A DNA stretch of 64,000 nucleotides from Nitrospirales bacterium (GTDB lineage Bacteria; Nitrospirota; Nitrospiria; Nitrospirales; UBA8639): the NCBI GenBank assembly GCA_020027535.1, contig JAHRAK010000024.1, positions 1 through 64,000 on the forward strand, in the 5' to 3' direction. Position 1 is the stretch's first letter; every line of letters starts with the position of its first letter. The notes under the pieces are model-generated. The model did not search any database. It was not told where the DNA came from and saw nothing but the letters and a program-made list of their open reading frames with translations. The position numbers were made by a program, and so were the translations under genes. Of this stretch, positions 1 to 64,000 are shown piece by piece.

Positions 1-3000
1 CAGAACGTATGCCCGGAGATCGTAAACACGTTGCTTTCGTTCATCGTGACATCCAGCAACCGGAACACGATGGCATCGCCCAGATACGCGCGCAGCATCG
101 CCGTGCTCGGATCACCGTGCACGCGACTGCTGAATATCTTTGAAGGATCCGGGTCGTTCGCCAAACGCTGGGCAAACGGCTCGGCCCGGAAATTCAGTGC
201 CCCTCCCGTGGTATGGGTCCCTCCGTTGAGGAAGGGCATGGGAGTCATTTTAATAGTCTCGTTGGGCGGCATCTGGAACGACACCGTCCGTCCCGCTTCC
301 AATGCGACTTCCACCGGTTGCCCGGGCGGATTCCCGGCCGTGACCACGTTCACCGTATGCGGGACGGTGTCCATGATGTGCACCATCAATTCACGGAAAC
401 TGCCCGCGACGTCATGGCCGACCTGCTCCGTCGCATGAATATCCGCGACCGGACCCGTCCTGATCCGTTTGCCCGTCTTGGGATCATGCCACGTGGAGTT
501 GAACGGCTCGGCAATCATCGTGCCCACGGCACCATGCGGCCAGGTCGTGCCGCCAAAGGCATGATCGTGCCAGAACACGCTGCCCACGTCCGCATCCACC
601 CAGAACCGTTGCCGGACGTATTCCACCGTCACGATGTCGCCGGCCGGATGCGCATGTTTCAGCGGCGCATCAAACGTGAGGGTCTTGTCGCCGATGGCAA
701 CGATCCGCAGCACTTCCTTGCCCTCCACGTTATCCGCTCCGACTAAAATGGGAATGCCCACGTGATACTGACTGGCATTGGTCACGTGGATGGTTTTGTC
801 TCCCGTTTTCGCCGCCTTGGTGATTTTGGCGTTCATCGGTACCGGCAACCCCTTCTCGGTGTCTTTCGTAAACTGCGTAAAGGGTCGCATCGATTGCTCG
901 TACGACATGCCGGAAATCACGCCGTCGGAGGCCTGATTGTCAAACTGGAAAAAATGGAAATGCGTGTTGATCTTGGAGGATTGGAAATTGGTAATATCGT
1001 CATCCAACCACTCGCTGGTCAACGTCCAATCGATACAATCGTACACGTTCGCTCGGACGACCAGCGGAAATTTCTTGTCGTTGTCGGCTCGAACGTCCGC
1101 TTCTTCTTCATGGACCACGTAGAGCAACCCGTTGGGATCGACGATGGCCGGCTCCTTGCCCTGTGCCGCGGACAATTCGATCGGCAGTTTGATGAAATGA
1201 ATATTGTAATCCTGGGAACCCGCCCGGTCCGGACACAGGCTCCAGTTCCCGTTTTCTCCCGGTTCAGCCGGTCCCACCGACTGAGTTCCGTCGTCGTTGA
1301 GTCGAATCATTTCCAACCACGGAGCCGGATTGTGATCGTTGGAAAACGGCACGCGCTTTCCAAAATGCGGCGTCAACCAGGGCCATGCCACTTTTCCGGT
1401 CGCCGGCTCGAACCGGATGGAACGCCGTTTTCCGGGTTCGTAGCCTTGCCATTCGGGCTGATATTTCGGATTGTCGCCGATCGCGGGTTCCTTTTCGCTC
1501 ATCGCGCGATTCCCCTGCCACACCCAATCCACAACCGTAGCATCATAGGCCTTGAGTTGACCGAGTTCGTCGTCCTTGTGGCCCGGTTTGCCCTGGTTGC
1601 TGAGCTGCATGGACACCCAGTCTTTCAGCGTGACTACCGGAGGCTCGGCTTTCCAGTTGGTCTTGCCGCTCTCCACAATCTGGAATTGACTGCCGAACCA
1701 ATTCACGGTCGTTCCGACTAACTGATCCGACGTTACGGGCTTGTTGATGCGTCCGACCCGGTCCGGCAATTCCCGCAACGGCGCCATCACGTCATTTTGA
1801 ATTCCGGGCATTTGCAGGGTGTTATAGACTCTCCAATATCCCCACATCCCCGCGACGTAGTGATGGGCGACGTGGCAGTGGAACAGGAAGTCCCCGGCCA
1901 GCCACTGACACAACCCGGACCCGCATTCCGTTTCCAGATCCAGGGCTTCGGAGGGGCCGATCACTTCCACGTCCACGCGATCCGATTTGGTGCGAACGAT
2001 CGGATACTTCACGGGCCCATTCTGGCCGGTGCTCCACATGGGCATTTGTGTGGCCCGTGGGCTGCGCTGCCAACGAATGGCTCCACCATGCGGATGGTGG
2101 GAATGGAAGACCTCAGACCCGCCGTGCACGACGCGGAACTTCGCGGGATCCCCCAAATAGCTACGCGGAATGATCGGGGCTGCATCGCCGAACGTATACG
2201 AGCTATACGCCATGGATTCATCTTCAAACCCGAAATATTCGTGTTGCACGTGCATGTTGTTGATGCCGAACGGTTCGCTACGGTAGTTCAAGGCACGGGC
2301 TCCCGGACGATAAGCGTCCGTGAGCGGATCGCGTTGAGGCAGGAAGTCGCCGTGCTTGTTCACCGGACGAAACGCTTCATCACCTACCTCATGATAAATC
2401 AGCACAAACTCGCGAAAATCCGGACCCGTGCCGTTTTTGATCATCGTCTGCCAGCCGCTTCTGTCCTTCGTGGCCGGACCCGTTCCCAACGGATCGTAGT
2501 ACTCCGACCCGCGAGGCTCGACGACAAACACCCCGAACAACCCCATGACCGTCAGTTCCCGGTCATTGCTATACGTATGGAATTGCCGTCCCCCCTCCTG
2601 GGTCTCCGGATGGATGTACCATTCCATCTCGATAGACTCTCCAACACAGTTCTCTTCACAATCCTCGGGAGGACCGGCCGCCACTGAATCCGGATTGGTC
2701 GTGGTCGCCGGTTGCCCGGTTTTACTCATGACCATGTCGGACCCGTTGATGTGCAGACTGACCTCCTCGCCGAATTCCAACACATTCCGAAGCGTGATTT
2801 TCACGCAATCGCCCTGGTTGGCACGAATCACCAAGGGCTGAATCCATTGATCCTGGATACCGTTCTTCACGCCACCGGGATCATGATGGCCTTCTTTCTC
2901 CCGAGCTTCCGCGTTCTTCGCTTCTTCTTCACGAATGTTGGAAATGTCTTCGGTCAGGGCGTACATGTAGCCGGGATAGAAATCCAACCATTGATTCAGG

Positions 3001-3458
3001 GTGATCTCCACGTTGATGGCGGAGACGTCATAGTGCCTCACCGGTGCGGTTCTGGGGCACAATCCCCCCTTCATCGAAACCGGCTCGACGTCGGAATTGG
3101 AGGCCAGCAAGCCGTTGGCCGGCCCGGCCCCGTACTGGTGCATCATCGACATGGTATTGAAGGCGCCCGACGCATCGCCTTTCTGCGGCATCTCTTCTTG
3201 CATCTGCTGCATCAAACGCTGATGTTGCAACTCAACCAGCGCGGCGCGTTCAGCGCGTCCTTCCACTGCGTTCTCCATGATGGTTTGGCCTTTGAGCCGT
3301 TCAGCCCATGCCGGTGACGGGGAAGACATGCCCACCTGATGGACGGAGTGAGACTCTTGCTGCGCATCGGCCGGAGCGGTCATGCCGAACAGCATGGCTC
3401 CTCCCCAAAGCGCCAGGACCGCCGTGACGGTGAATATGGACCGTGTTGCATAACCCAT
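1..3458 (-). CDS. Very large exported multicopper oxidase, 3' end truncated by the window edge
   Basis: Manual minus-strand translation from ATG at 3458 (GGAGG upstream). Sec signal MGYATRSIFTVTAVLALWGGAMLFGMTAPADA, then copper motifs HINGSDM, HHPHGGAIRW, FLFHCHVAHHYVAGMWGYW, INTHFHFFQFD and VFWHDHAFGGTTWPHGAVGTM. Open to the window edge, so absent from the ORF track. Confidence 0.88.
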   Translation of the reverse strand, partial: MGYATRSIFTVTAVLALWGGAMLFGMTAPADAQQESHSVHQVGMSSPSPAWAERLKGQTIMENAVEGRAERAALVELQHQRLMQQMQEEMPQKGDASGAFNTMSMMHQYGAGPANGLLASNSDVEPVSMKGGLCPRTAPVRHYDVSAINVEITLNQWLDFYPGYMYALTEDISNIREEEAKNAEAREKEGHHDPGGVKNGIQDQWIQPLVIRANQGDCVKITLRNVLEFGEEVSLHINGSDMVMSKTGQPATTTNPDSVAAGPPEDCEENCVGESIEMEWYIHPETQEGGRQFHTYSNDRELTVMGLFGVFVVEPRGSEYYDPLGTGPATKDRSGWQTMIKNGTGPDFREFVLIYHEVGDEAFRPVNKHGDFLPQRDPLTDAYRPGARALNYRSEPFGINNMHVQHEYFGFEDESMAYSSYTFGDAAPIIPRSYLGDPAKFRVVHGGSEVFHSHHPHGGAIRWQRSPRATQMPMWSTGQNGPVKYPIVRTKSDRVDVEVIGPSEALDLETECGSGLCQWLAGDFLFHCHVAHHYVAGMWGYWRVYNTLQMPGIQNDVMAPLRELPDRVGRINKPVTSDQLVGTTVNWFGSQFQIVESGKTNWKAEPPVVTLKDWVSMQLSNQGKPGHKDDELGQLKAYDATVVDWVWQGNRAMSEKEPAIGDNPKYQPEWQGYEPGKRRSIRFEPATGKVAWPWLTPHFGKRVPFSNDHNPAPWLEMIRLNDDGTQSVGPAEPGENGNWSLCPDRAGSQDYNIHFIKLPIELSAAQGKEPAIVDPNGLLYVVHEEEADVRADNDKKFPLVVRANVYDCIDWTLTSEWLDDDITNFQSSKINTHFHFFQFDNQASDGVISGMSYEQSMRPFTQFTKDTEKGLPVPMNAKITKAAKTGDKTIHVTNASQYHVGIPILVGADNVEGKEVLRIVAIGDKTLTFDAPLKHAHPAGDIVTVEYVRQRFWVDADVGSVFWHDHAFGGTTWPHGAVGTMIAEPFNSTWHDPKTGKRIRTGPVADIHATEQVGHDVAGSFRELMVHIMDTVPHTVNVVTAGNPPGQPVEVALEAGRTVSFQMPPNETIKMTPMPFLNGGTHTTGGALNFRAEPFAQRLANDPDPSKIFSSRVHGDPSTAMLRAYLGDAIVFRLLDVTMNESNVFTISGHTF

Positions 3459-3736
3459 CGTTTGGCCTCCTTACACAACGAGATGAATAAGAACTTCAAT
3501 CGTCACAGCCGCATACAGGTGTGACGGAGTACTCACCGGGAAAATGCGCAAGAATGATGCCTCAAGAAAGTCTTCGGGGCACTTGATGCAACACGCTGAA
3601 TGTACAAGGAAATGGCTGAGTGGACCGGAATGCTCATGGGGCCGAATGCAACAGCCAGGGGAAACCTAGTGTGGCAGGAAAGGACAATCGTGACCGCGGG
3701 AATCATCGGCGGAACAGGGGGAACAGCCTTAAGCGG

Positions 3737-4810
3737 CTATGGCACACTCGACCGATGCACGGGCAGGTCAATATGAAACGTCGTGCCTTGTCCAGGTTCG
3801 CTGTCCACCGTAATGGAGCCCTGATGTTCCTCGATAATGCCGTGAACAACCGTGAGGCCCAACCCTGTCCCTTCCCCGACCCCCTTCGTGGAAAAAAATG
3901 GGATAAAGAGTTTCGGGACGAGGTCAGAGGGAATACCGCATCCCGTATCGGAGACCGACAAACGCGCGTGCTCGTTGCGACAACGGAGCCTGAGAGAAAG
4001 AGTCCCTCCTTCGGGCATCGCCTGAATCGCATTGACGACTAAATTCAAGAGAACCTGCCCCATTTGATCCCGGTCGGCCAAGACGTCCGGACACTTCGAC
4101 TCCAGGTCGACCTCGAGCCGGATTCCTCGCTTCTCCAAACGTTCCTGAGTCACGTCCATGATATCCTGCACCACCAGCGACAGGACGAGCGGACGTCGTT
4201 CAATGGGGTGTTGCCCGGCGAAACTCAACAACTGCTTCATGATTTTCGTTATACGCTCGACCTGCGCCACAATGGTGGTCAATCCCTTCTTGGTCGATTC
4301 GTCCGAAGTCTTTCGCATCAGGTACTCGGCCCGCCCAAGGATGACGTTCATGGGTGTGCCGATTTCATGCGCCATGCCCGCGGCCAACGTCCCCAATTCA
4401 GCCAAGCGTTCGGTCTGACGGAGTTGGCTTTCCATTCTCTTTCGTTCCGTGATATCCCGAAGGATCACGGTATACCAGTGTTGCCTGCCTTTCTTGAATT
4501 GAGAAATTGAAGCCTCAATGGGAAATTCTTCGCCATCGAACCGCAACCCCGATACGGCGCCCAAGGCTCCCATGCGCCGGTCGGTGACTTGGGTTTCCCC
4601 AAAATTCCTCACGTGTTGACGATGATGGGCGCGAAACCGCTCCGGAAGAAACAGGTCGATCGGTTTCCCCATGGCCTCCCTGGCCGAACAGCCGAACATG
4701 CTTTCCGCAGCCGCGTTGAATTGCACCACGTGTTGATTCTCATTAATCGTGATAATGGCATCCATGGCCGACTGAATGATGCCGGCCAGTTGCCGTTCTA
4801 CGATGTGCAA
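3737..4810 (-). CDS. PAS-domain sensor histidine kinase (NtrB-like)
   Basis: PAS domain, HisKA MAHEIGTPMNVILGRAEYL, HATPase motifs NLVVNAIQAMP and DTGCGIP. Only a TTG start at 4810; the likely original ATG at 4921 is separated by an in-frame TAA. Confidence 0.85.
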   Translation of the reverse strand: MHIVERQLAGIIQSAMDAIITINENQHVVQFNAAAESMFGCSAREAMGKPIDLFLPERFRAHHRQHVRNFGETQVTDRRMGALGAVSGLRFDGEEFPIEASISQFKKGRQHWYTVILRDITERKRMESQLRQTERLAELGTLAAGMAHEIGTPMNVILGRAEYLMRKTSDESTKKGLTTIVAQVERITKIMKQLLSFAGQHPIERRPLVLSLVVQDIMDVTQERLEKRGIRLEVDLESKCPDVLADRDQMGQVLLNLVVNAIQAMPEGGTLSLRLRCRNEHARLSVSDTGCGIPSDLVPKLFIPFFSTKGVGEGTGLGLTVVHGIIEEHQGSITVDSEPGQGTTFHIDLPVHRSSVP

Positions 4811-5112
4811 CCCTTCGGCGGTTTGCTCATGGACGGCTTCTTGAGATCGCAGTTCGGCGAGTTCGCGTCGAAGGGTCTCGACTTCTTTCAGGAGTTAGGC
4901 TTTGGACGGGTGAGGCGTCATGCGCGGCTTCCAATGGGGTCCTCAGGAGGCGGTTCGCTTCGTTTCTCCCAATTTCCGGTAGAGGGTCTTGCGGTCGATT
5001 CCCAGGATCTGCGCCGCTTGCAGTTTGTTGTCTCGAGTCTTTTCCAAGATCCTTTTGATGTACAGACGCTCGACTTCTTTCATGGGAAGCGCCCGTTCAA
5101 TGCCCTCTTCAA

Positions 5113-6306
5113 TCAATCGCCGGTCGCCTCGCGAATGGTGGCGGATAACGCCTCGACGGTCACAATATCTCCAGGTGCCAAGGTGACGGCGCGTTCGATC
5201 ACGTTTTCCAATTCCCGAACGTTGCCGGGCCAAGAGTAATCGATCAACAACCCCAATGCCGACTCGGCGATTCCCGCAGACGGCTTGCCCATTCCGCTCG
5301 CCATCTTGTGCAGCAATAGGTTGCACAGCAGTGGAATGTCTTCCTTGCGTTCGCGCAAGGGAGGCAGCCGGATTTCAATGACGTTCAGTCGATAGTACAG
5401 ATCTTCCCGAAAGCGTTTGGCCGTCACTTCCTCCGCCAACACCAAATTCGTGGCCGCAATGATCCGCACGTTGACGGGAACGGATTGCGTCGCGCCCACC
5501 CGGCGAATTTCCCGTTCCTGGACGGCCCGCAATAATTTCGCCTGCAGCAGCATGGGCATTTCACTGATCTCATCCAAAAACAACGTGCCCTTTTGAGCTT
5601 CTTCGAACAATCCGCGTTTATCCGACCTGGCATCCGTAAAGGCTCCTTTCACGTGCCCGAACAATTCGCTTTCCAGAAGCTGTTCGGGAATCGCCGCGCA
5701 ATTCACCGGAATAAACGGCGCATCCTTGCGGCTACTATTATAATGAATGGCCTTGGCCACCAATTCTTTTCCCGTTCCGCTTTCGCCGGTAATGAGAATA
5801 TTCGCCTGGGAGTCGGCCACACGGCGAATGAGATCAAACACCTCGCGCATGGGTTTACTCTTTCCGAGAATTTGATCGAAAGCGTATTCCCGATTGACCT
5901 GCTTCCGCAGGTGTGCGACTTCCCGGCGGAGGGAAGCCTCGCGGAGAGCTTTCTCAACCGTCACCAGCAGTTCATCCGTTTTGATGGGTTTCGTCAGGTA
6001 ATCGAAAGCGCCCCGTTTCATCGCATCGACGGCCGACTCGACGGTGCCGAACGCCGTCATCATGATGGTGTTACAGGCGGGATGATGTTGGACAAGTTCG
6101 TGCAGGAGTTCGGCTCCATCGAGGCCCTTCATCCGCAGGTCCGTCAGGACGACGGGATAGTCGCCACTCTCCAGATGGTCCAGGGCTTCCCGCCCCTCTC
6201 TGGCAACGGCGACCTGATAGCTGTGATCTTCCAGGATGTCTTTGAGAAGATCCCGCATTTCCCGGTCGTCATCAACAATGAGAATGGAATTGGCGTGTGT
6301 TGCCAT
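5113..6306 (-). CDS. NtrC-family sigma-54-dependent response regulator (receiver + AAA+); Fis-type HTH lies in another frame downstream
   Basis: Receiver ILIVDDDREM, Walker A GESGTGKE, GAFTDA motif. HTH RDNKLQAAQILGIDRKTLYRKLGE is found in the adjacent frame at 4943-5120. Confidence 0.88.
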   Translation of the reverse strand: MATHANSILIVDDDREMRDLLKDILEDHSYQVAVAREGREALDHLESGDYPVVLTDLRMKGLDGAELLHELVQHHPACNTIMMTAFGTVESAVDAMKRGAFDYLTKPIKTDELLVTVEKALREASLRREVAHLRKQVNREYAFDQILGKSKPMREVFDLIRRVADSQANILITGESGTGKELVAKAIHYNSSRKDAPFIPVNCAAIPEQLLESELFGHVKGAFTDARSDKRGLFEEAQKGTLFLDEISEMPMLLQAKLLRAVQEREIRRVGATQSVPVNVRIIAATNLVLAEEVTAKRFREDLYYRLNVIEIRLPPLRERKEDIPLLCNLLLHKMASGMGKPSAGIAESALGLLIDYSWPGNVRELENVIERAVTLAPGDIVTVEALSATIREATGD

Positions 6307-6345
6307 GGGCTCCCTCTATTGATAAGTGATGGCCAATTTTCCACA

Positions 6346-6386
6346 TTATGTAGATGTTTGGGACATAAAATCAATATGTGTCAAAT
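6346..6386. promoter_or_regulatory. Imperfect dyad TTTGGGACAT-N9-ATGTGTCAAA between the regulator and uspA
   Basis: Inverted repeat seen in sequence; a related copy occurs at 15818-15860. Confidence 0.45.
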
Positions 6387-6479
6387 TTCCGCAATAAAGA
6401 AGAGGAAGAGAAGTTTGATAGCAGTCCTTCTTTCCAGCTTGCAGGGGTCTGTCTTGCATCGAATCATGTTCCTGGGAAA

Positions 6480-6495
6480 TGGCATCTTTCTTGCT
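6480..6495 (+). promoter_or_regulatory. Sigma-54 promoter (TGGCAT-CTTTC-TTGCT)
   Basis: Matches TGGCAY-N5-TTGCW, about 56 nt before the uspA start; an NtrC-family regulator is adjacent. Confidence 0.72.
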
Positions 6496-6550
6496 GGCTA
6501 TGAGTTATTCCTCGCAGAGATTCCTTTCGACTCTTGAATGGAGACCCCGT

Positions 6551-7468
6551 ATGAAAATCCTCATAGCCGTAGATGGATCACAGCAGTCCTTCTACGCTAT
6601 TCACGCTCTTGCACAATTCGGGCCATTTGACGAGATCACTTTGGTCCACGCACTCCAACTTCCTGACCTTGATCACCCCATGATCCCTCCGGACATAAGG
6701 GAAAAAGCGATGCAGGAAATGAAAAACACCCTCAGACCGAAAGGTGAGGCGTTATTGGAGCGAACCCAGTCCGAACTACCCAAAGGGGTGGGGACTGTGA
6801 CTCGGATCCATCAAATTGGCTTACCGGCAACGGTCATTTTAGAGGCCGTCGAATCCGTCAAACCGGATCTCATCATGATGGGCGCCCGGGGCCTCGGACC
6901 GATTAAAGAACTGGCCATGGGCAGCGTTTCCCATAGGGTCCTTTTACATGCCCCATGTTCCATCCTCATCGTGAAAAATCCCTTGCCCGCACTCGAACAC
7001 GTTCTGATGCCAATAGAGAGCAAGAGCGATGCCGAATACCTGCTTCGCTATTTGTTTTCTCTTCCCTTTGTGACAAAGCCACGATTGAGTGTCATGTCGG
7101 TATGGCCTCAACCGCAGTTGCCTTGGCCGGTGACAGTGTCACAAAGCAACATGTTGGAAGAGCACGCACGGATCCACGCTCGTGAGGTGGCGGAAGAAAT
7201 AGCGCAACAGGCTCAAGCCAAGCATTTTTCGAGCCAGGCTATCGCGGGATTAGGCGATCCGGCGTTTACGATTCTGGAACAAGCCCGCATGATCAAGCCG
7301 GACATGATCATGGTCGGGTCGCATGGTCGCCGCGGGTTATCCAGATTTCTGCTTGGAAGCGTCTCTCATAGCCTGGTTCATCAGGCGACTGATTCTGTTC
7401 TGGTCGTCCGGCAAGCCGGGAGTGAAGAAGGTTGTCCTCTGTCGCTATCTGCTACAGAGAGAAACTGA
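6551..7468 (+). CDS. Tandem universal stress protein (two Usp domains)
   Basis: MKILIAVDGSQQS; GARGLGPIKELAMGSVSHRVLLHAPCSILIV; GSHGRRGLSRFLLGSVSHSLVHQATDSVLVV. Confidence 0.93.
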   Translation: MKILIAVDGSQQSFYAIHALAQFGPFDEITLVHALQLPDLDHPMIPPDIREKAMQEMKNTLRPKGEALLERTQSELPKGVGTVTRIHQIGLPATVILEAVESVKPDLIMMGARGLGPIKELAMGSVSHRVLLHAPCSILIVKNPLPALEHVLMPIESKSDAEYLLRYLFSLPFVTKPRLSVMSVWPQPQLPWPVTVSQSNMLEEHARIHAREVAEEIAQQAQAKHFSSQAIAGLGDPAFTILEQARMIKPDMIMVGSHGRRGLSRFLLGSVSHSLVHQATDSVLVVRQAGSEEGCPLSLSATERN

Positions 7469-7563
7469 GAAGTGAGGCAGAGATCGTCAACTTCCATCCG
7501 CACTTGGGTTCGAACATCCTGATGATTCAATTTTACCAGCTATGGTCTATCAGGCTTTTTCTC

Positions 7564-7579
7564 TGGCATGCCTTTTGCT
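7564..7579 (+). promoter_or_regulatory. Sigma-54 promoter (TGGCAT-GCCTT-TTGCT)
   Basis: Matches TGGCAY-N5-TTGCW; 70 nt upstream of the CDS at 7649. Confidence 0.7.
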
Positions 7580-7648
7580 TTCCCTTGTGAAGAGGAGGAT
7601 TTTTCACAAGTGAATTCTCTCCTTCAATTCATGACAAGGGAATCGACC

Positions 7649-7993
7649 ATGAACCAGACACAAGCAGACATTTTGGTCCAACGCATTCGAGCGAAGTCGA
7701 GACATTCCGACTCTTACGACATCCCACGCTCACCCGGGGCGCGCATAGACACATGCCATTCGATGCTAGGCTACTCCGAAGTCTTTTTGCTTGACGACGG
7801 ATCGGTGATCGAGGTGGGCAAGGCTGTGTTGCTTTCGTGGGGATGTTTGGCCGCGTACGACGGCATACATCCAACTTGTCCGAATTGCCGAAACGATTTG
7901 TCGCTTGACGGAATGGGGAGAAAAAAGAAAACGCTGCGGGAACTGCACGACTGTATGGTCTGCGGATGGCAGGACGCGGATATTCGTACGTAA
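7649..7993 (+). CDS. Small hypothetical protein with CPNC...CMVC putative zinc ribbon
   Basis: ORF with conserved-looking CxxC pairs, placed between a sigma-54 promoter and hsp20. Confidence 0.6.
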   Translation: MNQTQADILVQRIRAKSRHSDSYDIPRSPGARIDTCHSMLGYSEVFLLDDGSVIEVGKAVLLSWGCLAAYDGIHPTCPNCRNDLSLDGMGRKKKTLRELHDCMVCGWQDADIRT

Positions 7994-8048
7994 ACGTATC
8001 ATTTTCCCTTTCACAATCATCTTTCATCATTCAAGCAGGAGGTTTGCC

Positions 8049-8504
8049 ATGAATGCCCTCACACGTTGGGATCCCTTTCGGGAACTCGATGAATTACAAA
8101 ATCGCCTTTCCATGTTGTTTGGACGGACACCGGTCAAGAAAAATGGCGAGCAGCAAGAAGCCCTGACCGTCACGGAATGGGCCCCCTTGGTGGATATCGC
8201 GGAGGACGACAACGCTTACGTCATCACGGCAGAACTTCCCGGATTGAAAAAGGAAGACATCAAAGTCGGCGTCCAAGACGACGTGTTGACCATCTCCGGT
8301 GAACGCACATACGAAAAGGAAGAGAACGGCAAAAAATTTCACCGGGTTGAGAGAGCGCATGGCAGGTTTTCCCGCCAGTTTACTATTCCCGGGAATTCCG
8401 ACGGCGAAAAGGTTTCTGCTGAATTCAAAGACGGGATGTTGCAAGTCCATCTGCCAAAGACCGAAACAGTCAAACCCAAGCAAATTGAAGTCGCCGTGGG
8501 ATAA
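8049..8504 (+). CDS. Hsp20/alpha-crystallin small heat shock protein
   Basis: MNALTRWDPFRELDELQNRLSMLF; AYVITAELPGLKKEDIKVGVQDDVLTISGER; SD AGGAGG. Confidence 0.95.
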   Translation: MNALTRWDPFRELDELQNRLSMLFGRTPVKKNGEQQEALTVTEWAPLVDIAEDDNAYVITAELPGLKKEDIKVGVQDDVLTISGERTYEKEENGKKFHRVERAHGRFSRQFTIPGNSDGEKVSAEFKDGMLQVHLPKTETVKPKQIEVAVG

Positions 8505-8691
8505 TCCGTGACTCGTCTTTCGTCTCATACGTCCATGGGGCTTCGGCAGCCGGTCAATCACGCACACAAACCGAGGAAGCGACGAACGAACATTTTATTC
8601 GCATGCGCGGCGTTCCTGATGGGAACGGTCATGGCATGAACGGAACCGAGGAAGGCCCTTTGCATTCACGACGCAAAAAGGAGATGCAAGG

Positions 8692-9126
8692 ATGTTTGGT
8701 AATCCATCGTTGGTCACACGAATTGCGATCGGCAAGGCCATCGGCTTCTTGATAGGCCTCGCCGGGTTTGTTGGGCTTCCCTGGTTGATGCCCGAAGTGG
8801 GTTGGCTGCCCCGATGGGGATTTTTGCTTTGGTATACCACTCTGGGAGCGATCATCGGGGTGTACGGTGTGTTCTCCTGGCACCCCGTGTTGAAGATGCC
8901 TCTGCCTTGGTGGTTTCGCGCCCCGTTTATTGGAGCCTGGATGAATTTCGTCCTGACATTTTTCGCCTATGACATGTTGAAACAGGCGATGGAGGCTTTC
9001 TTCGGCCTGGATGGTATCCTCAACTCGCCCTTCTGGTTCGTGGCCGAGGGCGCTGTCGCTGGGCTCATCATCGGCTATTTCGCGACACGTTTCGGCGGCG
9101 AGGGCACAGAAACCGCTGGCCGCTGA
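8692..9126 (+). CDS. Hypothetical multi-pass membrane protein
   Basis: Several hydrophobic segments; AAGGAG upstream. Confidence 0.65.
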   Translation: MFGNPSLVTRIAIGKAIGFLIGLAGFVGLPWLMPEVGWLPRWGFLLWYTTLGAIIGVYGVFSWHPVLKMPLPWWFRAPFIGAWMNFVLTFFAYDMLKQAMEAFFGLDGILNSPFWFVAEGAVAGLIIGYFATRFGGEGTETAGR

Positions 9127-9261
9127 ACAGTCAGGCCCTGCCCAAAACCAGGTGCTCAAGGAAGGATAAAAAAAGGCCGGCAACGGGTAGTCGAGGGCAT
9201 GGGAGGAGAAATCTTGTTGATGTCGGCGGGAAGAGTGTAGGAGCACATGTAAAGATTACCC

Positions 9262-10503
9262 ATGAAAGTCCTGGCCTTAAATTACGGCAGTTCCTCCATA
9301 AAATTTCTCGTAACGGAAACAAGCCCAGGCCATATCGACCCTAAACCTCTGGCACGAGGCCATATTGATGACATTGGTTCTCCTCAGTCAGCCATTCGAT
9401 TCACCCGACCGCAAAATTCTCCCCTTCACGAAAACCGTACGATTTCAGATCACAGTAAAGGCATGCGGAAAATTTTCGAGCTTCTTGGTCAGTGTAAAGA
9501 GCTGGCCCCTTCGAGTCTCGACGCCGTCGGCCATCGTTTCGTACACGGCGGGGATGCCTTGTTCAACCCGGTCGTTGTGGATCAGGAAGTCCTGTCCGTG
9601 TTGGACGCGGTGAGCCGGCTCGCTCCGATTCACAATCCTCTTGCCCTCAACGGCATCCGAGAAACGCGGACACTGCTTGGGGAACGGGTGCCGATGGTCT
9701 GTGTGTTTGATACGGCGTTTCACCGGACCATGCCACCCGTGGCGTCGACGTACGCCATTCCTCATGCATTGGCAACCCGCCATCGCATGAAACGGTACGG
9801 GTTTCACGGCATTGCCCACGCGTCGCTCGTGCAGGGCTACCTCGACTTCGTGAGTCCCGCGCACCGGCAGGACCGCCTTATTCTTCTCCACTTGGGGAAC
9901 GGGTGTTCCGTGACCGCGGTGAAAGGGGGGCAATCCGTCGATACGTCGATGGGATTTACCTCCTTGGAAGGGTTAGTCATGGGAACACGGTCCGGAGACC
10001 TCGATCCGGCCATTGTGCCCTATCTTGCCGAAAAGGAAGGCGTGTCTTGTGCTGAAGTGGTGGAGTGGCTTCATCATCAATCGGGACTCCTGGGCGTGTC
10101 CGGCAAATCCGCGGACATGCGCATCCTGTTCGACGCCATGAATCAGGAGCACGATGAGCGGGCCGCGTTGGCCATCGAGCTGTTCTGCTATCGAGCACGG
10201 AAATACGTGGGCGCGTATCTGGCAGCCCTCGGCGGAGCGGATGCCGTGATTTTCGGGGGCGGGATCGGAGAATCCTCACCGGACATCCGGCAGCGCATCT
10301 GTACGAACATGGCGTGGTGCGGATTGCACATCGATCCCGCGCGCAACCAACAGGCCGTCCGTCTGGCTCCCGGCGCGGCTGCTCGCATCAGCCCGTCCCA
10401 TGCTACGCTGCCGGCTTACGTCGTGGCAGCTGATGAAGAAACGACGATCGCCCGACAAACGGCGGATTGCCTGACTCAATTTCGTAAGCGCATTCGCTGC
10501 TGA
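9262..10503 (+). CDS. ackA: Acetate kinase
   Basis: [48 protein letters not shown]. Confidence 0.95.
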
Positions 10504-10534
10504 GCCCATTTATTCATTCCTGCTGGAGGAGGTT

Positions 10535-12922
10535 ATGCCGGTTTCCCGACGTCAAACCAACCAACTCACCGCTTCCACGTATCTCGCCCTCATGCACGAC
10601 TATTGGCGAGCGGCGAATTATCTTTCCGTGGGTCAGATCTACCTGCTCGACAATCCGCTCCTGCGCAAACCGCTGCAGATCGAACACGTGAAACCGCGAC
10701 TCTTGGGGCATTGGGGAACCACCCCCGGCCTGAATTTCATCTACGTCCATCTCAATCGCGTGATTATGAAATTCGATCTGAACATGATCTTCATTGCCGG
10801 TCCCGGCCACGGAGGACCCGCAGTCGTCGCCAATACGTATCTCGAAGGCACCTACAGCGAAATCTATCCCGACGTGTCGCAGGATGTCGACGGGATGAAA
10901 AGACTGTTCAAGCAATTTTCGTTTCCCGGGGGCGTTCCCAGCCACGCGGCGCCCGAAACGCCCGGATCCATCCACGAGGGCGGGGAATTGGGATACGCCT
11001 TGTCCCATGCGTTCGGCGCCGCATTCGACAACCCGGACTTGATCGTCGCCTGCGTGGTCGGTGACGGCGAAGCGGAAACCGGCCCGCTGGCCACGGCCTG
11101 GCATTCGAACAAATTTTTGAATCCTGGGACGGACGGAGCCGTGCTGCCCATCCTTCATCTCAACGAGTACAAGATCGCCAATCCCACCGTCCTGGCGCGG
11201 ATCTCCCGGAAGGAGTTGGAGAGCCTGTTCGTCGGGTACGGCTACGCCCCGCTATTCGTGGAAGGTTCCGACCCCATGGCGATGCATGGCTTGATGGCGA
11301 AAACGCTGGAGCAGGCGATCAACCGAATCCATCGCATTCAGCGTAACGCCCGGATCAAACGTGATCCCAAGCGGCCGCCGTGGCCCATGATCATCTTGCG
11401 GACCCCGAAAGGATGGACGGGACCGGCCGAAGTCGACGGGCAAAAAACTGAAGGACATTGGCGCTCCCATCAAGTCCCATTCTCGGGAATCGCGTCCAAG
11501 CCCTCGCACCTCAATCTTCTGGAAACCTGGTTGAAGAGTTACGAGCCGGAACGCCTGTTTGGCGAAGACGGCAGGCTGAACCGTGAACTGGCTGCACTGG
11601 CGCCGAAGGGCCTTCGACGCATGGGGGCGAATCCACATACCAACGGTGGTTCGTTACTCAAAGCCTTGAACATGCCGGATTTCCGGGACTATGCCGTCCC
11701 CGTGCCGCAACCCGGACACGTGAGCGGTGAAGGGACGCGAGTCATGGGGCAATTTCTTCGAGACGTCATGAGACGCAACCTCGATCAAAGAAATTTTCGC
11801 ATCTTTGGACCGGACGAGACAGCCTCGAATCGATTGGGGGCGGTGTTTGAAGTCACGAATCGAACGTGGCTGGCGGAGACCGTGCCCGGTGACGACCACT
11901 TGGCCGCGGACGGTCGCGTGATGGAAATCCTGAGTGAACACACCTGCCAAGGGTGGCTGGAAGGCTATCTGCTGACCGGGCGACACGGGTTCTTCAATAC
12001 CTATGAAGCGTTCGTGCACATCGTGGATTCGATGTTCAATCAACACGCCAAATGGCTCAAAGTCGCGGGCATGGAAATTCCCTGGCGTCTTCCGATCGCC
12101 TCCCTCAACTATCTCCTGTCGTCTCACGTCTGGCGACAGGATCACAACGGGTTCTCGCACCAGGATCCGGGGTTTATCGATCACGTGACGAACAAAAAAG
12201 CCGAGGTCATTCGCGTGTACCTGCCCCCGGATGCTAACAGCCTGTTGTGGGTGACCGATCGCTGTCTCCGGAGCCGCAATCTCATCAACGTCATCGTCTC
12301 CGGGAAACAACCGCAATTGCAATATCTGAACATGGACGCCGCGATCAAACATTGTTCGGCCGGCATCGGCATGTGGGAGTGGGCCAGCAACGACCACGGC
12401 TCGGAACCCGACGTGGTGATGGCCTGTGCCGGGGATACCCCCACGCTGGAAACGTTGGCGGCCGTGGATCTCCTTCGTGACTATCTCCCGGACCTCAAGG
12501 TACGCGTCATCAACGTCACGAATCTCATGAAACTCCAGCCGCCAACGATCCATCCTCACGGGTTGTCCGACCAGGAGTTCGACGTGCTCTTTACGACGGA
12601 CAAACCCGTAATCTTTGCGTTTCACGGGTACCCGTGGCTGATTCACCGTCTAACGTATCGCCGCACCAACCATTGGAATCTTCACGTCCGAGGCTACAAA
12701 GAAGAAGGGACGACCATCACGCCGTTCGACATGGCGGTGCTCAATGACCTTGATCGCTTTCACCTGGTCGACGACGTGATCGACCGCGTTCCGCAGTTGG
12801 GGGATGTCGCGGCCTCCGTGAAACAGGCCATGCGAGATAAACTCATCGAGCATAAGGAATACATCAGAACATACGGCGAAGATCTGCCTGAAATTCGAAA
12901 CTGGAAATGGCGGGGGAGGTAA
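10535..12922 (+). CDS. xfp: Phosphoketolase
   Basis: [60 protein letters not shown]. Confidence 0.96.
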
Positions 12923-12933
12923 TCTTTCCTTGG

Positions 12934-15657
12934 TCAAATTTCGTTGTCTACGCTTGGCTGAAGGCGGTTTTCTTTTTTCACCATTTTAAAAATCTCCATG
13001 GTGATGAGCATGATTGAGGCAAGCAGAAGGAGGGCGCCCCATTCTTGCAAAGACACCGGCGCGACTTTCAGAGCATGTTGGGTTGCCGGCACGTACATTG
13101 ACAGGATGTGAATCCCTTGAGCCGCGAGGACGCCAAAAATGAGAATCCGATTGTTTCGCAACGGAACCGTAAACGCGGATCGTCGTTCCGACCGGCAGTT
13201 GAACACGTGAACGTTTTCGAGAAAGACCATCAGGAGCAGCAACAGGTTTCGTGCCTGCGCTTCTTCGACTCCTGCACTCAACCACCAATACCAGGCAGCA
13301 AAGGCGACCAATCCCATGACGAGCCCGGAGACGATGGTCTGTTGCACCATCATCGAGTCAAAAATACCTTCCGTGGGCTTGCGCGGTTTTCTGGTCATGG
13401 CATCAGGTTCTCCCGCTTCAAACGCGAGTGCCACGTCTTGCGGGCCGTTTGTGACCAGATTGAGCCACAGCAGTTGGACGGCCGTCAGTGGCAGGGGCAG
13501 GCCGAATAACAGTGAGACCGTGAACAGAAAAATTTCCGCAGCGCCGCAAGAAATGAGAAGCGCAATGACCTTGCGCACGTTGTCATAGGCAAACCGGCCT
13601 TCCTCGATTCCTGCGACGATCGAGGGGAATCGATTGTCGGTAATGATCATGGCCGCGCTGTCTTTGGCCACGTCGGTCCCGGAACCCATGGCGACACCAA
13701 GGTGCGCTTTTTTCAAAGCCGGGGCGTCGTTCACTCCATCTCCGGTCACAGCCACAAAGTGGCCCATCTTGACTAGCGCCTCCACGATTTGATGTTTCTG
13801 GATGGGCGTGACACGCGCAAACACGCGCATTCGATTGATGAGTTCCATAAACTGCGACTCCTGACCGGAGTCAATTTCCGCCAATTGCCGGCCCGTCACC
13901 ACCTCTCCTTCCGATTCGGCAATGCCCAACTCGCGGGAGAGGGACAACGCCGTGGCTGGATGGTCTCCCGTGACCATCGCCACCTGAACGCCGGCCTGGC
14001 GACATTCCCTTACGGCGTCTCTGGCCTCCGGGCGTAAGGGATCGATGGCGCCGATGACGCCTAACAACGTGAGGGGGGGAAGATGATGCTCCTCGAACGA
14101 ACCGTGGCCGTCTTGAGCGGGCACGGTGCCTTCGGCCAAAGCCAACACCCGGTAGCCCTGGTTGGCCAACGCACCGGCTGCCTGTTCGATCAGCTTTTTC
14201 TCGATGGGTTCCACGGTTTCCCCGACGAGCATCGCGTCACACCGGGCAAGGATTTCTTCTACCGCCCCTTTCACGGCAATGTTGTTGTTCTGCGATTCTT
14301 CATACAACAGTGCCGCGAATTTTCTTTCTGATTCAAACGGAATCGTGCCCAGAACATTGACCGACCGCTTCAGTCCGGGCAGATCAAGGGCCAGTTTATA
14401 CCCCAACGCCAGGAGCGCCACGTCGACGGCATCACCATGGAAGTTCCATTCTCCCTTTTCGCACGTGAGGTGCGCTTCATTGCACAGGACGCCGGCCGTA
14501 CCCAGTCTGCGTAGCTGAGCGACCGTTTCCGGAGAAAGGCTCCCTTCAGCGTCAGGAACGACTGCCCCCTCACCCGTGTACCCTTCACCCGTGACCGAAA
14601 AATGGTCGCCGGAGGGAAGCACGATTTTTTTGACGGTTTGTTGGTTCACCGTGAGAGTCCCGGTTTTATCACTGGCGATGTACGTGCAACTTCCCAATCC
14701 TTCAACCGTGGTCAGTCTCCGAACGATCACGTGGCGTTTGGCCATTCGAAAGGTGGCAACCGACAGCGCCACCGTCATGGCGACGGGAAGGCCCTCGGGA
14801 ATGGCCGACACCGCCAAGGCCACAGCCATGAAAAAGACTTCCATCAATGGAATCCCCCGGCTGACAGCCACCGCGGCGAGCAATCCACATGCCACAACCA
14901 CGGCGACACTCACGTAGCGGGCAAATTGATCCATCCGTACAACGAGGGGAGGTTTGGTTTCGGCGGCTTCGGCGACGGTTTTCGCGATGGTGGCGACTTC
15001 GGTGTGCAGACCGGTTGCCACCACGACTCCTACTCCACGGCCAACCATGACGGTCGTTCCGCCATACGCCACGTTGGTTCGGTCGCTGATGGGGGCCCCA
15101 GGCTCCGAGACCGTGGATGGGGATTTCTCCACGGCGAGAGATTCGCCGGTGAGCAGTGATTCATCAATGGCCAGGTTTTTGCTATCAAGCAATCTGATGT
15201 CGGCCGGAACTCGATTGCCGGACTCCAGAAGACACAGATCGCCCGGGACCAGTTCGTCTGATGGGATTTCCTGCTCATCGCCATTTCGACGAACGCGCGC
15301 ATGGACTTTGAGGAGCATCTGGAGGGCCGCGGCGTTTTGTTCGGCCTTCCATTCCTGGAACCCTCCAAGCGTGGCGTTCAGCAAGAGTATGGCAAAAATA
15401 AACGCAGCATCGGTGTGCTCACCGATAATCAACGAGATGACCGCGGCGAGCAGGAGTATATAAATCAGCGGGCTGAGAAACTGATGCAGGAAAATCGTGA
15501 AAATAGAAGGCGGCGGCTTGACAGGTAAGCGATTCGGACCGAAGAGGCCTTGTCGATGCCGAACCTCGGCTGAGGTTAACCCCTCCCTGGTCGTCTCCCA
15601 TGTGGTCAAAACGTCCTGCTCGGGCAGCGTGTGCCAGAGGAGGGATTGTTGTCTCAT
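12934..15657 (-). CDS. P-type cation-transporting ATPase (P2 family)
   Basis: DKTGTLT, TGES, TGDGVNDAPALKKAHLGVAMGSGTDVAK. Confidence 0.93.
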   Translation of the reverse strand: MRQQSLLWHTLPEQDVLTTWETTREGLTSAEVRHRQGLFGPNRLPVKPPPSIFTIFLHQFLSPLIYILLLAAVISLIIGEHTDAAFIFAILLLNATLGGFQEWKAEQNAAALQMLLKVHARVRRNGDEQEIPSDELVPGDLCLLESGNRVPADIRLLDSKNLAIDESLLTGESLAVEKSPSTVSEPGAPISDRTNVAYGGTTVMVGRGVGVVVATGLHTEVATIAKTVAEAAETKPPLVVRMDQFARYVSVAVVVACGLLAAVAVSRGIPLMEVFFMAVALAVSAIPEGLPVAMTVALSVATFRMAKRHVIVRRLTTVEGLGSCTYIASDKTGTLTVNQQTVKKIVLPSGDHFSVTGEGYTGEGAVVPDAEGSLSPETVAQLRRLGTAGVLCNEAHLTCEKGEWNFHGDAVDVALLALGYKLALDLPGLKRSVNVLGTIPFESERKFAALLYEESQNNNIAVKGAVEEILARCDAMLVGETVEPIEKKLIEQAAGALANQGYRVLALAEGTVPAQDGHGSFEEHHLPPLTLLGVIGAIDPLRPEARDAVRECRQAGVQVAMVTGDHPATALSLSRELGIAESEGEVVTGRQLAEIDSGQESQFMELINRMRVFARVTPIQKHQIVEALVKMGHFVAVTGDGVNDAPALKKAHLGVAMGSGTDVAKDSAAMIITDNRFPSIVAGIEEGRFAYDNVRKVIALLISCGAAEIFLFTVSLLFGLPLPLTAVQLLWLNLVTNGPQDVALAFEAGEPDAMTRKPRKPTEGIFDSMMVQQTIVSGLVMGLVAFAAWYWWLSAGVEEAQARNLLLLLMVFLENVHVFNCRSERRSAFTVPLRNNRILIFGVLAAQGIHILSMYVPATQHALKVAPVSLQEWGALLLLASIMLITMEIFKMVKKENRLQPSVDNEI

Positions 15658-15796
15658 CACCGGTTGTGGGGGGGGTAGGCTGTTCCGGATCAATTAGCTT
15701 TTTTCTCCTCGACCTCCAGCACATCGCCGGGTTTGCCATCGATTGCCACCCTCATCAATTTCCCGGCGGGTACGTGTTGCCATGCGGAATCTCTAT

Positions 15797-15860
15797 TGAT
15801 GATGGCTGTACAATATTACTTATGTGGAGATTTGGGACACAAATTCACTATGCATCAAAT
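15797..15860. promoter_or_regulatory. Second copy of the 6320-6386 upstream element, before the P-type ATPase
   Basis: TTATGTGGAGATTTGGGACACAAATTCACTATGCATCAAAT aligns with TTATGTAGATGTTTGGGACATAAAATCAATATGTGTCAAAT. Confidence 0.45.
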
Positions 15861-16299
15861 GTTTATATGAGTCGAGAATCTGTGGTGCTCCTCAACCGAG
15901 GCCTTTGGAAACCATGAACTCCCACGGAATCCAGGCAATCTGAAAGTTCGATGTGGCCGTATCCGGACCAAGCCGGTCTTCCCTCCCAGCCAAGCTCTTG
16001 CATATTTCGGGCCACACGCGTTGGGCAGGGATGGCGCAGATACGAAGAGAACCGGCCTCTCCGTAGTTGTAGCGGCCGCATTCCGGGTCAAAACCCGGGA
16101 CATGCCTTATACGGCTGGGAGAGGCCGTTCGGAAGAAGCGCCATGAGATGGCGCGGCTACAACGACAAAGACCCTGGATCCTTATAAATCGCCTGGATCC
16201 CCGATTAAGGATGTCGGGGACAAGCGTCGAGGATGACAGAAGGAAGAAGCAGGGGAAAAGGAACGGAGGTAGTGCTGTTTCGGGGCGAAGGCCTGGGCT

Positions 16300-16635
16300 T
16301 CAGGAATCGGGCAGGTATTGCTTGATGAGGGCGAGCAGTTCGTCTTCTTCGACTTTGCCTTCGCGGGTGAGCAGGAGAGTCCCTCGCGAATAGAGATGCG
16401 TGGTGGGGTACGTTTCGAACTGGTGTTGTTTTTTGATTGCGCGGCATCGGCCCGGCACGTGCATCTTGGCTTTGCCGATGCGAACATCGGGAAGCTTCCG
16501 GGCAACTTCTGCCAGGATGGGATCATAGGCCGCACAGGGTTCGCAGGAGGCAATGCCATAGGCGACCACGGTCGCTTGCGCTTCTTTTAACTCTTCGTAA
16601 TTTTCGTCAGTGACGTTTTCTACGGTGCCGGCCAT
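16300..16635 (-). CDS. Thioredoxin-fold protein
   Basis: VVAYGIASCEPCAAYDPILAEVA (CxxC) with a thioredoxin-like C-terminus. Confidence 0.75.
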   Translation of the reverse strand: MAGTVENVTDENYEELKEAQATVVAYGIASCEPCAAYDPILAEVARKLPDVRIGKAKMHVPGRCRAIKKQHQFETYPTTHLYSRGTLLLTREGKVEEDELLALIKQYLPDS

Positions 16636-16743
16636 CAGGCATTCCTTTCCCCTTCACAAAAATCAAGGGGGACCCCATGTTCGTGGAATCCCCCTTCAAC
16701 GCGCCTCGACGGTGCCGTGTAGGGACAACCCCCTGTGGTTGTC

Positions 16744-17211
16744 CTACAGCGCTTTCAAGGCTTCCAGAATTTCCTGGTCATCCCGAGCCGTTTTGATTTC
16801 CTGCACTTTGGCGTAGGCGACCTTGCCTTCCTTATCCACAATTACCGTGGCTCGTTTGGAACAATTGAGATCCGGGAAATACAAGCCATACGCCTTGCAG
16901 ACCGTCCGATGCATATCGGCCAACAAGGTGTGTTTCAGATCGAGTGAGTCGGCCCAGGCCTTGTGAGAAAAAAAGCTATCCGTGCTGATACCGAACACTT
17001 CGGCGTTGGCATCGGAAAAGCTCGGGAAATCGTCCGTCAAACATTTGTTTTCACCCGTACAGACCGGACTCCAATCGAGGGGGTAAAAGGCCAGGACCAC
17101 GTTCTTTTGGCCTTTAAAACTACTTAACGTGACTTCGTTTCCATCCTGGTTTTTCAGGGTGAAATCCGGGGCAACGTCGCCCACTTTTATTTCTGAAGCA
17201 ACATCAGACAT
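16744..17211 (-). CDS. Peroxiredoxin (AhpC/TSA family)
   Basis: [45 protein letters not shown]. Confidence 0.94.
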
Positions 17212-17471
17212 GAACGAACCTCCGTTATGATAGAAATGAGTAGAACGCGAAACTTCGTTGTTTGCAGGACTTTTTTCGTAGCATGCCCTGTCAAAGTTTG
17301 TCAACAAGGCAAAAGGCCCGGGCACCAAGACCAATGAGGGCTTCCCGGCTCACCCCAAAAAACCGATGCGGTGAAAGCCTCCATCAGAAAATCAGCCTCG
17401 AGAAGCTTGTCTTTTGGGTCAACCAAGGGTATCGTCATTATATATAAGCCTTATCCACTAGATACCTGACC

Positions 17472-19838
17472 ATGCGCACGTTGCTGTCTCGTCTCCACGC
17501 TTCGGAATCCCATCGTTTGACAAAACGCCTCCTGTGGCCCGTGTTGATTGTCGGCGGGCTGGCGGTCGGAGGAACGACGGCGGTGGCCTGGCATATGGCA
17601 ACCGGGCTTCCCTCGCTTGGGGGGCTCCGGGATTACCAGCCGAGCCTGATTACAAAAGTAAAGGCGGATAACCGCCAGGTCATGGGACAATTCTACGTGG
17701 AACGCAGAATTTTGACTCCCCTTCGCGAGGTTCCCCGGCATTTGATCGACGCCGTCCTTGCGGTTGAAGATACCCGGTTTTTCGAGCACCCGGGATTGGA
17801 CATCTGGGGTATCCTTCGAGCCGCCTGGACGAACTTCAGACGTGGGGGAAAAGTTGAGGGTGCCAGTACAATCACCCAACAACTGGCCAGATCCCTGTTC
17901 TTAACCCCGGAACGGACTTTCCAGCGCAAAATACGAGAACTCTTCCTGGCCCTGAAGATGGAATTTATTCTGACGAAGGAACAAATCCTCGAGATGTATC
18001 TCAATCAGATCTACTTCGGCCATGGGGCCTATGGAGTCGGCACCGCGTCCTTCACGTATTTTGGAAAAGCGTTATCCGAATTACAGCTCCACGAGTCGGC
18101 CTTTCTCGCCGGACTGCTGAAGGCCCCCAATACCTATTCTCCTTACAAAAACTACGACCTGGCGAAGCAACGCCAGGAACACGTGTTGGGACGGATGGTC
18201 CAGGCCGGTTTTCTGACGGAGCCCCTCGCCCAAGAGGCGAGCGAGACCCCACTGCCCTTTACTCGTCAATCCTTTGAACGCGTGGCCCCGTATTTTCTTG
18301 AAGACGTCCGCCAACACCTGGTCAACGAATACGGAGAGGCCATGGCGTATAAAGGCGGGTTGCAGGTATCGACCACCTTGAACATTCAGATACAACACCT
18401 GGCCGAAGAGGCCATCAGGAAGGGGCTGCGAGAACTCGATAAACGACAGGGCTGGCGCGGGCCGCTCCGTCATGAGGAGCCGCCGGCAACGCTGCCTGAA
18501 GAGCCACCAATGACCTTCCCTGCATTCGGGGAAATCGTGGAAGGCCACGTCGTGACAGTCTCACAAGAGGAAGTGACGGTCCTGGCGAACGATCTGGTCG
18601 GCACCATCACCTTGGCGGATATGCTCTGGGCCGGGCGCCGGCTCTCCGAAGGCGCTTCCGTCACCGACGCGAAAGTGATTCCCATTGTCTCGGCCCGGCA
18701 ATTGGTCAAACCGGGAGACGTGATCGAAGTCTCGTTGAAATCGACCCACAACGACAGGATCAGGTTCCGGCTGGATCAGACCCCACTGGTCGAAGGAGCG
18801 CTGATTGCAATCGATCCCAGGACCGGCGCAGTTCGAGCGATGGTCGGCGGATATAATTTCGAACGCAGTCAATTCAATCGCGCCTTACTGGCCCTCCGGC
18901 AACCCGGGTCTGCGTTCAAACCGATCATTTACGCCACGGCCATCAATCAGGGGATGACACCCGCCACGCTCATTCTTGATGCTCCCGTGGTGTACGAGGA
19001 GGAAGAGCCCGGCAAAACCTGGAAACCGGAAAACTATGAAAAACGCTTTTTCGGTCCCATCACCTTGCGAGAAGCCTTACGCCACTCCAGAAACGCGGCT
19101 ACCGTCCGCCTGCTCGAACAGATAGGCGTTTCCCGCGTCATCCGTTTTTCACGCTCACTCGGCATTCGCAGCCCCTTAAGCCCGGACCTGTCGTTGGCGC
19201 TCGGCTCGTCGGGCGTGACGCTTCAAGAGCTCACCGCAACGTACGGTGTGTTTGCCAACCAGGGACTGGCCTTGAAACCCTATACCATTTCCCTGATCAA
19301 GGATCAGTATGACAACATCCTGGAAAACCACGAGTTCGACCCCCGGCAAGTGATCTCCAAAGAAACCGCCTATTTGATTACACACATGATGATGGACGTC
19401 ATTCAAAGCGGAACGGGTAAACGCGCCCGCTCGATCGGGCGTCCACTGGCTGGCAAAACCGGCACCACCAACAGCTACCGCGATGCGTGGTTTGTCGGGT
19501 ATGCGCCGAATCTCGCCACCGGCGTCTGGGTCGGATTCGACAGCGTGGGGACTCTCGGCAAAGTCGAGTCCGGCGCTCATGCCGCCCTTCCCATTTGGAC
19601 GGATTTCATGAAGGCGGCACTCAACATGCTCCCCGTCCTGACCTTCTCGGTTCCGGAGGGGATCCAGTTCGTCGAGGTCGACCGACAAACCGGATCCCTT
19701 GTCGACGAGCCCTCAAAAGGCACCACAACGGAAGTCTTTGCGGATGGAACGATCCCCAAACGTCCGACCAGCCGACCAGCCGATCCCTTAGATTTCTATG
19801 AGTTCGATCAACTCGACCAGGCCGTCGAAACGCGCTGA
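17472..19838 (+). CDS. Penicillin-binding protein 1A (transglycosylase/transpeptidase)
   Basis: GT51 motifs EDTRFFEHPGLD and EGASTITQQLARSLFL; transpeptidase RQPGSAFKP, SRNAATV, GKTGTTN. Confidence 0.95.
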   Translation: MRTLLSRLHASESHRLTKRLLWPVLIVGGLAVGGTTAVAWHMATGLPSLGGLRDYQPSLITKVKADNRQVMGQFYVERRILTPLREVPRHLIDAVLAVEDTRFFEHPGLDIWGILRAAWTNFRRGGKVEGASTITQQLARSLFLTPERTFQRKIRELFLALKMEFILTKEQILEMYLNQIYFGHGAYGVGTASFTYFGKALSELQLHESAFLAGLLKAPNTYSPYKNYDLAKQRQEHVLGRMVQAGFLTEPLAQEASETPLPFTRQSFERVAPYFLEDVRQHLVNEYGEAMAYKGGLQVSTTLNIQIQHLAEEAIRKGLRELDKRQGWRGPLRHEEPPATLPEEPPMTFPAFGEIVEGHVVTVSQEEVTVLANDLVGTITLADMLWAGRRLSEGASVTDAKVIPIVSARQLVKPGDVIEVSLKSTHNDRIRFRLDQTPLVEGALIAIDPRTGAVRAMVGGYNFERSQFNRALLALRQPGSAFKPIIYATAINQGMTPATLILDAPVVYEEEEPGKTWKPENYEKRFFGPITLREALRHSRNAATVRLLEQIGVSRVIRFSRSLGIRSPLSPDLSLALGSSGVTLQELTATYGVFANQGLALKPYTISLIKDQYDNILENHEFDPRQVISKETAYLITHMMMDVIQSGTGKRARSIGRPLAGKTGTTNSYRDAWFVGYAPNLATGVWVGFDSVGTLGKVESGAHAALPIWTDFMKAALNMLPVLTFSVPEGIQFVEVDRQTGSLVDEPSKGTTTEVFADGTIPKRPTSRPADPLDFYEFDQLDQAVETR

Positions 19839-20322
19839 AGGCGAACGGGTTCGTTGACCATTTCCGCCGTCTCCTTCTGTCATTCCTGGATGTGTTCACT
19901 CATTCGTTGACCATTTCCACCGTCTCCTTTTGTGCCTCAGTTCCCCTCCTTTGTAAGGACGGGGACTTTTTCCGAAGAGGGAAAAGTCGGGAGGTAGAGG
20001 CTGTGGCCAGACCGGCGAAACGCTGTATTCCATGGACGGTTAGCTCTACCCCACCTGACCTCCCCTTACAAAGGGGAGGGAAAAGACCACCCTTCTTTCT
20101 TGTTTCTCCTCGTGTGATCAGCTTCTCATTCTGTCAACGCCTGTCCTGAGCGTAGCAAAGCGAAGTCGAAGGGAGCCTGTCGAAGGGAATGACTGAACAT
20201 TTACAGGGATGACAGCAGGAAAAGAGAAGGACTGCCGCTTTGCACCGGCACTGCCGGTAGGCTGGGATACCGGAATGGTGTGTGAAGTCGTTGTCTTTCA
20301 GGTCGAGGGAGGCAAACTTCAG

Positions 20323-20538
20323 CTACTGCGCGTCCTGGTATTCTTCGTGCCAGGCCATCTGAATGGCTTCGAGTTTTTTTTCGTTGGACCCCTTGGGGTC
20401 ATCCGTGAATTCCGGCCAGGCCACGACCCACGCGTGCAGATCGGTAAAGCGGACCGTCAACGGATCAAGGTCCGGATGTTCTTCGTGAAGCCGAATCGCG
20501 ATGTCTTCGGCCATATCCCACGTTAATTCTTGAGACAT
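20323..20538 (-). CDS. iscX: Fe-S assembly protein IscX
   Basis: LTWDMAEDIAIRLHEEHPDLDPLTVRFTDLHAWV...SNEKKLEAIQMAWHEEY; ISC operon context. Confidence 0.92.
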   Translation of the reverse strand: MSQELTWDMAEDIAIRLHEEHPDLDPLTVRFTDLHAWVVAWPEFTDDPKGSNEKKLEAIQMAWHEEYQDAQ

Positions 20539-20568
20539 GTGGTGCTCCTCAGGCGGGTAGCTTCACGG

Positions 20569-22392
20569 TCAATCCGTGACTTCGGATAGTTTTTTGCTTT
20601 CGAGTGCTTCTTTGAGCGTGGCATCCATCAGGACTTCGGCCAGGTGATGGGTCACTTTTTCCACGTCGGTAAGCTTGGCCCGGATCAGTCGATGGTCTTC
20701 CTGGGTGTTGGCGACGCGCAGTTCCTCGATGGCGTTGCGAATGGATTGGATTTCTTCCGTCGTGATCAGGTCCGTTGCCCGTTTCAGCGCCTTTTCGGTG
20801 GCCATTATGATGGCATCGGCCTCCGTCCTCGCCTCGATCACCTGACGGGCCTGAATATCCTCCGCCGCGAATTGGAATGATTCCCGAATCATGGTTTCGA
20901 CTTCGTCATCCGTCAGCCCGTAGGAAGGTTTGACTTGAACGGATTGCGATTCGCCGGTCCGGATGTCCGACGCCGTGACGTTGAGAATGCCGTTCGCATC
21001 GATCAGAAACGTCACTTCAATGCGGGGAACGGCCGCGGGCAGCGGCGGCACCTTGAGTTGAAACCGGGCCAGGCTCCTGTTGTCTTTCACCAGCTCGCGT
21101 TCACCTTGCAAAATATGAATGTCCACGGCGGTTTGGCCGTCCACGTAGGTGGTGAACATTTCTTTGGCACTCGTCGGGATGGTGGTATTCCGGCGAATCA
21201 GGGTGCTCATGACGTTGCCCATGGTTTCAATGCCCAGGGACAGCGGGGTCACGTCGAGCAGGAGCATGTCCTTGTTCTCCCCGGCCAGAATGCCGGCCTG
21301 GACCGCGGCCCCGAGCGCCACCACTTCATCGGGATTCAGGTCACAATGGGGCGTCTTCCCGAAAAGCTCTTGAACACGGGATCGAACCAACGGCATCCTG
21401 GTGCTGCCGCCGACCAGCACCACTTCGTCGATCTGACCGGTCTCCAATCCCGCGTCGCTCAACGCGCGGCGGCAGGGAGTCATGGTTTGTTCGGCCAGGT
21501 CCTGGATCAAGGCTTCGAATTCATCACGCGACCACGTTCGTTCATAGGTTCCTCTTCCATCGGGCAGGGAGAAGGCCATATGGGCTTGCGGCTCGTCCGA
21601 CAATCGGATTTTGGTCTTCTCGGCTTCAAGCCGGACGGTTTGCATCAATTCCAGGGAATCTTCCACTTTCACGCCATGCCGGGTATCGATGTCCCGTATG
21701 ACCGCATCAACCAGCCGTCTATCGAAATCATCCCCACCGAGATGCGTATTTCCATTGGTCGCCAGCACCTCGAAGATGCCGTCCTTGAGTTTCAGGATGG
21801 AGATATCGAAGGTTCCCCCGCCGAGGTCATAGACGGCCACCAACCCCTGTGTGTTCTTTTGAAGCCCATAGGCCAACGACGCTGCCGTCGGTTCATTGAT
21901 GATCCGCAGCACTTCCAGGCCGGCGATGAGGCCGGCATCTTTCGTCGCCTGTCGCTGGCTGTCGTTGAAATACGCCGGAACCGTAATGACGGCCTTGGTA
22001 ATGTCCTCACCCAGGTACGTTTCCGCCCGGAGCTTGAGTTCTTTCAAAATCATGGCGGAGACTTGCGGGGGGGAATAGGTTTTCTCTCCGACCTGGATGC
22101 GAATCACGCCGCCCTTTTCCTGCAAGGCATACGGGAAATATTTCAATTCCTCCGCCACGTCCGCCACGGATTTTCCCATGAACCGTTTCACGGAATAGAT
22201 TGTCCGGGACGGATCGCGGACGAGATGCTCCTTGGCCGGGTCTCCGACCAAGAGGCCGTTATCCGTGAGGCCGACGATCGAAGGGACTTTGGCCTGGCCG
22301 CGTGTTCCGGATATGACCCGCGGGCCGTCGCCGGCCATGTAGGCGACCAATGAATTCGTCGTTCCGAGGTCAATGCCGACTATCAATGCCAT
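20569..22392 (-). CDS. hscA: Hsp70 Fe-S chaperone HscA
   Basis: [48 protein letters not shown]. Confidence 0.95.
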
Positions 22393-23168
22393 GCACTCCT
22401 TCCGGGTTCGGCGGTGGGGCTCGTCGCCGCCACCAGATCGTTCACGATATTCTTCACATACGTGCGGTTCGACAGGATCTCCTGCATGCCCGTGAGGACC
22501 GCGTCCTTCTGTGCCTGGACGGCGGAATCACCTTCCGCTTCGGTTGGCAGGGCGTCCCATCGACTGAACTGCTCGCGCAGGCGATCTTCCATGTGCGCTT
22601 TTCTCGCTTCGAGCGTCAGGCGGTCGGCTTGCAATTTCTCCAGAAGTTCCTGCCGGCGGTCGTCGGACGCCTCCGCGGAGAGTGACCGAAACTCGTCCAA
22701 ATCCTCCTGAAGCTCCAGGATTTCATCGAACAGGTCGGCCGGGGGGGAGGTCCGAATATCCTTGGCTGACCCTGCTTCCAGACGAATGAGGTACTCGGCT
22801 CGTTGCATGGGATCCTTCAACGTTCGATACGCCGTGTTCAATAACGCGGTATTTCCCAGACTGATCGCCTTTTGACCTTCGTCTTTCGTCGCGTAATAGT
22901 CGGGATGAAAGCTCCGGCTCAAGGCGTAAAAGGTTTCCTCGAGCGCCTTTTCGTCAAGGTTCAATTTGCGGGGCAGGTTCAGGCAGGTAAAATAGTCGAG
23001 TTCCTTGGAAAGCGGTTGCACCTTGACGCACCGGCCACAAAAGTACTCACCGGACATTTCGGATTGACAATGCCAGCACATACTGCGGGCCATCGGCAGT
23101 TCACGGGTCCGTCCTGAATCCGGTTGATGTGTGTGCTCGCTCATCTCCCTCACTCGCACAACGGGCAT
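22383..23168 (-). CDS. hscB: Co-chaperone HscB with N-terminal CxxC zinc finger
   Basis: CWHCQSEMSGEYFCGRC; J-domain ALSRSFHPDYYATK (HPD). Confidence 0.92.
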   Translation of the reverse strand: MPVVRVREMSEHTHQPDSGRTRELPMARSMCWHCQSEMSGEYFCGRCVKVQPLSKELDYFTCLNLPRKLNLDEKALEETFYALSRSFHPDYYATKDEGQKAISLGNTALLNTAYRTLKDPMQRAEYLIRLEAGSAKDIRTSPPADLFDEILELQEDLDEFRSLSAEASDDRRQELLEKLQADRLTLEARKAHMEDRLREQFSRWDALPTEAEGDSAVQAQKDAVLTGMQEILSNRTYVKNIVNDLVAATSPTAEPGRSAWH

Positions 23169-23230
23169 GGTAAGACTTCACCATGCCCGGCGGCTTGCCC
23201 CCTGCTTGTCACGCAACCCCGTTCAACGCG

Positions 23231-23602
23231 TTACGCCGAAAATGATTCTCCGCACCCACAGGTCTTGGACGCGTTGGGATTGAGAAATTTGAATCCCCCG
23301 CTGACCAGATCCTTTTGATAGTCAAGCTGCATGCCTTCGAGATAAATGGCGCTCTTCGCATCGATCAGGACCTTCACGCCGTCCTGCTCGCACACCGTAT
23401 CGAACTCGCCGATTTTGTCGTCAAAATTGATCGTATAACTCAACCCGGAACACCCTCCCCCTTTGACTCCCAGGCGAAGGCCTCCTTCGGTCAGATCCTG
23501 AACGTCCATGAGCCGTTTCACTTCCACAACCGCCGCCGCCGTCAACGTGACGAGGGAGGATTGCGTGGTTGGTGAGGATTCAGTCGTTTGTGTCGTCTCC
23601 AT
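23231..23602 (-). CDS. iscA: A-type Fe-S carrier IscA
   Basis: GLRLGVKGGGCSGLSYTINFDD...NASKTCGCGESFSA. Confidence 0.95.
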   Translation of the reverse strand: METTQTTESSPTTQSSLVTLTAAAVVEVKRLMDVQDLTEGGLRLGVKGGGCSGLSYTINFDDKIGEFDTVCEQDGVKVLIDAKSAIYLEGMQLDYQKDLVSGGFKFLNPNASKTCGCGESFSA

Positions 23603-23627
23603 CACGTCGCTCCTTGCACTCCGCGGG

Positions 23628-24047
23628 TCAGGCACCGGCCGATGCGGCCGATTCTTCGGTCTTTTCTTCAGTCTCCGCTTTCTTTTTGTAATCATTCAAG
23701 GCGGCCTTGATCGCGTCTTCCGCCAACACGGAACAGTGGATTTTAACCGGTGGGAGGTTTAACTCCTGCACGATCTCGGTATTTTTAATTTCTCCCGCTT
23801 CATCCACGGTTTTGCCTTTCAACCACTCCGTGGCCAAACTGGAGCTGGCAATAGCCGACCCGCACCCGAAGGTTTTGAATTTCGCATCCACGATCGTGTC
23901 GTTTTCCACTTTGATCTGCAGTTTCATCACGTCGCCGCATTCGGGGGCCCCGACGATTCCGGTCCCCACGCCGTCTTCCTCTTTCTTGAACGACCCCATG
24001 TTGCGCGGATTGTTATAATGGTCGATCACTTTTTCACTGTATGCCAT
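23628..24047 (-). CDS. iscU: Fe-S scaffold IscU
   Basis: MAYSEKVIDHYNNPRNMGSF, GAPECGDVMKLQI, FGCGSAIASSSLATEWLKGK, KIHCSVLAEDAIKAAL. Confidence 0.97.
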   Translation of the reverse strand: MAYSEKVIDHYNNPRNMGSFKKEEDGVGTGIVGAPECGDVMKLQIKVENDTIVDAKFKTFGCGSAIASSSLATEWLKGKTVDEAGEIKNTEIVQELNLPPVKIHCSVLAEDAIKAALNDYKKKAETEEKTEESAASAGA

Positions 24048-24107
24048 GATACCACCCTCCTTCTCCCCGGACATTTATAAAAACGTTGTATGCATTGCAT
24101 GTTCTGT

Positions 24108-25322
24108 TCAATGTGCCGCCCATTGGACTGTCTTGAGGTCAACCCCTTCCTTCGCCATTTCATACAAGGGCGACATTTCGCGAAGATGATTGACCGCTTT
24201 GATCATCCGGTCAATGGTATATTCCACTTCTTCCGGCGTCGTAAACCGCCCGATTCCGAATCGAATGGATGAATGCGCCAAATCGGACCCGACCCCCAGG
24301 GCACGCAGGACGTATGACGGCTCAAGGGTGGCCGAGGTGCAAGCCGATCCCGACGACAAGGCGATTTCCTTGACCCCCATCAACAAGGCTTCCCCCTCGA
24401 CATACGCAAAGCTGATGTTCAGATTCCCCGGGAGACGCTCCGTAGGGTGTCCGTTGAGATAGACTTCTTCCAGGGCGTCCATGATGCCGTCTTGCAGACG
24501 GTCACGAAGGGCCATCGTGCGAACGGACTCCGCCGGCATCTCTTGCGCACACAGTTCGATGGCTTTTCCAAAACCGACAACGAGCGGAACCGGAAGGGTG
24601 CCCGATCTCATGCCTCGCTCATGGCCGCCCCCGTCGATCATCGGCGCCAACCGGACTCGGGGAGCTTTCCGTCTCACGTACAGCGCGCCGATGCCCTTGG
24701 GTCCGTAAATCTTGTGAGCGGTAAATGACATCAGGTCGACACCCAGTTCCTGGACGTCCACCGGGATTTTCCCGACGCCTTGCGTGGCGTCGCAATGAAA
24801 GAGCACGCCCTTTTCCTTCGCGATCTTGCCGATTTCCGGGATGGGATGAATCGTGCCGATTTCATTATTTGCCAGCATGATCGAAATCAAAATGGTTTTA
24901 TCCGTGATGGCGTTCCGCACGTCGTCCGGATCGACCCGGCCGGTTTTATCGACGGGCAAATACGTCACCTTAATGCCCTTTTTCTCCAATGACTTCGCTG
25001 GATCGATCATCGCGCCGTGTTCGGTCGACGTGGTGATGATATGATCACCTTTCTCCTTATACATGTCGACCACGCCTCTCAGTGCCAAATTATTGGACTC
25101 GGTGGCTCCGCTCGTAAAGACGATTTCCTTGGCATCGGCGTGAATGAGATTGGCAATGTGTTTGCGCGCCTGATCCACGGCCTCTTCGGCTTCCCAGCCG
25201 AAGGAATGATTTCGACTCGCGGCATTGCCGAATTTTTCGGTGAAATACGGGAGCATCGCATCCACCACGCGAGGATCGCAGGGCGTGGTCGAATGGTTGT
25301 CCATATAAATGGGTAACTTCAT
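24108..25322 (-). CDS. iscS: Cysteine desulfurase IscS
   Basis: [61 protein letters not shown]. Confidence 0.97.
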
Positions 25323-25801
25323 AATGGCACTCCTTGTGGCTTTAAAGATTCGACGATAATCAGGGGTGTTTCCTCAACCAATAAATCTTCAATGGACATG
25401 CTGTTGAGTAATTGGAAGATACTTTCCTGAATTTTGAAAAGGGGCGTTCGAATATTACAGTGATTCATCTGCTCGCACTGGGAATGATCATTTCGTTCAT
25501 GAGAACAATCCGTCAATCCCAAGGGACCTTCTATGGCTTCGAGCACTTGTGCCATAGTAATGTCTTTGGGCTCACGCCCCAACACGTAGCCACCCTTGGG
25601 TCCATTATGATAACTTTCGATCAGTTGATGCCTGGCCAGGGTCTGAAGCACTTTCGCCAATAATTCCACGGGGATATGATGTTCTTCGGCAATTTCCTTG
25701 GTATTCACCACACGCGGGTGGGCATCGATTCCGCTTTGAATCGTGGCCATGTACTGAAGCGCCAGCAAGGCATAATCGGCTCTTTTTGAAAGCTTCAACA
25801 T
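25319..25801 (-). CDS. iscR: Rrf2 regulator IscR
   Basis: [20 protein letters not shown]-x5-C-x5-C cluster [17 protein letters not shown]; overlaps iscS by 4 nt. Confidence 0.93.
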
Positions 25802-25831
25802 GATTTTTCACACAAAACGTGGAGTGAATGA

Positions 25832-25923
25832 ATCTCCGACCAAAACCATCGGAGTAAATCCTAGCATTGACATTCCTTCGTAGTCAAGAGTATTCTAGTC
25901 GGAGATTAAAACAGTCGGAGATA
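25832..25923. promoter_or_regulatory. Divergent iscR/ferredoxin promoter with two IscR type-1-like operators
   Basis: ATCTCCGACCAAAACCATCGGAGTA (25832-25856) and AGTCGGAGATTAAAACAGTCGGAGATAG; plus-strand TTGACA-N18-TATTCT, minus-strand TTGACT-N18-TAGGAT. Confidence 0.7.
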
Positions 25924-26015
25924 GAGCCAGAAAGTCATCAGACCAGCTATCTTATTGAAAATACGTCTGAATTTGTTCATTTTTCTTTCCATAGCCGAGG
26001 TAAAAAGGAGACCAG

Positions 26016-26429
26016 ATGGGAGGCAGTAATCCATATATTGAGCAAATCGAAGTCAAAACAGCCACAGAACCTTTCACGGTCACCTTTCACATGCCGGAGG
26101 AAACGCTGGAGGTCCGGGTTGATCCGGAGAAAATCCCGTACGGACCAACCGGCCAACCCGGCAGCCTTTTGGACATTGCGATGGGCGCGGGACTCGACGT
26201 CGAGCATGCCTGCGGCGGTGTCTGCGCCTGTTCGACCTGTCACGTCGTTGTGAAGGAAGGGTTGGATACGTGCAGTGAAGCCACGGACGACGAATTGGAC
26301 CAGTTGGATGAAGCCCCTGCGATTACGCTGCAATCCCGCCTGGCCTGCCAGTGCGTACCCGACGGATCAACCAACCTCGTCGTCGAAATCCCCGAATGGA
26401 ATAAAAATCTGGTAAAGGAGGGGCACTAG
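26016..26429 (+). CDS. fdx: 2Fe-2S ferredoxin
   Basis: HACGGVCACSTCHVVV...ACQCVPDG; divergent from iscR. Confidence 0.9.
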   Translation: MGGSNPYIEQIEVKTATEPFTVTFHMPEETLEVRVDPEKIPYGPTGQPGSLLDIAMGAGLDVEHACGGVCACSTCHVVVKEGLDTCSEATDDELDQLDEAPAITLQSRLACQCVPDGSTNLVVEIPEWNKNLVKEGH

Positions 26430-26496
26430 GCCCCCGGCCGGTCAAAGAACCGCCTGAGCCGAATGCCAGGCTGACCGCCACGAGGCACCCTCCCCT

Positions 26497-26570
26497 GTCA
26501 TTGCGAGCCGGTAAAGCGCGCGCGGCAATCTCGCAAGCCCCAGCCAACCCAAGATTGCCGTGGACGCCTA
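26497..26570. repeat. Intergenic palindromic repeat (TCATTGCGAGC...GCAATCTCGCAAGCCCCAGCCAAC)
   Basis: AATCTCGCAAGCCCCAGCCAAC recurs at about 27450-27475. Confidence 0.65.
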
Positions 26571-26621
26571 GGGTGACTTGCAGCGCCGGTAGCGAAGCAA
26601 GTCTCTGAATCGTTCCTGCCG

Positions 26622-27050
26622 CTACGCTTTTCCTCGGTGTTCGAATGGGTTCAACAAGGCCACGCCGAGTTGACTGAAATCACCCACGTTGCGGGTCACG
26701 ATCGTGAGTCTGTGGACTATGGCAGTCGCCGCGATCATGGCATCTTCGACCAGGGTGTCCGACTGTCGATGCTTGAGCCGCGCCCATTCCCTGAACGCGG
26801 ACGCATCCATCGGCAGCACGCTATAAGAGGCGAGCACCCTGCCGAGCCAAACCTCCAACTCGTCCGCCTTATCGACATCCTGCTCTCGGGCGATCTCGAT
26901 ACCAGCCTGGATCTCTCCGACCGTCACCGCGGACAGAAAAAGTTGATCGGCGGGTACGTCCGCAATCCAATTGAGGACGCCCTTGTGCGGATTGCACCGG
27001 CGCAATTCCGAAACGACGTTTGTGTCGAGAAGATACACGGATTTACTCAA
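26622..27050 (-). CDS. PIN-domain (VapC/FitB-like) toxin
   Basis: YLLDTNVVSELRR...LFLSAVTVGEIQAGIE...VEDAMIAATAIVHRLTIVTRNVGDF; TTG start overlaps the upstream antitoxin frame. Confidence 0.9.
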   Translation of the reverse strand: MSKSVYLLDTNVVSELRRCNPHKGVLNWIADVPADQLFLSAVTVGEIQAGIEIAREQDVDKADELEVWLGRVLASYSVLPMDASAFREWARLKHRQSDTLVEDAMIAATAIVHRLTIVTRNVGDFSQLGVALLNPFEHRGKA

Positions 27051-27303
27051 ACGCCGGTGACACTCGATGACGATGTTTCTTACGCGGCGGCGTTAGCGCA
27101 TCAGTACGTGCTTCCGGTGCGAGCAGCAGTTCCTTGAGATCCGATCTGGCCATTTTCTCCAATCGTCGCTACTGTTCAATGGGGACGAGCACGGCTGCTT
27201 CCACGCCCCGCTTGGTCACAACCTGCGGTCCTTCGGCGAGGCTCGTCTCGAGCAACTCGCTAAAGCGCGCCTTGGCATCCTGTACCTGCCATGTCCTGGT
27301 CAT
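27043..27303 (-). pseudogene. Phd/YefM-type antitoxin interrupted by an in-frame TAG at codon 45
   Basis: MTRTWQVQDAKARFSELLETSLAEGPQVVTKRGVEAAVLVPIEQ*RRLEKMARSDLKELLLAPEARTDALTPPRKKHRHRVSPAFE*. Confidence 0.82.
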
Positions 27304-27424
27304 GCCATCCTCCAGTACGTTAAAAGGCTTTGCAGTAACTAGACAGAAGCCTAGTCTAGCATTAGCAAAAAGTCAATGGATATGGAATTCGATGTTAGAG
27401 AAAAAAGATTCCAGGCTGGACCTC

Positions 27425-27515
27425 ATTATCATCGCGAGCGAGTTGAGTAATCTCGCAAGCCCCAGCCAACATTTCAGATTGCCACGGCTGCCTATGGCAG
27501 CCTCGCAATGACAAT
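27425..27515. repeat. Second copy of the 26497-26570 intergenic repeat
   Basis: AATCTCGCAAGCCCCAGCCAACATTTCAGATTGCC...CCTCGCAATGACA. Confidence 0.65.
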
Positions 27516-27882
27516 GAAACGACAAAAACCCGTGGGGGCACCCCAGCGGTTGGCCGGGACCGGGCAGCGACGTGAGCGGCAGCGGCACCAATGTACGTGT
27601 CCCTCGATGGAATGATGTGAACGTTTCGCTTGCGTAATTGGGTATTTTTATTAGGTTATGTGACAGGAGCAACTTCGAGATGATACCCTGCCTGTTCAAG
27701 CTGTTCGGACAATACCCTCTGTCACCGTGACCGGACCACGTCAGTCCGGAAAGACCAACTTCTGCTGCACGGATCAAGCATCGCCATAGAAGGCGAGGTT
27801 GTGCCGTTGACTGACCTCGTTGAGGTGCTTGAACGCTTCGAACAAGGGGAACATGCCTGATGGGCGTCTTTCTTTCCATATC

Positions 27883-29721
<1,839 letters not shown>

Positions 29722-29768
29722 CTCTCCGACACCGGCTCGACCGACTCCCGAGGATCGACTACCCCTCT

Positions 29769-31169
29769 TTAGGGCTGGAGCCTCTCTCGACGCGGCTCTG
29801 CCTTACGGGCGGTACTCCATAACTTGCGGACGAACCGGCGGCCCAGACCCCGCTCGATCTCACGCCATTTTCGCTCTTCGTCCGACGTGATGAACGTGAC
29901 CGCCTCCCCGGAACGGCCCATGCGTCCGGTCCGTCCGACCCGGTGCGTGAAGAGTTGTTCCGAGTCCGGCAGGTCATAGTTGATGACCTGGCCAATACCT
30001 TCAACGTCCAAGCCCCGGGCAGCCACGTTTGTCGCCACCAGAATCGGCGCGGCGCCGGAACGAAAGTTCAGCATCACGCGCTCACGTGCGTTTTGACTCA
30101 GATTGCCTTGGAGCGCCCCGACCGGATAGCCCAACGTGTCGAGCTGTTTTGCCAGCTTATTGACGCCGTGCTTGGTCTTGCCAAAGACGATAATCGGCGC
30201 GCCATCCCGCTGGTTCAACAGCGTCTTGAGGGCCTCCATCTTGTCGCTCTTCTGGATGCTATAGATCAGGTGCTCCACAGTGGGCAGCGCCTGCAGGTCT
30301 GCATCCACTTCCACCGTGACTGGGTTGCGCAGGTGTTTCCTGGCCGTCTTCGCCACCCACTCCGGCATCGTGGCGGAGAGAAGCGCCGTCTGCCGACCGG
30401 AAGGTGTCCGGCTCAGGATGGCTTCAACGTCGTGGGCAAACCCCCTATCGAGCATTTCATCCGCTTCATCCAGCACCAGGAATCGCACTGATTGCAGGTC
30501 GAGTGTGCCCTGCCGGAGATGATCCAGCGTACGGCCAGGCGTGCCGATGATGATCTGGGCTCCGTTCCGCAACGCCGTGTACTCCGGCCTCAACGACCGG
30601 CCGCCGTACAGTAACGCGACGCGTAGCCGCTGTGATGAAGCCAGGGCCTTCATAACTCCGGAGACCTGAATGGCCAACTCACGGGTGGGCACCAGCACAA
30701 GCGCCTGGACCTGCCGGACCGATGGGTCGCATTGCTCTGCCAGGGGCACGGCAAACGCCAGCGTCTTTCCGGACCCGGTGCGCGCCTGCCCGATCAAGTC
30801 CTGACCCGCCAGGAGATGGGGGATGGACTGCTCTTGAATAGGCGTGGGTTCTGATATATCCATCCTGGAAAGTGCCGCTCTGGTCGCACGATTCAATGCC
30901 ATTCCAGGAAACACGGCAACATCGGCGTGGGCGCTATCGGCAGGGATAGGATTGGCAACACATGATTCACGCACCGATGCGTTGACCGCAGGGGAAAGAC
31001 CGTTGCGATGAGCTTTGAAGCACGGGGGGCAGTACACCGGCCTGTCCGAACTTGGCCGGAAGGGGACGGTTGTAGACGTATCGCAAGCAGCGCAAACGGC
31101 CTGGTGACGCCGTGTCCGGTTAGATGGACGTGGATGGGTTGATAGAGATTCAAAAGGCATAAGAAACAA
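29769..31169 (-). CDS. DEAD-box RNA helicase with N-terminal CxxC...CxxC zinc-ribbon-like extension
   Basis: QEQSIPHLLAGQDLIGQARTGSGKT, VLDEADEMLD, LLSATMP, HRVGRTGRMG; N-term CAACDTSTTVPFRPSSDRPVYCPPCF. Confidence 0.93.
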   Translation of the reverse strand: MFLMPFESLSTHPRPSNRTRRHQAVCAACDTSTTVPFRPSSDRPVYCPPCFKAHRNGLSPAVNASVRESCVANPIPADSAHADVAVFPGMALNRATRAALSRMDISEPTPIQEQSIPHLLAGQDLIGQARTGSGKTLAFAVPLAEQCDPSVRQVQALVLVPTRELAIQVSGVMKALASSQRLRVALLYGGRSLRPEYTALRNGAQIIIGTPGRTLDHLRQGTLDLQSVRFLVLDEADEMLDRGFAHDVEAILSRTPSGRQTALLSATMPEWVAKTARKHLRNPVTVEVDADLQALPTVEHLIYSIQKSDKMEALKTLLNQRDGAPIIVFGKTKHGVNKLAKQLDTLGYPVGALQGNLSQNARERVMLNFRSGAAPILVATNVAARGLDVEGIGQVINYDLPDSEQLFTHRVGRTGRMGRSGEAVTFITSDEERKWREIERGLGRRFVRKLWSTARKAEPRRERLQP

Positions 31170-32017
31170 ACTCCTTGGTTATTTGGTTAGTGACACCCTG
31201 AGAACTTGCCTGGCAGTCGCCTACCGGCCACTCCGGTGGTTAACCTTGTGCAGGTTAATCTCGTACGACTGTATCCTGGTCTGAAATCAGCAGGCGGTTA
31301 CAACCGTGCAGGCTTGGCTAAACCCGGCATTTCTCAAGGCATCGATATTCTAGCACCCGCGCCCTACAGCAGGGCGTCGAGCAGGCGGCAACGGATATCG
31401 TCGCCGGCGAGGTTTACCTCCAGAAAACCCCGACGAGGGTCACCCTTCGGGGTCTCGCTTTCCTGAATAAGCCGCTAAGTTCAGCGGCTGGAAGATTGGC
31501 TCCCCGGGCATGAGCCACACACCCGCGAATCGCCTCTATTCATGGTACTTCAATTCAATATGCGTGTCGGAGCCCCACGGTTTTTCCCACGAAATTCCTC
31601 TGTATTGAGAGAGCAAGAAAAGACGATGAGATGTGGCCAAGGGGAGATCGCCAAAGGAAAGGGGTGATTCGGGCTGTGTTCCTGCTACACCCTGATTTGG
31701 AAACGCCTTAATTTTCAACAAATTCCAGAAAAAATACATTTAAAAGAAACTAGCCAACTACCCCTAACACGCCGTACCCAAACACGTCAAGCGCGTGGTC
31801 AGGGACTTATACGGAATGCTAGCCGGCCTGATTAGGCTTTGGGCTTGTCTGGCTTCCGACCAGCCTTGAAAATGACTTGTGCTACCTGCTTAGACGTGGC
31901 GTCAATCTTGATCGCTCGAACAATCAGACGGCCACCCACCCGTTTGAGCGGATGCTGCTGGAGTTCGGGATCAAACATCGAAAAGAAGGCTGTCACGTCG
32001 GCCGCTGCCTCCCGGGG

Positions 32018-32635
32018 TCATAGTTTGTCCCAAATGGTTTGGAATGCAGCCGCTTCGCCTGCCAGGACCAGTTCCCCATCAAGAACCTCCTTCCTGTATG
32101 TGTGGAACTCTCCACGGCGCACGTCCAAGACGCCGACGATTGCCTGGGGGTATTTCCTGGCGTGTTTTTTTTGCAGATGAAAGATCGGCCGTAGTCGGCG
32201 TGGTGAGAGAATTTCCTTCTTGAAGTACAGCTGAATCATATGCGGGACGTCTTTCATGACCACACCGAGTTCGGGCGCGATCCGTATGGCCAAACGACCC
32301 TGTTTCCATATCGACGTTTTTGATGCCACGTTCTTATCCCAGGCGATTTGCTTGCGGGCCCGCCATCTCTCGTAGCCCATGATGCACTCATCACAGGAGG
32401 CTGCTTGGTGCTCGTTCAGATCGACCGGAACCTTATGAAGCGAGGCGCGCGTTTCCGGGCTGGACAAATTCTGCCGCGCGGCGTCGATGATGCTGTCTCT
32501 CAGCGGTCGGTACACGTCGGTCGCGGCCTTGTCCCCTTGTGCATACTGGCCTTTGGCCTGCCGCACGACCGTCACTCTTTCGGTGCTGCTGGCAAGCACG
32601 AAATCCACAAATGTGGGAAGGCTTATTTCCGGCAT
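32018..32635 (-). CDS. Hypothetical protein; frame continues past TGA to about 31830
   Basis: MPEISLPTFVDFVL...; SD GAGGAGG; after TGA, PREAAADVTAFFSMFDPELQQHPLKRVGGRLIVRAIKIDATSKQ. Confidence 0.6.
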   Translation of the reverse strand: MPEISLPTFVDFVLASSTERVTVVRQAKGQYAQGDKAATDVYRPLRDSIIDAARQNLSSPETRASLHKVPVDLNEHQAASCDECIMGYERWRARKQIAWDKNVASKTSIWKQGRLAIRIAPELGVVMKDVPHMIQLYFKKEILSPRRLRPIFHLQKKHARKYPQAIVGVLDVRRGEFHTYRKEVLDGELVLAGEAAAFQTIWDKL

Positions 32636-33106
32636 CGAATCCTCCTCCTCGGTTCGTGTGGCATCAACTGCCGCCACGTCATGAGCTCTCGACGGTGTCC
32701 AGAGTTCTCGAATGGCTCGACCCAGTTCAAGAGCAGATTGGGCAAACGGCAACATGTTTTCCGGCGGGCCTGGACTGTCAGCTGACTCGTCCGGGGCGGG
32801 CCGAATGGTTTCCAGCGCAACCGCCCCCCACAGAACGCGCCGCCTGGACGTCGGCAGAGAAATGCCCTCGCAACTCCCTCTGCTCTCCGCGAACGTCAGA
32901 CGGCGGGATGGATCACCGGCACCCTGGGCAATCCACCGCCACGCAGATCTATGGGCGGGTCCTTATCTGGACTCGCAACCGGCACGCCACCCGAAAGAAT
33001 ACGTACCGGAATGGCGTGCCTCCGTCACTGCCAATATTGGGAGAGGATATAAAAAAAGAGGGGCCGGCAGCCGGACGGTCCGTCGAGGACGCAGACAGGG
33101 CGGCGG

Positions 33107-33766
33107 TCAGTCCCATTCGGCGATTGAGAGCACGAGCCGCACCAGGTCGGCCTGCCGGGCGATGTGCAGTTTCTGGTAGGTCTGCTTCAGGTGCCAATAG
33201 ATGGCGTCTCGGGTGTGACCCGTGCTCTTGGCCATGTCGGCCACCGTCCGGCCTTCGGCCAACCACACCGCCACCTGACTTTCCCCCGGCGTCAGGCCCA
33301 GCGTCGCAGCGATCATGTCGGGGGCGATCCGCGACCGGCTCCCCGGCTCGACCAGCAGGACCAGCGCAGCCACAGGCCGTGCGCCGGCGTCCGGGTGCGG
33401 GACCCTCACGAGTTTGACGTGCACCATCAGCGGCAACAACACGGATGAGCGGCGGAGCGCCATCGACCCGCTGACGGCAGCAGTCCCGGCACCTGGCAGG
33501 GCGGCGGCCACCAGCCGGTCCAGCCGGAGCTGATCCGCCGGCGCGCGCGTACACAACACCCCATCCCGGTCCGCCACCCCGTCGCCGCGGCGTAAGCGGT
33601 GCCAGGCGCGGTCGTTGGCGGCCAGGATCCGCCGCCGCCGGTCCAGGTACACCACGCCAATTCGACGAGTCTCGAGCAGGACGGTCACGACCCCGCAGGC
33701 CGCGCAGGGATCAGGCGGCCAGGCCGGGCGGCCTCGCTTCAGCCGAGGCATGGCCCACCCTGGCAC
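33107..33766 (-). pseudogene. 5'-truncated LuxR-family regulator (copy 1)
   Basis: GLTPGESQVAVWLAEGRTVADMAKSTGHTRDAIYWHLKQTYQKLHIARQADLVRLVLSIAEWD; N-terminal region missing relative to copy 2. Confidence 0.72.
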
Positions 33767-34185
33767 CCGTGACGCGGCGCTGTCTTATGTGACGCCACCA
33801 CGTTGCCGTGCCGTGCCGGTCCCCCCGCATGGGCTCGTGCGCGAGAAAAGGCTCGTGCCGGTTTGGTGATGTCGGGTTGGGATCCCTGCTTCAAACACAC
33901 GCTCTCGCCCTCCCCAGAGCGTGCCGAGGCATCCACTCCGCCTTGTTGCCACGCTCTCCAATTCCGCGAGGTGCAACTCATTAGCGGTGACGTCGATGCC
34001 GCTGCCAGCGCGCTCATGAACCGGGGCAACACCGCATCGAGACTGTACTCGTGAATAAGTGAGCTATAGAAGTGAGTTATAAGTGTATCTTAATACCGGA
34101 TTTGCGCCTTGGAGACCCTTCCAGAATTGGCAGGGTGGCGAGGGGAACACGCGGCGCGTCACCGCGCCTGCGACCCGCGCGGCGG

Positions 34186-35303
34186 TTAGTCCAACTCGGC
34201 GATCGACAGCACGAGCCGGACCAGGTCCGCCTGCCGGGAGAGGTGGTGTTTTTGGTAGATTTGCTTCAGGTGCCAATAGATGGCGTTTTTGGTGTGACCG
34301 GTGGCCCGGGCCATGTCCGCCACGGTCTTGCCTTCCGCTAACCAGAGCGCCACCTGACTTTCTCCCGGCGTCAGGCCCAGGGTCGCGGCGACCATGCCGG
34401 GATCGATCCGAGGCTGGCGCCCCGGCTCCACCAGCAGGTCCAGCGCGGCCACATACCGCGCGCCGTAGTCCGGGTGCGGGACCCTCACGGGTTTGACGTG
34501 CACCATCAGCGGCGGCAACAGGGATGAGCGGCGAAGCGGCAACGACCCGCTGACGGCGACGGACCCGGAATCCGGCAGCGCGGCGGCCACCAGCCGGTCC
34601 AGCCGGGGCTGGTCCTCCGGCGCGCGCGTGCACAACACCCCAGCCCGGTCAGCCAAGCCATCGCCTTGTCGCAGCAGGAGACGGGCCCGGTCGTTGGCGG
34701 CCAGGATCCGCCCCCGCCGATCTGACGGGTCTCCAGCAGGGTGGTCACGGTCGTTTCCAACGCTTGGGCGCGCACCAGCGCCTGCCGGACGAGCACAAAT
34801 TGCCGGATGTGGGGCAGCAGCCGCTTGACCAGCGCGAGCTGCGACGTGCCCCAGCCGTCCGGGTTCACGGAATCCCCGAGGCCCCACGCCAAGTGGGAGC
34901 CTTCTTCTAGCTTCAGGCGCACGTTCAAGCCGTCCTGGAAGTGGCCCTTGAGTAAGGCCTCGTTGTACGCCGGGGAGGTCTTTAACTCCTCGGCCGTGTA
35001 CAGGTCGGTCGTGCGCACCAGTCGACTGTCGGGCAGTCGCCGCACGCGTGGGATGCGTTCGTCGATGGGGTGGTAGACTTCCAGGTACTCGCGCTCCAGA
35101 TCGGGGCGCCGCTGCCCGCGGTAATAGAGCCCGATGAATTGCACCCGGAGGTCGTCCTTCGGGCCCTCGCCGACCATGAGCGTATTGCCCGTCAGGCCGC
35201 AGGCCTCGTCGATCAGGGCCGAGGTGGCCGGCCAGTGGGTATCGTCGAGCATCGCCTCGTACAAGGACGCCAAAATGCGTTCGAACGCGTCTTGGTCGCT
35301 CAT
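34186..35303 (-). pseudogene. LuxR-family regulator (copy 2), frameshifted by about 19-nt deletion
   Basis: N-term MSDQDAFERILASLYEAMLDDTHWP... in ORF 34506-35324; C-term in ORF 34186-34887. Confidence 0.78.
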
Positions 35304-35644
35304 GAGCATTCCTCCTGCCGCCACCCGCGGCCTCCGGCCACCTCCCAGTCTCCCGTCAGTCTTTCGGAAGCCTTGACGGCGCTATTGAAGGCCGAGCCTC
35401 AGTACGTCTCTTGCTGCTCAGCGGCCTTCCTCCGTCAGGCAGCGGCATACAACTTCCCCGGGAATTCCACGGGAAGCAGATCGCTTGGCGCGGCGACCCA
35501 CGCGGACTTTGGGCCGTCACGCCATGCCAGACTTATTGATACTTGCTGCAAGCGCGCATGGTAGTCACTACTAATATTGGTAGTCTTTAAGGTAATAGCG
35601 GTCCGCCATCGGACTGTCCGCAGAGGACGCCAGCCGGGCGGCAG

Positions 35645-35760
35645 TTAGTCCAACTCAGCGATCGACAGCACGAGCCGGACCAAGTCCGGCTGCCGGGAGA
35701 TGTGAAGTTGCTGGTAGATCTGCTTCAGGTGCCAATACATGACGTCTCGGGCGAGTACCG
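35645..35760 (-). pseudogene. LuxR-family regulator (copy 3), C-terminal HTH remnant
   Basis: ARDVMYWHLKQIYQQLHISRQPDLVRLVLSIAELD. Confidence 0.7.
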
Positions 35761-36138
35761 GACGAGTACTTTGCCCAACGTTGCATGAGGGTTGTTCTCT
35801 TCGCCAACAGATCTGTTCTCGTAGATGCTTTCTCGATCGCATTCCCCACCGAGTGAGCCCAACACTGTTCAATAACGGAAGTGCGCGCGTTCGTCTGTTC
35901 TCCCGCCCAGGTTCGGAAACTCGATCTGAACCCATGCGGGACCGTTTTTTCTCCTCAGCCCACATCGCGGAGTAGCTTGGTCCACGTCATATCGCTCATG
36001 GCTGTCGCTCGCTTCGGCGATTTGATTTTATGGGATTCGAACGGACCGGTCAAACGCACAAAACACAAAAAAGCCCCATGAACAGTGAGGTTCATGAGGC
36101 TTCTTCGGAATGCTACGGAATACGTAGGACTCTGTAAA

Positions 36139-36496
36139 TGGCTCCTCGGGCAGGACTCGAACCTGCGACCAATCGGTTACGAGTTTCCCGGCATTTCTAC
36201 CGGACTCGGACTATCTCATCACCCGCCTGACGAATCAGGTGAGGGTGTCGGGCGCTTGTGAGGTTTTATTGGATGGGTTCCTCAACCTCTAGTCTCTGCA
36301 CGTTCTTGCCTACCCAAGACCCTTCGGCAAGCTTCGCTCAGGATTCCCTTTCCGAGTTCGCCCCGAACCCGGGGAAGGCTTCCCTGAATTCACCCGATTT
36401 TTCAACCACAGTTTCCTGTGGAAGCTGCAACCCGGCGTGCATTTCTCACACGCCTCCCTTTACAGCCGACCGCTCTACCAACTGAGCTACCGAGGA
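36139..36496 (-). tRNA. tRNA-Asn(GUU) interrupted by a group I intron; CCA encoded
   Basis: Exons TCCTCGGTAGCTCAGTTGGTAGAGCGGTCGGCTGT (36462-36496) and TAACCGATTGGTCGCAGGTTCGAGTCCTGCCCGAGGAGCCA (36139-36179) form a 76-nt cloverleaf with loop CTGTTAA. Confidence 0.9.
36180..36461 (-). ncRNA. Group I self-splicing intron (282 nt, no ORF) in the tRNA-Asn anticodon
   Basis: R-like GTGCAGAGACTAGA, S-like GAGATAGTCC, AATTCAGGGAAGCC and GGAATCCTGAGC core segments; terminal G; exon GGCUGU pairs with intron GCAGCU, placing a U.G at the 5' splice site. Confidence 0.88.
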
Positions 36497-36591
36497 ACAC
36501 GATCGTTGGCTTCTTTTTCCACAATAGTGGAACTGATCATAACATAATTTTGAAATGGAGCAAGAGCTCCTGCCGACAACGGTTTCATAGA

Positions 36592-36855
36592 CTAAAACTG
36601 AAAATCGTCGGAGTCCTCTTCACCTTCTTCGGCTTCCGCCGCGCCACCTTCGGATAACGCGACGTAATGCCGCGCCCACGATAAATAAATGTTGGCGCTG
36701 TCTTTCATGGCATCGGCACCCATGCTCAACTTTTTGGCGACGTCGGAATCTCCGCCCATGAGTTCCATTTCTTTGGCGCGACTCTCCAATCGGTCATGGA
36801 ATTGGCTCATGCTTCCGTTGATCTCACCCATGAGTTCTCTGAGGTCATCGCTCAT
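36592..36855 (-). CDS. Small hypothetical protein, acidic C-terminus
   Basis: MSDDLRELMGEINGSMSQFHDRLESRAKEMELMGG...EEGEEDSDDFQF. Confidence 0.55.
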   Translation of the reverse strand: MSDDLRELMGEINGSMSQFHDRLESRAKEMELMGGDSDVAKKLSMGADAMKDSANIYLSWARHYVALSEGGAAEAEEGEEDSDDFQF

Positions 36856-37117
36856 GTCCACACCTTCTGGTTCATGCCAATCCCCCATGCACAGGCCTGC
36901 CACCTGCACCCCAAGAGATCAAAATGGGATACCTCGGCACCATTATTGTATCAAGGATCTCCTTCTGTCATCCCTGTATGCGTTCACTCATTCCCTTCGA
37001 CTTGGGTCAGGGCAGGCGTTGACAATTTTCACCTCGTCCTCTTCGACCGGCTTCCTTCGACTTCGCTCTGCTATGCTCAGGACAGGCCCTTCGACAGGCT
37101 CAGGACAGGCTTTGGAA

Positions 37118-37192
37118 AAACAACCCCCTCAATCCCCCTTATCAGGGGGAGGCAGAGCCCTTTCCCCCCTGATAAGGGGGGCCAGGGGGGTT
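37118..37192. repeat. G/C-run palindromic repeat (CCCCCTCAATCCCCC...CCCCTGATAAGGGGGG)
   Basis: Related copies at 57460-57575, 59105-59185 and 63010-63122. Confidence 0.75.
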
Positions 37193-37284
37193 CATCTCTT
37201 CCGACACACAAGAAAAAATAAAGCCCCGCGACAAGCAAAAGAAGTCTGCCGCAGGGCCCTTATGCCGAGAACTGATGGGTGAAA

Positions 37285-37563
37285 TTACCCCTGATAGGCT
37301 TGTCCCAAACCGGCGGCTTCGCCTGCCTTGTCCATCAAGGTGCCGTCGGCACTCACCGCAACCATGTCTATGGCCATATGTTTTGCCGCATCGCACACCA
37401 CTTTGCACAACTCACAACCCTTGCACCGGTTGATGATCACTTCCGCCACCTGTTTTTCAACGTTCAGGTCCAGGCAATTGGCCTCGGGGCAGTACATGAT
37501 GCACAGCCGGCACCCTTTTTTGGCCACACATTTTTCATCGACCACTTTCGCTACGTTATACAC
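37285..37563 (-). CDS. 2-oxoacid:ferredoxin oxidoreductase, 4Fe-4S (delta) subunit
   Basis: KKGCRLCIMYCPEANCLDL...RCKGCELCKVVCDAAKHMAIDMV. Confidence 0.85.
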   Translation of the reverse strand: MYNVAKVVDEKCVAKKGCRLCIMYCPEANCLDLNVEKQVAEVIINRCKGCELCKVVCDAAKHMAIDMVAVSADGTLMDKAGEAAGLGQAYQG

Positions 37564-37585
37564 TCTGCCCCCCCGTCTTGCTTAT

Positions 37586-38281
37586 TTATGCCGCCGCAAC
37601 GGCCAGTTCGACGTTGTTCTTTTCCGCCCATTCACCAGCCATTTCGTATGCCCGGATGACCGTCTCCAGGTTTTTCTTCAACAGCATTTCTTTTTTGGCA
37701 AATTTCTTCTTGATGGCTTCATCCAAGGTGGCCGTTCCACCGGAGGCCACGAACTTTTTCCCGAACCGCTCTTGCAGCGCCCCCTCGAGTCCCTTCAGAG
37801 AGACGCATTTGGTAATACCGGCAACCGACCCGATCATGGTCATGTTGGTGGAAAGCTCCGTACCCGCCACTTCCAACGCGACCTGGGTTCCCTTGATGTA
37901 AAACACCGCCACGTCCAGATCCTGTAACCGCTTCACGTCCTCATCCGACAACAGCGGCACGTCTGAATTAATGATCACGACTCCGTTTTCCTTGATACCC
38001 GAGTAAAACGGCATGGTGTAACTCTTGCCCATCGTGACCACCTGCGGATGAAACACTTCGATCACGTCGGGAAACACCAACTCCCCCCGATCGTAGATCC
38101 GGCTCACACCGATCCGGCAATAACTCTCGGCCGGCGCCATCCGTTTTTCCGCCCCGAAAAAGGGATTCGAGATCGCAAACTTTCCATCACGGGACGCGGC
38201 CATGGCCAACACGTGCGCAGCCGTCACGGCGCCCTGTCCACCTAGACCAGACATGCGAATATTCAATCTTCGCTTGATCAT
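37586..38281 (-). CDS. 2-oxoacid:ferredoxin oxidoreductase, gamma subunit
   Basis: MIKRRLNIRMSGLGGQGAVTAAHVLAMAAS. Confidence 0.9.
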   Translation of the reverse strand: MIKRRLNIRMSGLGGQGAVTAAHVLAMAASRDGKFAISNPFFGAEKRMAPAESYCRIGVSRIYDRGELVFPDVIEVFHPQVVTMGKSYTMPFYSGIKENGVVIINSDVPLLSDEDVKRLQDLDVAVFYIKGTQVALEVAGTELSTNMTMIGSVAGITKCVSLKGLEGALQERFGKKFVASGGTATLDEAIKKKFAKKEMLLKKNLETVIRAYEMAGEWAEKNNVELAVAAA

Positions 38282-38309
38282 GACGATTTCCCCTTTCCGT
38301 AGGGAGGGC

Positions 38310-39215
38310 TCAGGCCTGTCCCGCCAGTTGCTTTTTCAGGGCGGCCTTTCTCTCTTTTTCCTTGGCCGCCAGTTCGGTCAACAACTCTTTGGCTTGATCG
38401 CTGACGTACTCTTTATACGCAAAGCGTTCGGTCGGCTTTTCGGAGTCCCGCATTTCCTGCAAGCCTTCCATGCTGTTCTTCCCGATTTCCAGGATGCACG
38501 GGGTGTAGAGCTGCAAATAGGTGGGGCCGATTTCCCGAGCGACGTGGATCGCATTCTTGATGACTTTTTCAACAAGGTTCGGTTTGCTGACCGTGCAATT
38601 CACCACGTAGTGACATCCGGACTCACGCGCGATTTCCGGCAATTTGACCTTTTCAAACGTCTTGCCCACGGGAGCCATCTTGGCCACGAACCCTTTTTGC
38701 ATCAACCCGCTCTCCTGGCCGCCCGTATTGGCGTAGAGCTCGTTGTCAAAACAAATAGTCGTGAATTTTTCCTGGCGGAACCAGGCTTGCAGCGTCATAT
38801 CCAGGCCGATATCGACCGTTGCCCCGTCACCCGCCAACACCACCACGTCCTTGACCCGCCCGGGGAACCGCACCGAGAGGGCGCGTTTGAGCCCGGAGGC
38901 AATGGCGTTCTGGTTGCCGAAAAGGGAGTGAATATTGTGGACACCCACGTGCGGGAAGACCAGGCTGGTACAGCCGGTCGAACCCACCATCACGGTATCT
39001 TCCGGAGCAGGCAACGACGCCAGAATGTACCGGAACGCCATGGACTCCGGACACCCGGCACACAACGAATGCTCTTCAATCAATTCCTTCGAGGTCCCGA
39101 TATCCTTCCACCCGCGGTGTTCATTACCGTAGGTCGCTCGTTCAACCAGATCCTGATACTCCTCTGGCATGATATCGAACATTTCCGGAGCTATTTTAAT
39201 TCGTTCTTTACTCAT
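38310..39215 (-). CDS. 2-oxoacid:ferredoxin oxidoreductase, beta (TPP) subunit
   Basis: CAGCPESMAFRYIL...VVVLAGDGATVDIGLDMTLQAWFRQEKFTTICFDNELYANTGGQ. Confidence 0.92.
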   Translation of the reverse strand: MSKERIKIAPEMFDIMPEEYQDLVERATYGNEHRGWKDIGTSKELIEEHSLCAGCPESMAFRYILASLPAPEDTVMVGSTGCTSLVFPHVGVHNIHSLFGNQNAIASGLKRALSVRFPGRVKDVVVLAGDGATVDIGLDMTLQAWFRQEKFTTICFDNELYANTGGQESGLMQKGFVAKMAPVGKTFEKVKLPEIARESGCHYVVNCTVSKPNLVEKVIKNAIHVAREIGPTYLQLYTPCILEIGKNSMEGLQEMRDSEKPTERFAYKEYVSDQAKELLTELAAKEKERKAALKKQLAGQA

Positions 39216-39298
39216 GGGCGCCTCCTAACACATATTCAAAATTTTCACGTTCATTCCGCATGCCGGTTTGACGGACGCAACGGTCGACACCGACCGCG

Positions 39299-40507
39299 TC
39301 AGCTTCCGCGTCCGGCCAGGCTTTCGGCTTTAAGGCCCAAATGCTTTTTCAGGTCGGCCGCGATAACTTCCGGCGGCATGGTCATGCCTCCGCAGACGTG
39401 AGGACCGGCATACACTCGCTCCGGATTCGGAATCGTGGCACGAATCTCTTTGGCAAGCCAACCCGTGACGTTGAACTCCGGCACGATGATATGTTTGGCA
39501 TGCTTGGTGGCTTCCCGAATTTCGTCTTCCGGCCACGGTCGAAGCGCTTTAATTTTGACGATTCCCACGTCGATGCCGTCTTCTTCCAAAAGGACCTGGG
39601 CTTCACGACCCTGGGAAACCGCCGTACCGGATGAAACGATCTGGATTTCGGCATCAGGCTTGTCCACTTCAATCAGGCCGTCCAACCACCGAATGGTGTG
39701 TTTTCTGGACCGCTCTATGGCTGCCCACACCTCCTGTTGCCAGCTTGCATGTGTGGCATAACTGATATAATTGCTCTTCATGACGAACGGGTCACGCATC
39801 ATGCGGACCGGAGGACATTCCATATCCATACACGGCACGGGAGACCGATACGGATCATAGGGCGGCAAACACATGTCGGCGGGCGTCAGGTTCACGACGT
39901 CTTTGGTATGGGTCACGAAAAACCCGTCACAACACAGCGCCAACGGCAAATGCACGTCCGGCTCTTCCGACACCATGTACCCTTTTAAAATCCAGTCATA
40001 AAAATCCTGCGCCGTCTCGGCATGCCAGACCAGCATCCCGGTGTTCAAGAGATACGAGATTTCCAACGTATCCGGCTGAATGGAGAGGGGGGAATTAATG
40101 CCCCGACAGGTCACGATCATTTGAATGGGCAGACGCGCCCCGGCCCACATCGGAAAATTCTCCATGGCGCGCATGGTGCCCGGACCCGCGGTTGTGGTGA
40201 ACACCCGCGCACCGCCGAAGGCCGCCCCGGCACATTGGGACATCACCGCGAATTCACTTTCCCCGCGAAAGTAGTCTCCGATAAATCCTTCGGCAAACAA
40301 TTCCCCGATCAACGCCGCGGCTTCACTTTGCGGGGTAATCGGATACGCAATCATGACGTCGCAATTCGAACGCCTGACCGCTTCTTTAATGACTTCACTG
40401 CCCGTATAAAAACAGGGAGTTCGCTCGGCTTCATGCAACAGCTTCCAGGCATCCGTCACCACCTGCCCGGCTCTGTTTTTTGTCCCGATTAATGATTGAG
40501 TTGCCAT
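39299..40507 (-). CDS. 2-oxoacid:ferredoxin oxidoreductase, alpha subunit
   Basis: VMIAYPITPQSEAAALIGELFAEG...ESEFAVMSQCAGAAFGGARVFTTTAGPG. Confidence 0.92.
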   Translation of the reverse strand: MATQSLIGTKNRAGQVVTDAWKLLHEAERTPCFYTGSEVIKEAVRRSNCDVMIAYPITPQSEAAALIGELFAEGFIGDYFRGESEFAVMSQCAGAAFGGARVFTTTAGPGTMRAMENFPMWAGARLPIQMIVTCRGINSPLSIQPDTLEISYLLNTGMLVWHAETAQDFYDWILKGYMVSEEPDVHLPLALCCDGFFVTHTKDVVNLTPADMCLPPYDPYRSPVPCMDMECPPVRMMRDPFVMKSNYISYATHASWQQEVWAAIERSRKHTIRWLDGLIEVDKPDAEIQIVSSGTAVSQGREAQVLLEEDGIDVGIVKIKALRPWPEDEIREATKHAKHIIVPEFNVTGWLAKEIRATIPNPERVYAGPHVCGGMTMPPEVIAADLKKHLGLKAESLAGRGS

Positions 40508-40642
40508 GCTTGCGCCTCCTTCTGTATTAGGGCTACCGGCTTTTTCTCACAGGGCGTTTCATCCGAACAACGTGTTGTTCTATTGTACCGTCTTACGAAT
40601 GGCAAAGAAATGAAAAAATGTCTTCCGCCCCGGCCTCAAACC

Positions 40643-41260
40643 TCAGTCGTCTTTAGGCGGCTCGACCGACCCTTTTAATTTTTTCACCCAATCGGCCAAT
40701 TTCCTGATCTTGTCGGCCGTGGCATCCCGGAACGACACCATGGCATCTTCATGGCCCGCCTGGGCGCACATGGCGATGGTATAACAATAGGTGCCTCCCC
40801 GAATAATCTTGAGGGAGAGGTTCGCCTGGTGGCAGTGAACGCCGACGAACATGCAGGTATCGATCTTGTTATGCCAAATAGTGAGATTGGGATGGTTGGG
40901 ATTGATTTCGATTTCAGGGTTGATTTTCGGATACTTGGGCCGGTAATCGGGCATGGGAATGAGCATCGCCTGCTGGGACGGGGTCACGCATTCCTTAATC
41001 GTTTCATATAAATGCCTGATCGCCGTGGCCTTTCCGGCCGCTTTTTCATTCCAGGCCCACAGGACAAGCGGACCGGGAAAAATCGTCGGGACTTTGGCTG
41101 ACAGGAACTGGCGGGCCGCGACTTCCATGGCCTCATCCTCATTGACGATTTTCCCATGAATATGAGCCTGCCCCGGGTCCGGCAGACGAATACCCATACT
41201 GGCTGCCGCCGGGGGGAGAAAATGCTCCGGACCTCGTAAAACCTGATACATTGTCGACAT
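40643..41260 (-). CDS. Putative fifth (epsilon) subunit of the 2-oxoacid:ferredoxin oxidoreductase
   Basis: Same strand and immediately upstream of alpha; HNKIDTCMFVGVHCHQANLSLKIIRGGTYCYTIAMCAQAGHEDAMVSFRDA. Confidence 0.7.
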   Translation of the reverse strand: MSTMYQVLRGPEHFLPPAAASMGIRLPDPGQAHIHGKIVNEDEAMEVAARQFLSAKVPTIFPGPLVLWAWNEKAAGKATAIRHLYETIKECVTPSQQAMLIPMPDYRPKYPKINPEIEINPNHPNLTIWHNKIDTCMFVGVHCHQANLSLKIIRGGTYCYTIAMCAQAGHEDAMVSFRDATADKIRKLADWVKKLKGSVEPPKDD

Positions 41261-41746
41261 AGGTTTATTTCCACAAGTTCATACAGAATATAAGAACCGC
41301 TGATTTGACTGCACGAGTACTGTATGCCGGTCCACGGAATTTCGCAACCTGGAAAAAGCCCCAACAGGCCGGATATTTAGGCCATTTTCAAGATCGGCTG
41401 CATGAGGCTTTTGACCCACCATTCCCCGGTGCCGCCCAAGAAAATCACTATAGGAATTTCCTGGAGATCCTGTCAATTCACAACCGGGGCATAACTCCTG
41501 CCGCATCCTTTTCCCCAATCTGTCATTGATACGAAAATAGTCAGCAACACCCCGAATTGGTCATTTCTGCTTTTCCCTTTCTGTCATCCCCGACTTGATC
41601 GGGGATCCAGAGTCTTTCTCCTCGCAAAGCTAAGGAAAAAGCAAAAACCCTGGATTCCCGATTAAGAATGTCGGGAATGACACAAGGGGTGTCGGGGATG
41701 ACAGAAGAAGTCTTTGTCGCCACGACAAAAAAACTGAACGCCGCAA

Positions 41747-43135
41747 TCAGTACCTGTAGGTTTCCGGCTTGTACGGGCCTTCGACCGGCACATTGATGTA
41801 GGAGGCTTGTTCCTTGGTGAGTGTGGTCAGCGTCCCGCCGAACCCGCGCACCATGTGACCGGCCACCTCTTCATCAAGCTTTTTCGGCAGCACTTCGACG
41901 GTGACGGGAGCCCCGGTAGTGTCGGCGAATTTCTTCCCGTACAAATAAATCTGCGCGAGGACCTGGTTGGAAAAGGACCCGTCCATAATCCGGGAGGGAT
42001 GACCGGTCGCGTTGCCCAGGTTCACCAGTCGCCCTTCGGACAGAAGAATCAGATGGTCGTTGGCGAGCGCGCTGCGATAGACTTTATGAACCTGCGGCTT
42101 CACCTCTTCCCATTCCCAATGTTTCCGCATGTAGGCCGTATCGATTTCATTGTCGAAGTGGCCGATATTGCAGACCACGGCTCCCGGTTTGAGGGCTTGC
42201 AACATGGCGGAATCACAGACGTTGTAATTGCCGGTCGCCGTCACGATCAGGTCCGTATTGGCCAGGAGCGCTTTGTTCAGATCTTCGACTTTCCCCGTAT
42301 TGATGCCGTCGTTGTAAGACGACACGACTTCAAAGCCGTCCATGCAGGCCTGCATCGCGCAAATGGGGTCGATTTCCGACACCCTCACGATCATGCCTTC
42401 CTGGCGTAGTGATTGCGCCGACCCTTTGCCGACGTCGCCATACCCGACCACCAGGGCCTTCTTCCCTGACAACAAATGGTCCGTGCCCCGCTTGATCGCA
42501 TCGTTCAAACTGTGCCGGCACCCGTATTTATTGTCGTTTTTCGATTTCGTGACCGAATCGTTCACGTTGATGACCGGCACTTTCAGGGTGCCGTTTTCCA
42601 TCCGCTCCTGAAGGCGATGCACCCCCGTGGTGGTCTCTTCCGTGATGCCGTGGATTTTGTCCAACATCGCCGGGTACTTGTCATGGAGCATCAGGGTCAA
42701 ATCGCCCCCGTCGTCCAGGACCATGTTGGCATCCCAGGGACGGCCATCCTTCACAATGGTTTGCTCGATGCACCAGTCATATTCTTCCAGCGTCTCGCCT
42801 TTCCACGCGTACACCGGAATGCCCCGGCTCGCGATCGCGGCCGCGGCATGATCCTGCGTGGAGAAAATGTTGCAGGAGGACCACCGCACTTCCGCCCCCA
42901 ACTCCATCAGGGTCTCAATCAGGACGGCCGTCTGGATCGTCATGTGGATGCACCCGAGAATCCTGGCGCCCTTGAGGGGTTGCGCCGCTCGATATTTTTC
43001 CCTCAACGCCATCAGCCCCGGCATTTCCGTTTCGGCAATTTGAATCTCTTTTCGACCCCAATCGGCCAAACTGATATCCGCCACCTTATAATCACGCACC
43101 GGTTTTTCAAGTTGCATAACTGAATCCATATTCAT
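41747..43135 (-). CDS. ahcY: Adenosylhomocysteinase
   Basis: [43 protein letters not shown]-term YKPETYRY. Confidence 0.97.
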
Positions 43136-43172
43136 CGCTCCCTTCTGCTTGGACTCGACCAACCCCTCACCC

Positions 43173-44330
43173 TCACAGGTTCAAGTCGACGGCCTGCTTC
43201 AAAATCGAGGCCTTATCCGTTTTTTCCCAGGTGAACCCCGGACCGCTCCGCCCAAAATGCCCATAGGCTGCCGTCTGTTTATAAATGGGGCGTCGCAATT
43301 TCAAATGATCGATGATGCCACGCGGGGTCATCGGAAAATGTTTTCTGACTAAGTTGTCGATGACCTCGATCGCGACTTTCTCCGTCCCTTTCGCATCGAC
43401 GAGCACGGAGACGGGCTCCGGCACCCCGATCGCGTACGCCAACTGCACTTCACATTTCTCGGCCAATTTCGCCGCCACGATATTCTTGGCAATATACCGG
43501 GCCATATACGACGCCGACCGATCCACCTTACTGGGATCCTTTCCGGAAAAAGCGCCGCCGCCATGGCTCCCCACGCCGCCGTAGGTATCGACAATGATCT
43601 TGCGACCGGTCAAGCCGGTATCGCCCATGGGCCCTCCCGTCACGAACCGGCCCGTCGGGTTGATGTGAAACCTGACCTTCTTCGGGTCGAAGATCCCTTT
43701 CGGCATCACGGGTTTAATGACTTTGTCTTTGATCTCCTGCTCGATTTTCCTGGACGTCACCTTGTCGCTATGCTGGGTGGAGACCACGATCGTATCGATC
43801 CGGACCGGCTTGCCGTTCTTATACTCGACAGTCACCTGGGACTTCCCATCGGGACGCACCCAGGGCAGCAGGTTCGTCTTCCTGACCTCGGCCAGGCGTT
43901 TCGTCAGGCGATGGGCCAACACGATCGGCATAGGCATCAATTCGGCGGTCTCATTGGTGGCATAGCCGAACATCAACCCCTGATCACCCGCTCCACCCGT
44001 ATCCACCCCCATGGCGATATCGCCCGATTGGGCATCGATCGCCGTCAACACCGAGCAGGTGCGGTAGTCGAACCCCCAGGTGGCATCGGTATAGCCCACG
44101 TCACGAATGGTTTGCCGAATGATATCGGGGATTTCAACGTACGCCTTCGTGGAAATTTCTCCCGCCACGAACGCCAAACCGGTCGTGAGAATCGTCTCAC
44201 ACGCCACCCGGCAGTGTTTATCTTTCGCCATAATGGCATCCAGGATGCCATCGGAGATCTGGTCGGCAATTTTGTCCGGATGTCCCTCGGTGACGGACTC
44301 GGACGTAAACAAGAAATTCTGGTGACTCAT
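43173..44330 (-). CDS. metK: S-adenosylmethionine synthetase
   Basis: [53 protein letters not shown]. Confidence 0.97.
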
Positions 44331-44355
44331 TACGGTAACCCTTCCCTAGAAATAA

Positions 44356-44400
44356 ACAAAAAGGCATCTCCTGCTCAGCGTGTCGGAGAGGAGGTGCCTT
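44356..44400 (-). terminator. Rho-independent-type hairpin in the metK leader (candidate attenuator)
   Basis: AAGGCACCTCCT-CTCCGACACGCTGAGC-AGGAGATGCCTTTTTG, about 25 nt before the metK ATG. Confidence 0.72.
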
Positions 44401-44463
44401 GACGAAGTGTTAAAGAATTAGAATGTCCAAAACTCTCAGGCGGGCAGCCTGAAGACCCCCTAC

Positions 44464-44492
44464 CATAAAGAACAAGCACGTAGGTTTGTCAA
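44464..44492 (-). promoter_or_regulatory. Sigma-70-type promoter of metK-ahcY
   Basis: TTGACA-N17-TTTATG on the minus strand, followed by a leader with hairpin TCAGGCTGCCCGCCTGA (44436-44452) and the terminator. Confidence 0.6.
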
Positions 44493-44737
44493 ACACAAGA
44501 TGGCCGTCTCTTAAAAAATCCATTATTTTCAATTAGTTGGAAGCCTCTTTGTCATGAACGGAAACCGGGTGTCCATATAGGGGTTCTCGCGGCGGACAAA
44601 CAAAGAGCCGTCCGGGCACCCCCAGGCGCCCTCAAAACCATCCAGACTCTGAACGGATACGGCAGATACTAAACGGATTTCAAAAATTTTTCAATGCCGG
44701 GCAGGAATCGCATGAGAGGTCCTTTCACCCAGAAACG

Positions 44738-44884
44738 TTAGACCCACAGGAGCCAGAGCCCCCACCCGGCCAGCAGGAGACTGACCAGACCCCCCAGGAG
44801 CCACCATCCGTCCCACCGTCGCCGAGTCCTGGCGAGACGCGGGAGAATCATCACATAGTCCTTGTCGCGTGGCCCCCGTGTCAT
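44738..44884 (-). CDS. Small single-pass membrane protein
   Basis: MTRGPRDKDYVMILPRLARTRRRWDGWWLLGGLVSLLLAGWGLWLLWV; overlaps the upstream ORF by 4 nt. Confidence 0.45.
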   Translation of the reverse strand: MTRGPRDKDYVMILPRLARTRRRWDGWWLLGGLVSLLLAGWGLWLLWV

Positions 44885-45093
44885 GGTCCCGCCACCAGCC
44901 CAAAGCAGCGTCGGCAGGGCAACAGCCCCTCGCGTTTGGCCTCCTTCACCGAACTGACCCGCCACAGCGTCATCGTGGGCCGTCGATTACATTTACAGGG
45001 AAAGTCGAGGCAATGATAGGATCCCCGCCGTCGCACGTCCAGGGACCACGTGACCGGCTCCAGTGGATACTCATGGCCATTCACGCAACGCAT
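44881..45093 (-). CDS. Small Cys-rich (zinc-ribbon-like) protein
   Basis: MRCVNGHEYPLEPVTWSLDVRRRGSYHCLDFPCKCNRRPTM...LPCRRCFGLV. Confidence 0.5.
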   Translation of the reverse strand: MRCVNGHEYPLEPVTWSLDVRRRGSYHCLDFPCKCNRRPTMTLWRVSSVKEAKREGLLPCRRCFGLVAGP

Positions 45094-45102
45094 GGGGGAA
45101 GC

Positions 45103-45222
45103 CTAGCGATCCCGGTCGTTGAGCCTGCGCCAGATCGCCACCCCGAGGAACGTCAGGACGATCAGGACCAGAATCCAGAGGATGGTAAAGATGGTGACGA
45201 GGTCGGGCATGGTGGGACTCAT
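45103..45222 (-). CDS. 39-aa membrane microprotein
   Basis: MSPTMPDLVTIFTILWILVLIVLTFLGVAIWRRLNDRDR*. Confidence 0.45.
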   Translation of the reverse strand: MSPTMPDLVTIFTILWILVLIVLTFLGVAIWRRLNDRDR

Positions 45223-45410
45223 TCAGTGGGTGAGGACGGCCCACCCGCCAAGACGGCCCGCCCTCTGCCTGCTCTCTACTTCAGACCCCACTGTTGCCGG
45301 AGGGAGTGGGGACAACATGGACGGAAGCCCCGGATGGCCCGGCAAGCTGGTGAGGAGCCGGGGGACGCGTTGCACGTCCCCCTGGCTCCACTCTTACACA
45401 GGTGGGCGTC

Positions 45411-46841
45411 TTACCGATCCGTCATAAAGGTGCCAACGACGGCTTGCGTCTTGTCTGCGGCCCCGAAAGTGCCGAGTGCCATAGTGGGGCCCTACCCGAG
45501 CCCCGTGTCTTTGCCAAAGAACTGTCCACCCCACTTCCCGGAGAGAATCTTGTCGCCGATAATCATGGTGGTGTCGCCTTTGAAGTCGCCGGTGGTTGTA
45601 ATGGCGCTGCTTTTGTTCAAGATAAACGCATCGCCCATTGCGACGCCGTTGACCCGAGGATCGGTGAGCAACCCAGTGACGGTGCCCGTGGCACTCCCAT
45701 CCCCAAAATTTGCAGTCAAGCGGGGCCCAGCGTCAAACACGCCTGTCTTTTTCGTACTCGTGTTGGCATAGAGGCCAGTGACTGTGCCGGTAAACGTGGC
45801 CGTGCCCGAGAGGGCCGCTACTCCAGTGCTAAAGGGGGCATATTTATTCCCGTACACATTCACGAACGCCCCAAAGTCTGGCTTCGCCGTACTCTTGTCA
45901 TCGTCCGGCAGAACCAGCCACGCGCCATACGTCAGGTAATCGGTCGCATCCTTCTCAAAGGTCGTCTTGGCCGCGACCCAGACATCGGCATCGTCCATGC
46001 TTTCCTTGTTGAGCTGAATGGCCGTGCCGTCCTTCCCATACGCGATACGTTCTTCTGTTGTTTCGTCGCCGAGCGTCACGGTATATTCCAATCTCCCATC
46101 GTTATCCTCCAACTTGCTGATATCAAACGCGAGATCTGATGCGGTTCCGCCGGCTGCGGTGCCAGATTGCCGCAGTTTCCCCTCCGCAACCATCTTTGGA
46201 TCTGAGGTATCGTCTTTCATGGTCAGGTCGGGGTTAACAGGATCATTGCCCGCCGCATCCATCATGGCCTGCACCGCCTTCGTGGTGTTCAGGGCCTTCA
46301 CGATACCAAACCCATCAAACGGCGACATCACCATGGGAGCAGGATTGAGCTCGTTTTCCAACTCTTTTGTTTTGTCCTGCGCGTCTTTCAACTGTTTTTG
46401 AAGTTTCGCGAGCTCGGTTTTCTGGGCATCGAGTTGCCGTTGTAGTTTCACGGTTTCCGGCGTGAGCCCGTCCACCTTTTTCGTTAATGCCACGACTTGT
46501 TCAAACGCGACTAATTGTGCCGTTTGCGCTTCCATCAAGTCCATCATCGCCAAATCGAGTAACGCTTTGGTGTCGGCATTCCCCGCCAACTCGTTGATGG
46601 TCATCCGGGCCTTCACAATCATTTCCAAGGCCGCCTGTTGCGCCATCAAGTCATCCCCGGCGGCGGTCAACATGCCCTCGTATTTCATCAAATCCGCCCG
46701 CGCCATCTTCAGTTGATCCTCGACCGTGGGTGCCGGCGGCGTGTTGTCCTCCACGACGGGTGACGGGCTGCTGCCGCTCCCCCCACACCCGCTAACTGCC
46801 AAGCCGATACAAAACAGTAGAATCGTTAGTTCTCGTCGCAT
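45411..46841 (-). CDS. Lipoprotein: coiled coil plus C-terminal TbpB-like beta-barrel, with in-frame TAG near the 3' end
   Basis: Lipobox LAVSGC; Ala-rich coiled coil; FGAFVNVYGNKYAP...GTATFTGTVTGLYAN...GKWGGQFFGKDTGLG*GPTMALGTFGAADKTQAVVGTFMTDR*. Confidence 0.75.
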
Positions 46842-47073
46842 GCTCTCCTCCTCTGTAAGTTAAGTAAGCACTCAAATCGAAATGGTAATAAAGTTTCCTT
46901 TAGCCAACGGCATCGTTGGTCAACCCCATCGTTGTCGTAAGCCCCTCGTTTCCTGTCCCTCCTCTATAAGTTGTCAACACTGCCAAATCAGGTAGGGCGT
47001 TATGAACGGTGATATAGCATACTGAATTTCTTAAATAAAACATACTGATATTAGGCGGATCAACCTATTTTCC

Positions 47074-47460
47074 ATGAACAAGTTGACCGACAGAATCCGG
47101 ACCGCCCGGGAAGAGGCGGGCTTGTCCCAAGCGGACGTCGCCAAGGCGTTGCGCATCTCGGCGTCTGCCGTCACTCAATGGGAGCAGGGCTCAACCAAAA
47201 ATATGAAACTGGATCATTTTTTCGCCCTCACCAATTTGCTGAGGCAAGACCCTCGATGGCTGGCAACGGGCGAGGGGCACCCCCGAACGCGAGAGCCGGC
47301 AGTGATGTCGCCGAAACCGGACTATCCTGCCCTGACCAGCGAGGAAAAAGCGCTGCTGCACTATTTTCGCCAAATACCCAACACCTTACGAAAAGTGGTT
47401 CTGCAGTTCCTGAGAGGGCTGAACAACATCCACGTTTCTCGTACCAACCCCGGCCACTGA
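47074..47460 (+). CDS. XRE-family HTH regulator
   Basis: LTDRIRTAREEAGLSQADVAKALRISASAVTQWEQGSTKNMKLD. Confidence 0.88.
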   Translation: MNKLTDRIRTAREEAGLSQADVAKALRISASAVTQWEQGSTKNMKLDHFFALTNLLRQDPRWLATGEGHPRTREPAVMSPKPDYPALTSEEKALLHYFRQIPNTLRKVVLQFLRGLNNIHVSRTNPGH

Positions 47461-47932
47461 GGGCTGATCCCAAAAGTTGTAGCCGCGCGATCATTCTTCC
47501 TTCTGTCATTCCCGCAAGCTTGTCCCCGACGTTTGTAATCGGGGATCTAGTGTACTCACGAATCCAGTGTCGTTCTCCTCGCGAACGGAAGAAAAAGCAA
47601 AGACCCTGGATCCTCGATTAAAGATGTCGAGGATGACAGAGAGGGAGGGAGAAGGAGGGGAAGACCAAGGCACTGGCGCGACGCCGAGTACGCGATAGGT
47701 ACAACGTCTTGCCATACACGCCGGTTTTTGGAACTATCATTCTTGACACCCGTCTCCGCAGGCCGTGGCGGGGTCTGTCGGGGCGTGGCGGCTCGATACA
47801 TCTTGTTGCATTGCCCAAATGTCCGGTGCTAAGATCCGTTTCCAATTTTTGGCCCTCGTGGTGCGACTTCTCGTATTCCACTGAAGGTGTGAGACCCGAA
47901 TCGACTCGTGAAGTTTCGTAAGGAGGCTTCTC

Positions 47933-49990
47933 ATGTATAAAACCATCTACATCCCGGTCGACAATTCCGACCATTCGAATGTGGCCGTCGACCTGGGTGT
48001 GCAGTTGGCGCAGGAATTTGGTTCAAAAATCGTCGGCAGCCACGTCTATGCCGCCAAAATGCACGATAAGCGGTTCAAGCAAATGGAAGCGGGGCTTCCG
48101 GAAGAATATCACGACGAAAAAGAGCTCGATCGTCAACGCAAGATTCACGATTCCCTCATCACGCGAGGGCTCCAGATCATTACCGATTCCTACCTCGACT
48201 ACGTGGATCAAAAGTGTACCGAGTCGAATCTCCCCCTGGAACGCCGGTCCCTGGAAGGTCGCAATTGGAAGGTGTTGGCCGAAGACATCAATACCAATGC
48301 CTACGACCTGACCATTATGGGCTCGCTGGGGGTGGGCGCCGTGAAGGATTCCGTGATCGGCAGCAATACCGAACGGGTCCTGCGCCGGGTGCGCAATTCG
48401 GACATGTTCATCGTGAAAGACCTGAAGCCCATGAACGGCGGGAAAATCGTCGTGGCCGTGGACGGCAGCCCGTACAGCTTCGGCGGATTGAAAACCGGGC
48501 TTGCCCTGGGAAAAGCGTTGAACAAGCCGGTCGAGGCCATTTCCGCCTTCGATCCGTATTTTCACTATGCCGCCTTTCACAGCATTTCCGGGGTCCTGAA
48601 CGAAGAGGCCGGCAAGGTCTTTCGCTTCAAGGAACAGGAAAAACTCCATGAGGAAGTGATCGATAGCGGATTGGCCAAAATCTACCAATCGCACCTGGAT
48701 ATTTCCCGCGAAGTGGCCCAGGAAGAAGGATCGGACATCCGCACCACCCTCCTGGACGGGAAGGCGTTCGAAAAAGTCCTCCAGTACGTTCGGAAAGAAA
48801 AACCCTGGTTGCTGATCGTCGGGCGCATCGGCGTGCACAGCGACGACGACATGGATATCGGCAGCAACACCGAGAACCTGCTTCGGGCGGTGACCTGTAA
48901 CGTCCTGATTTCCAACAAGAAATTCGTGCCGCCGATCGATACCCAAGCGGAATATACCATTGCCTGGACCGAGGAAGCCTTGCTGCGGATGGAAAAGGTT
49001 CCGGTATTTGCGCGTGGCGTCGCCAAGACCGCCATTCACCGCTATGCCATTGAAAAAGGGCATACCATCATCAGCAATTCGGTGGTCGATGACGCGGTCG
49101 GCGATATTTTGCCGAAAGGGGCCATGGATGCGATGAAAGCCCTGGGCGGCCAGCTCGACGAGGCCGGGATCGACCGCAACCAGATGCAAGCCGACGACGC
49201 CGTGGCGACGGATCTTATGGGCTCGACCCTCAGCGGCATGGTCAACCAAGTGGTTGAAGAAACGGAGCCTGCCGCGAATCCGGCCGTAAGCCCGTCCACG
49301 CAATCCTATCTGGACCGCATGGCCCAACCGTATTACGTCTGTGACGGGTGCGGGTACATCGGGAAGGGCGCCCAACCCGTGAAATGTCCCATTTGCGGGG
49401 GAGCGGGCGACGGCTTCAAAACGGTCGACAAAAGCATGTTCGACGCGGCGGCCAAGCAGGAAGGGGTCCTGGAAACGCAACTGGCCTACGACGACGTGCC
49501 CATGCAATGGACGAAAGACGCGAAAGAAGCCATCCGGGCGGTACCCGCGGGCTTCCAGCGCCGCCGCGCCAAAGCCAAGATCGAAAAGTCCGCGAGAAAA
49601 CTCGGCATGACCACCATCACGTTGGAGTATGCCTCACCCATGATTGACGAAGCCGCGAACGAAGACTATACCCCGATTTTCGCCAACAAGGAGGCGGACG
49701 TGGAACAACCTGCCCCTCAGCCGAACGGGCCGGCGCCGGTACCCGACTCGCCCTACGATTGGGAGCCCGAGGCCTTGCAACGATTGGAGCGCGCGCCCGA
49801 AGGGTTTATGCGCGATTGCACCCGGGCCCTCATCATCAAGCACGCCGACAAGCTGGGGACCACCCGGATCACCATCGACGTGGCAAACGAAGGGATCGAG
49901 CAGGCCAAGCAGACCATGGAAGAGGCCATGAAGTCCGGCAACGTCAAAGACATCATCGCCAAACTGACCGGCGCGGGCGCTCAGCAATAG
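47933..49990 (+). CDS. Multidomain: two Usp domains, rubredoxin-like zinc ribbon, three PCP_red-like domains
   Basis: Usp YKTIYIPVDNSDHSNVAVDLG; rubredoxin-like YYVCDGCGYIGKGAQPVKCPICGGAGDGF; repeats WTEEALLRMEKVPVFARGVAKTAIHRYAIEKGH, WTKDAKEAIRAVPAGFQRRRAKAKIEKSARKLG, WEPEALQRLERAPEGFMRDCTRALIIKHADKLG. Confidence 0.88.
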   Translation: MYKTIYIPVDNSDHSNVAVDLGVQLAQEFGSKIVGSHVYAAKMHDKRFKQMEAGLPEEYHDEKELDRQRKIHDSLITRGLQIITDSYLDYVDQKCTESNLPLERRSLEGRNWKVLAEDINTNAYDLTIMGSLGVGAVKDSVIGSNTERVLRRVRNSDMFIVKDLKPMNGGKIVVAVDGSPYSFGGLKTGLALGKALNKPVEAISAFDPYFHYAAFHSISGVLNEEAGKVFRFKEQEKLHEEVIDSGLAKIYQSHLDISREVAQEEGSDIRTTLLDGKAFEKVLQYVRKEKPWLLIVGRIGVHSDDDMDIGSNTENLLRAVTCNVLISNKKFVPPIDTQAEYTIAWTEEALLRMEKVPVFARGVAKTAIHRYAIEKGHTIISNSVVDDAVGDILPKGAMDAMKALGGQLDEAGIDRNQMQADDAVATDLMGSTLSGMVNQVVEETEPAANPAVSPSTQSYLDRMAQPYYVCDGCGYIGKGAQPVKCPICGGAGDGFKTVDKSMFDAAAKQEGVLETQLAYDDVPMQWTKDAKEAIRAVPAGFQRRRAKAKIEKSARKLGMTTITLEYASPMIDEAANEDYTPIFANKEADVEQPAPQPNGPAPVPDSPYDWEPEALQRLERAPEGFMRDCTRALIIKHADKLGTTRITIDVANEGIEQAKQTMEEAMKSGNVKDIIAKLTGAGAQQ

Positions 49991-50004
49991 GGAGTCGCCA
50001 CCGT

Positions 50005-51369
50005 ATGGGCAAATCACTCCCCGTCATCAATGCCCCGCAAGGGGAAGGGCTCGACCCCCGCGTCACCGGGTTTACCTCTCCCGGAGCCGGTCCCGGCGAC
50101 GGCCGGACCGTCGATGATTTCAAGCCCTACCTCGTCGCCCTGAACCTCACCAAACGCTGCAACCTGAAGTGCGACCACTGCTATCTGGACGCCACGACCA
50201 AGGCCGGCGGAGGATCCGATGAACTCTCGACGGAAGAATGTTACCGGCTGATCGATCAGATCGCCGAGGTCAATAAAGGGTGTTTGCTGGTCATCACCGG
50301 GGGCGAACCCTTGGTCAGGCCGGACATCCTGGACATTGCCCGCCACGCCGTGGCCCAGGGGTTCATGGTCGTCTTCGGCACCAACGGCATGCTGATCAAC
50401 GATCGCCTGGCCCGCGAACTCGTGGAGATCGGGGTCATGGGCATGGGCATCAGCATCGACTCCCTCGACTCCGGCAAACATGACGCGTTTCGCGGCATTC
50501 CCGGGGCCTGGGAAGCGGCGGTCGCGGGGATCGAAGCCTGCAAACGGAACGGCCTCCAATTTCAGGTGCATTTCAGCGCCCAACCCATGAACTACAAGGA
50601 ATTGCCGGACGTGATCGACTGGGCCCATGGCCTGGGCGCGCGCGTGCTGAACGTCTTCTTCATGGTGTGCACGGGCCGCGGCGAGGAACTGACCGACATC
50701 ACTCCCGAACAGTACGAGGAAGTGCTGGGCTTCCTGGTGGAGTCCCAGGACCGGTACTCGGACATGCTGGTGCGCGCGCGGTGCGCCCCGCACTTCAAAC
50801 GCCTCGCCTATGAAAAAGATCCCAATTCCCCGATCACCAAAGCCCAGGGGTACATGGGCGGGGGCTGCCTGGCGGGGACGAATTATGCCAGAGTCACTCC
50901 CAATGGGGACCTGACTCCCTGTCCTTATATGCCCCTGTCAGCCGGGAATATCCGAGACACCAGTTTCGTGGATCTGTGGGAAAAGTCGGATATTTTCGAT
51001 TCGTTCCGGTACCCCCACCTGAAGGGCAAATGCGGCGACTGCGAATACAGCGAGATCTGCGGCGGCTGCCGGGCGCGGCCCTACGTGGATCACGGGGACT
51101 GGATGGATGAGGACCAGTGGTGCCTGTATACGCCCAAAGGCGGGGACAAAATCCAGGTCGCGTTCAACGTGCCCGAGGAGGTCGAGGTGGAATGGGATGA
51201 AGGCGCGCAGACGCGGTTAAGCCGGATCCCCTACTTCCTGCGCGCCATGGTGAAAAAAGGCACCGAACGGCACGCCCGCGAACACAACATCCCGCTCATC
51301 ACCGTTGAACTCATGGAAGAGCTTCGCCAAAAACGCTTCGGCAACGAGAAGCCGGTGTTTAAATTCTGA
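50005..51369 (+). CDS. Radical SAM/SPASM protein (NirJ/AhbD-like) with C-terminal PCP_red-like domain
   Basis: LTKRCNLKCDHCYLDA (CxxxCxxC); CGDCEYSEICGGCRARPY; C-term VEWDEGAQTRLSRIPYFLRAMVKKGTERHAREHNIPLIT. Confidence 0.92.
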   Translation: MGKSLPVINAPQGEGLDPRVTGFTSPGAGPGDGRTVDDFKPYLVALNLTKRCNLKCDHCYLDATTKAGGGSDELSTEECYRLIDQIAEVNKGCLLVITGGEPLVRPDILDIARHAVAQGFMVVFGTNGMLINDRLARELVEIGVMGMGISIDSLDSGKHDAFRGIPGAWEAAVAGIEACKRNGLQFQVHFSAQPMNYKELPDVIDWAHGLGARVLNVFFMVCTGRGEELTDITPEQYEEVLGFLVESQDRYSDMLVRARCAPHFKRLAYEKDPNSPITKAQGYMGGGCLAGTNYARVTPNGDLTPCPYMPLSAGNIRDTSFVDLWEKSDIFDSFRYPHLKGKCGDCEYSEICGGCRARPYVDHGDWMDEDQWCLYTPKGGDKIQVAFNVPEEVEVEWDEGAQTRLSRIPYFLRAMVKKGTERHAREHNIPLITVELMEELRQKRFGNEKPVFKF

Positions 51370-51896
51370 TGAATGCCCTCCTGGCCACGCTTTCCGATCT
51401 CAACAAAGTCATTCCCATTGTCAACCACTGGTTGCACCTGCTCTCGGCCGTCGTGTGGATCGGAGGACTCGCCTTCCTGGTCCTGGCGGTGACGCCGGGG
51501 CTCCAATCGTCCGTGCCCAAGGAATATATCAAACCCATCTGCGACACCTTCTACAAGCAGTATCGCAAGGTGGTCGGCATCCTGCTGGTCGTGATCCTCT
51601 TCACGGGCGGCATCAACCTGCATTACGTGGGGGAACTCATGGAAATGCAGACCGGCAACGGCCTATCCCATAACGCCAAATACCTGACGGTCTTTTTCAT
51701 TAAACTCACGTTGGTCCTGGGCATTCTGACCTTGTTTCTGTATACCGTCATCTTTCGCATCGAGCCCACGGGCGAGGAAGATGAACAAGAAAAAGAAGAG
51801 CAAAACGTCGAACCCATCCCCTTCCAAAAAGCCGGCCTCTGGATAGGCATCCTCATAATCCTCTGCGCCGCCGCCATGAAACATTTGCATTTGTAA
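51369..51896 (+). CDS. CopD-like membrane protein
   Basis: VNHWLHLLSAVVWIGGLAFLVLAVTP; start overlaps the radical SAM stop (TGATG). Confidence 0.75.
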   Translation: MNALLATLSDLNKVIPIVNHWLHLLSAVVWIGGLAFLVLAVTPGLQSSVPKEYIKPICDTFYKQYRKVVGILLVVILFTGGINLHYVGELMEMQTGNGLSHNAKYLTVFFIKLTLVLGILTLFLYTVIFRIEPTGEEDEQEKEEQNVEPIPFQKAGLWIGILIILCAAAMKHLHL

Positions 51897-52228
51897 TCAC
51901 TGTTTTCTCCCTCGCCCCCCGGGAGAGGGCCGGGGTGAGGGCGCTTTCCCCCCTTCTGTCATCCTCGACATTTTTAATCGAGGATCCAGCGTCTTGTCTT
52001 TTGTCTGTGTTTTTTTGTCTGTCATCCTCGACATCTTTAATCGGGGATCCAGTGTCTTTGTCTGCGTAGCTACGATCTTCCTCGATCGCCTCCTAGGCAA
52101 GTCGGGCACAAGAATTGATGGTACCAGAAGGGGGTACTTGTTCCGACAACGAATGAAAGCGTATTTATGAGGCGTTAAAGGGCTGCTTTAACTCTCAATT
52201 TAGACCGAAATTGAAGGAAGGTTACGGA

Positions 52229-53206
52229 ATGGCAGGTGAAAGCATGAGCGACATAGACGAAACAAAAGATGAGGCATTTGGTCTTGTTCAACAATTTCTA
52301 AAACACCGCCCTGTGATCATTTGGGGTTCGGGAGCAACCATCCCCTACGGGCTCCCGAGCATGAATGACTTAAAGAAAAAATTAAACCCCAAGCTAGGGG
52401 CTATCGATGAAGATACTGATTTAGAATCCGCGTTGGAGAAAGTCGAAAATTCGAAAATTGATGAAATCAAAAAAATCATAAGGGATGAAGTTCTCAAACG
52501 AGATAGAGCATGTCTGAATCATTACTTGCGAGATACAAATTACTTTCAGGCAATAATTAAAATGATAGAGAAATTTTACAATCCTGATCCATGCAAGATC
52601 GATATTGTGACCACTAATTATGATTGCGTTTTGGAATACGCGCTGTCGATGGCCAACTACAATTTCACAGATGGATTCACTGGCAGAGCATTATCAAAAT
52701 TTAACGCAAACGCTTTTGGAGAAAGAAAAGTAATAAATTTAATGAAGGTTCATGGGTCATTAAACTGGTTTTCTGATGAAGACAACGACATATTTTATTT
52801 ACCGAGTGAACCCGATTCAGACAAACTGAAATATGGCATGGTGCTACCTGCCCGCAATAAATACGATGAGGCTTTTGAAGAGCCATACAGAACTCTCATT
52901 GGAAAATCGGATAGTGCTATTGCGCAGGCAAACAGTTTCTTAGTTGTTGGCTTTGGTTTTAATGATAAACATTTGACGCCAAAGATTGACAGTAAAATTA
53001 AAAGAGGCTCTCCCATTGTCATTATCACCAAAAAGGCAACAGATTCCTGTAAAGAAAAGCTGAATAAGGCTGGCAAATACTGCTTGTTTGAGAAAAACAC
53101 AGGCGCAACCAAAGTCACATTCAAAAAAGGAAAAGAATCTGGTGAACAAAATATTCTGTTAGAAGGAAGCTACTGGGAACTCGATAAATTTATGGAGGTG
53201 TTATGA
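52229..53206 (+). CDS. SIR2-domain protein of a SIR2-HerA defence system
   Basis: RPVIIWGSGATIPYGLPSM, IDIVTTNYDCVLEYAL, LMKVHGSLNW, FLVVGFGFNDKHL; AT-rich; overlaps the HerA gene. Confidence 0.88.
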   Translation: MAGESMSDIDETKDEAFGLVQQFLKHRPVIIWGSGATIPYGLPSMNDLKKKLNPKLGAIDEDTDLESALEKVENSKIDEIKKIIRDEVLKRDRACLNHYLRDTNYFQAIIKMIEKFYNPDPCKIDIVTTNYDCVLEYALSMANYNFTDGFTGRALSKFNANAFGERKVINLMKVHGSLNWFSDEDNDIFYLPSEPDSDKLKYGMVLPARNKYDEAFEEPYRTLIGKSDSAIAQANSFLVVGFGFNDKHLTPKIDSKIKRGSPIVIITKKATDSCKEKLNKAGKYCLFEKNTGATKVTFKKGKESGEQNILLEGSYWELDKFMEVL

Positions 53207-54906
53207 GTGGATCAGAACCCAAGCCGTTGGGAAAAGTAGAAAGTGTTGATACAGGGAATGTTGTTATTAAAGTCATTGAAGAGCAAATGCTTAACAGCAT
53301 TCAAGTAAATAATTTACTGCGTATCCGCTCGACAAAAACAAGTGAAGCCATTATCGGTTTGGTTGTAAAAATCATGCGCAAGTCTTCTGATAAGGAAGAA
53401 CCAGATAGTCCTGATGAAGTTATTGTCGAGAATGTAGTGAAAGCCTGTTTGGTTGGCACGCTGCTGGATAAATACGGCACAAAAGCCAATGTGTTCAAGC
53501 GAACCCTAGAGACGGTACCTAGCCTTGATGCAGATTGCTTTCTGATCGAAGGCGAAGATCTTTCAAAATTCATGAAATCCTTATCTGTCAGTGATGAGAA
53601 AAAAGAAAAGTCACTCAATATTGGAGAATATGCGATATCAGAAGATGCCCCAACGTATTTGGATGGCAATAAATTCTTCCAAAGGCATGCAGTGATTGTT
53701 GGCAGCACGGGCTCCGGCAAATCCTGGACAGTTGCTAAAATCTTAGAGAGATCTTCTCAACTAACATCTGCAAACAGTCTCATTTATGATATCCATGGCG
53801 AATATAAGCCGCTTAGCGCATTAAACAATACAACTTTATTGAGAATCGCGGGGCCTGTAGATAAAGAAGATAACGAAGACGTTATCTATTTGCCTTACTG
53901 GCTTTTATCCTATGAAGAAATAGCGGCGATGATGCTGGATAGAAGCGATCAAAATGCTCCGAACCAAGCAAGAATATTGTTCGACTTAATTATTGAACAT
54001 AAGAAACAGAAACTCGAAGAAGGTGGAAGGGAAGCTGTCCTCAATAACTTTACCATCGATAGCCCTGTTCCCTATCCCATAGATGAAGTCTTAAGAGAAC
54101 TTGAAGAGAAAGATAAAGAGATGGTTCCAGGGGCTGGTAGTAAAGACAAACAGGGGCCTCTAAATGGAAAACTCACTCGCTTTATTCAGCGATTAAAGAG
54201 CAAGCAAAGCGATAAAAGACTGAATTTTCTTTTTAACAGCAATTCAGCTTTGCAGGACTACGGCTGGCTTGAAAAGTTGGTTGAAAAGTTGATGGATTTT
54301 AATAATAAACGAGGAAATAAAATTATCGATTTTTCAGAAGTACCTTCAGACATACTGCCGTTGATAACCGGTTTGGTGACAAGGTTGATTTTTTCAGTGC
54401 AACAGTGGACGCACGAGGAAAAGAGACATCCTATCGCCTTGTTTTGTGATGAGGCGCATCTATACATCCCTGCTGACACAAGCAGTTCAAGCATTGAGGA
54501 AAGAGGCCTCCATAATTTCCAGAGAGTCGCGAAGGAAGGAAGAAAATATGGTGTATCCTTGGTTGTAATCAGCCAAAGGCCAGCAGATGTTAGCAAGACA
54601 GTTTTGAGCCAGTGCGGTAATTTCATATCAATGAGACTCTCAAACCCTGATGATCAGAATGTCATAAGGAGATTATTTCCAGATAGCTTGGGGAATTTTG
54701 CTGATTTGTTACCAGCGCTGGATATAGGCGAAAGTCTAATTGTAGGTGACGCCTGTCTGTTACCAAGCAGAGTGAAAATTCATGAGCCCGCTGTTAAACC
54801 GCAAAGCGCTACTGTTGATTTTTGGGATGAATGGAAAAAAGACAAAACAGAAAAAGGAATCAAAGAAGCTCTTGAATCGTTAAGAAAGCAGAGCAAATCT
54901 GCCTAA
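53203..54906 (+). CDS. herA: HerA-like ATPase of a SIR2-HerA defence system
   Basis: HAVIVGSTGSGKSWTVAKILE, HPIALFCDEAHLYIP, GRKYGVSLVVISQRPADVSKTVLSQCGNFISMRLSNPDDQ. Confidence 0.9.
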   Translation: MSGSEPKPLGKVESVDTGNVVIKVIEEQMLNSIQVNNLLRIRSTKTSEAIIGLVVKIMRKSSDKEEPDSPDEVIVENVVKACLVGTLLDKYGTKANVFKRTLETVPSLDADCFLIEGEDLSKFMKSLSVSDEKKEKSLNIGEYAISEDAPTYLDGNKFFQRHAVIVGSTGSGKSWTVAKILERSSQLTSANSLIYDIHGEYKPLSALNNTTLLRIAGPVDKEDNEDVIYLPYWLLSYEEIAAMMLDRSDQNAPNQARILFDLIIEHKKQKLEEGGREAVLNNFTIDSPVPYPIDEVLRELEEKDKEMVPGAGSKDKQGPLNGKLTRFIQRLKSKQSDKRLNFLFNSNSALQDYGWLEKLVEKLMDFNNKRGNKIIDFSEVPSDILPLITGLVTRLIFSVQQWTHEEKRHPIALFCDEAHLYIPADTSSSSIEERGLHNFQRVAKEGRKYGVSLVVISQRPADVSKTVLSQCGNFISMRLSNPDDQNVIRRLFPDSLGNFADLLPALDIGESLIVGDACLLPSRVKIHEPAVKPQSATVDFWDEWKKDKTEKGIKEALESLRKQSKSA

Positions 54907-55254
54907 AGTAGCCAATGCACGTTCTGCCATTGAACGTCCCCTTTAAAAGATGAACTTCCCCCAAATATAAGTCCCGGTCGTGTAACTCTATTCCAATTTA
55001 CAACCCGATGATTGTTAAAGTAGCCGCGCCTTCGTTGCTAAAGCACGAGGCCACGGCTATGAAACACCTCCACATATAACGACTTGTCTTTTTCCTTTAC
55101 CCGCCCGTAGACTGGATTTTCGGTTCTTCATTTCCTCTGCCTGCCGGAGTATATTTTTTTTCATTTGTAGCGGCAGCATCCTGGGGCAAAGCCCGGGACA
55201 TGCCTTATGCTGCTTGGAGGAACGCGCCATGAGATGGCGCGGCTACGAGCAAAG

Positions 55255-55460
55255 GCAAAAGCAAAGACGCTGGATTCCCGATTAAGGATGTCGGGAATGA
55301 CAGAAAGAGATAAAAACAAGGCAAAGCCTCTGGATCCCCGATCAGGTCGGGGATGACAGAAAGAGACAAAGACAGAAAACAGCGCCATGAGATGGCGCGG
55401 GTGCAAAAGATGAGACAAAGACCCTGGATCCTCGATTAACAATGTCGAGGATGACAAACG
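55255..55460. repeat. Cluster of CTGGATCCCCGATcAAGTCGGGGATGACAGA-type palindromic repeats
   Basis: Several units here; others at 16165-16245, 41579-41712, 47500-47645, 51955-52055, 57005-57050, 57290-57385 and 63190-63295. Confidence 0.85.
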
Positions 55461-55557
55461 AGGGAAAGGCGCTCTACCTCCCAACTTTTCCCTCTTCGGA
55501 AAAAGTTCCCGTCCTTACAAAGGAGGGGAATCGGAAGGGCGCGACATCATTCTTGCC

Positions 55558-56931
55558 ATGAGACGAAAAGCTCCAGCACGATCGAATCATCAGACGTTTC
55601 TGCCTGGGTTGCGGCCATCGGGTGTGCCGCTCGTGGCGGTGATCGGGCGGCCGAACGTGGGGAAATCGACGCTGTTCAATCGGATTCTGGGGACCAGGAA
55701 CGCTATTGTGGACGACCGGCCTGGGGTCACCCGGGACCGGATTTATGCCGAGTGCACGTACCAGGGCCGTCGCTTTCAGGTGGTCGATACCGGCGGGCTC
55801 GATCCCACTTCCACCGACGGCATGCTCGGGCTCATTCGTCAACAATCGCAAGTCGCGCTCGCCACCGCGGATATTCTGCTGGTGATCATGGACGGCCGGG
55901 CCGGGCTGACGCCATTGGATCAGGAGATCGTGAACGGGCTCCACGGTGTGGACAAACCCACGTTCTGGGTCATCAATAAAATCGATTCCCCAACCCTGGA
56001 CCCCCTGCTGGCGGACTTTTATCATCTCGGGAAGGACACGCTGTTCCCCATTTCAGCGGAACACGGCACCGGGGTGGATGAATTACTCGAGGCGTTCCTG
56101 CATCTCCTGCCGGCGCATGATGAAGACTTGATGGAAACCGCCACGACCCGGGTGGCCGTGGTCGGGCGTCCCAACGTGGGCAAGTCCACGCTGGTGAACA
56201 CCATACTGGGAGAGGAACGCGCCGTCGTCAGCGACGTGCCCGGCACCACGCGAGACCCCATCGACACGCACCTGGAACGCGAGGGCCGGCCCTTTCTGTT
56301 GACGGATACCGCGGGGTTGCGGCGTCGCGGCCGCGTGGAGCCCGGCATCGAAGGTTATAGCGTGGCCAGGACCATGAAGGCGTTGGGGCGGTCGGATATC
56401 GGCGTGTTGTTAGTCGATGGAATCGAGGGCGTCACGGACCAGGACACGAAGATTGCGGGGTTGATCCAAAGGCAAGGACGGGGCTGCGTCATGCTCGTCA
56501 ATAAATGGGATCTGCGCCGGGATCAGCCAGAGGCCAAAAAGAAATTTTCTCTGGAGTTGCAGCGACAGTTTCCCTTTTTCACCTTTGTGCCCATTCTCTT
56601 CGGATCGGCGCTGGCGCCCAAGACCGTCGATCACCTGTTCAGCGCCGTCACCCGGGTCATGGAGGCGTTTTCGTACCGGGTGCCGACCAGTCGCCTCAAT
56701 CAATTCCTCCAAAAAGCGCTTGCGGACAACCCGATTCCCACGAAAAAAGGGAATCCGCTGAAATCGCTCTTCATCACGCAGGTTGCGACTAAACCGCCGA
56801 CGTTCGCGCTCTTTGCGGGAAGATCGGTCGTGCTCACCTCCGGGTACCTTCGCTACCTGGAAAACCAACTCCGGGCCACGTTCGGGTTCGAAGGGACGCC
56901 GTTGCGGATTCTGGTGCGCAAGAAAGCGTGA
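55558..56931 (+). CDS. der: GTPase Der (EngA)
   Basis: Two G domains: [18 protein letters not shown] and [22 protein letters not shown]. Confidence 0.96.
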
Positions 56932-57074
56932 CGGGTCTATTTGCGGGGTTTCGCCCCCCCCTCACCCTGCCCTCTCCCACGACGGGGAGAGAGGAAATGC
57001 AAAAAGACAAAGACACTGGATCCCCGATCAAGTCGGGGATGACAGACAAAGAAAGAGGGGGAAGTTTGCAATTG

Positions 57075-57156
57075 TAAACTTTTGCGCGTTTTGTACATAT
57101 TGTACGTTTCGTACATTTTGTAACATTTGTAAAGTTTTGTACATTTTGTAAACTTT
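57075..57156. repeat. Degenerate 9-bp tandem repeat, consensus TTTTGTACA
   Basis: tttgtacat|attgtacgt|ttcgtacat|tttgtaaca|tttgtaaag|t|tttgtacat|tttgtaaac. Confidence 0.8.
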
Positions 57157-57459
57157 TTGAGAATACGGTTAGATAGGATGGTTGGGTTGCACCTTCGGCA
57201 AACCCGACCTACGGTTGCTGCCAGCCCGCCTGCCTGTACTCCTCCCTCACCCTCACCCTGCCCTCTCCCAGGGGAGAGGGGAAATACAAAAGACACTGGA
57301 TCCTTATAGATTACCTGGATCCTCGATCAAGCCTGTCCTTGACGTGTGTAATCGAGGATCGGGGACAAGCGTCGGGGATTGTAAAGGTTCAGTCATTCGT
57401 TGACAGAATGAAGGATCTGACCACAAGAAGGGAGGGACGGACACGCAGGTCCGCCCCTC

Positions 57460-57575
57460 CTGAACCCCCCTTCCCCCCTTGTCAGGGGGGCCAGAAACTC
57501 TGCCGCCCCCCGGCGCAAGCGGGCCAGGAACTCTCCTGTCCCCCTGAGAAGGGGGATTGAGGGGGTTGTCTTCCA
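57460..57575. repeat. Copy of the G/C-run palindromic repeat
   Basis: CCCCCCTTGTCAGGGGGGCC...CCCCCTGAGAAGGGGGATTGAGGGGGTTG. Confidence 0.7.
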
Positions 57576-57671
57576 AAGGCGGGGCACCGGGACACAAAAA
57601 GAAGCGGGAAAAGTGTCAACGAATGACTGAACACATACAGGGATGACAGGAAAGGGCCGAAAGAGAGGGAT

Positions 57672-59021
57672 TTATAAGGCTGCCACGCGGGTGAAGTAGT
57701 CGACGAAGGTGCGGATGCCGCCGGAGGCCTGGCCCCAATCGAAATTTTCGTTCGGGGCGTGGTAGCCGTGCTCCGGCAGGCTCAGCCCGCAGAAGAGGAT
57801 GGGGACGTTCCACGTCCGTTCCATCAGAGACACGGCGCCGATCGATCCCCCTTCCCGGACCAGTGACGAGTTCTTTCCGAATCCTGCCCGCACCGCCTGG
57901 CGGAGCGCGTCGGCATACGGTCCCTGCGTCACGCCACGGAACGGTTCGAGTTGCCCGTCGGCTTCGACTCGGATATCGGGGTTCAGTTTCTTCAGATGGG
58001 CTTTTAACCGGGCGAGTATCGTCGCGGGCTTTTGGTTCGGGATCAACCACATACTCACCTTCAATTCTCCGAAAGGGGGAACCACGGTTTTCACGCCGGG
58101 CCCCATGTATCCGCCCACCAACCCATGCACCTCGAATGTGGGGGCCGCCCAGATCCGTTGGATCAACTCGGCACGGTCTGACGTCCGAATCGACTGGAAC
58201 CCGTAGGCCTTTTTGAACCGGTCCACCTGAAAGCCCGAGGAGAGAAATTGCTTCATTTCCGCAGCCGTGGGAGGAACGACCTCATCGTAAAACCCGGGAA
58301 TGGACACGCGGCCGGTTCGCGCGTCCACGCACGACTGCGCGGCTTCGCATAATTCGGCCAGCGGGTTTCTGGCCCCGCCGCCGGTCAAGCCGGAATGGAC
58401 GTCGGTGGTTCCCGTGCGCAGCGTCAACTGGGCGCCCAACAACCCGCGCAACCCCGTGGAAATCGCCGGGCGCTGGCGCGACACCCAGATGGTATCCGAC
58501 ACCAGGACCGAATCCGGGCGCGGGACCGCGTTCCGTTGATCCAGGGCGTCCTGAAAATTCGGACTGCCGATTTCTTCTTCCAATTCCCAGAGAAACCGGA
58601 TATTCAACGCGACACCGTGCTCCACGGCATACCTGGCGGCCAGGAACGCGGCCAGCGCCGGGCCTTTATCATCGGTGGTGCCTCGGCCCCCATAGGTGTC
58701 CCCCTGTTTGCGAAAGACGAACGGTTCCTGCAACCACTCCGGTTCCTGGGCGGGTTGCACGTCCAGATGATTGTAAATCGTCAACGTTGGATACTGCTTC
58801 CCGACCTGCCAGCCGCCCGACACCACGGGATAACCCTTGGTGGTCACAATCCGCGCGCGCGCGCCGAGATGCCGTAGATACTGCGCCGCCACGGTAGCCA
58901 TCCGGGCGATATCTCTCCCGCGTGCGGGATCGGAACTCACCGATTGGATTTCGACCGCTTGTCCGAGCATCTCCTCAAAGTGTGTCCGGACCGACCGGAT
59001 GTAGGATTCCAAATGCTTCAT
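57672..59021 (-). CDS. M20-family dipeptidase/peptidase
   Basis: LTIYNHLDVQPAQEPEWLQEPF, YGGRGTTDDKGPALA, WELEEEIGSPNF. Confidence 0.93.
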   Translation of the reverse strand: MKHLESYIRSVRTHFEEMLGQAVEIQSVSSDPARGRDIARMATVAAQYLRHLGARARIVTTKGYPVVSGGWQVGKQYPTLTIYNHLDVQPAQEPEWLQEPFVFRKQGDTYGGRGTTDDKGPALAAFLAARYAVEHGVALNIRFLWELEEEIGSPNFQDALDQRNAVPRPDSVLVSDTIWVSRQRPAISTGLRGLLGAQLTLRTGTTDVHSGLTGGGARNPLAELCEAAQSCVDARTGRVSIPGFYDEVVPPTAAEMKQFLSSGFQVDRFKKAYGFQSIRTSDRAELIQRIWAAPTFEVHGLVGGYMGPGVKTVVPPFGELKVSMWLIPNQKPATILARLKAHLKKLNPDIRVEADGQLEPFRGVTQGPYADALRQAVRAGFGKNSSLVREGGSIGAVSLMERTWNVPILFCGLSLPEHGYHAPNENFDWGQASGGIRTFVDYFTRVAAL

Positions 59022-59104
59022 CGACGTACGCTCTTTCGTTCCTGAATTATTTGGCGGCATACGATGCCGCAGCTACTATCCCCCCTCACCCTGCCCTCGC
59101 CTTT

Positions 59105-59300
59105 GAAAGACAACCCCCTCAATCCCCCTTCTCAGGGGGACGGCAGAACTCCGCTCCCCCCTGATAAGGGGGGCAGGGGGGTTCAGTAGGGGCGGACCTG
59201 CGTGTCCGCCCTCCCTCCCTTCTTGTAGGCAGATCCTCATGCTGTCAACACCTGTCCTAAGCTTGTCGAAGGGAATTACTGAACACACACAGGGATGACA
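59105..59300. repeat. G/C-run repeat plus TGTCAAC/ACTGAACA element
   Basis: Same motifs as at 57390-57650 and 63010-63200. Confidence 0.7.
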
Positions 59301-59323
59301 GACTTTTTCTTTGTCAGCAATCC

Positions 59324-60310
59324 TCAGCCGAAATAAAAGGGGACCGGCGAAAAGCTGCCCAGGAAAATGGCCAGGGCGCCCCAGCCCACCCAGAGCCGGC
59401 CGCGCCCCAATTCCGTTCCCGGATCGATCACCGGCGGGTGACTGATCCCGACCAGGCCGGCCAAAACCGCCCACAAAATCCACCCCGGCCACCCCCAGAG
59501 TCCCAGCACCAGCAGGATGGGAATCGTCGCCAGCGCCAGGGTGCGTTGACGGCGGCCGAACAGCGCATAGGCCACGTGCCCGCCGTCGAGCTGCCCGATC
59601 GGAATCAAATTCAACGCGGTGATGAAAAAGCCGAACCACGCCGCAAAGGCCACGGGGTGCAACACGATGTCATGAGTCTCGGGGAGCGGTCCGAACATGA
59701 GCCACGCGATCAATTGCAGCAGCAGCGGCTCCCCCAATTGCAGGCCATAGGCACCCATCGTGGGTTCGACTTTTGAATAGGACAGCCCGAGGATCAGGGC
59801 CGGCACGGCCACGATGAATCCCGCTATCGGGCCGGCGACGCCGATATCGAACAAGGCCCGGCGATTCATAATGGGGGAGCGCATGCGAATCACGGCGCCG
59901 AACGTCCCGATAAATTGCGGAGGCCCCGGAATGAACAACGGCAGCGACGCCGGGACCCGGTGAACACGCGACAAGTAAAAATGCCCGAATTCGTGGGTGA
60001 CGAGGATGCCCAACAACGTGCCGGCAAACGGCCACCCGTCCAGCAGGTTGCCGGGATAACGAACGAGGAAATCCCACGCGCCCGACACGGGCTCGGTATT
60101 AACTTGATACGCTCCCGCCCACAGCGTGGTGAAGACGGTCACCACCAACAAGCCGGGCGGGAGGTACAGGGCCGACGCCGCACTTTCCTGTGCGGACTCG
60201 GACTGTTCCCAATCCGGTGACCATTCATCGGGACCCTGAGGCCTGTCATCTTTCGACGGGTCATCAGGAAATCCCTTGTTCTGTTCGGGCGGAAAGTGTT
60301 GTTGATCCAT
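59324..60310 (-). CDS. M50 site-2-protease-like membrane metalloprotease
   Basis: LVTHEFGHFYLSRV (HExxH), NLIPIGQLDGGHVAYAL. Confidence 0.92.
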   Translation of the reverse strand: MDQQHFPPEQNKGFPDDPSKDDRPQGPDEWSPDWEQSESAQESAASALYLPPGLLVVTVFTTLWAGAYQVNTEPVSGAWDFLVRYPGNLLDGWPFAGTLLGILVTHEFGHFYLSRVHRVPASLPLFIPGPPQFIGTFGAVIRMRSPIMNRRALFDIGVAGPIAGFIVAVPALILGLSYSKVEPTMGAYGLQLGEPLLLQLIAWLMFGPLPETHDIVLHPVAFAAWFGFFITALNLIPIGQLDGGHVAYALFGRRQRTLALATIPILLVLGLWGWPGWILWAVLAGLVGISHPPVIDPGTELGRGRLWVGWGALAIFLGSFSPVPFYFG

Positions 60311-60348
60311 AAACGATGACGACTCAGGAGCAGCACATCATGGTGGAA

Positions 60349-61692
60349 TTATCCAAAGGGATTCGTGACTCGTTCTTCTTTGACCGTCGTCGGAGGCCCG
60401 TGCCCGGGGAGCAACACCGTGTCCGGGGCCAACTGCAATACGCGACGGCGGACCGACGCCAAATGATCAGCATACAACGACAGCGGATTGGACCCGCCCA
60501 CGGACTCGGCGAACAGCGTATCGCCGACGAAACACAGCGCCCGGCCTTGGGATTGGACCCTGTAGCAAATTCCTCCTGGCGTATGGCCGGGCGTGGCGAG
60601 ACACTCGACCTGCAGGTCTCCCACGGGAAGAGCCCAGGCATCCTTGGGCACGACGACTGATGCTTGCGGGGGCTTCCAGGGCAACAGCGGGAAATCTCCC
60701 TCTCCAAGATACACCGGAACGGGCCATTCGGACAAAATCCGATCCAAACCGCCGGCATGATCCATATGCCCGTGCGTCAGGCACACGCCGGCCAACGTGG
60801 CGTGTCGTTCCGCGAGTACCGCCAGCATGGCCTCCGCATTGTACGCCGTATCGATAAACACGGCGCGTTTGGTTTGAGGATCGACCAGGACGTACCCCTT
60901 CACCTCGTACCCACCGATGTCACCGAGCACCGTGACCACGAGAGAGGAGATCCACTCCGGAGACGGCTGCGGCACCCATCCCCTGACGGACACGGCGGCA
61001 AGCGCCTCGCCTTTGAGGGCCAGAGCTTGGGCCATGGCATGGACTTCGTGTTCCGACGGGGCTCGGGCACCCTGTTCCAGGCGTTCCCACTCGTCTTGGC
61101 GAAGATGCGCGGTTTTCGCCGCGCCGGCGATCGATTGCCCGCTCCCCCTCCGGGCTTTTTTCACGATGTCGCAAAATTCGTCTTCGAGCGCCACGGGAGG
61201 CGACAGCGCAGCCTGCCAGGCCCGGACCATCGCGGGATCGATATCCACCAGAATGACCGATTCCAGGGATTGGGGTTGAAATTGGCGAATTTCTTCAACC
61301 ATCCCTTTCGCGGCTTCCTCGGGAGCGACCCTGCCGACTCCCGTCCCCATGCCGGGAATGGCGAGAGAGACAAAGCCTTGTTCATCGGCCAACCGGAGCG
61401 CGGCCCGCGTGGCCAATCTCACGTTTTCAACGGGAATGCGCATAGCCGGTTCGGGCATGGTCGGCGCATGAATGATCCCCGCAAAGCGTGTGCGCCCGCC
61501 CGACGTCAGCACGGCGTGGCCCACGGGGATCGGCGCCTGCCGCCGCGCCTCATCTTCCACTTGCGACCCCGCGGCGCGCCGGATGATCCCGGCCACGCCT
61601 CCGCCCATAAGGCCATGACTGTTCGCCGCATTGACGATGGCCTGCGCTTCAACGTCGAGGAGGCTGCCTTGCAGACACGTGATCTTTACCAT
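60349..61692 (-). CDS. Fusion: macro domain - HTH-like region - metallo-beta-lactamase hydrolase
   Basis: Macro IVNAANSHGLMGGGVAGIIRRAAG and IPGMGTGVGR; middle IVKKARRGSGQSIAGAAKTAHLRQDEWERLEQGARAPSEHEVHAMAQALAL; MBL CLTHGHMDHAGGLD, ATPGHTPGGICY, LPGHGPPTT. Confidence 0.9.
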   Translation of the reverse strand: MVKITCLQGSLLDVEAQAIVNAANSHGLMGGGVAGIIRRAAGSQVEDEARRQAPIPVGHAVLTSGGRTRFAGIIHAPTMPEPAMRIPVENVRLATRAALRLADEQGFVSLAIPGMGTGVGRVAPEEAAKGMVEEIRQFQPQSLESVILVDIDPAMVRAWQAALSPPVALEDEFCDIVKKARRGSGQSIAGAAKTAHLRQDEWERLEQGARAPSEHEVHAMAQALALKGEALAAVSVRGWVPQPSPEWISSLVVTVLGDIGGYEVKGYVLVDPQTKRAVFIDTAYNAEAMLAVLAERHATLAGVCLTHGHMDHAGGLDRILSEWPVPVYLGEGDFPLLPWKPPQASVVVPKDAWALPVGDLQVECLATPGHTPGGICYRVQSQGRALCFVGDTLFAESVGGSNPLSLYADHLASVRRRVLQLAPDTVLLPGHGPPTTVKEERVTNPFG

Positions 61693-61909
61693 ATCCGCTC
61701 TCACGGGCAACCACGGGGGGTTGCCCCTACAGGGAGGAAGACCTCGTTGGTCCCGTAGGGGACGGCCGGAGCCTGCCCTGAGCGAAGCCGAAGGGTGCCG
61801 TCCCGCAGGTCTTCACGGCGGTCATACCTCATCCAGTATTGCCTCATCTCCTCCGGTCTAGTACTGTTAGCCGAACAACGAACGAATCACTTAACGATAA
61901 GGGTTCTGC

Positions 61910-62797
61910 ATGCATATATCAGAAGTGTTTCGGCAAAACCAGCCCGCGATCAGCTTCGAGTTTTTTCCCCCGAAGAGCGAGGCTGCGTCCGAGGCGTTGT
62001 TTCATACCATCGAGAAGTTGATTCCCCTGAAACCCGCCTACGTCAGCGTCACGTACGGCGCGGGCGGGTCAACGCGTGAGTTGACCAATGACCTGGTCGT
62101 CAAGTTGCACCGTGAGACGAATTTAACGATCGTGTCGCACCTGACGTGCGTGAAGTCGAGCCGGGAGGAAATCTTCAAGATTCTTCAACGATACGATGAA
62201 CACGGCGTCCAAAACATCATGGCCCTGCGAGGCGACCCGCCCACCCAGGAGCCATGGGATCCGGCCGAGCAGGACTTTCGTTATGCCGTGGAATTGGTGG
62301 CCTTTATCAAAAAACATTTTCCCCACATGGGGATCGGGGTCGCCGGGTTCCCCGAAGGCCATCCCGACACGCCCAACCGGCTCCAGGAAATCGAGTATCT
62401 CAAGGCCAAAGTCGACGCCGGGGCCGATTACATCTGCACGCAACTCTTTTTCGACAATCGGGATTTCTATGATTTCTGCGAGCGGTGCCGGCTTGCCGGG
62501 ATCCACGTCCCCATCATCGCGGGCATCATGCCCATTACCTCACTCAAGGGGATGAAGCGGATGGCGGAACTCGCCTTGGGCGCGCGCTTTCCGGGCAGGC
62601 TGCTTCGCGCCCTGGCAAGCGCGCAGGATGATGCCCAAGCCGAAAAGATCGGCACCCACTGGGCCACGGAACAGGTCCTGGACCTGTTGGACAACAAGGT
62701 GCTCGGGGTGCATCTCTACACCCTGAACAAATCCAAAGCCTCGTTACACATCTATGAAACGCTGGGCCTCCAGCGTTTCGACCTGCTCATGCAATAG
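61910..62797 (+). CDS. metF: Methylenetetrahydrofolate reductase
   Basis: ISFEFFPPKSEAASEAL, VSVTYGAGGSTRE, NIMALRGDPP, AGIMPITS. Confidence 0.95.
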   Translation: MHISEVFRQNQPAISFEFFPPKSEAASEALFHTIEKLIPLKPAYVSVTYGAGGSTRELTNDLVVKLHRETNLTIVSHLTCVKSSREEIFKILQRYDEHGVQNIMALRGDPPTQEPWDPAEQDFRYAVELVAFIKKHFPHMGIGVAGFPEGHPDTPNRLQEIEYLKAKVDAGADYICTQLFFDNRDFYDFCERCRLAGIHVPIIAGIMPITSLKGMKRMAELALGARFPGRLLRALASAQDDAQAEKIGTHWATEQVLDLLDNKVLGVHLYTLNKSKASLHIYETLGLQRFDLLMQ

Positions 62798-63009
62798 GAA
62801 CGCCTCTACCTCCCCTTGCCCCTCCTTACAAAGGAGGGGAAATACAGAAGGATTGGCCGTCTTTTTCCTCCCCTTTGTAAGTGGGCCATTTCCGAAGAGG
62901 GAATGCGGGTGGGGTAGAGTCCCCTCTCCTTCTGTCATTCCTGTATGTGTTCACTTATTCGTTGACAATTTTCCCGCTTCCTTTTGTGCCCCCGTGCCCC
63001 GCCTGTGGA

Positions 63010-63295
63010 AGACAACCCCCTCAATCCCCCTTCTCAGGGGGACGACAGACCCCCTCGCCCCTGAGCAACGAGCCGGCAGCAAGCCTCACCCCCCTGATAA
63101 GGGGGGCAGGGGGGTTCAGTAGGGGCGGACCTACGTGTCCGCCCTCCCTGCTTGTGGGCAGATCCTCATTCTGTCAACGAATGACTGAACATTTACAATT
63201 CCCGACATCTTTAATCGGGAATCCAGCGTCTCTTGTTCTTGCAAAGAAGAAAAGCAAAAACCCTGGATCCTCGATCGGGGTCGGGGATGACAGGA
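63010..63295. repeat. Composite intergenic repeat: G/C-run repeat + TGTCAACGAATGACTGAACA + GGATCC/GGGGATGACA unit
   Basis: Motifs shared with 37118, 57290-57650 and 59105-59300. Confidence 0.75.
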
Positions 63296-63339
63296 GTGAT
63301 TTGTAGGTCGGATTAGCGAAGCGTAATTCGACGGATTGG

Positions 63340-64000
63340 CTATTTCTTTTCGAGCTTCGACCAGGAATCGCGGAGTGCGACGGTGCGGTTGAATACGAGT
63401 TGTTGGGCGGTCGAATCGGAGTCCACGCAAAAATAGCCTTGCCGTTCGAACTGAAAGCGTTGGCCCACGGCGGCGCCTTGCAAGGCCGGTTCGACCCGGC
63501 AGCCCTGTAACCGTTCCACCGAGTCGGGATTGAGCACGGTCCGGTAGTCCCGGCCGTCCTTTTCGGGGTCCGGGACGGAAAACAGGTGATCGAACAGCCG
63601 CACTTCGGCCTCGAGCGCATGCGTTGCGGACACCCAATGGATGGTGCCTTTGACCTTTCGGGCAGGCTGCCCCGACCCGCTTTTCGTCTCCGGATCATAC
63701 GTGCACCGGACCTCGACGATCTCTCCCTGCTCATCCTTGATCACGTCCTCGCATCGAATGATGTAGGCATAGCGCAACCGCACTTCCTGGCCGGGCGCGA
63801 GCCGGAAGTATTTTTTCGGAGGATCTTCACGAAAATCCTCCCGCTCGATATAGAGGACACGGGAAAACGGGACCGCCCGGCTCCCCATCGCGGGATCTTC
63901 GGGATTATTCACCGCCTGTAACTCTTCCACCTGACCTTCAGGGTAATTGGTCAAGACGACGCGCAGGGGCCGGAGCACCGCCATGACCCGTTGCGCGCTC
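63340..64000 (-). CDS. glnS: Glutamine-tRNA ligase, C-terminal anticodon-binding domain (5' end outside window)
   Basis: [43 protein letters not shown]...[26 protein letters not shown]; frame open upstream of 63984. Confidence 0.94.

Follow-up and report, generated by a model that had tools for sequence, protein, structure and literature searches.

We propose that the three-gene operon at positions 47,933 to 51,896 of the window (the whole 64,000-nucleotide stretch of Nitrospirales DNA that was analysed) is the local copy of a widespread module that modifies a tetrapyrrole, namely heme, and delivers it to a bd-like oxidase complex made up of a bd-like subunit with di- and multi-haem cytochromes c; we give this reading about an even chance (0.5). 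The radical SAM enzyme (rSAM-PCP) would generate a 5'-deoxyadenosyl radical and oxidatively modify porphyrin or heme side chains, most likely the propionates, and its two auxiliary [4Fe-4S] clusters would pass the electrons on. PCP_red domains of the enzyme, of the Usp protein (UspPCP) and of small zinc-ribbon proteins would bind the tetrapyrrole or pass it on, and dock partners, while the rubredoxin-like ribbon of UspPCP would act as an electron carrier gated by the ATP-binding Usp domains. The CopD-like membrane protein in this organism, or a HemY-type FAD oxidase in other phyla, would carry out a neighbouring oxidation or delivery step before insertion of the product into the bd-like complex.

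The system appears to be both widespread and undescribed. In the one library searched, nothing joined PCP_red and radical SAM, nothing joined Nitrospira, universal stress protein and protochlorophyllide reductase, and nothing joined bd-like, anammox and radical SAM; PCP_red itself returned only an unrelated materials paper. Within that literature, the claim of an earlier note on this DNA that the cluster is an undescribed system holds.

Operon layout and domain content

The operon is confirmed, with all genes on one strand (Table 1). The earlier note had described three adjacent genes, the last two overlapping at TGATG, and the coordinates agree: genes 2 and 3 share one base (TGATG at 51367-51371), as they do in four other loci. 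A Shine-Dalgarno sequence, AGGAGG, stands immediately 5' of the ATG of gene 1, and gene 2 most likely starts at the ATG 14 nt past gene 1. The cluster is not a chance arrangement, because close relatives encode the proteins in the same order with 80-98% identity. Moreover, the rSAM gene was found in 97 of the 99 Nitrospirales genomes searched, and a Usp gene lies 5' of it in most lineages read across Nitrospirota. The conservation of the neighbourhood, on which the earlier note had staked its proposal, is thus kept in close relatives and across the phylum.

Table 1. Features of the operon, in window coordinates
Feature	Positions	Strand	Details
Gene 1, tandem Usp, PCP_red, rubredoxin-like and 2x PCP_red protein (UspPCP)	47933..49990	+	685 aa; Pfam
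Two Usp domains	47933..48910	+	second domain, residues 171-326; motif search
PCP_red repeat 1	48965..49096	+	52.3 bits
Rubredoxin-like Cys4 ribbon CDGCG...CPICG	49334..49417	+	residues 470 (CDGCG) and 485 (CPICG)
PCP_red repeat 2	49508..49627	+	41.8 bits
PCP_red repeat 3	49760..49885	+	31.4 bits, slightly below cut-off 32.5
Gene 2, radical SAM/SPASM enzyme with C-terminal PCP_red (rSAM-PCP)	50005..51369	+	454 aa
Radical SAM core	50143..50622	+	CX3CX2C at C52/C56/C59
Eight-Cys SPASM region	50782..51123	+	C260-X27-C288-X17-C306-X36-C343-X2-C346-X5-C352-X2-C355-X17-C373
C-terminal PCP_red domain	51193..51327	+	residues 397-441; Pfam 53.2 bits, separate scan 57.3 bits
Gene 3, CopD-like 4-helix membrane protein	51369..51896	+	175 aa

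In the gene 1 protein, Pfam recognises Usp in two stretches (PF00582, 106 bits, gathering cut-off passed), with the ATP-binding motif G-2x-G-9x-G(S/T) kept in both domains (residues 130 and 297), and PCP_red in three (PF08369, E 3.9e-31, 107.3 bits against a cut-off of 32.5). The ribbon has all four cysteines and matches the nigerythrin C-terminus (E 8.6e-7); it scores 18.9 bits (E 1e-3) against PF21349, under the gathering cut-off of 26.5, and a longer homologue of the protein carries three ribbons at 55 bits. The gene 2 protein matches Radical_SAM (PF04055, 84 bits) and SPASM (PF13186, 39.5 bits). Its PCP_red domain, modelled as three helices, matches the structures 2kru, 2l09 and 2xdq, and PCP_red is recognised in the solved DPOR subunit B structures (2kru, 2xdq). 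The domains that had been assigned to both proteins from the letters alone are therefore recovered, the ribbon below cut-off in this copy, and the PCP_red relationship common to the two, whose failure was to have undone the proposal, is significant in each.

Intact Usp ATP motifs and a rubredoxin-like ribbon, together with a Crp/Fnr-like regulator 5' of the module in three loci, would also suit a stress- or redox-control unit in which the Usp protein senses ATP or redox state, PCP_red and rubredoxin regulate electron transfer to the respiratory chain, and the radical SAM enzyme has a separate purpose. We consider this improbable, as the Usp protein is tightly tied to the rSAM gene: a UspPCP homologue lies directly 5' of it in 61 of 84 rSAM-PCP_red loci, compared with 2 of 34 loci whose rSAM lacks PCP_red, and PCP_red is usually present on both proteins.

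The third protein is CopD-like, as had been proposed, with a similarity that appears real but weak at the level of profiles (28.9 bits against PF05425, cut-off 32.1; NCBIfam CopD, E 4e-10). W21-x-H23 and TGGxN are invariant. Its gene is the least conserved part of the cluster, adjoining the rSAM gene only in Nitrospirales and three other genomes; elsewhere a HemY-type oxidase takes its position, lying directly 3' in 16 of 50 loci of the collection scan and also in two loci (L052 and L069) where rSAM is fused to a 4x PCP_red protein. This distribution bears on the idea that the genes encode assembly factors for a copper centre or membrane protein of the bd-like complex, among which the CopD-like protein would be central. 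The cupredoxin-like protein and DUF420 found within bd-like operons are in line with that idea, as is the third gene itself, but outside Nitrospirales only a few relatives have the CopD-like gene, whereas the rSAM/Usp pair occurs in many phyla; moreover, no AhbD-type enzyme is known to act at copper sites, and we regard the explanation as very improbable. A HemJ-like role for the CopD-like protein was also rejected, with no HemJ match in Pfam or NCBIfam and no significant fold match.

In two genomes (G008 and G049) the HemY of the module is a second copy besides the canonical HemY, and in another (G119) a second HemY lies near the bd-like operon. A module-specific HemY subfamily was rejected: the proteins fall into several clades and the one-clade hypothesis fails (AU p 0.001). 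Because they do not separate from canonical HemY as a single clade, the module may have acquired HemY more than once.

Kinship of the radical SAM enzyme and its relation to heme b synthesis

Published AhbD combines CX3CX2C with the full SPASM motif CX20-33CX17CX36-37CX2CX5CX2CX17-35C (PMC10452713), and rSAM-PCP conforms to it, with CX3CX2C and spacings of 27-17-36-2-5-2-17. Among NCBIfam models it scores 330.6 bits with NirJ2 (TIGR04055) and 313.5 with AhbD (TIGR04545), below the curated 500-bit cut-off of each, and at most 141 with peptide maturases. Members of the rSAM-PCP family reach 285-338 bits with the AhbD model, compared with about 450 for AhbD-like proteins of the same phylum. In a quick tree whose root is uncertain, rSAM-PCP forms one clade (SH-aLRT 99), whose neighbours are AhbD-type groups of archaea and bacteria; a branch supported at 98 splits AhbD-type from AhbC-type proteins, and the clade lies on its AhbD side. 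We propose from these sequence comparisons that rSAM-PCP descends from the lineage of AhbD, the heme synthase.

SPASM enzymes also modify peptides. The SPASM enzymes of known structure nearest by sequence or fold are PqqE, SuiB, SkfB and anSME, and tandem PCP_red occurs in proteins that have no enzyme domain (three loci), as would suit a protein-docking domain; rSAM-PCP might accordingly be a maturase that cross-links or modifies residues of the bd-like subunit or of a cytochrome c of the complex. This seems unlikely to us, given that no peptide maturase family reaches half of the NirJ2 or AhbD score, that the HemY-type neighbours and the occurrence of PCP_red in BchB point to tetrapyrroles, and that no small precursor peptide was recognised beside the genes in the loci read (ORFs of at least 60 aa). 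One point in favour of the tetrapyrrole reading is that PCP_red otherwise ends BchB/ChlB, a subunit of a tetrapyrrole reductase. The earlier suggestion of a common tetrapyrrole substrate is judged right as an idea, the substrate itself being suggested by AhbD kinship, HemY neighbours and the PCP_red of BchB/ChlB.

Our first hypothesis, that rSAM-PCP replaces a missing coproporphyrinogen oxidase, was dropped because Nitrospirales, although they lack HemN and HemF, have CgoX/HemY and ChdC and other rSAM-PCP genomes have HemN, HemF or AhbD. Since most of the genomes tested have a further terminal heme route (ChdC, HemN/HemF or AhbD), rSAM-PCP is not simply the heme b enzyme of the cell. A rather doubtful alternative is that it is an oxygen-independent coproheme decarboxylase, equivalent to AhbD, which makes ordinary heme b and backs up the H2O2/O2-dependent ChdC, its link to the bd-like oxidase reflecting heme demand only. 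The tree position and the eight cysteines are consistent with such a role, as is the reliance on CgoX/ChdC of Nitrospirales, which lack HemN and HemF. In Thermodesulfovibrionia-type genomes, moreover, ordinary AhbD adjoins HemE (in one locus, L074, also HemH and HemY), and in two genomes with rSAM-PCP (G006 and G007) no match was obtained to HemY, ferrochelatase, HemN, HemF or ChdC, so that there the enzyme might serve ordinary heme synthesis. However, nine genomes keep rSAM-PCP besides an AhbD or HemN/HemF route, others have AhbD only and lack rSAM-PCP, no heme-pathway gene was recognised beside rSAM-PCP in Nitrospirales, and its presence tracks the bd-like subunit, not the heme b route.

Association with the bd-like oxidase across phyla

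Anammox bacteria, Nitrospinota, Pseudomonadota, Gemmatimonadota, Bacteroidota and other groups also carry the Usp-PCP_red/rSAM-PCP_red module, and a gene for a HemY-type oxidase often comes next. The occurrence of the module and that of the bd-like oxidase match nearly one to one. Among Nitrospirota outside Nitrospirales, the bd-like subunit is present in 36 of 40 genomes with rSAM-PCP and 3 of 157 without (Fisher 2e-31, ignoring phylogeny); in the order of a Sedimenticola genome the counts are 34 of 38 and 1 of 172 (Fisher 1e-33, again ignoring phylogeny), and over many phyla 34 of 38, against none of 12 AhbD-only genomes, which are largely anaerobes. The two vary together within five families and mostly do so in a sixth. 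Each of the three tests holds four rSAM-positive genomes with no detected bd-like subunit, and there are a few reverse cases; draft assemblies may explain these mismatches.

The module is often within 10 kb of the bd-like oxidase. It adjoins it in loci of anammox bacteria, Alpha- and Gammaproteobacteria, Gemmatimonadota, Bacteroidota and Thermodesulfobacteriota, and in the order of the Sedimenticola genome both are on one contig in 24 of 34 genomes, 7.2-19.7 kb apart. Nitrospirales do not have the module next to the bd-like operon, and the window genome shows no linkage, with rSAM on one contig (C67) and a bd-like copy with a PCP_red neighbour on another (C74). This genome has its PCP_red copies on Usp, rSAM or zinc-ribbon proteins or by themselves, and a zinc-ribbon 2x PCP_red protein is encoded inside its bd-like operon (L011, 6849-7331), as in six other loci of Nitrospirales. 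The co-occurrence might instead reflect some other part of the linked respiratory complexes (cytochromes c, cupredoxins, NXR); NXR as sole partner was rejected, since few module loci (L138, L139, L160 and some in Nitrospirota) have NxrA nearby.

In the consulted parts of two published accounts, bd-like proteins are proposed to serve Nitrospira as terminal oxidase where the genome lacks a canonical heme-copper oxidase, and their function in Nitrospina and anammox bacteria is termed enigmatic (PMC6606698; PMC3578206). The bd-like cluster of these organisms is described there as including "one putative zinc finger" protein, for which we suggest the zinc-ribbon 2x PCP_red protein as a candidate, and those parts name no radical SAM or PCP_red protein (PMC3578206; PMC6606698).

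The function that the earlier note had left unexplained is narrowed by AhbD/NirJ2 kinship, multi-phylum spread, linkage to the bd-like oxidase and the exchange of CopD-like protein and HemY; the co-occurrence is shown, and the chemistry and target are the parts that we infer. This wider picture, with the variability of the CopD-like gene, was missed earlier because it required other genomes. If the proposed module is real, it would provide a handle on the cofactor and assembly of bd-like proteins across phyla, join AhbD and NirJ2 as a third family, and give PCP_red a role outside chlorophyll synthesis; it predicts the heme content of the bd-like complex and its loss upon removal of the rSAM gene. 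More speculatively, the bd-like complex of nitrite-oxidising, anammox and related bacteria might hold a previously unknown modified heme or tetrapyrrole made by an rSAM-PCP, Usp-PCP and HemY/CopD-like pathway, PCP_red being a general tetrapyrrole carrier outside photosynthesis.

Comparison with known systems

With AhbD (TIGR04545), which makes heme b in the siroheme-dependent pathway, rSAM-PCP has in common the radical SAM and SPASM domains, the eight-cysteine spacing and the side of the tree; identity between AhbD-type proteins and rSAM-PCP queries is about 38-46%. However, rSAM-PCP differs in its score (313.5 bits against the 500 cut-off), its own clade and its C-terminal PCP_red; it is tied to Usp-PCP and bd-like operons rather than to AhbA/B-like and HemB genes, and several genomes have both enzymes. 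The heme d1 radical SAM proteins NirJ2 and NirJ (TIGR04055, TIGR04051) give the best score and have the same domain order, but here too the 500 cut-off is not reached, and no heme d1 biosynthesis gene was recognised in the neighbourhoods read. Gene 3 resembles CopD (PF05425) in its weak profile match and four membrane helices, and differs in falling below the Pfam cut-off, in being shorter than the full model and in having no significant structural match. BchB/ChlB, subunit B of light-independent protochlorophyllide reductase, shares its C-terminal PCP_red with rSAM-PCP, whereas the module proteins have no nitrogenase-like body. Lastly, the bd-like oxidase cluster of Nitrospira, Nitrospina and anammox bacteria is the complex that this module accompanies.

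The operon and its radical SAM enzyme

The domains assigned to the three genes by the earlier note were all borne out by Pfam and profile matches, with the rubredoxin-like match of gene 1 and the CopD match of gene 3 falling under the Pfam cut-offs in the window sequence. The start of gene 3 overlaps the stop of gene 2. The operon is real and conserved, and its proposed standing as an undescribed cluster holds within the literature searched, where no description of it was found.

Features of the operon, its surroundings and related PCP_red loci of the window genome
Feature	Position	Strand	Description
Operon	47933-51896	same for all genes	three co-directional genes
Gene 1, Usp/PCP_red protein			685 aa; two Usp domains with intact ATP motifs, three PCP_red repeats, rubredoxin-like Cys4 ribbon
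Gene 2, rSAM-PCP	ATG at 50005		454 aa; radical SAM core, eight-cysteine SPASM region, C-terminal PCP_red domain
Gene 3, CopD-like			175 aa; 4-helix membrane protein
SIR2-like and HerA-like pair	52211-53206 and 53203-54906	+	ends overlapping
REP-like short copies	~47590-47640 and ~51950-52060		intergenic; resemble GTCATCCTCGACAT(C/T)TTTAATCG(A/G)GGATCCAG
L009 pair	7475-8389 and 6679-7422	-	Mrp/NBP35-type ATPase and zinc-ribbon protein with two PCP_red repeats
L010 protein	6411-7394		four PCP_red repeats

Among curated families, gene 2 is closest to NirJ2 (330.6 bits) and the heme b synthase AhbD (313.5 bits), both below the 500-bit cut-offs, and it scores at most 141 bits against peptide maturases. 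Across the Nitrospirota, rSAM-PCP proteins reach 285-338 bits with the AhbD profile, whereas ordinary AhbD-like proteins reach about 450. The gene 2 cysteines match the full SPASM motif of AhbD (PMC10452713). A quick tree of 103 proteins groups the enzymes that carry PCP_red into a single clade (SH-aLRT 99), placed on the AhbD side of the split between AhbD-type and AhbC-type enzymes. Two members of this clade have no PCP_red call; one, of 319 aa, lies at a contig end, and the other is 362 aa long. AlphaFold predicts a radical SAM/SPASM fold, closest to the solved structures of PqqE, SuiB and SkfB, with the PCP_red domain modelled as three helices.

Immediately downstream of the operon, the SIR2-like and HerA-like pair (PADLOC, 366 and 764 bits) is a predicted Sir2-HerA type antiphage defence system.

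Conservation and gene neighbors

Of the 296 Nitrospirota genomes drawn, those with the rSAM-PCP gene comprised 97 of 99 Nitrospirales (80-98% identity for almost all of them) and some 40 from outside this order; many others carried AhbD-like proteins ending before PCP_red. This first screen used a single query sequence at E <= 1e-60, which some divergent rSAM-PCP proteins barely passed; seven AhbD-only genomes stayed negative for rSAM-PCP when re-checked with a profile. Among 84,980 species genomes, the enzyme was also found in anammox Planctomycetota (Scalindua, Anammoxibacter, Brocadia), Nitrospinota, Alpha- and Gammaproteobacteria, Gemmatimonadota, Bacteroidota, Acidobacteriota and others.

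A Usp gene lies immediately upstream in most Nitrospirota loci. In both locus sets together, a tandem-Usp gene precedes 61 of 84 rSAM loci with PCP_red versus 2 of 34 without, these two being the clade members called without the domain. The CopD-like gene follows in Nitrospirales and three further genomes, and a HemY-type oxidase immediately follows 18 of the 84 PCP_red-bearing loci. In L052 and L069, the radical SAM protein is fused to the four-PCP_red-repeat protein, which the window genome encodes separately (L010), and a HemY-type oxidase comes next. Many non-Nitrospirales loci, among them L056, L061, L063, L064, L065, L068, L070, L071 and L081, have a 217-253 aa protein downstream (weaker match in Bacteroidota L257); the L068 member had no Pfam match down to E 0.1.

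The window genome holds 12 PCP_red copies at four places: this operon, L010, the zinc-ribbon protein of the bd-like operon (L011) and L009, where the PCP_red protein adjoins an Mrp ATPase. L048, L154 and L159 have pairs like that of L009 close to the module. In Bacteroidota (L154) and Gemmatimonadota (L159), the module is accompanied by Mrp and a small PCP_red protein, a possible sign of cluster delivery.

Relation to ordinary heme b synthesis

Among 40 Nitrospirota genomes, HemY/CgoX was found in 36, ferrochelatase in 27, HemN above the cut-off in only four, HemF above it in two, and a ChdC-family protein in 21, including all Nitrospirales tested except the window's own assembly; those lacking ChdC almost always had HemN, HemF or AhbD, and none of the terminal routes tested was found in G006 and G007. 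In most genomes, then, rSAM-PCP comes on top of another route and is not simply the heme b enzyme.

The window genome's HemY gene is seemingly split across contigs C39 and C65; this and the missing ChdC are probably assembly gaps. Ferrochelatase (PF00762) was not detected in any of the nine genomes searched of the window's family, f1 (G000, G065, G081, G179, G187, G125, G137, G253, G271), which may use another chelatase. HemY is present in these genomes, with HemE also in L241/L242.

A bd-like oxidase as proposed partner

The module's recurrent neighbor encodes a protein resembling cytochrome bd subunit I (PF01654, ~51 bits), in most cases 560-680 aa long; genes for di- and multi-haem cytochromes c come after it. 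Outside Nitrospirales, 36 Nitrospirota genomes have both rSAM-PCP and the bd-like subunit (two, G030 and G241, by rSAM fragments), four rSAM-PCP only, three the bd-like subunit only and 154 neither, and the order of a Sedimenticola genome gives 34, 4, 1 and 171, with Fisher tests that ignore phylogeny and many draft genomes. In the collection scan, the subunit occurs in 34 of 38 genomes with rSAM-PCP versus 0 of 12 AhbD-only controls, mostly anaerobes. The two are jointly present or absent in Nitrospirota families f27, f28, f29, f32 and f35, a pattern that f19 largely follows. They share a contig in 24 of 34 genomes of the Sedimenticola order, 23 of these within 9.3 kb. In Nitrospirales the module and bd-like operon are not adjacent; a zinc-ribbon protein with two PCP_red repeats lies inside the latter in most genomes read (L232, L235, L237, L265, L266, L270 and the window genome). 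The co-occurrence points to a linked respiratory complex, without singling out the component served.

Most bd-like proteins share a histidine ('QLHLLFAAF') that is replaced by methionine in the L062, L066 and L139 subgroup, possibly a change of heme ligand.

The best-supported reading, to which we give a probability of about 0.5, is that this AhbD-derived radical SAM module serves the bd-like oxidase complex by modifying a tetrapyrrole or delivering one to it. The bolder proposal of a new heme cofactor is less likely than not. The module-linked bd-like and cytochrome c genes match the bd-like oxidase cluster already reported for Nitrospira, Nitrospina and anammox bacteria (PMC3578206, PMC6606698).
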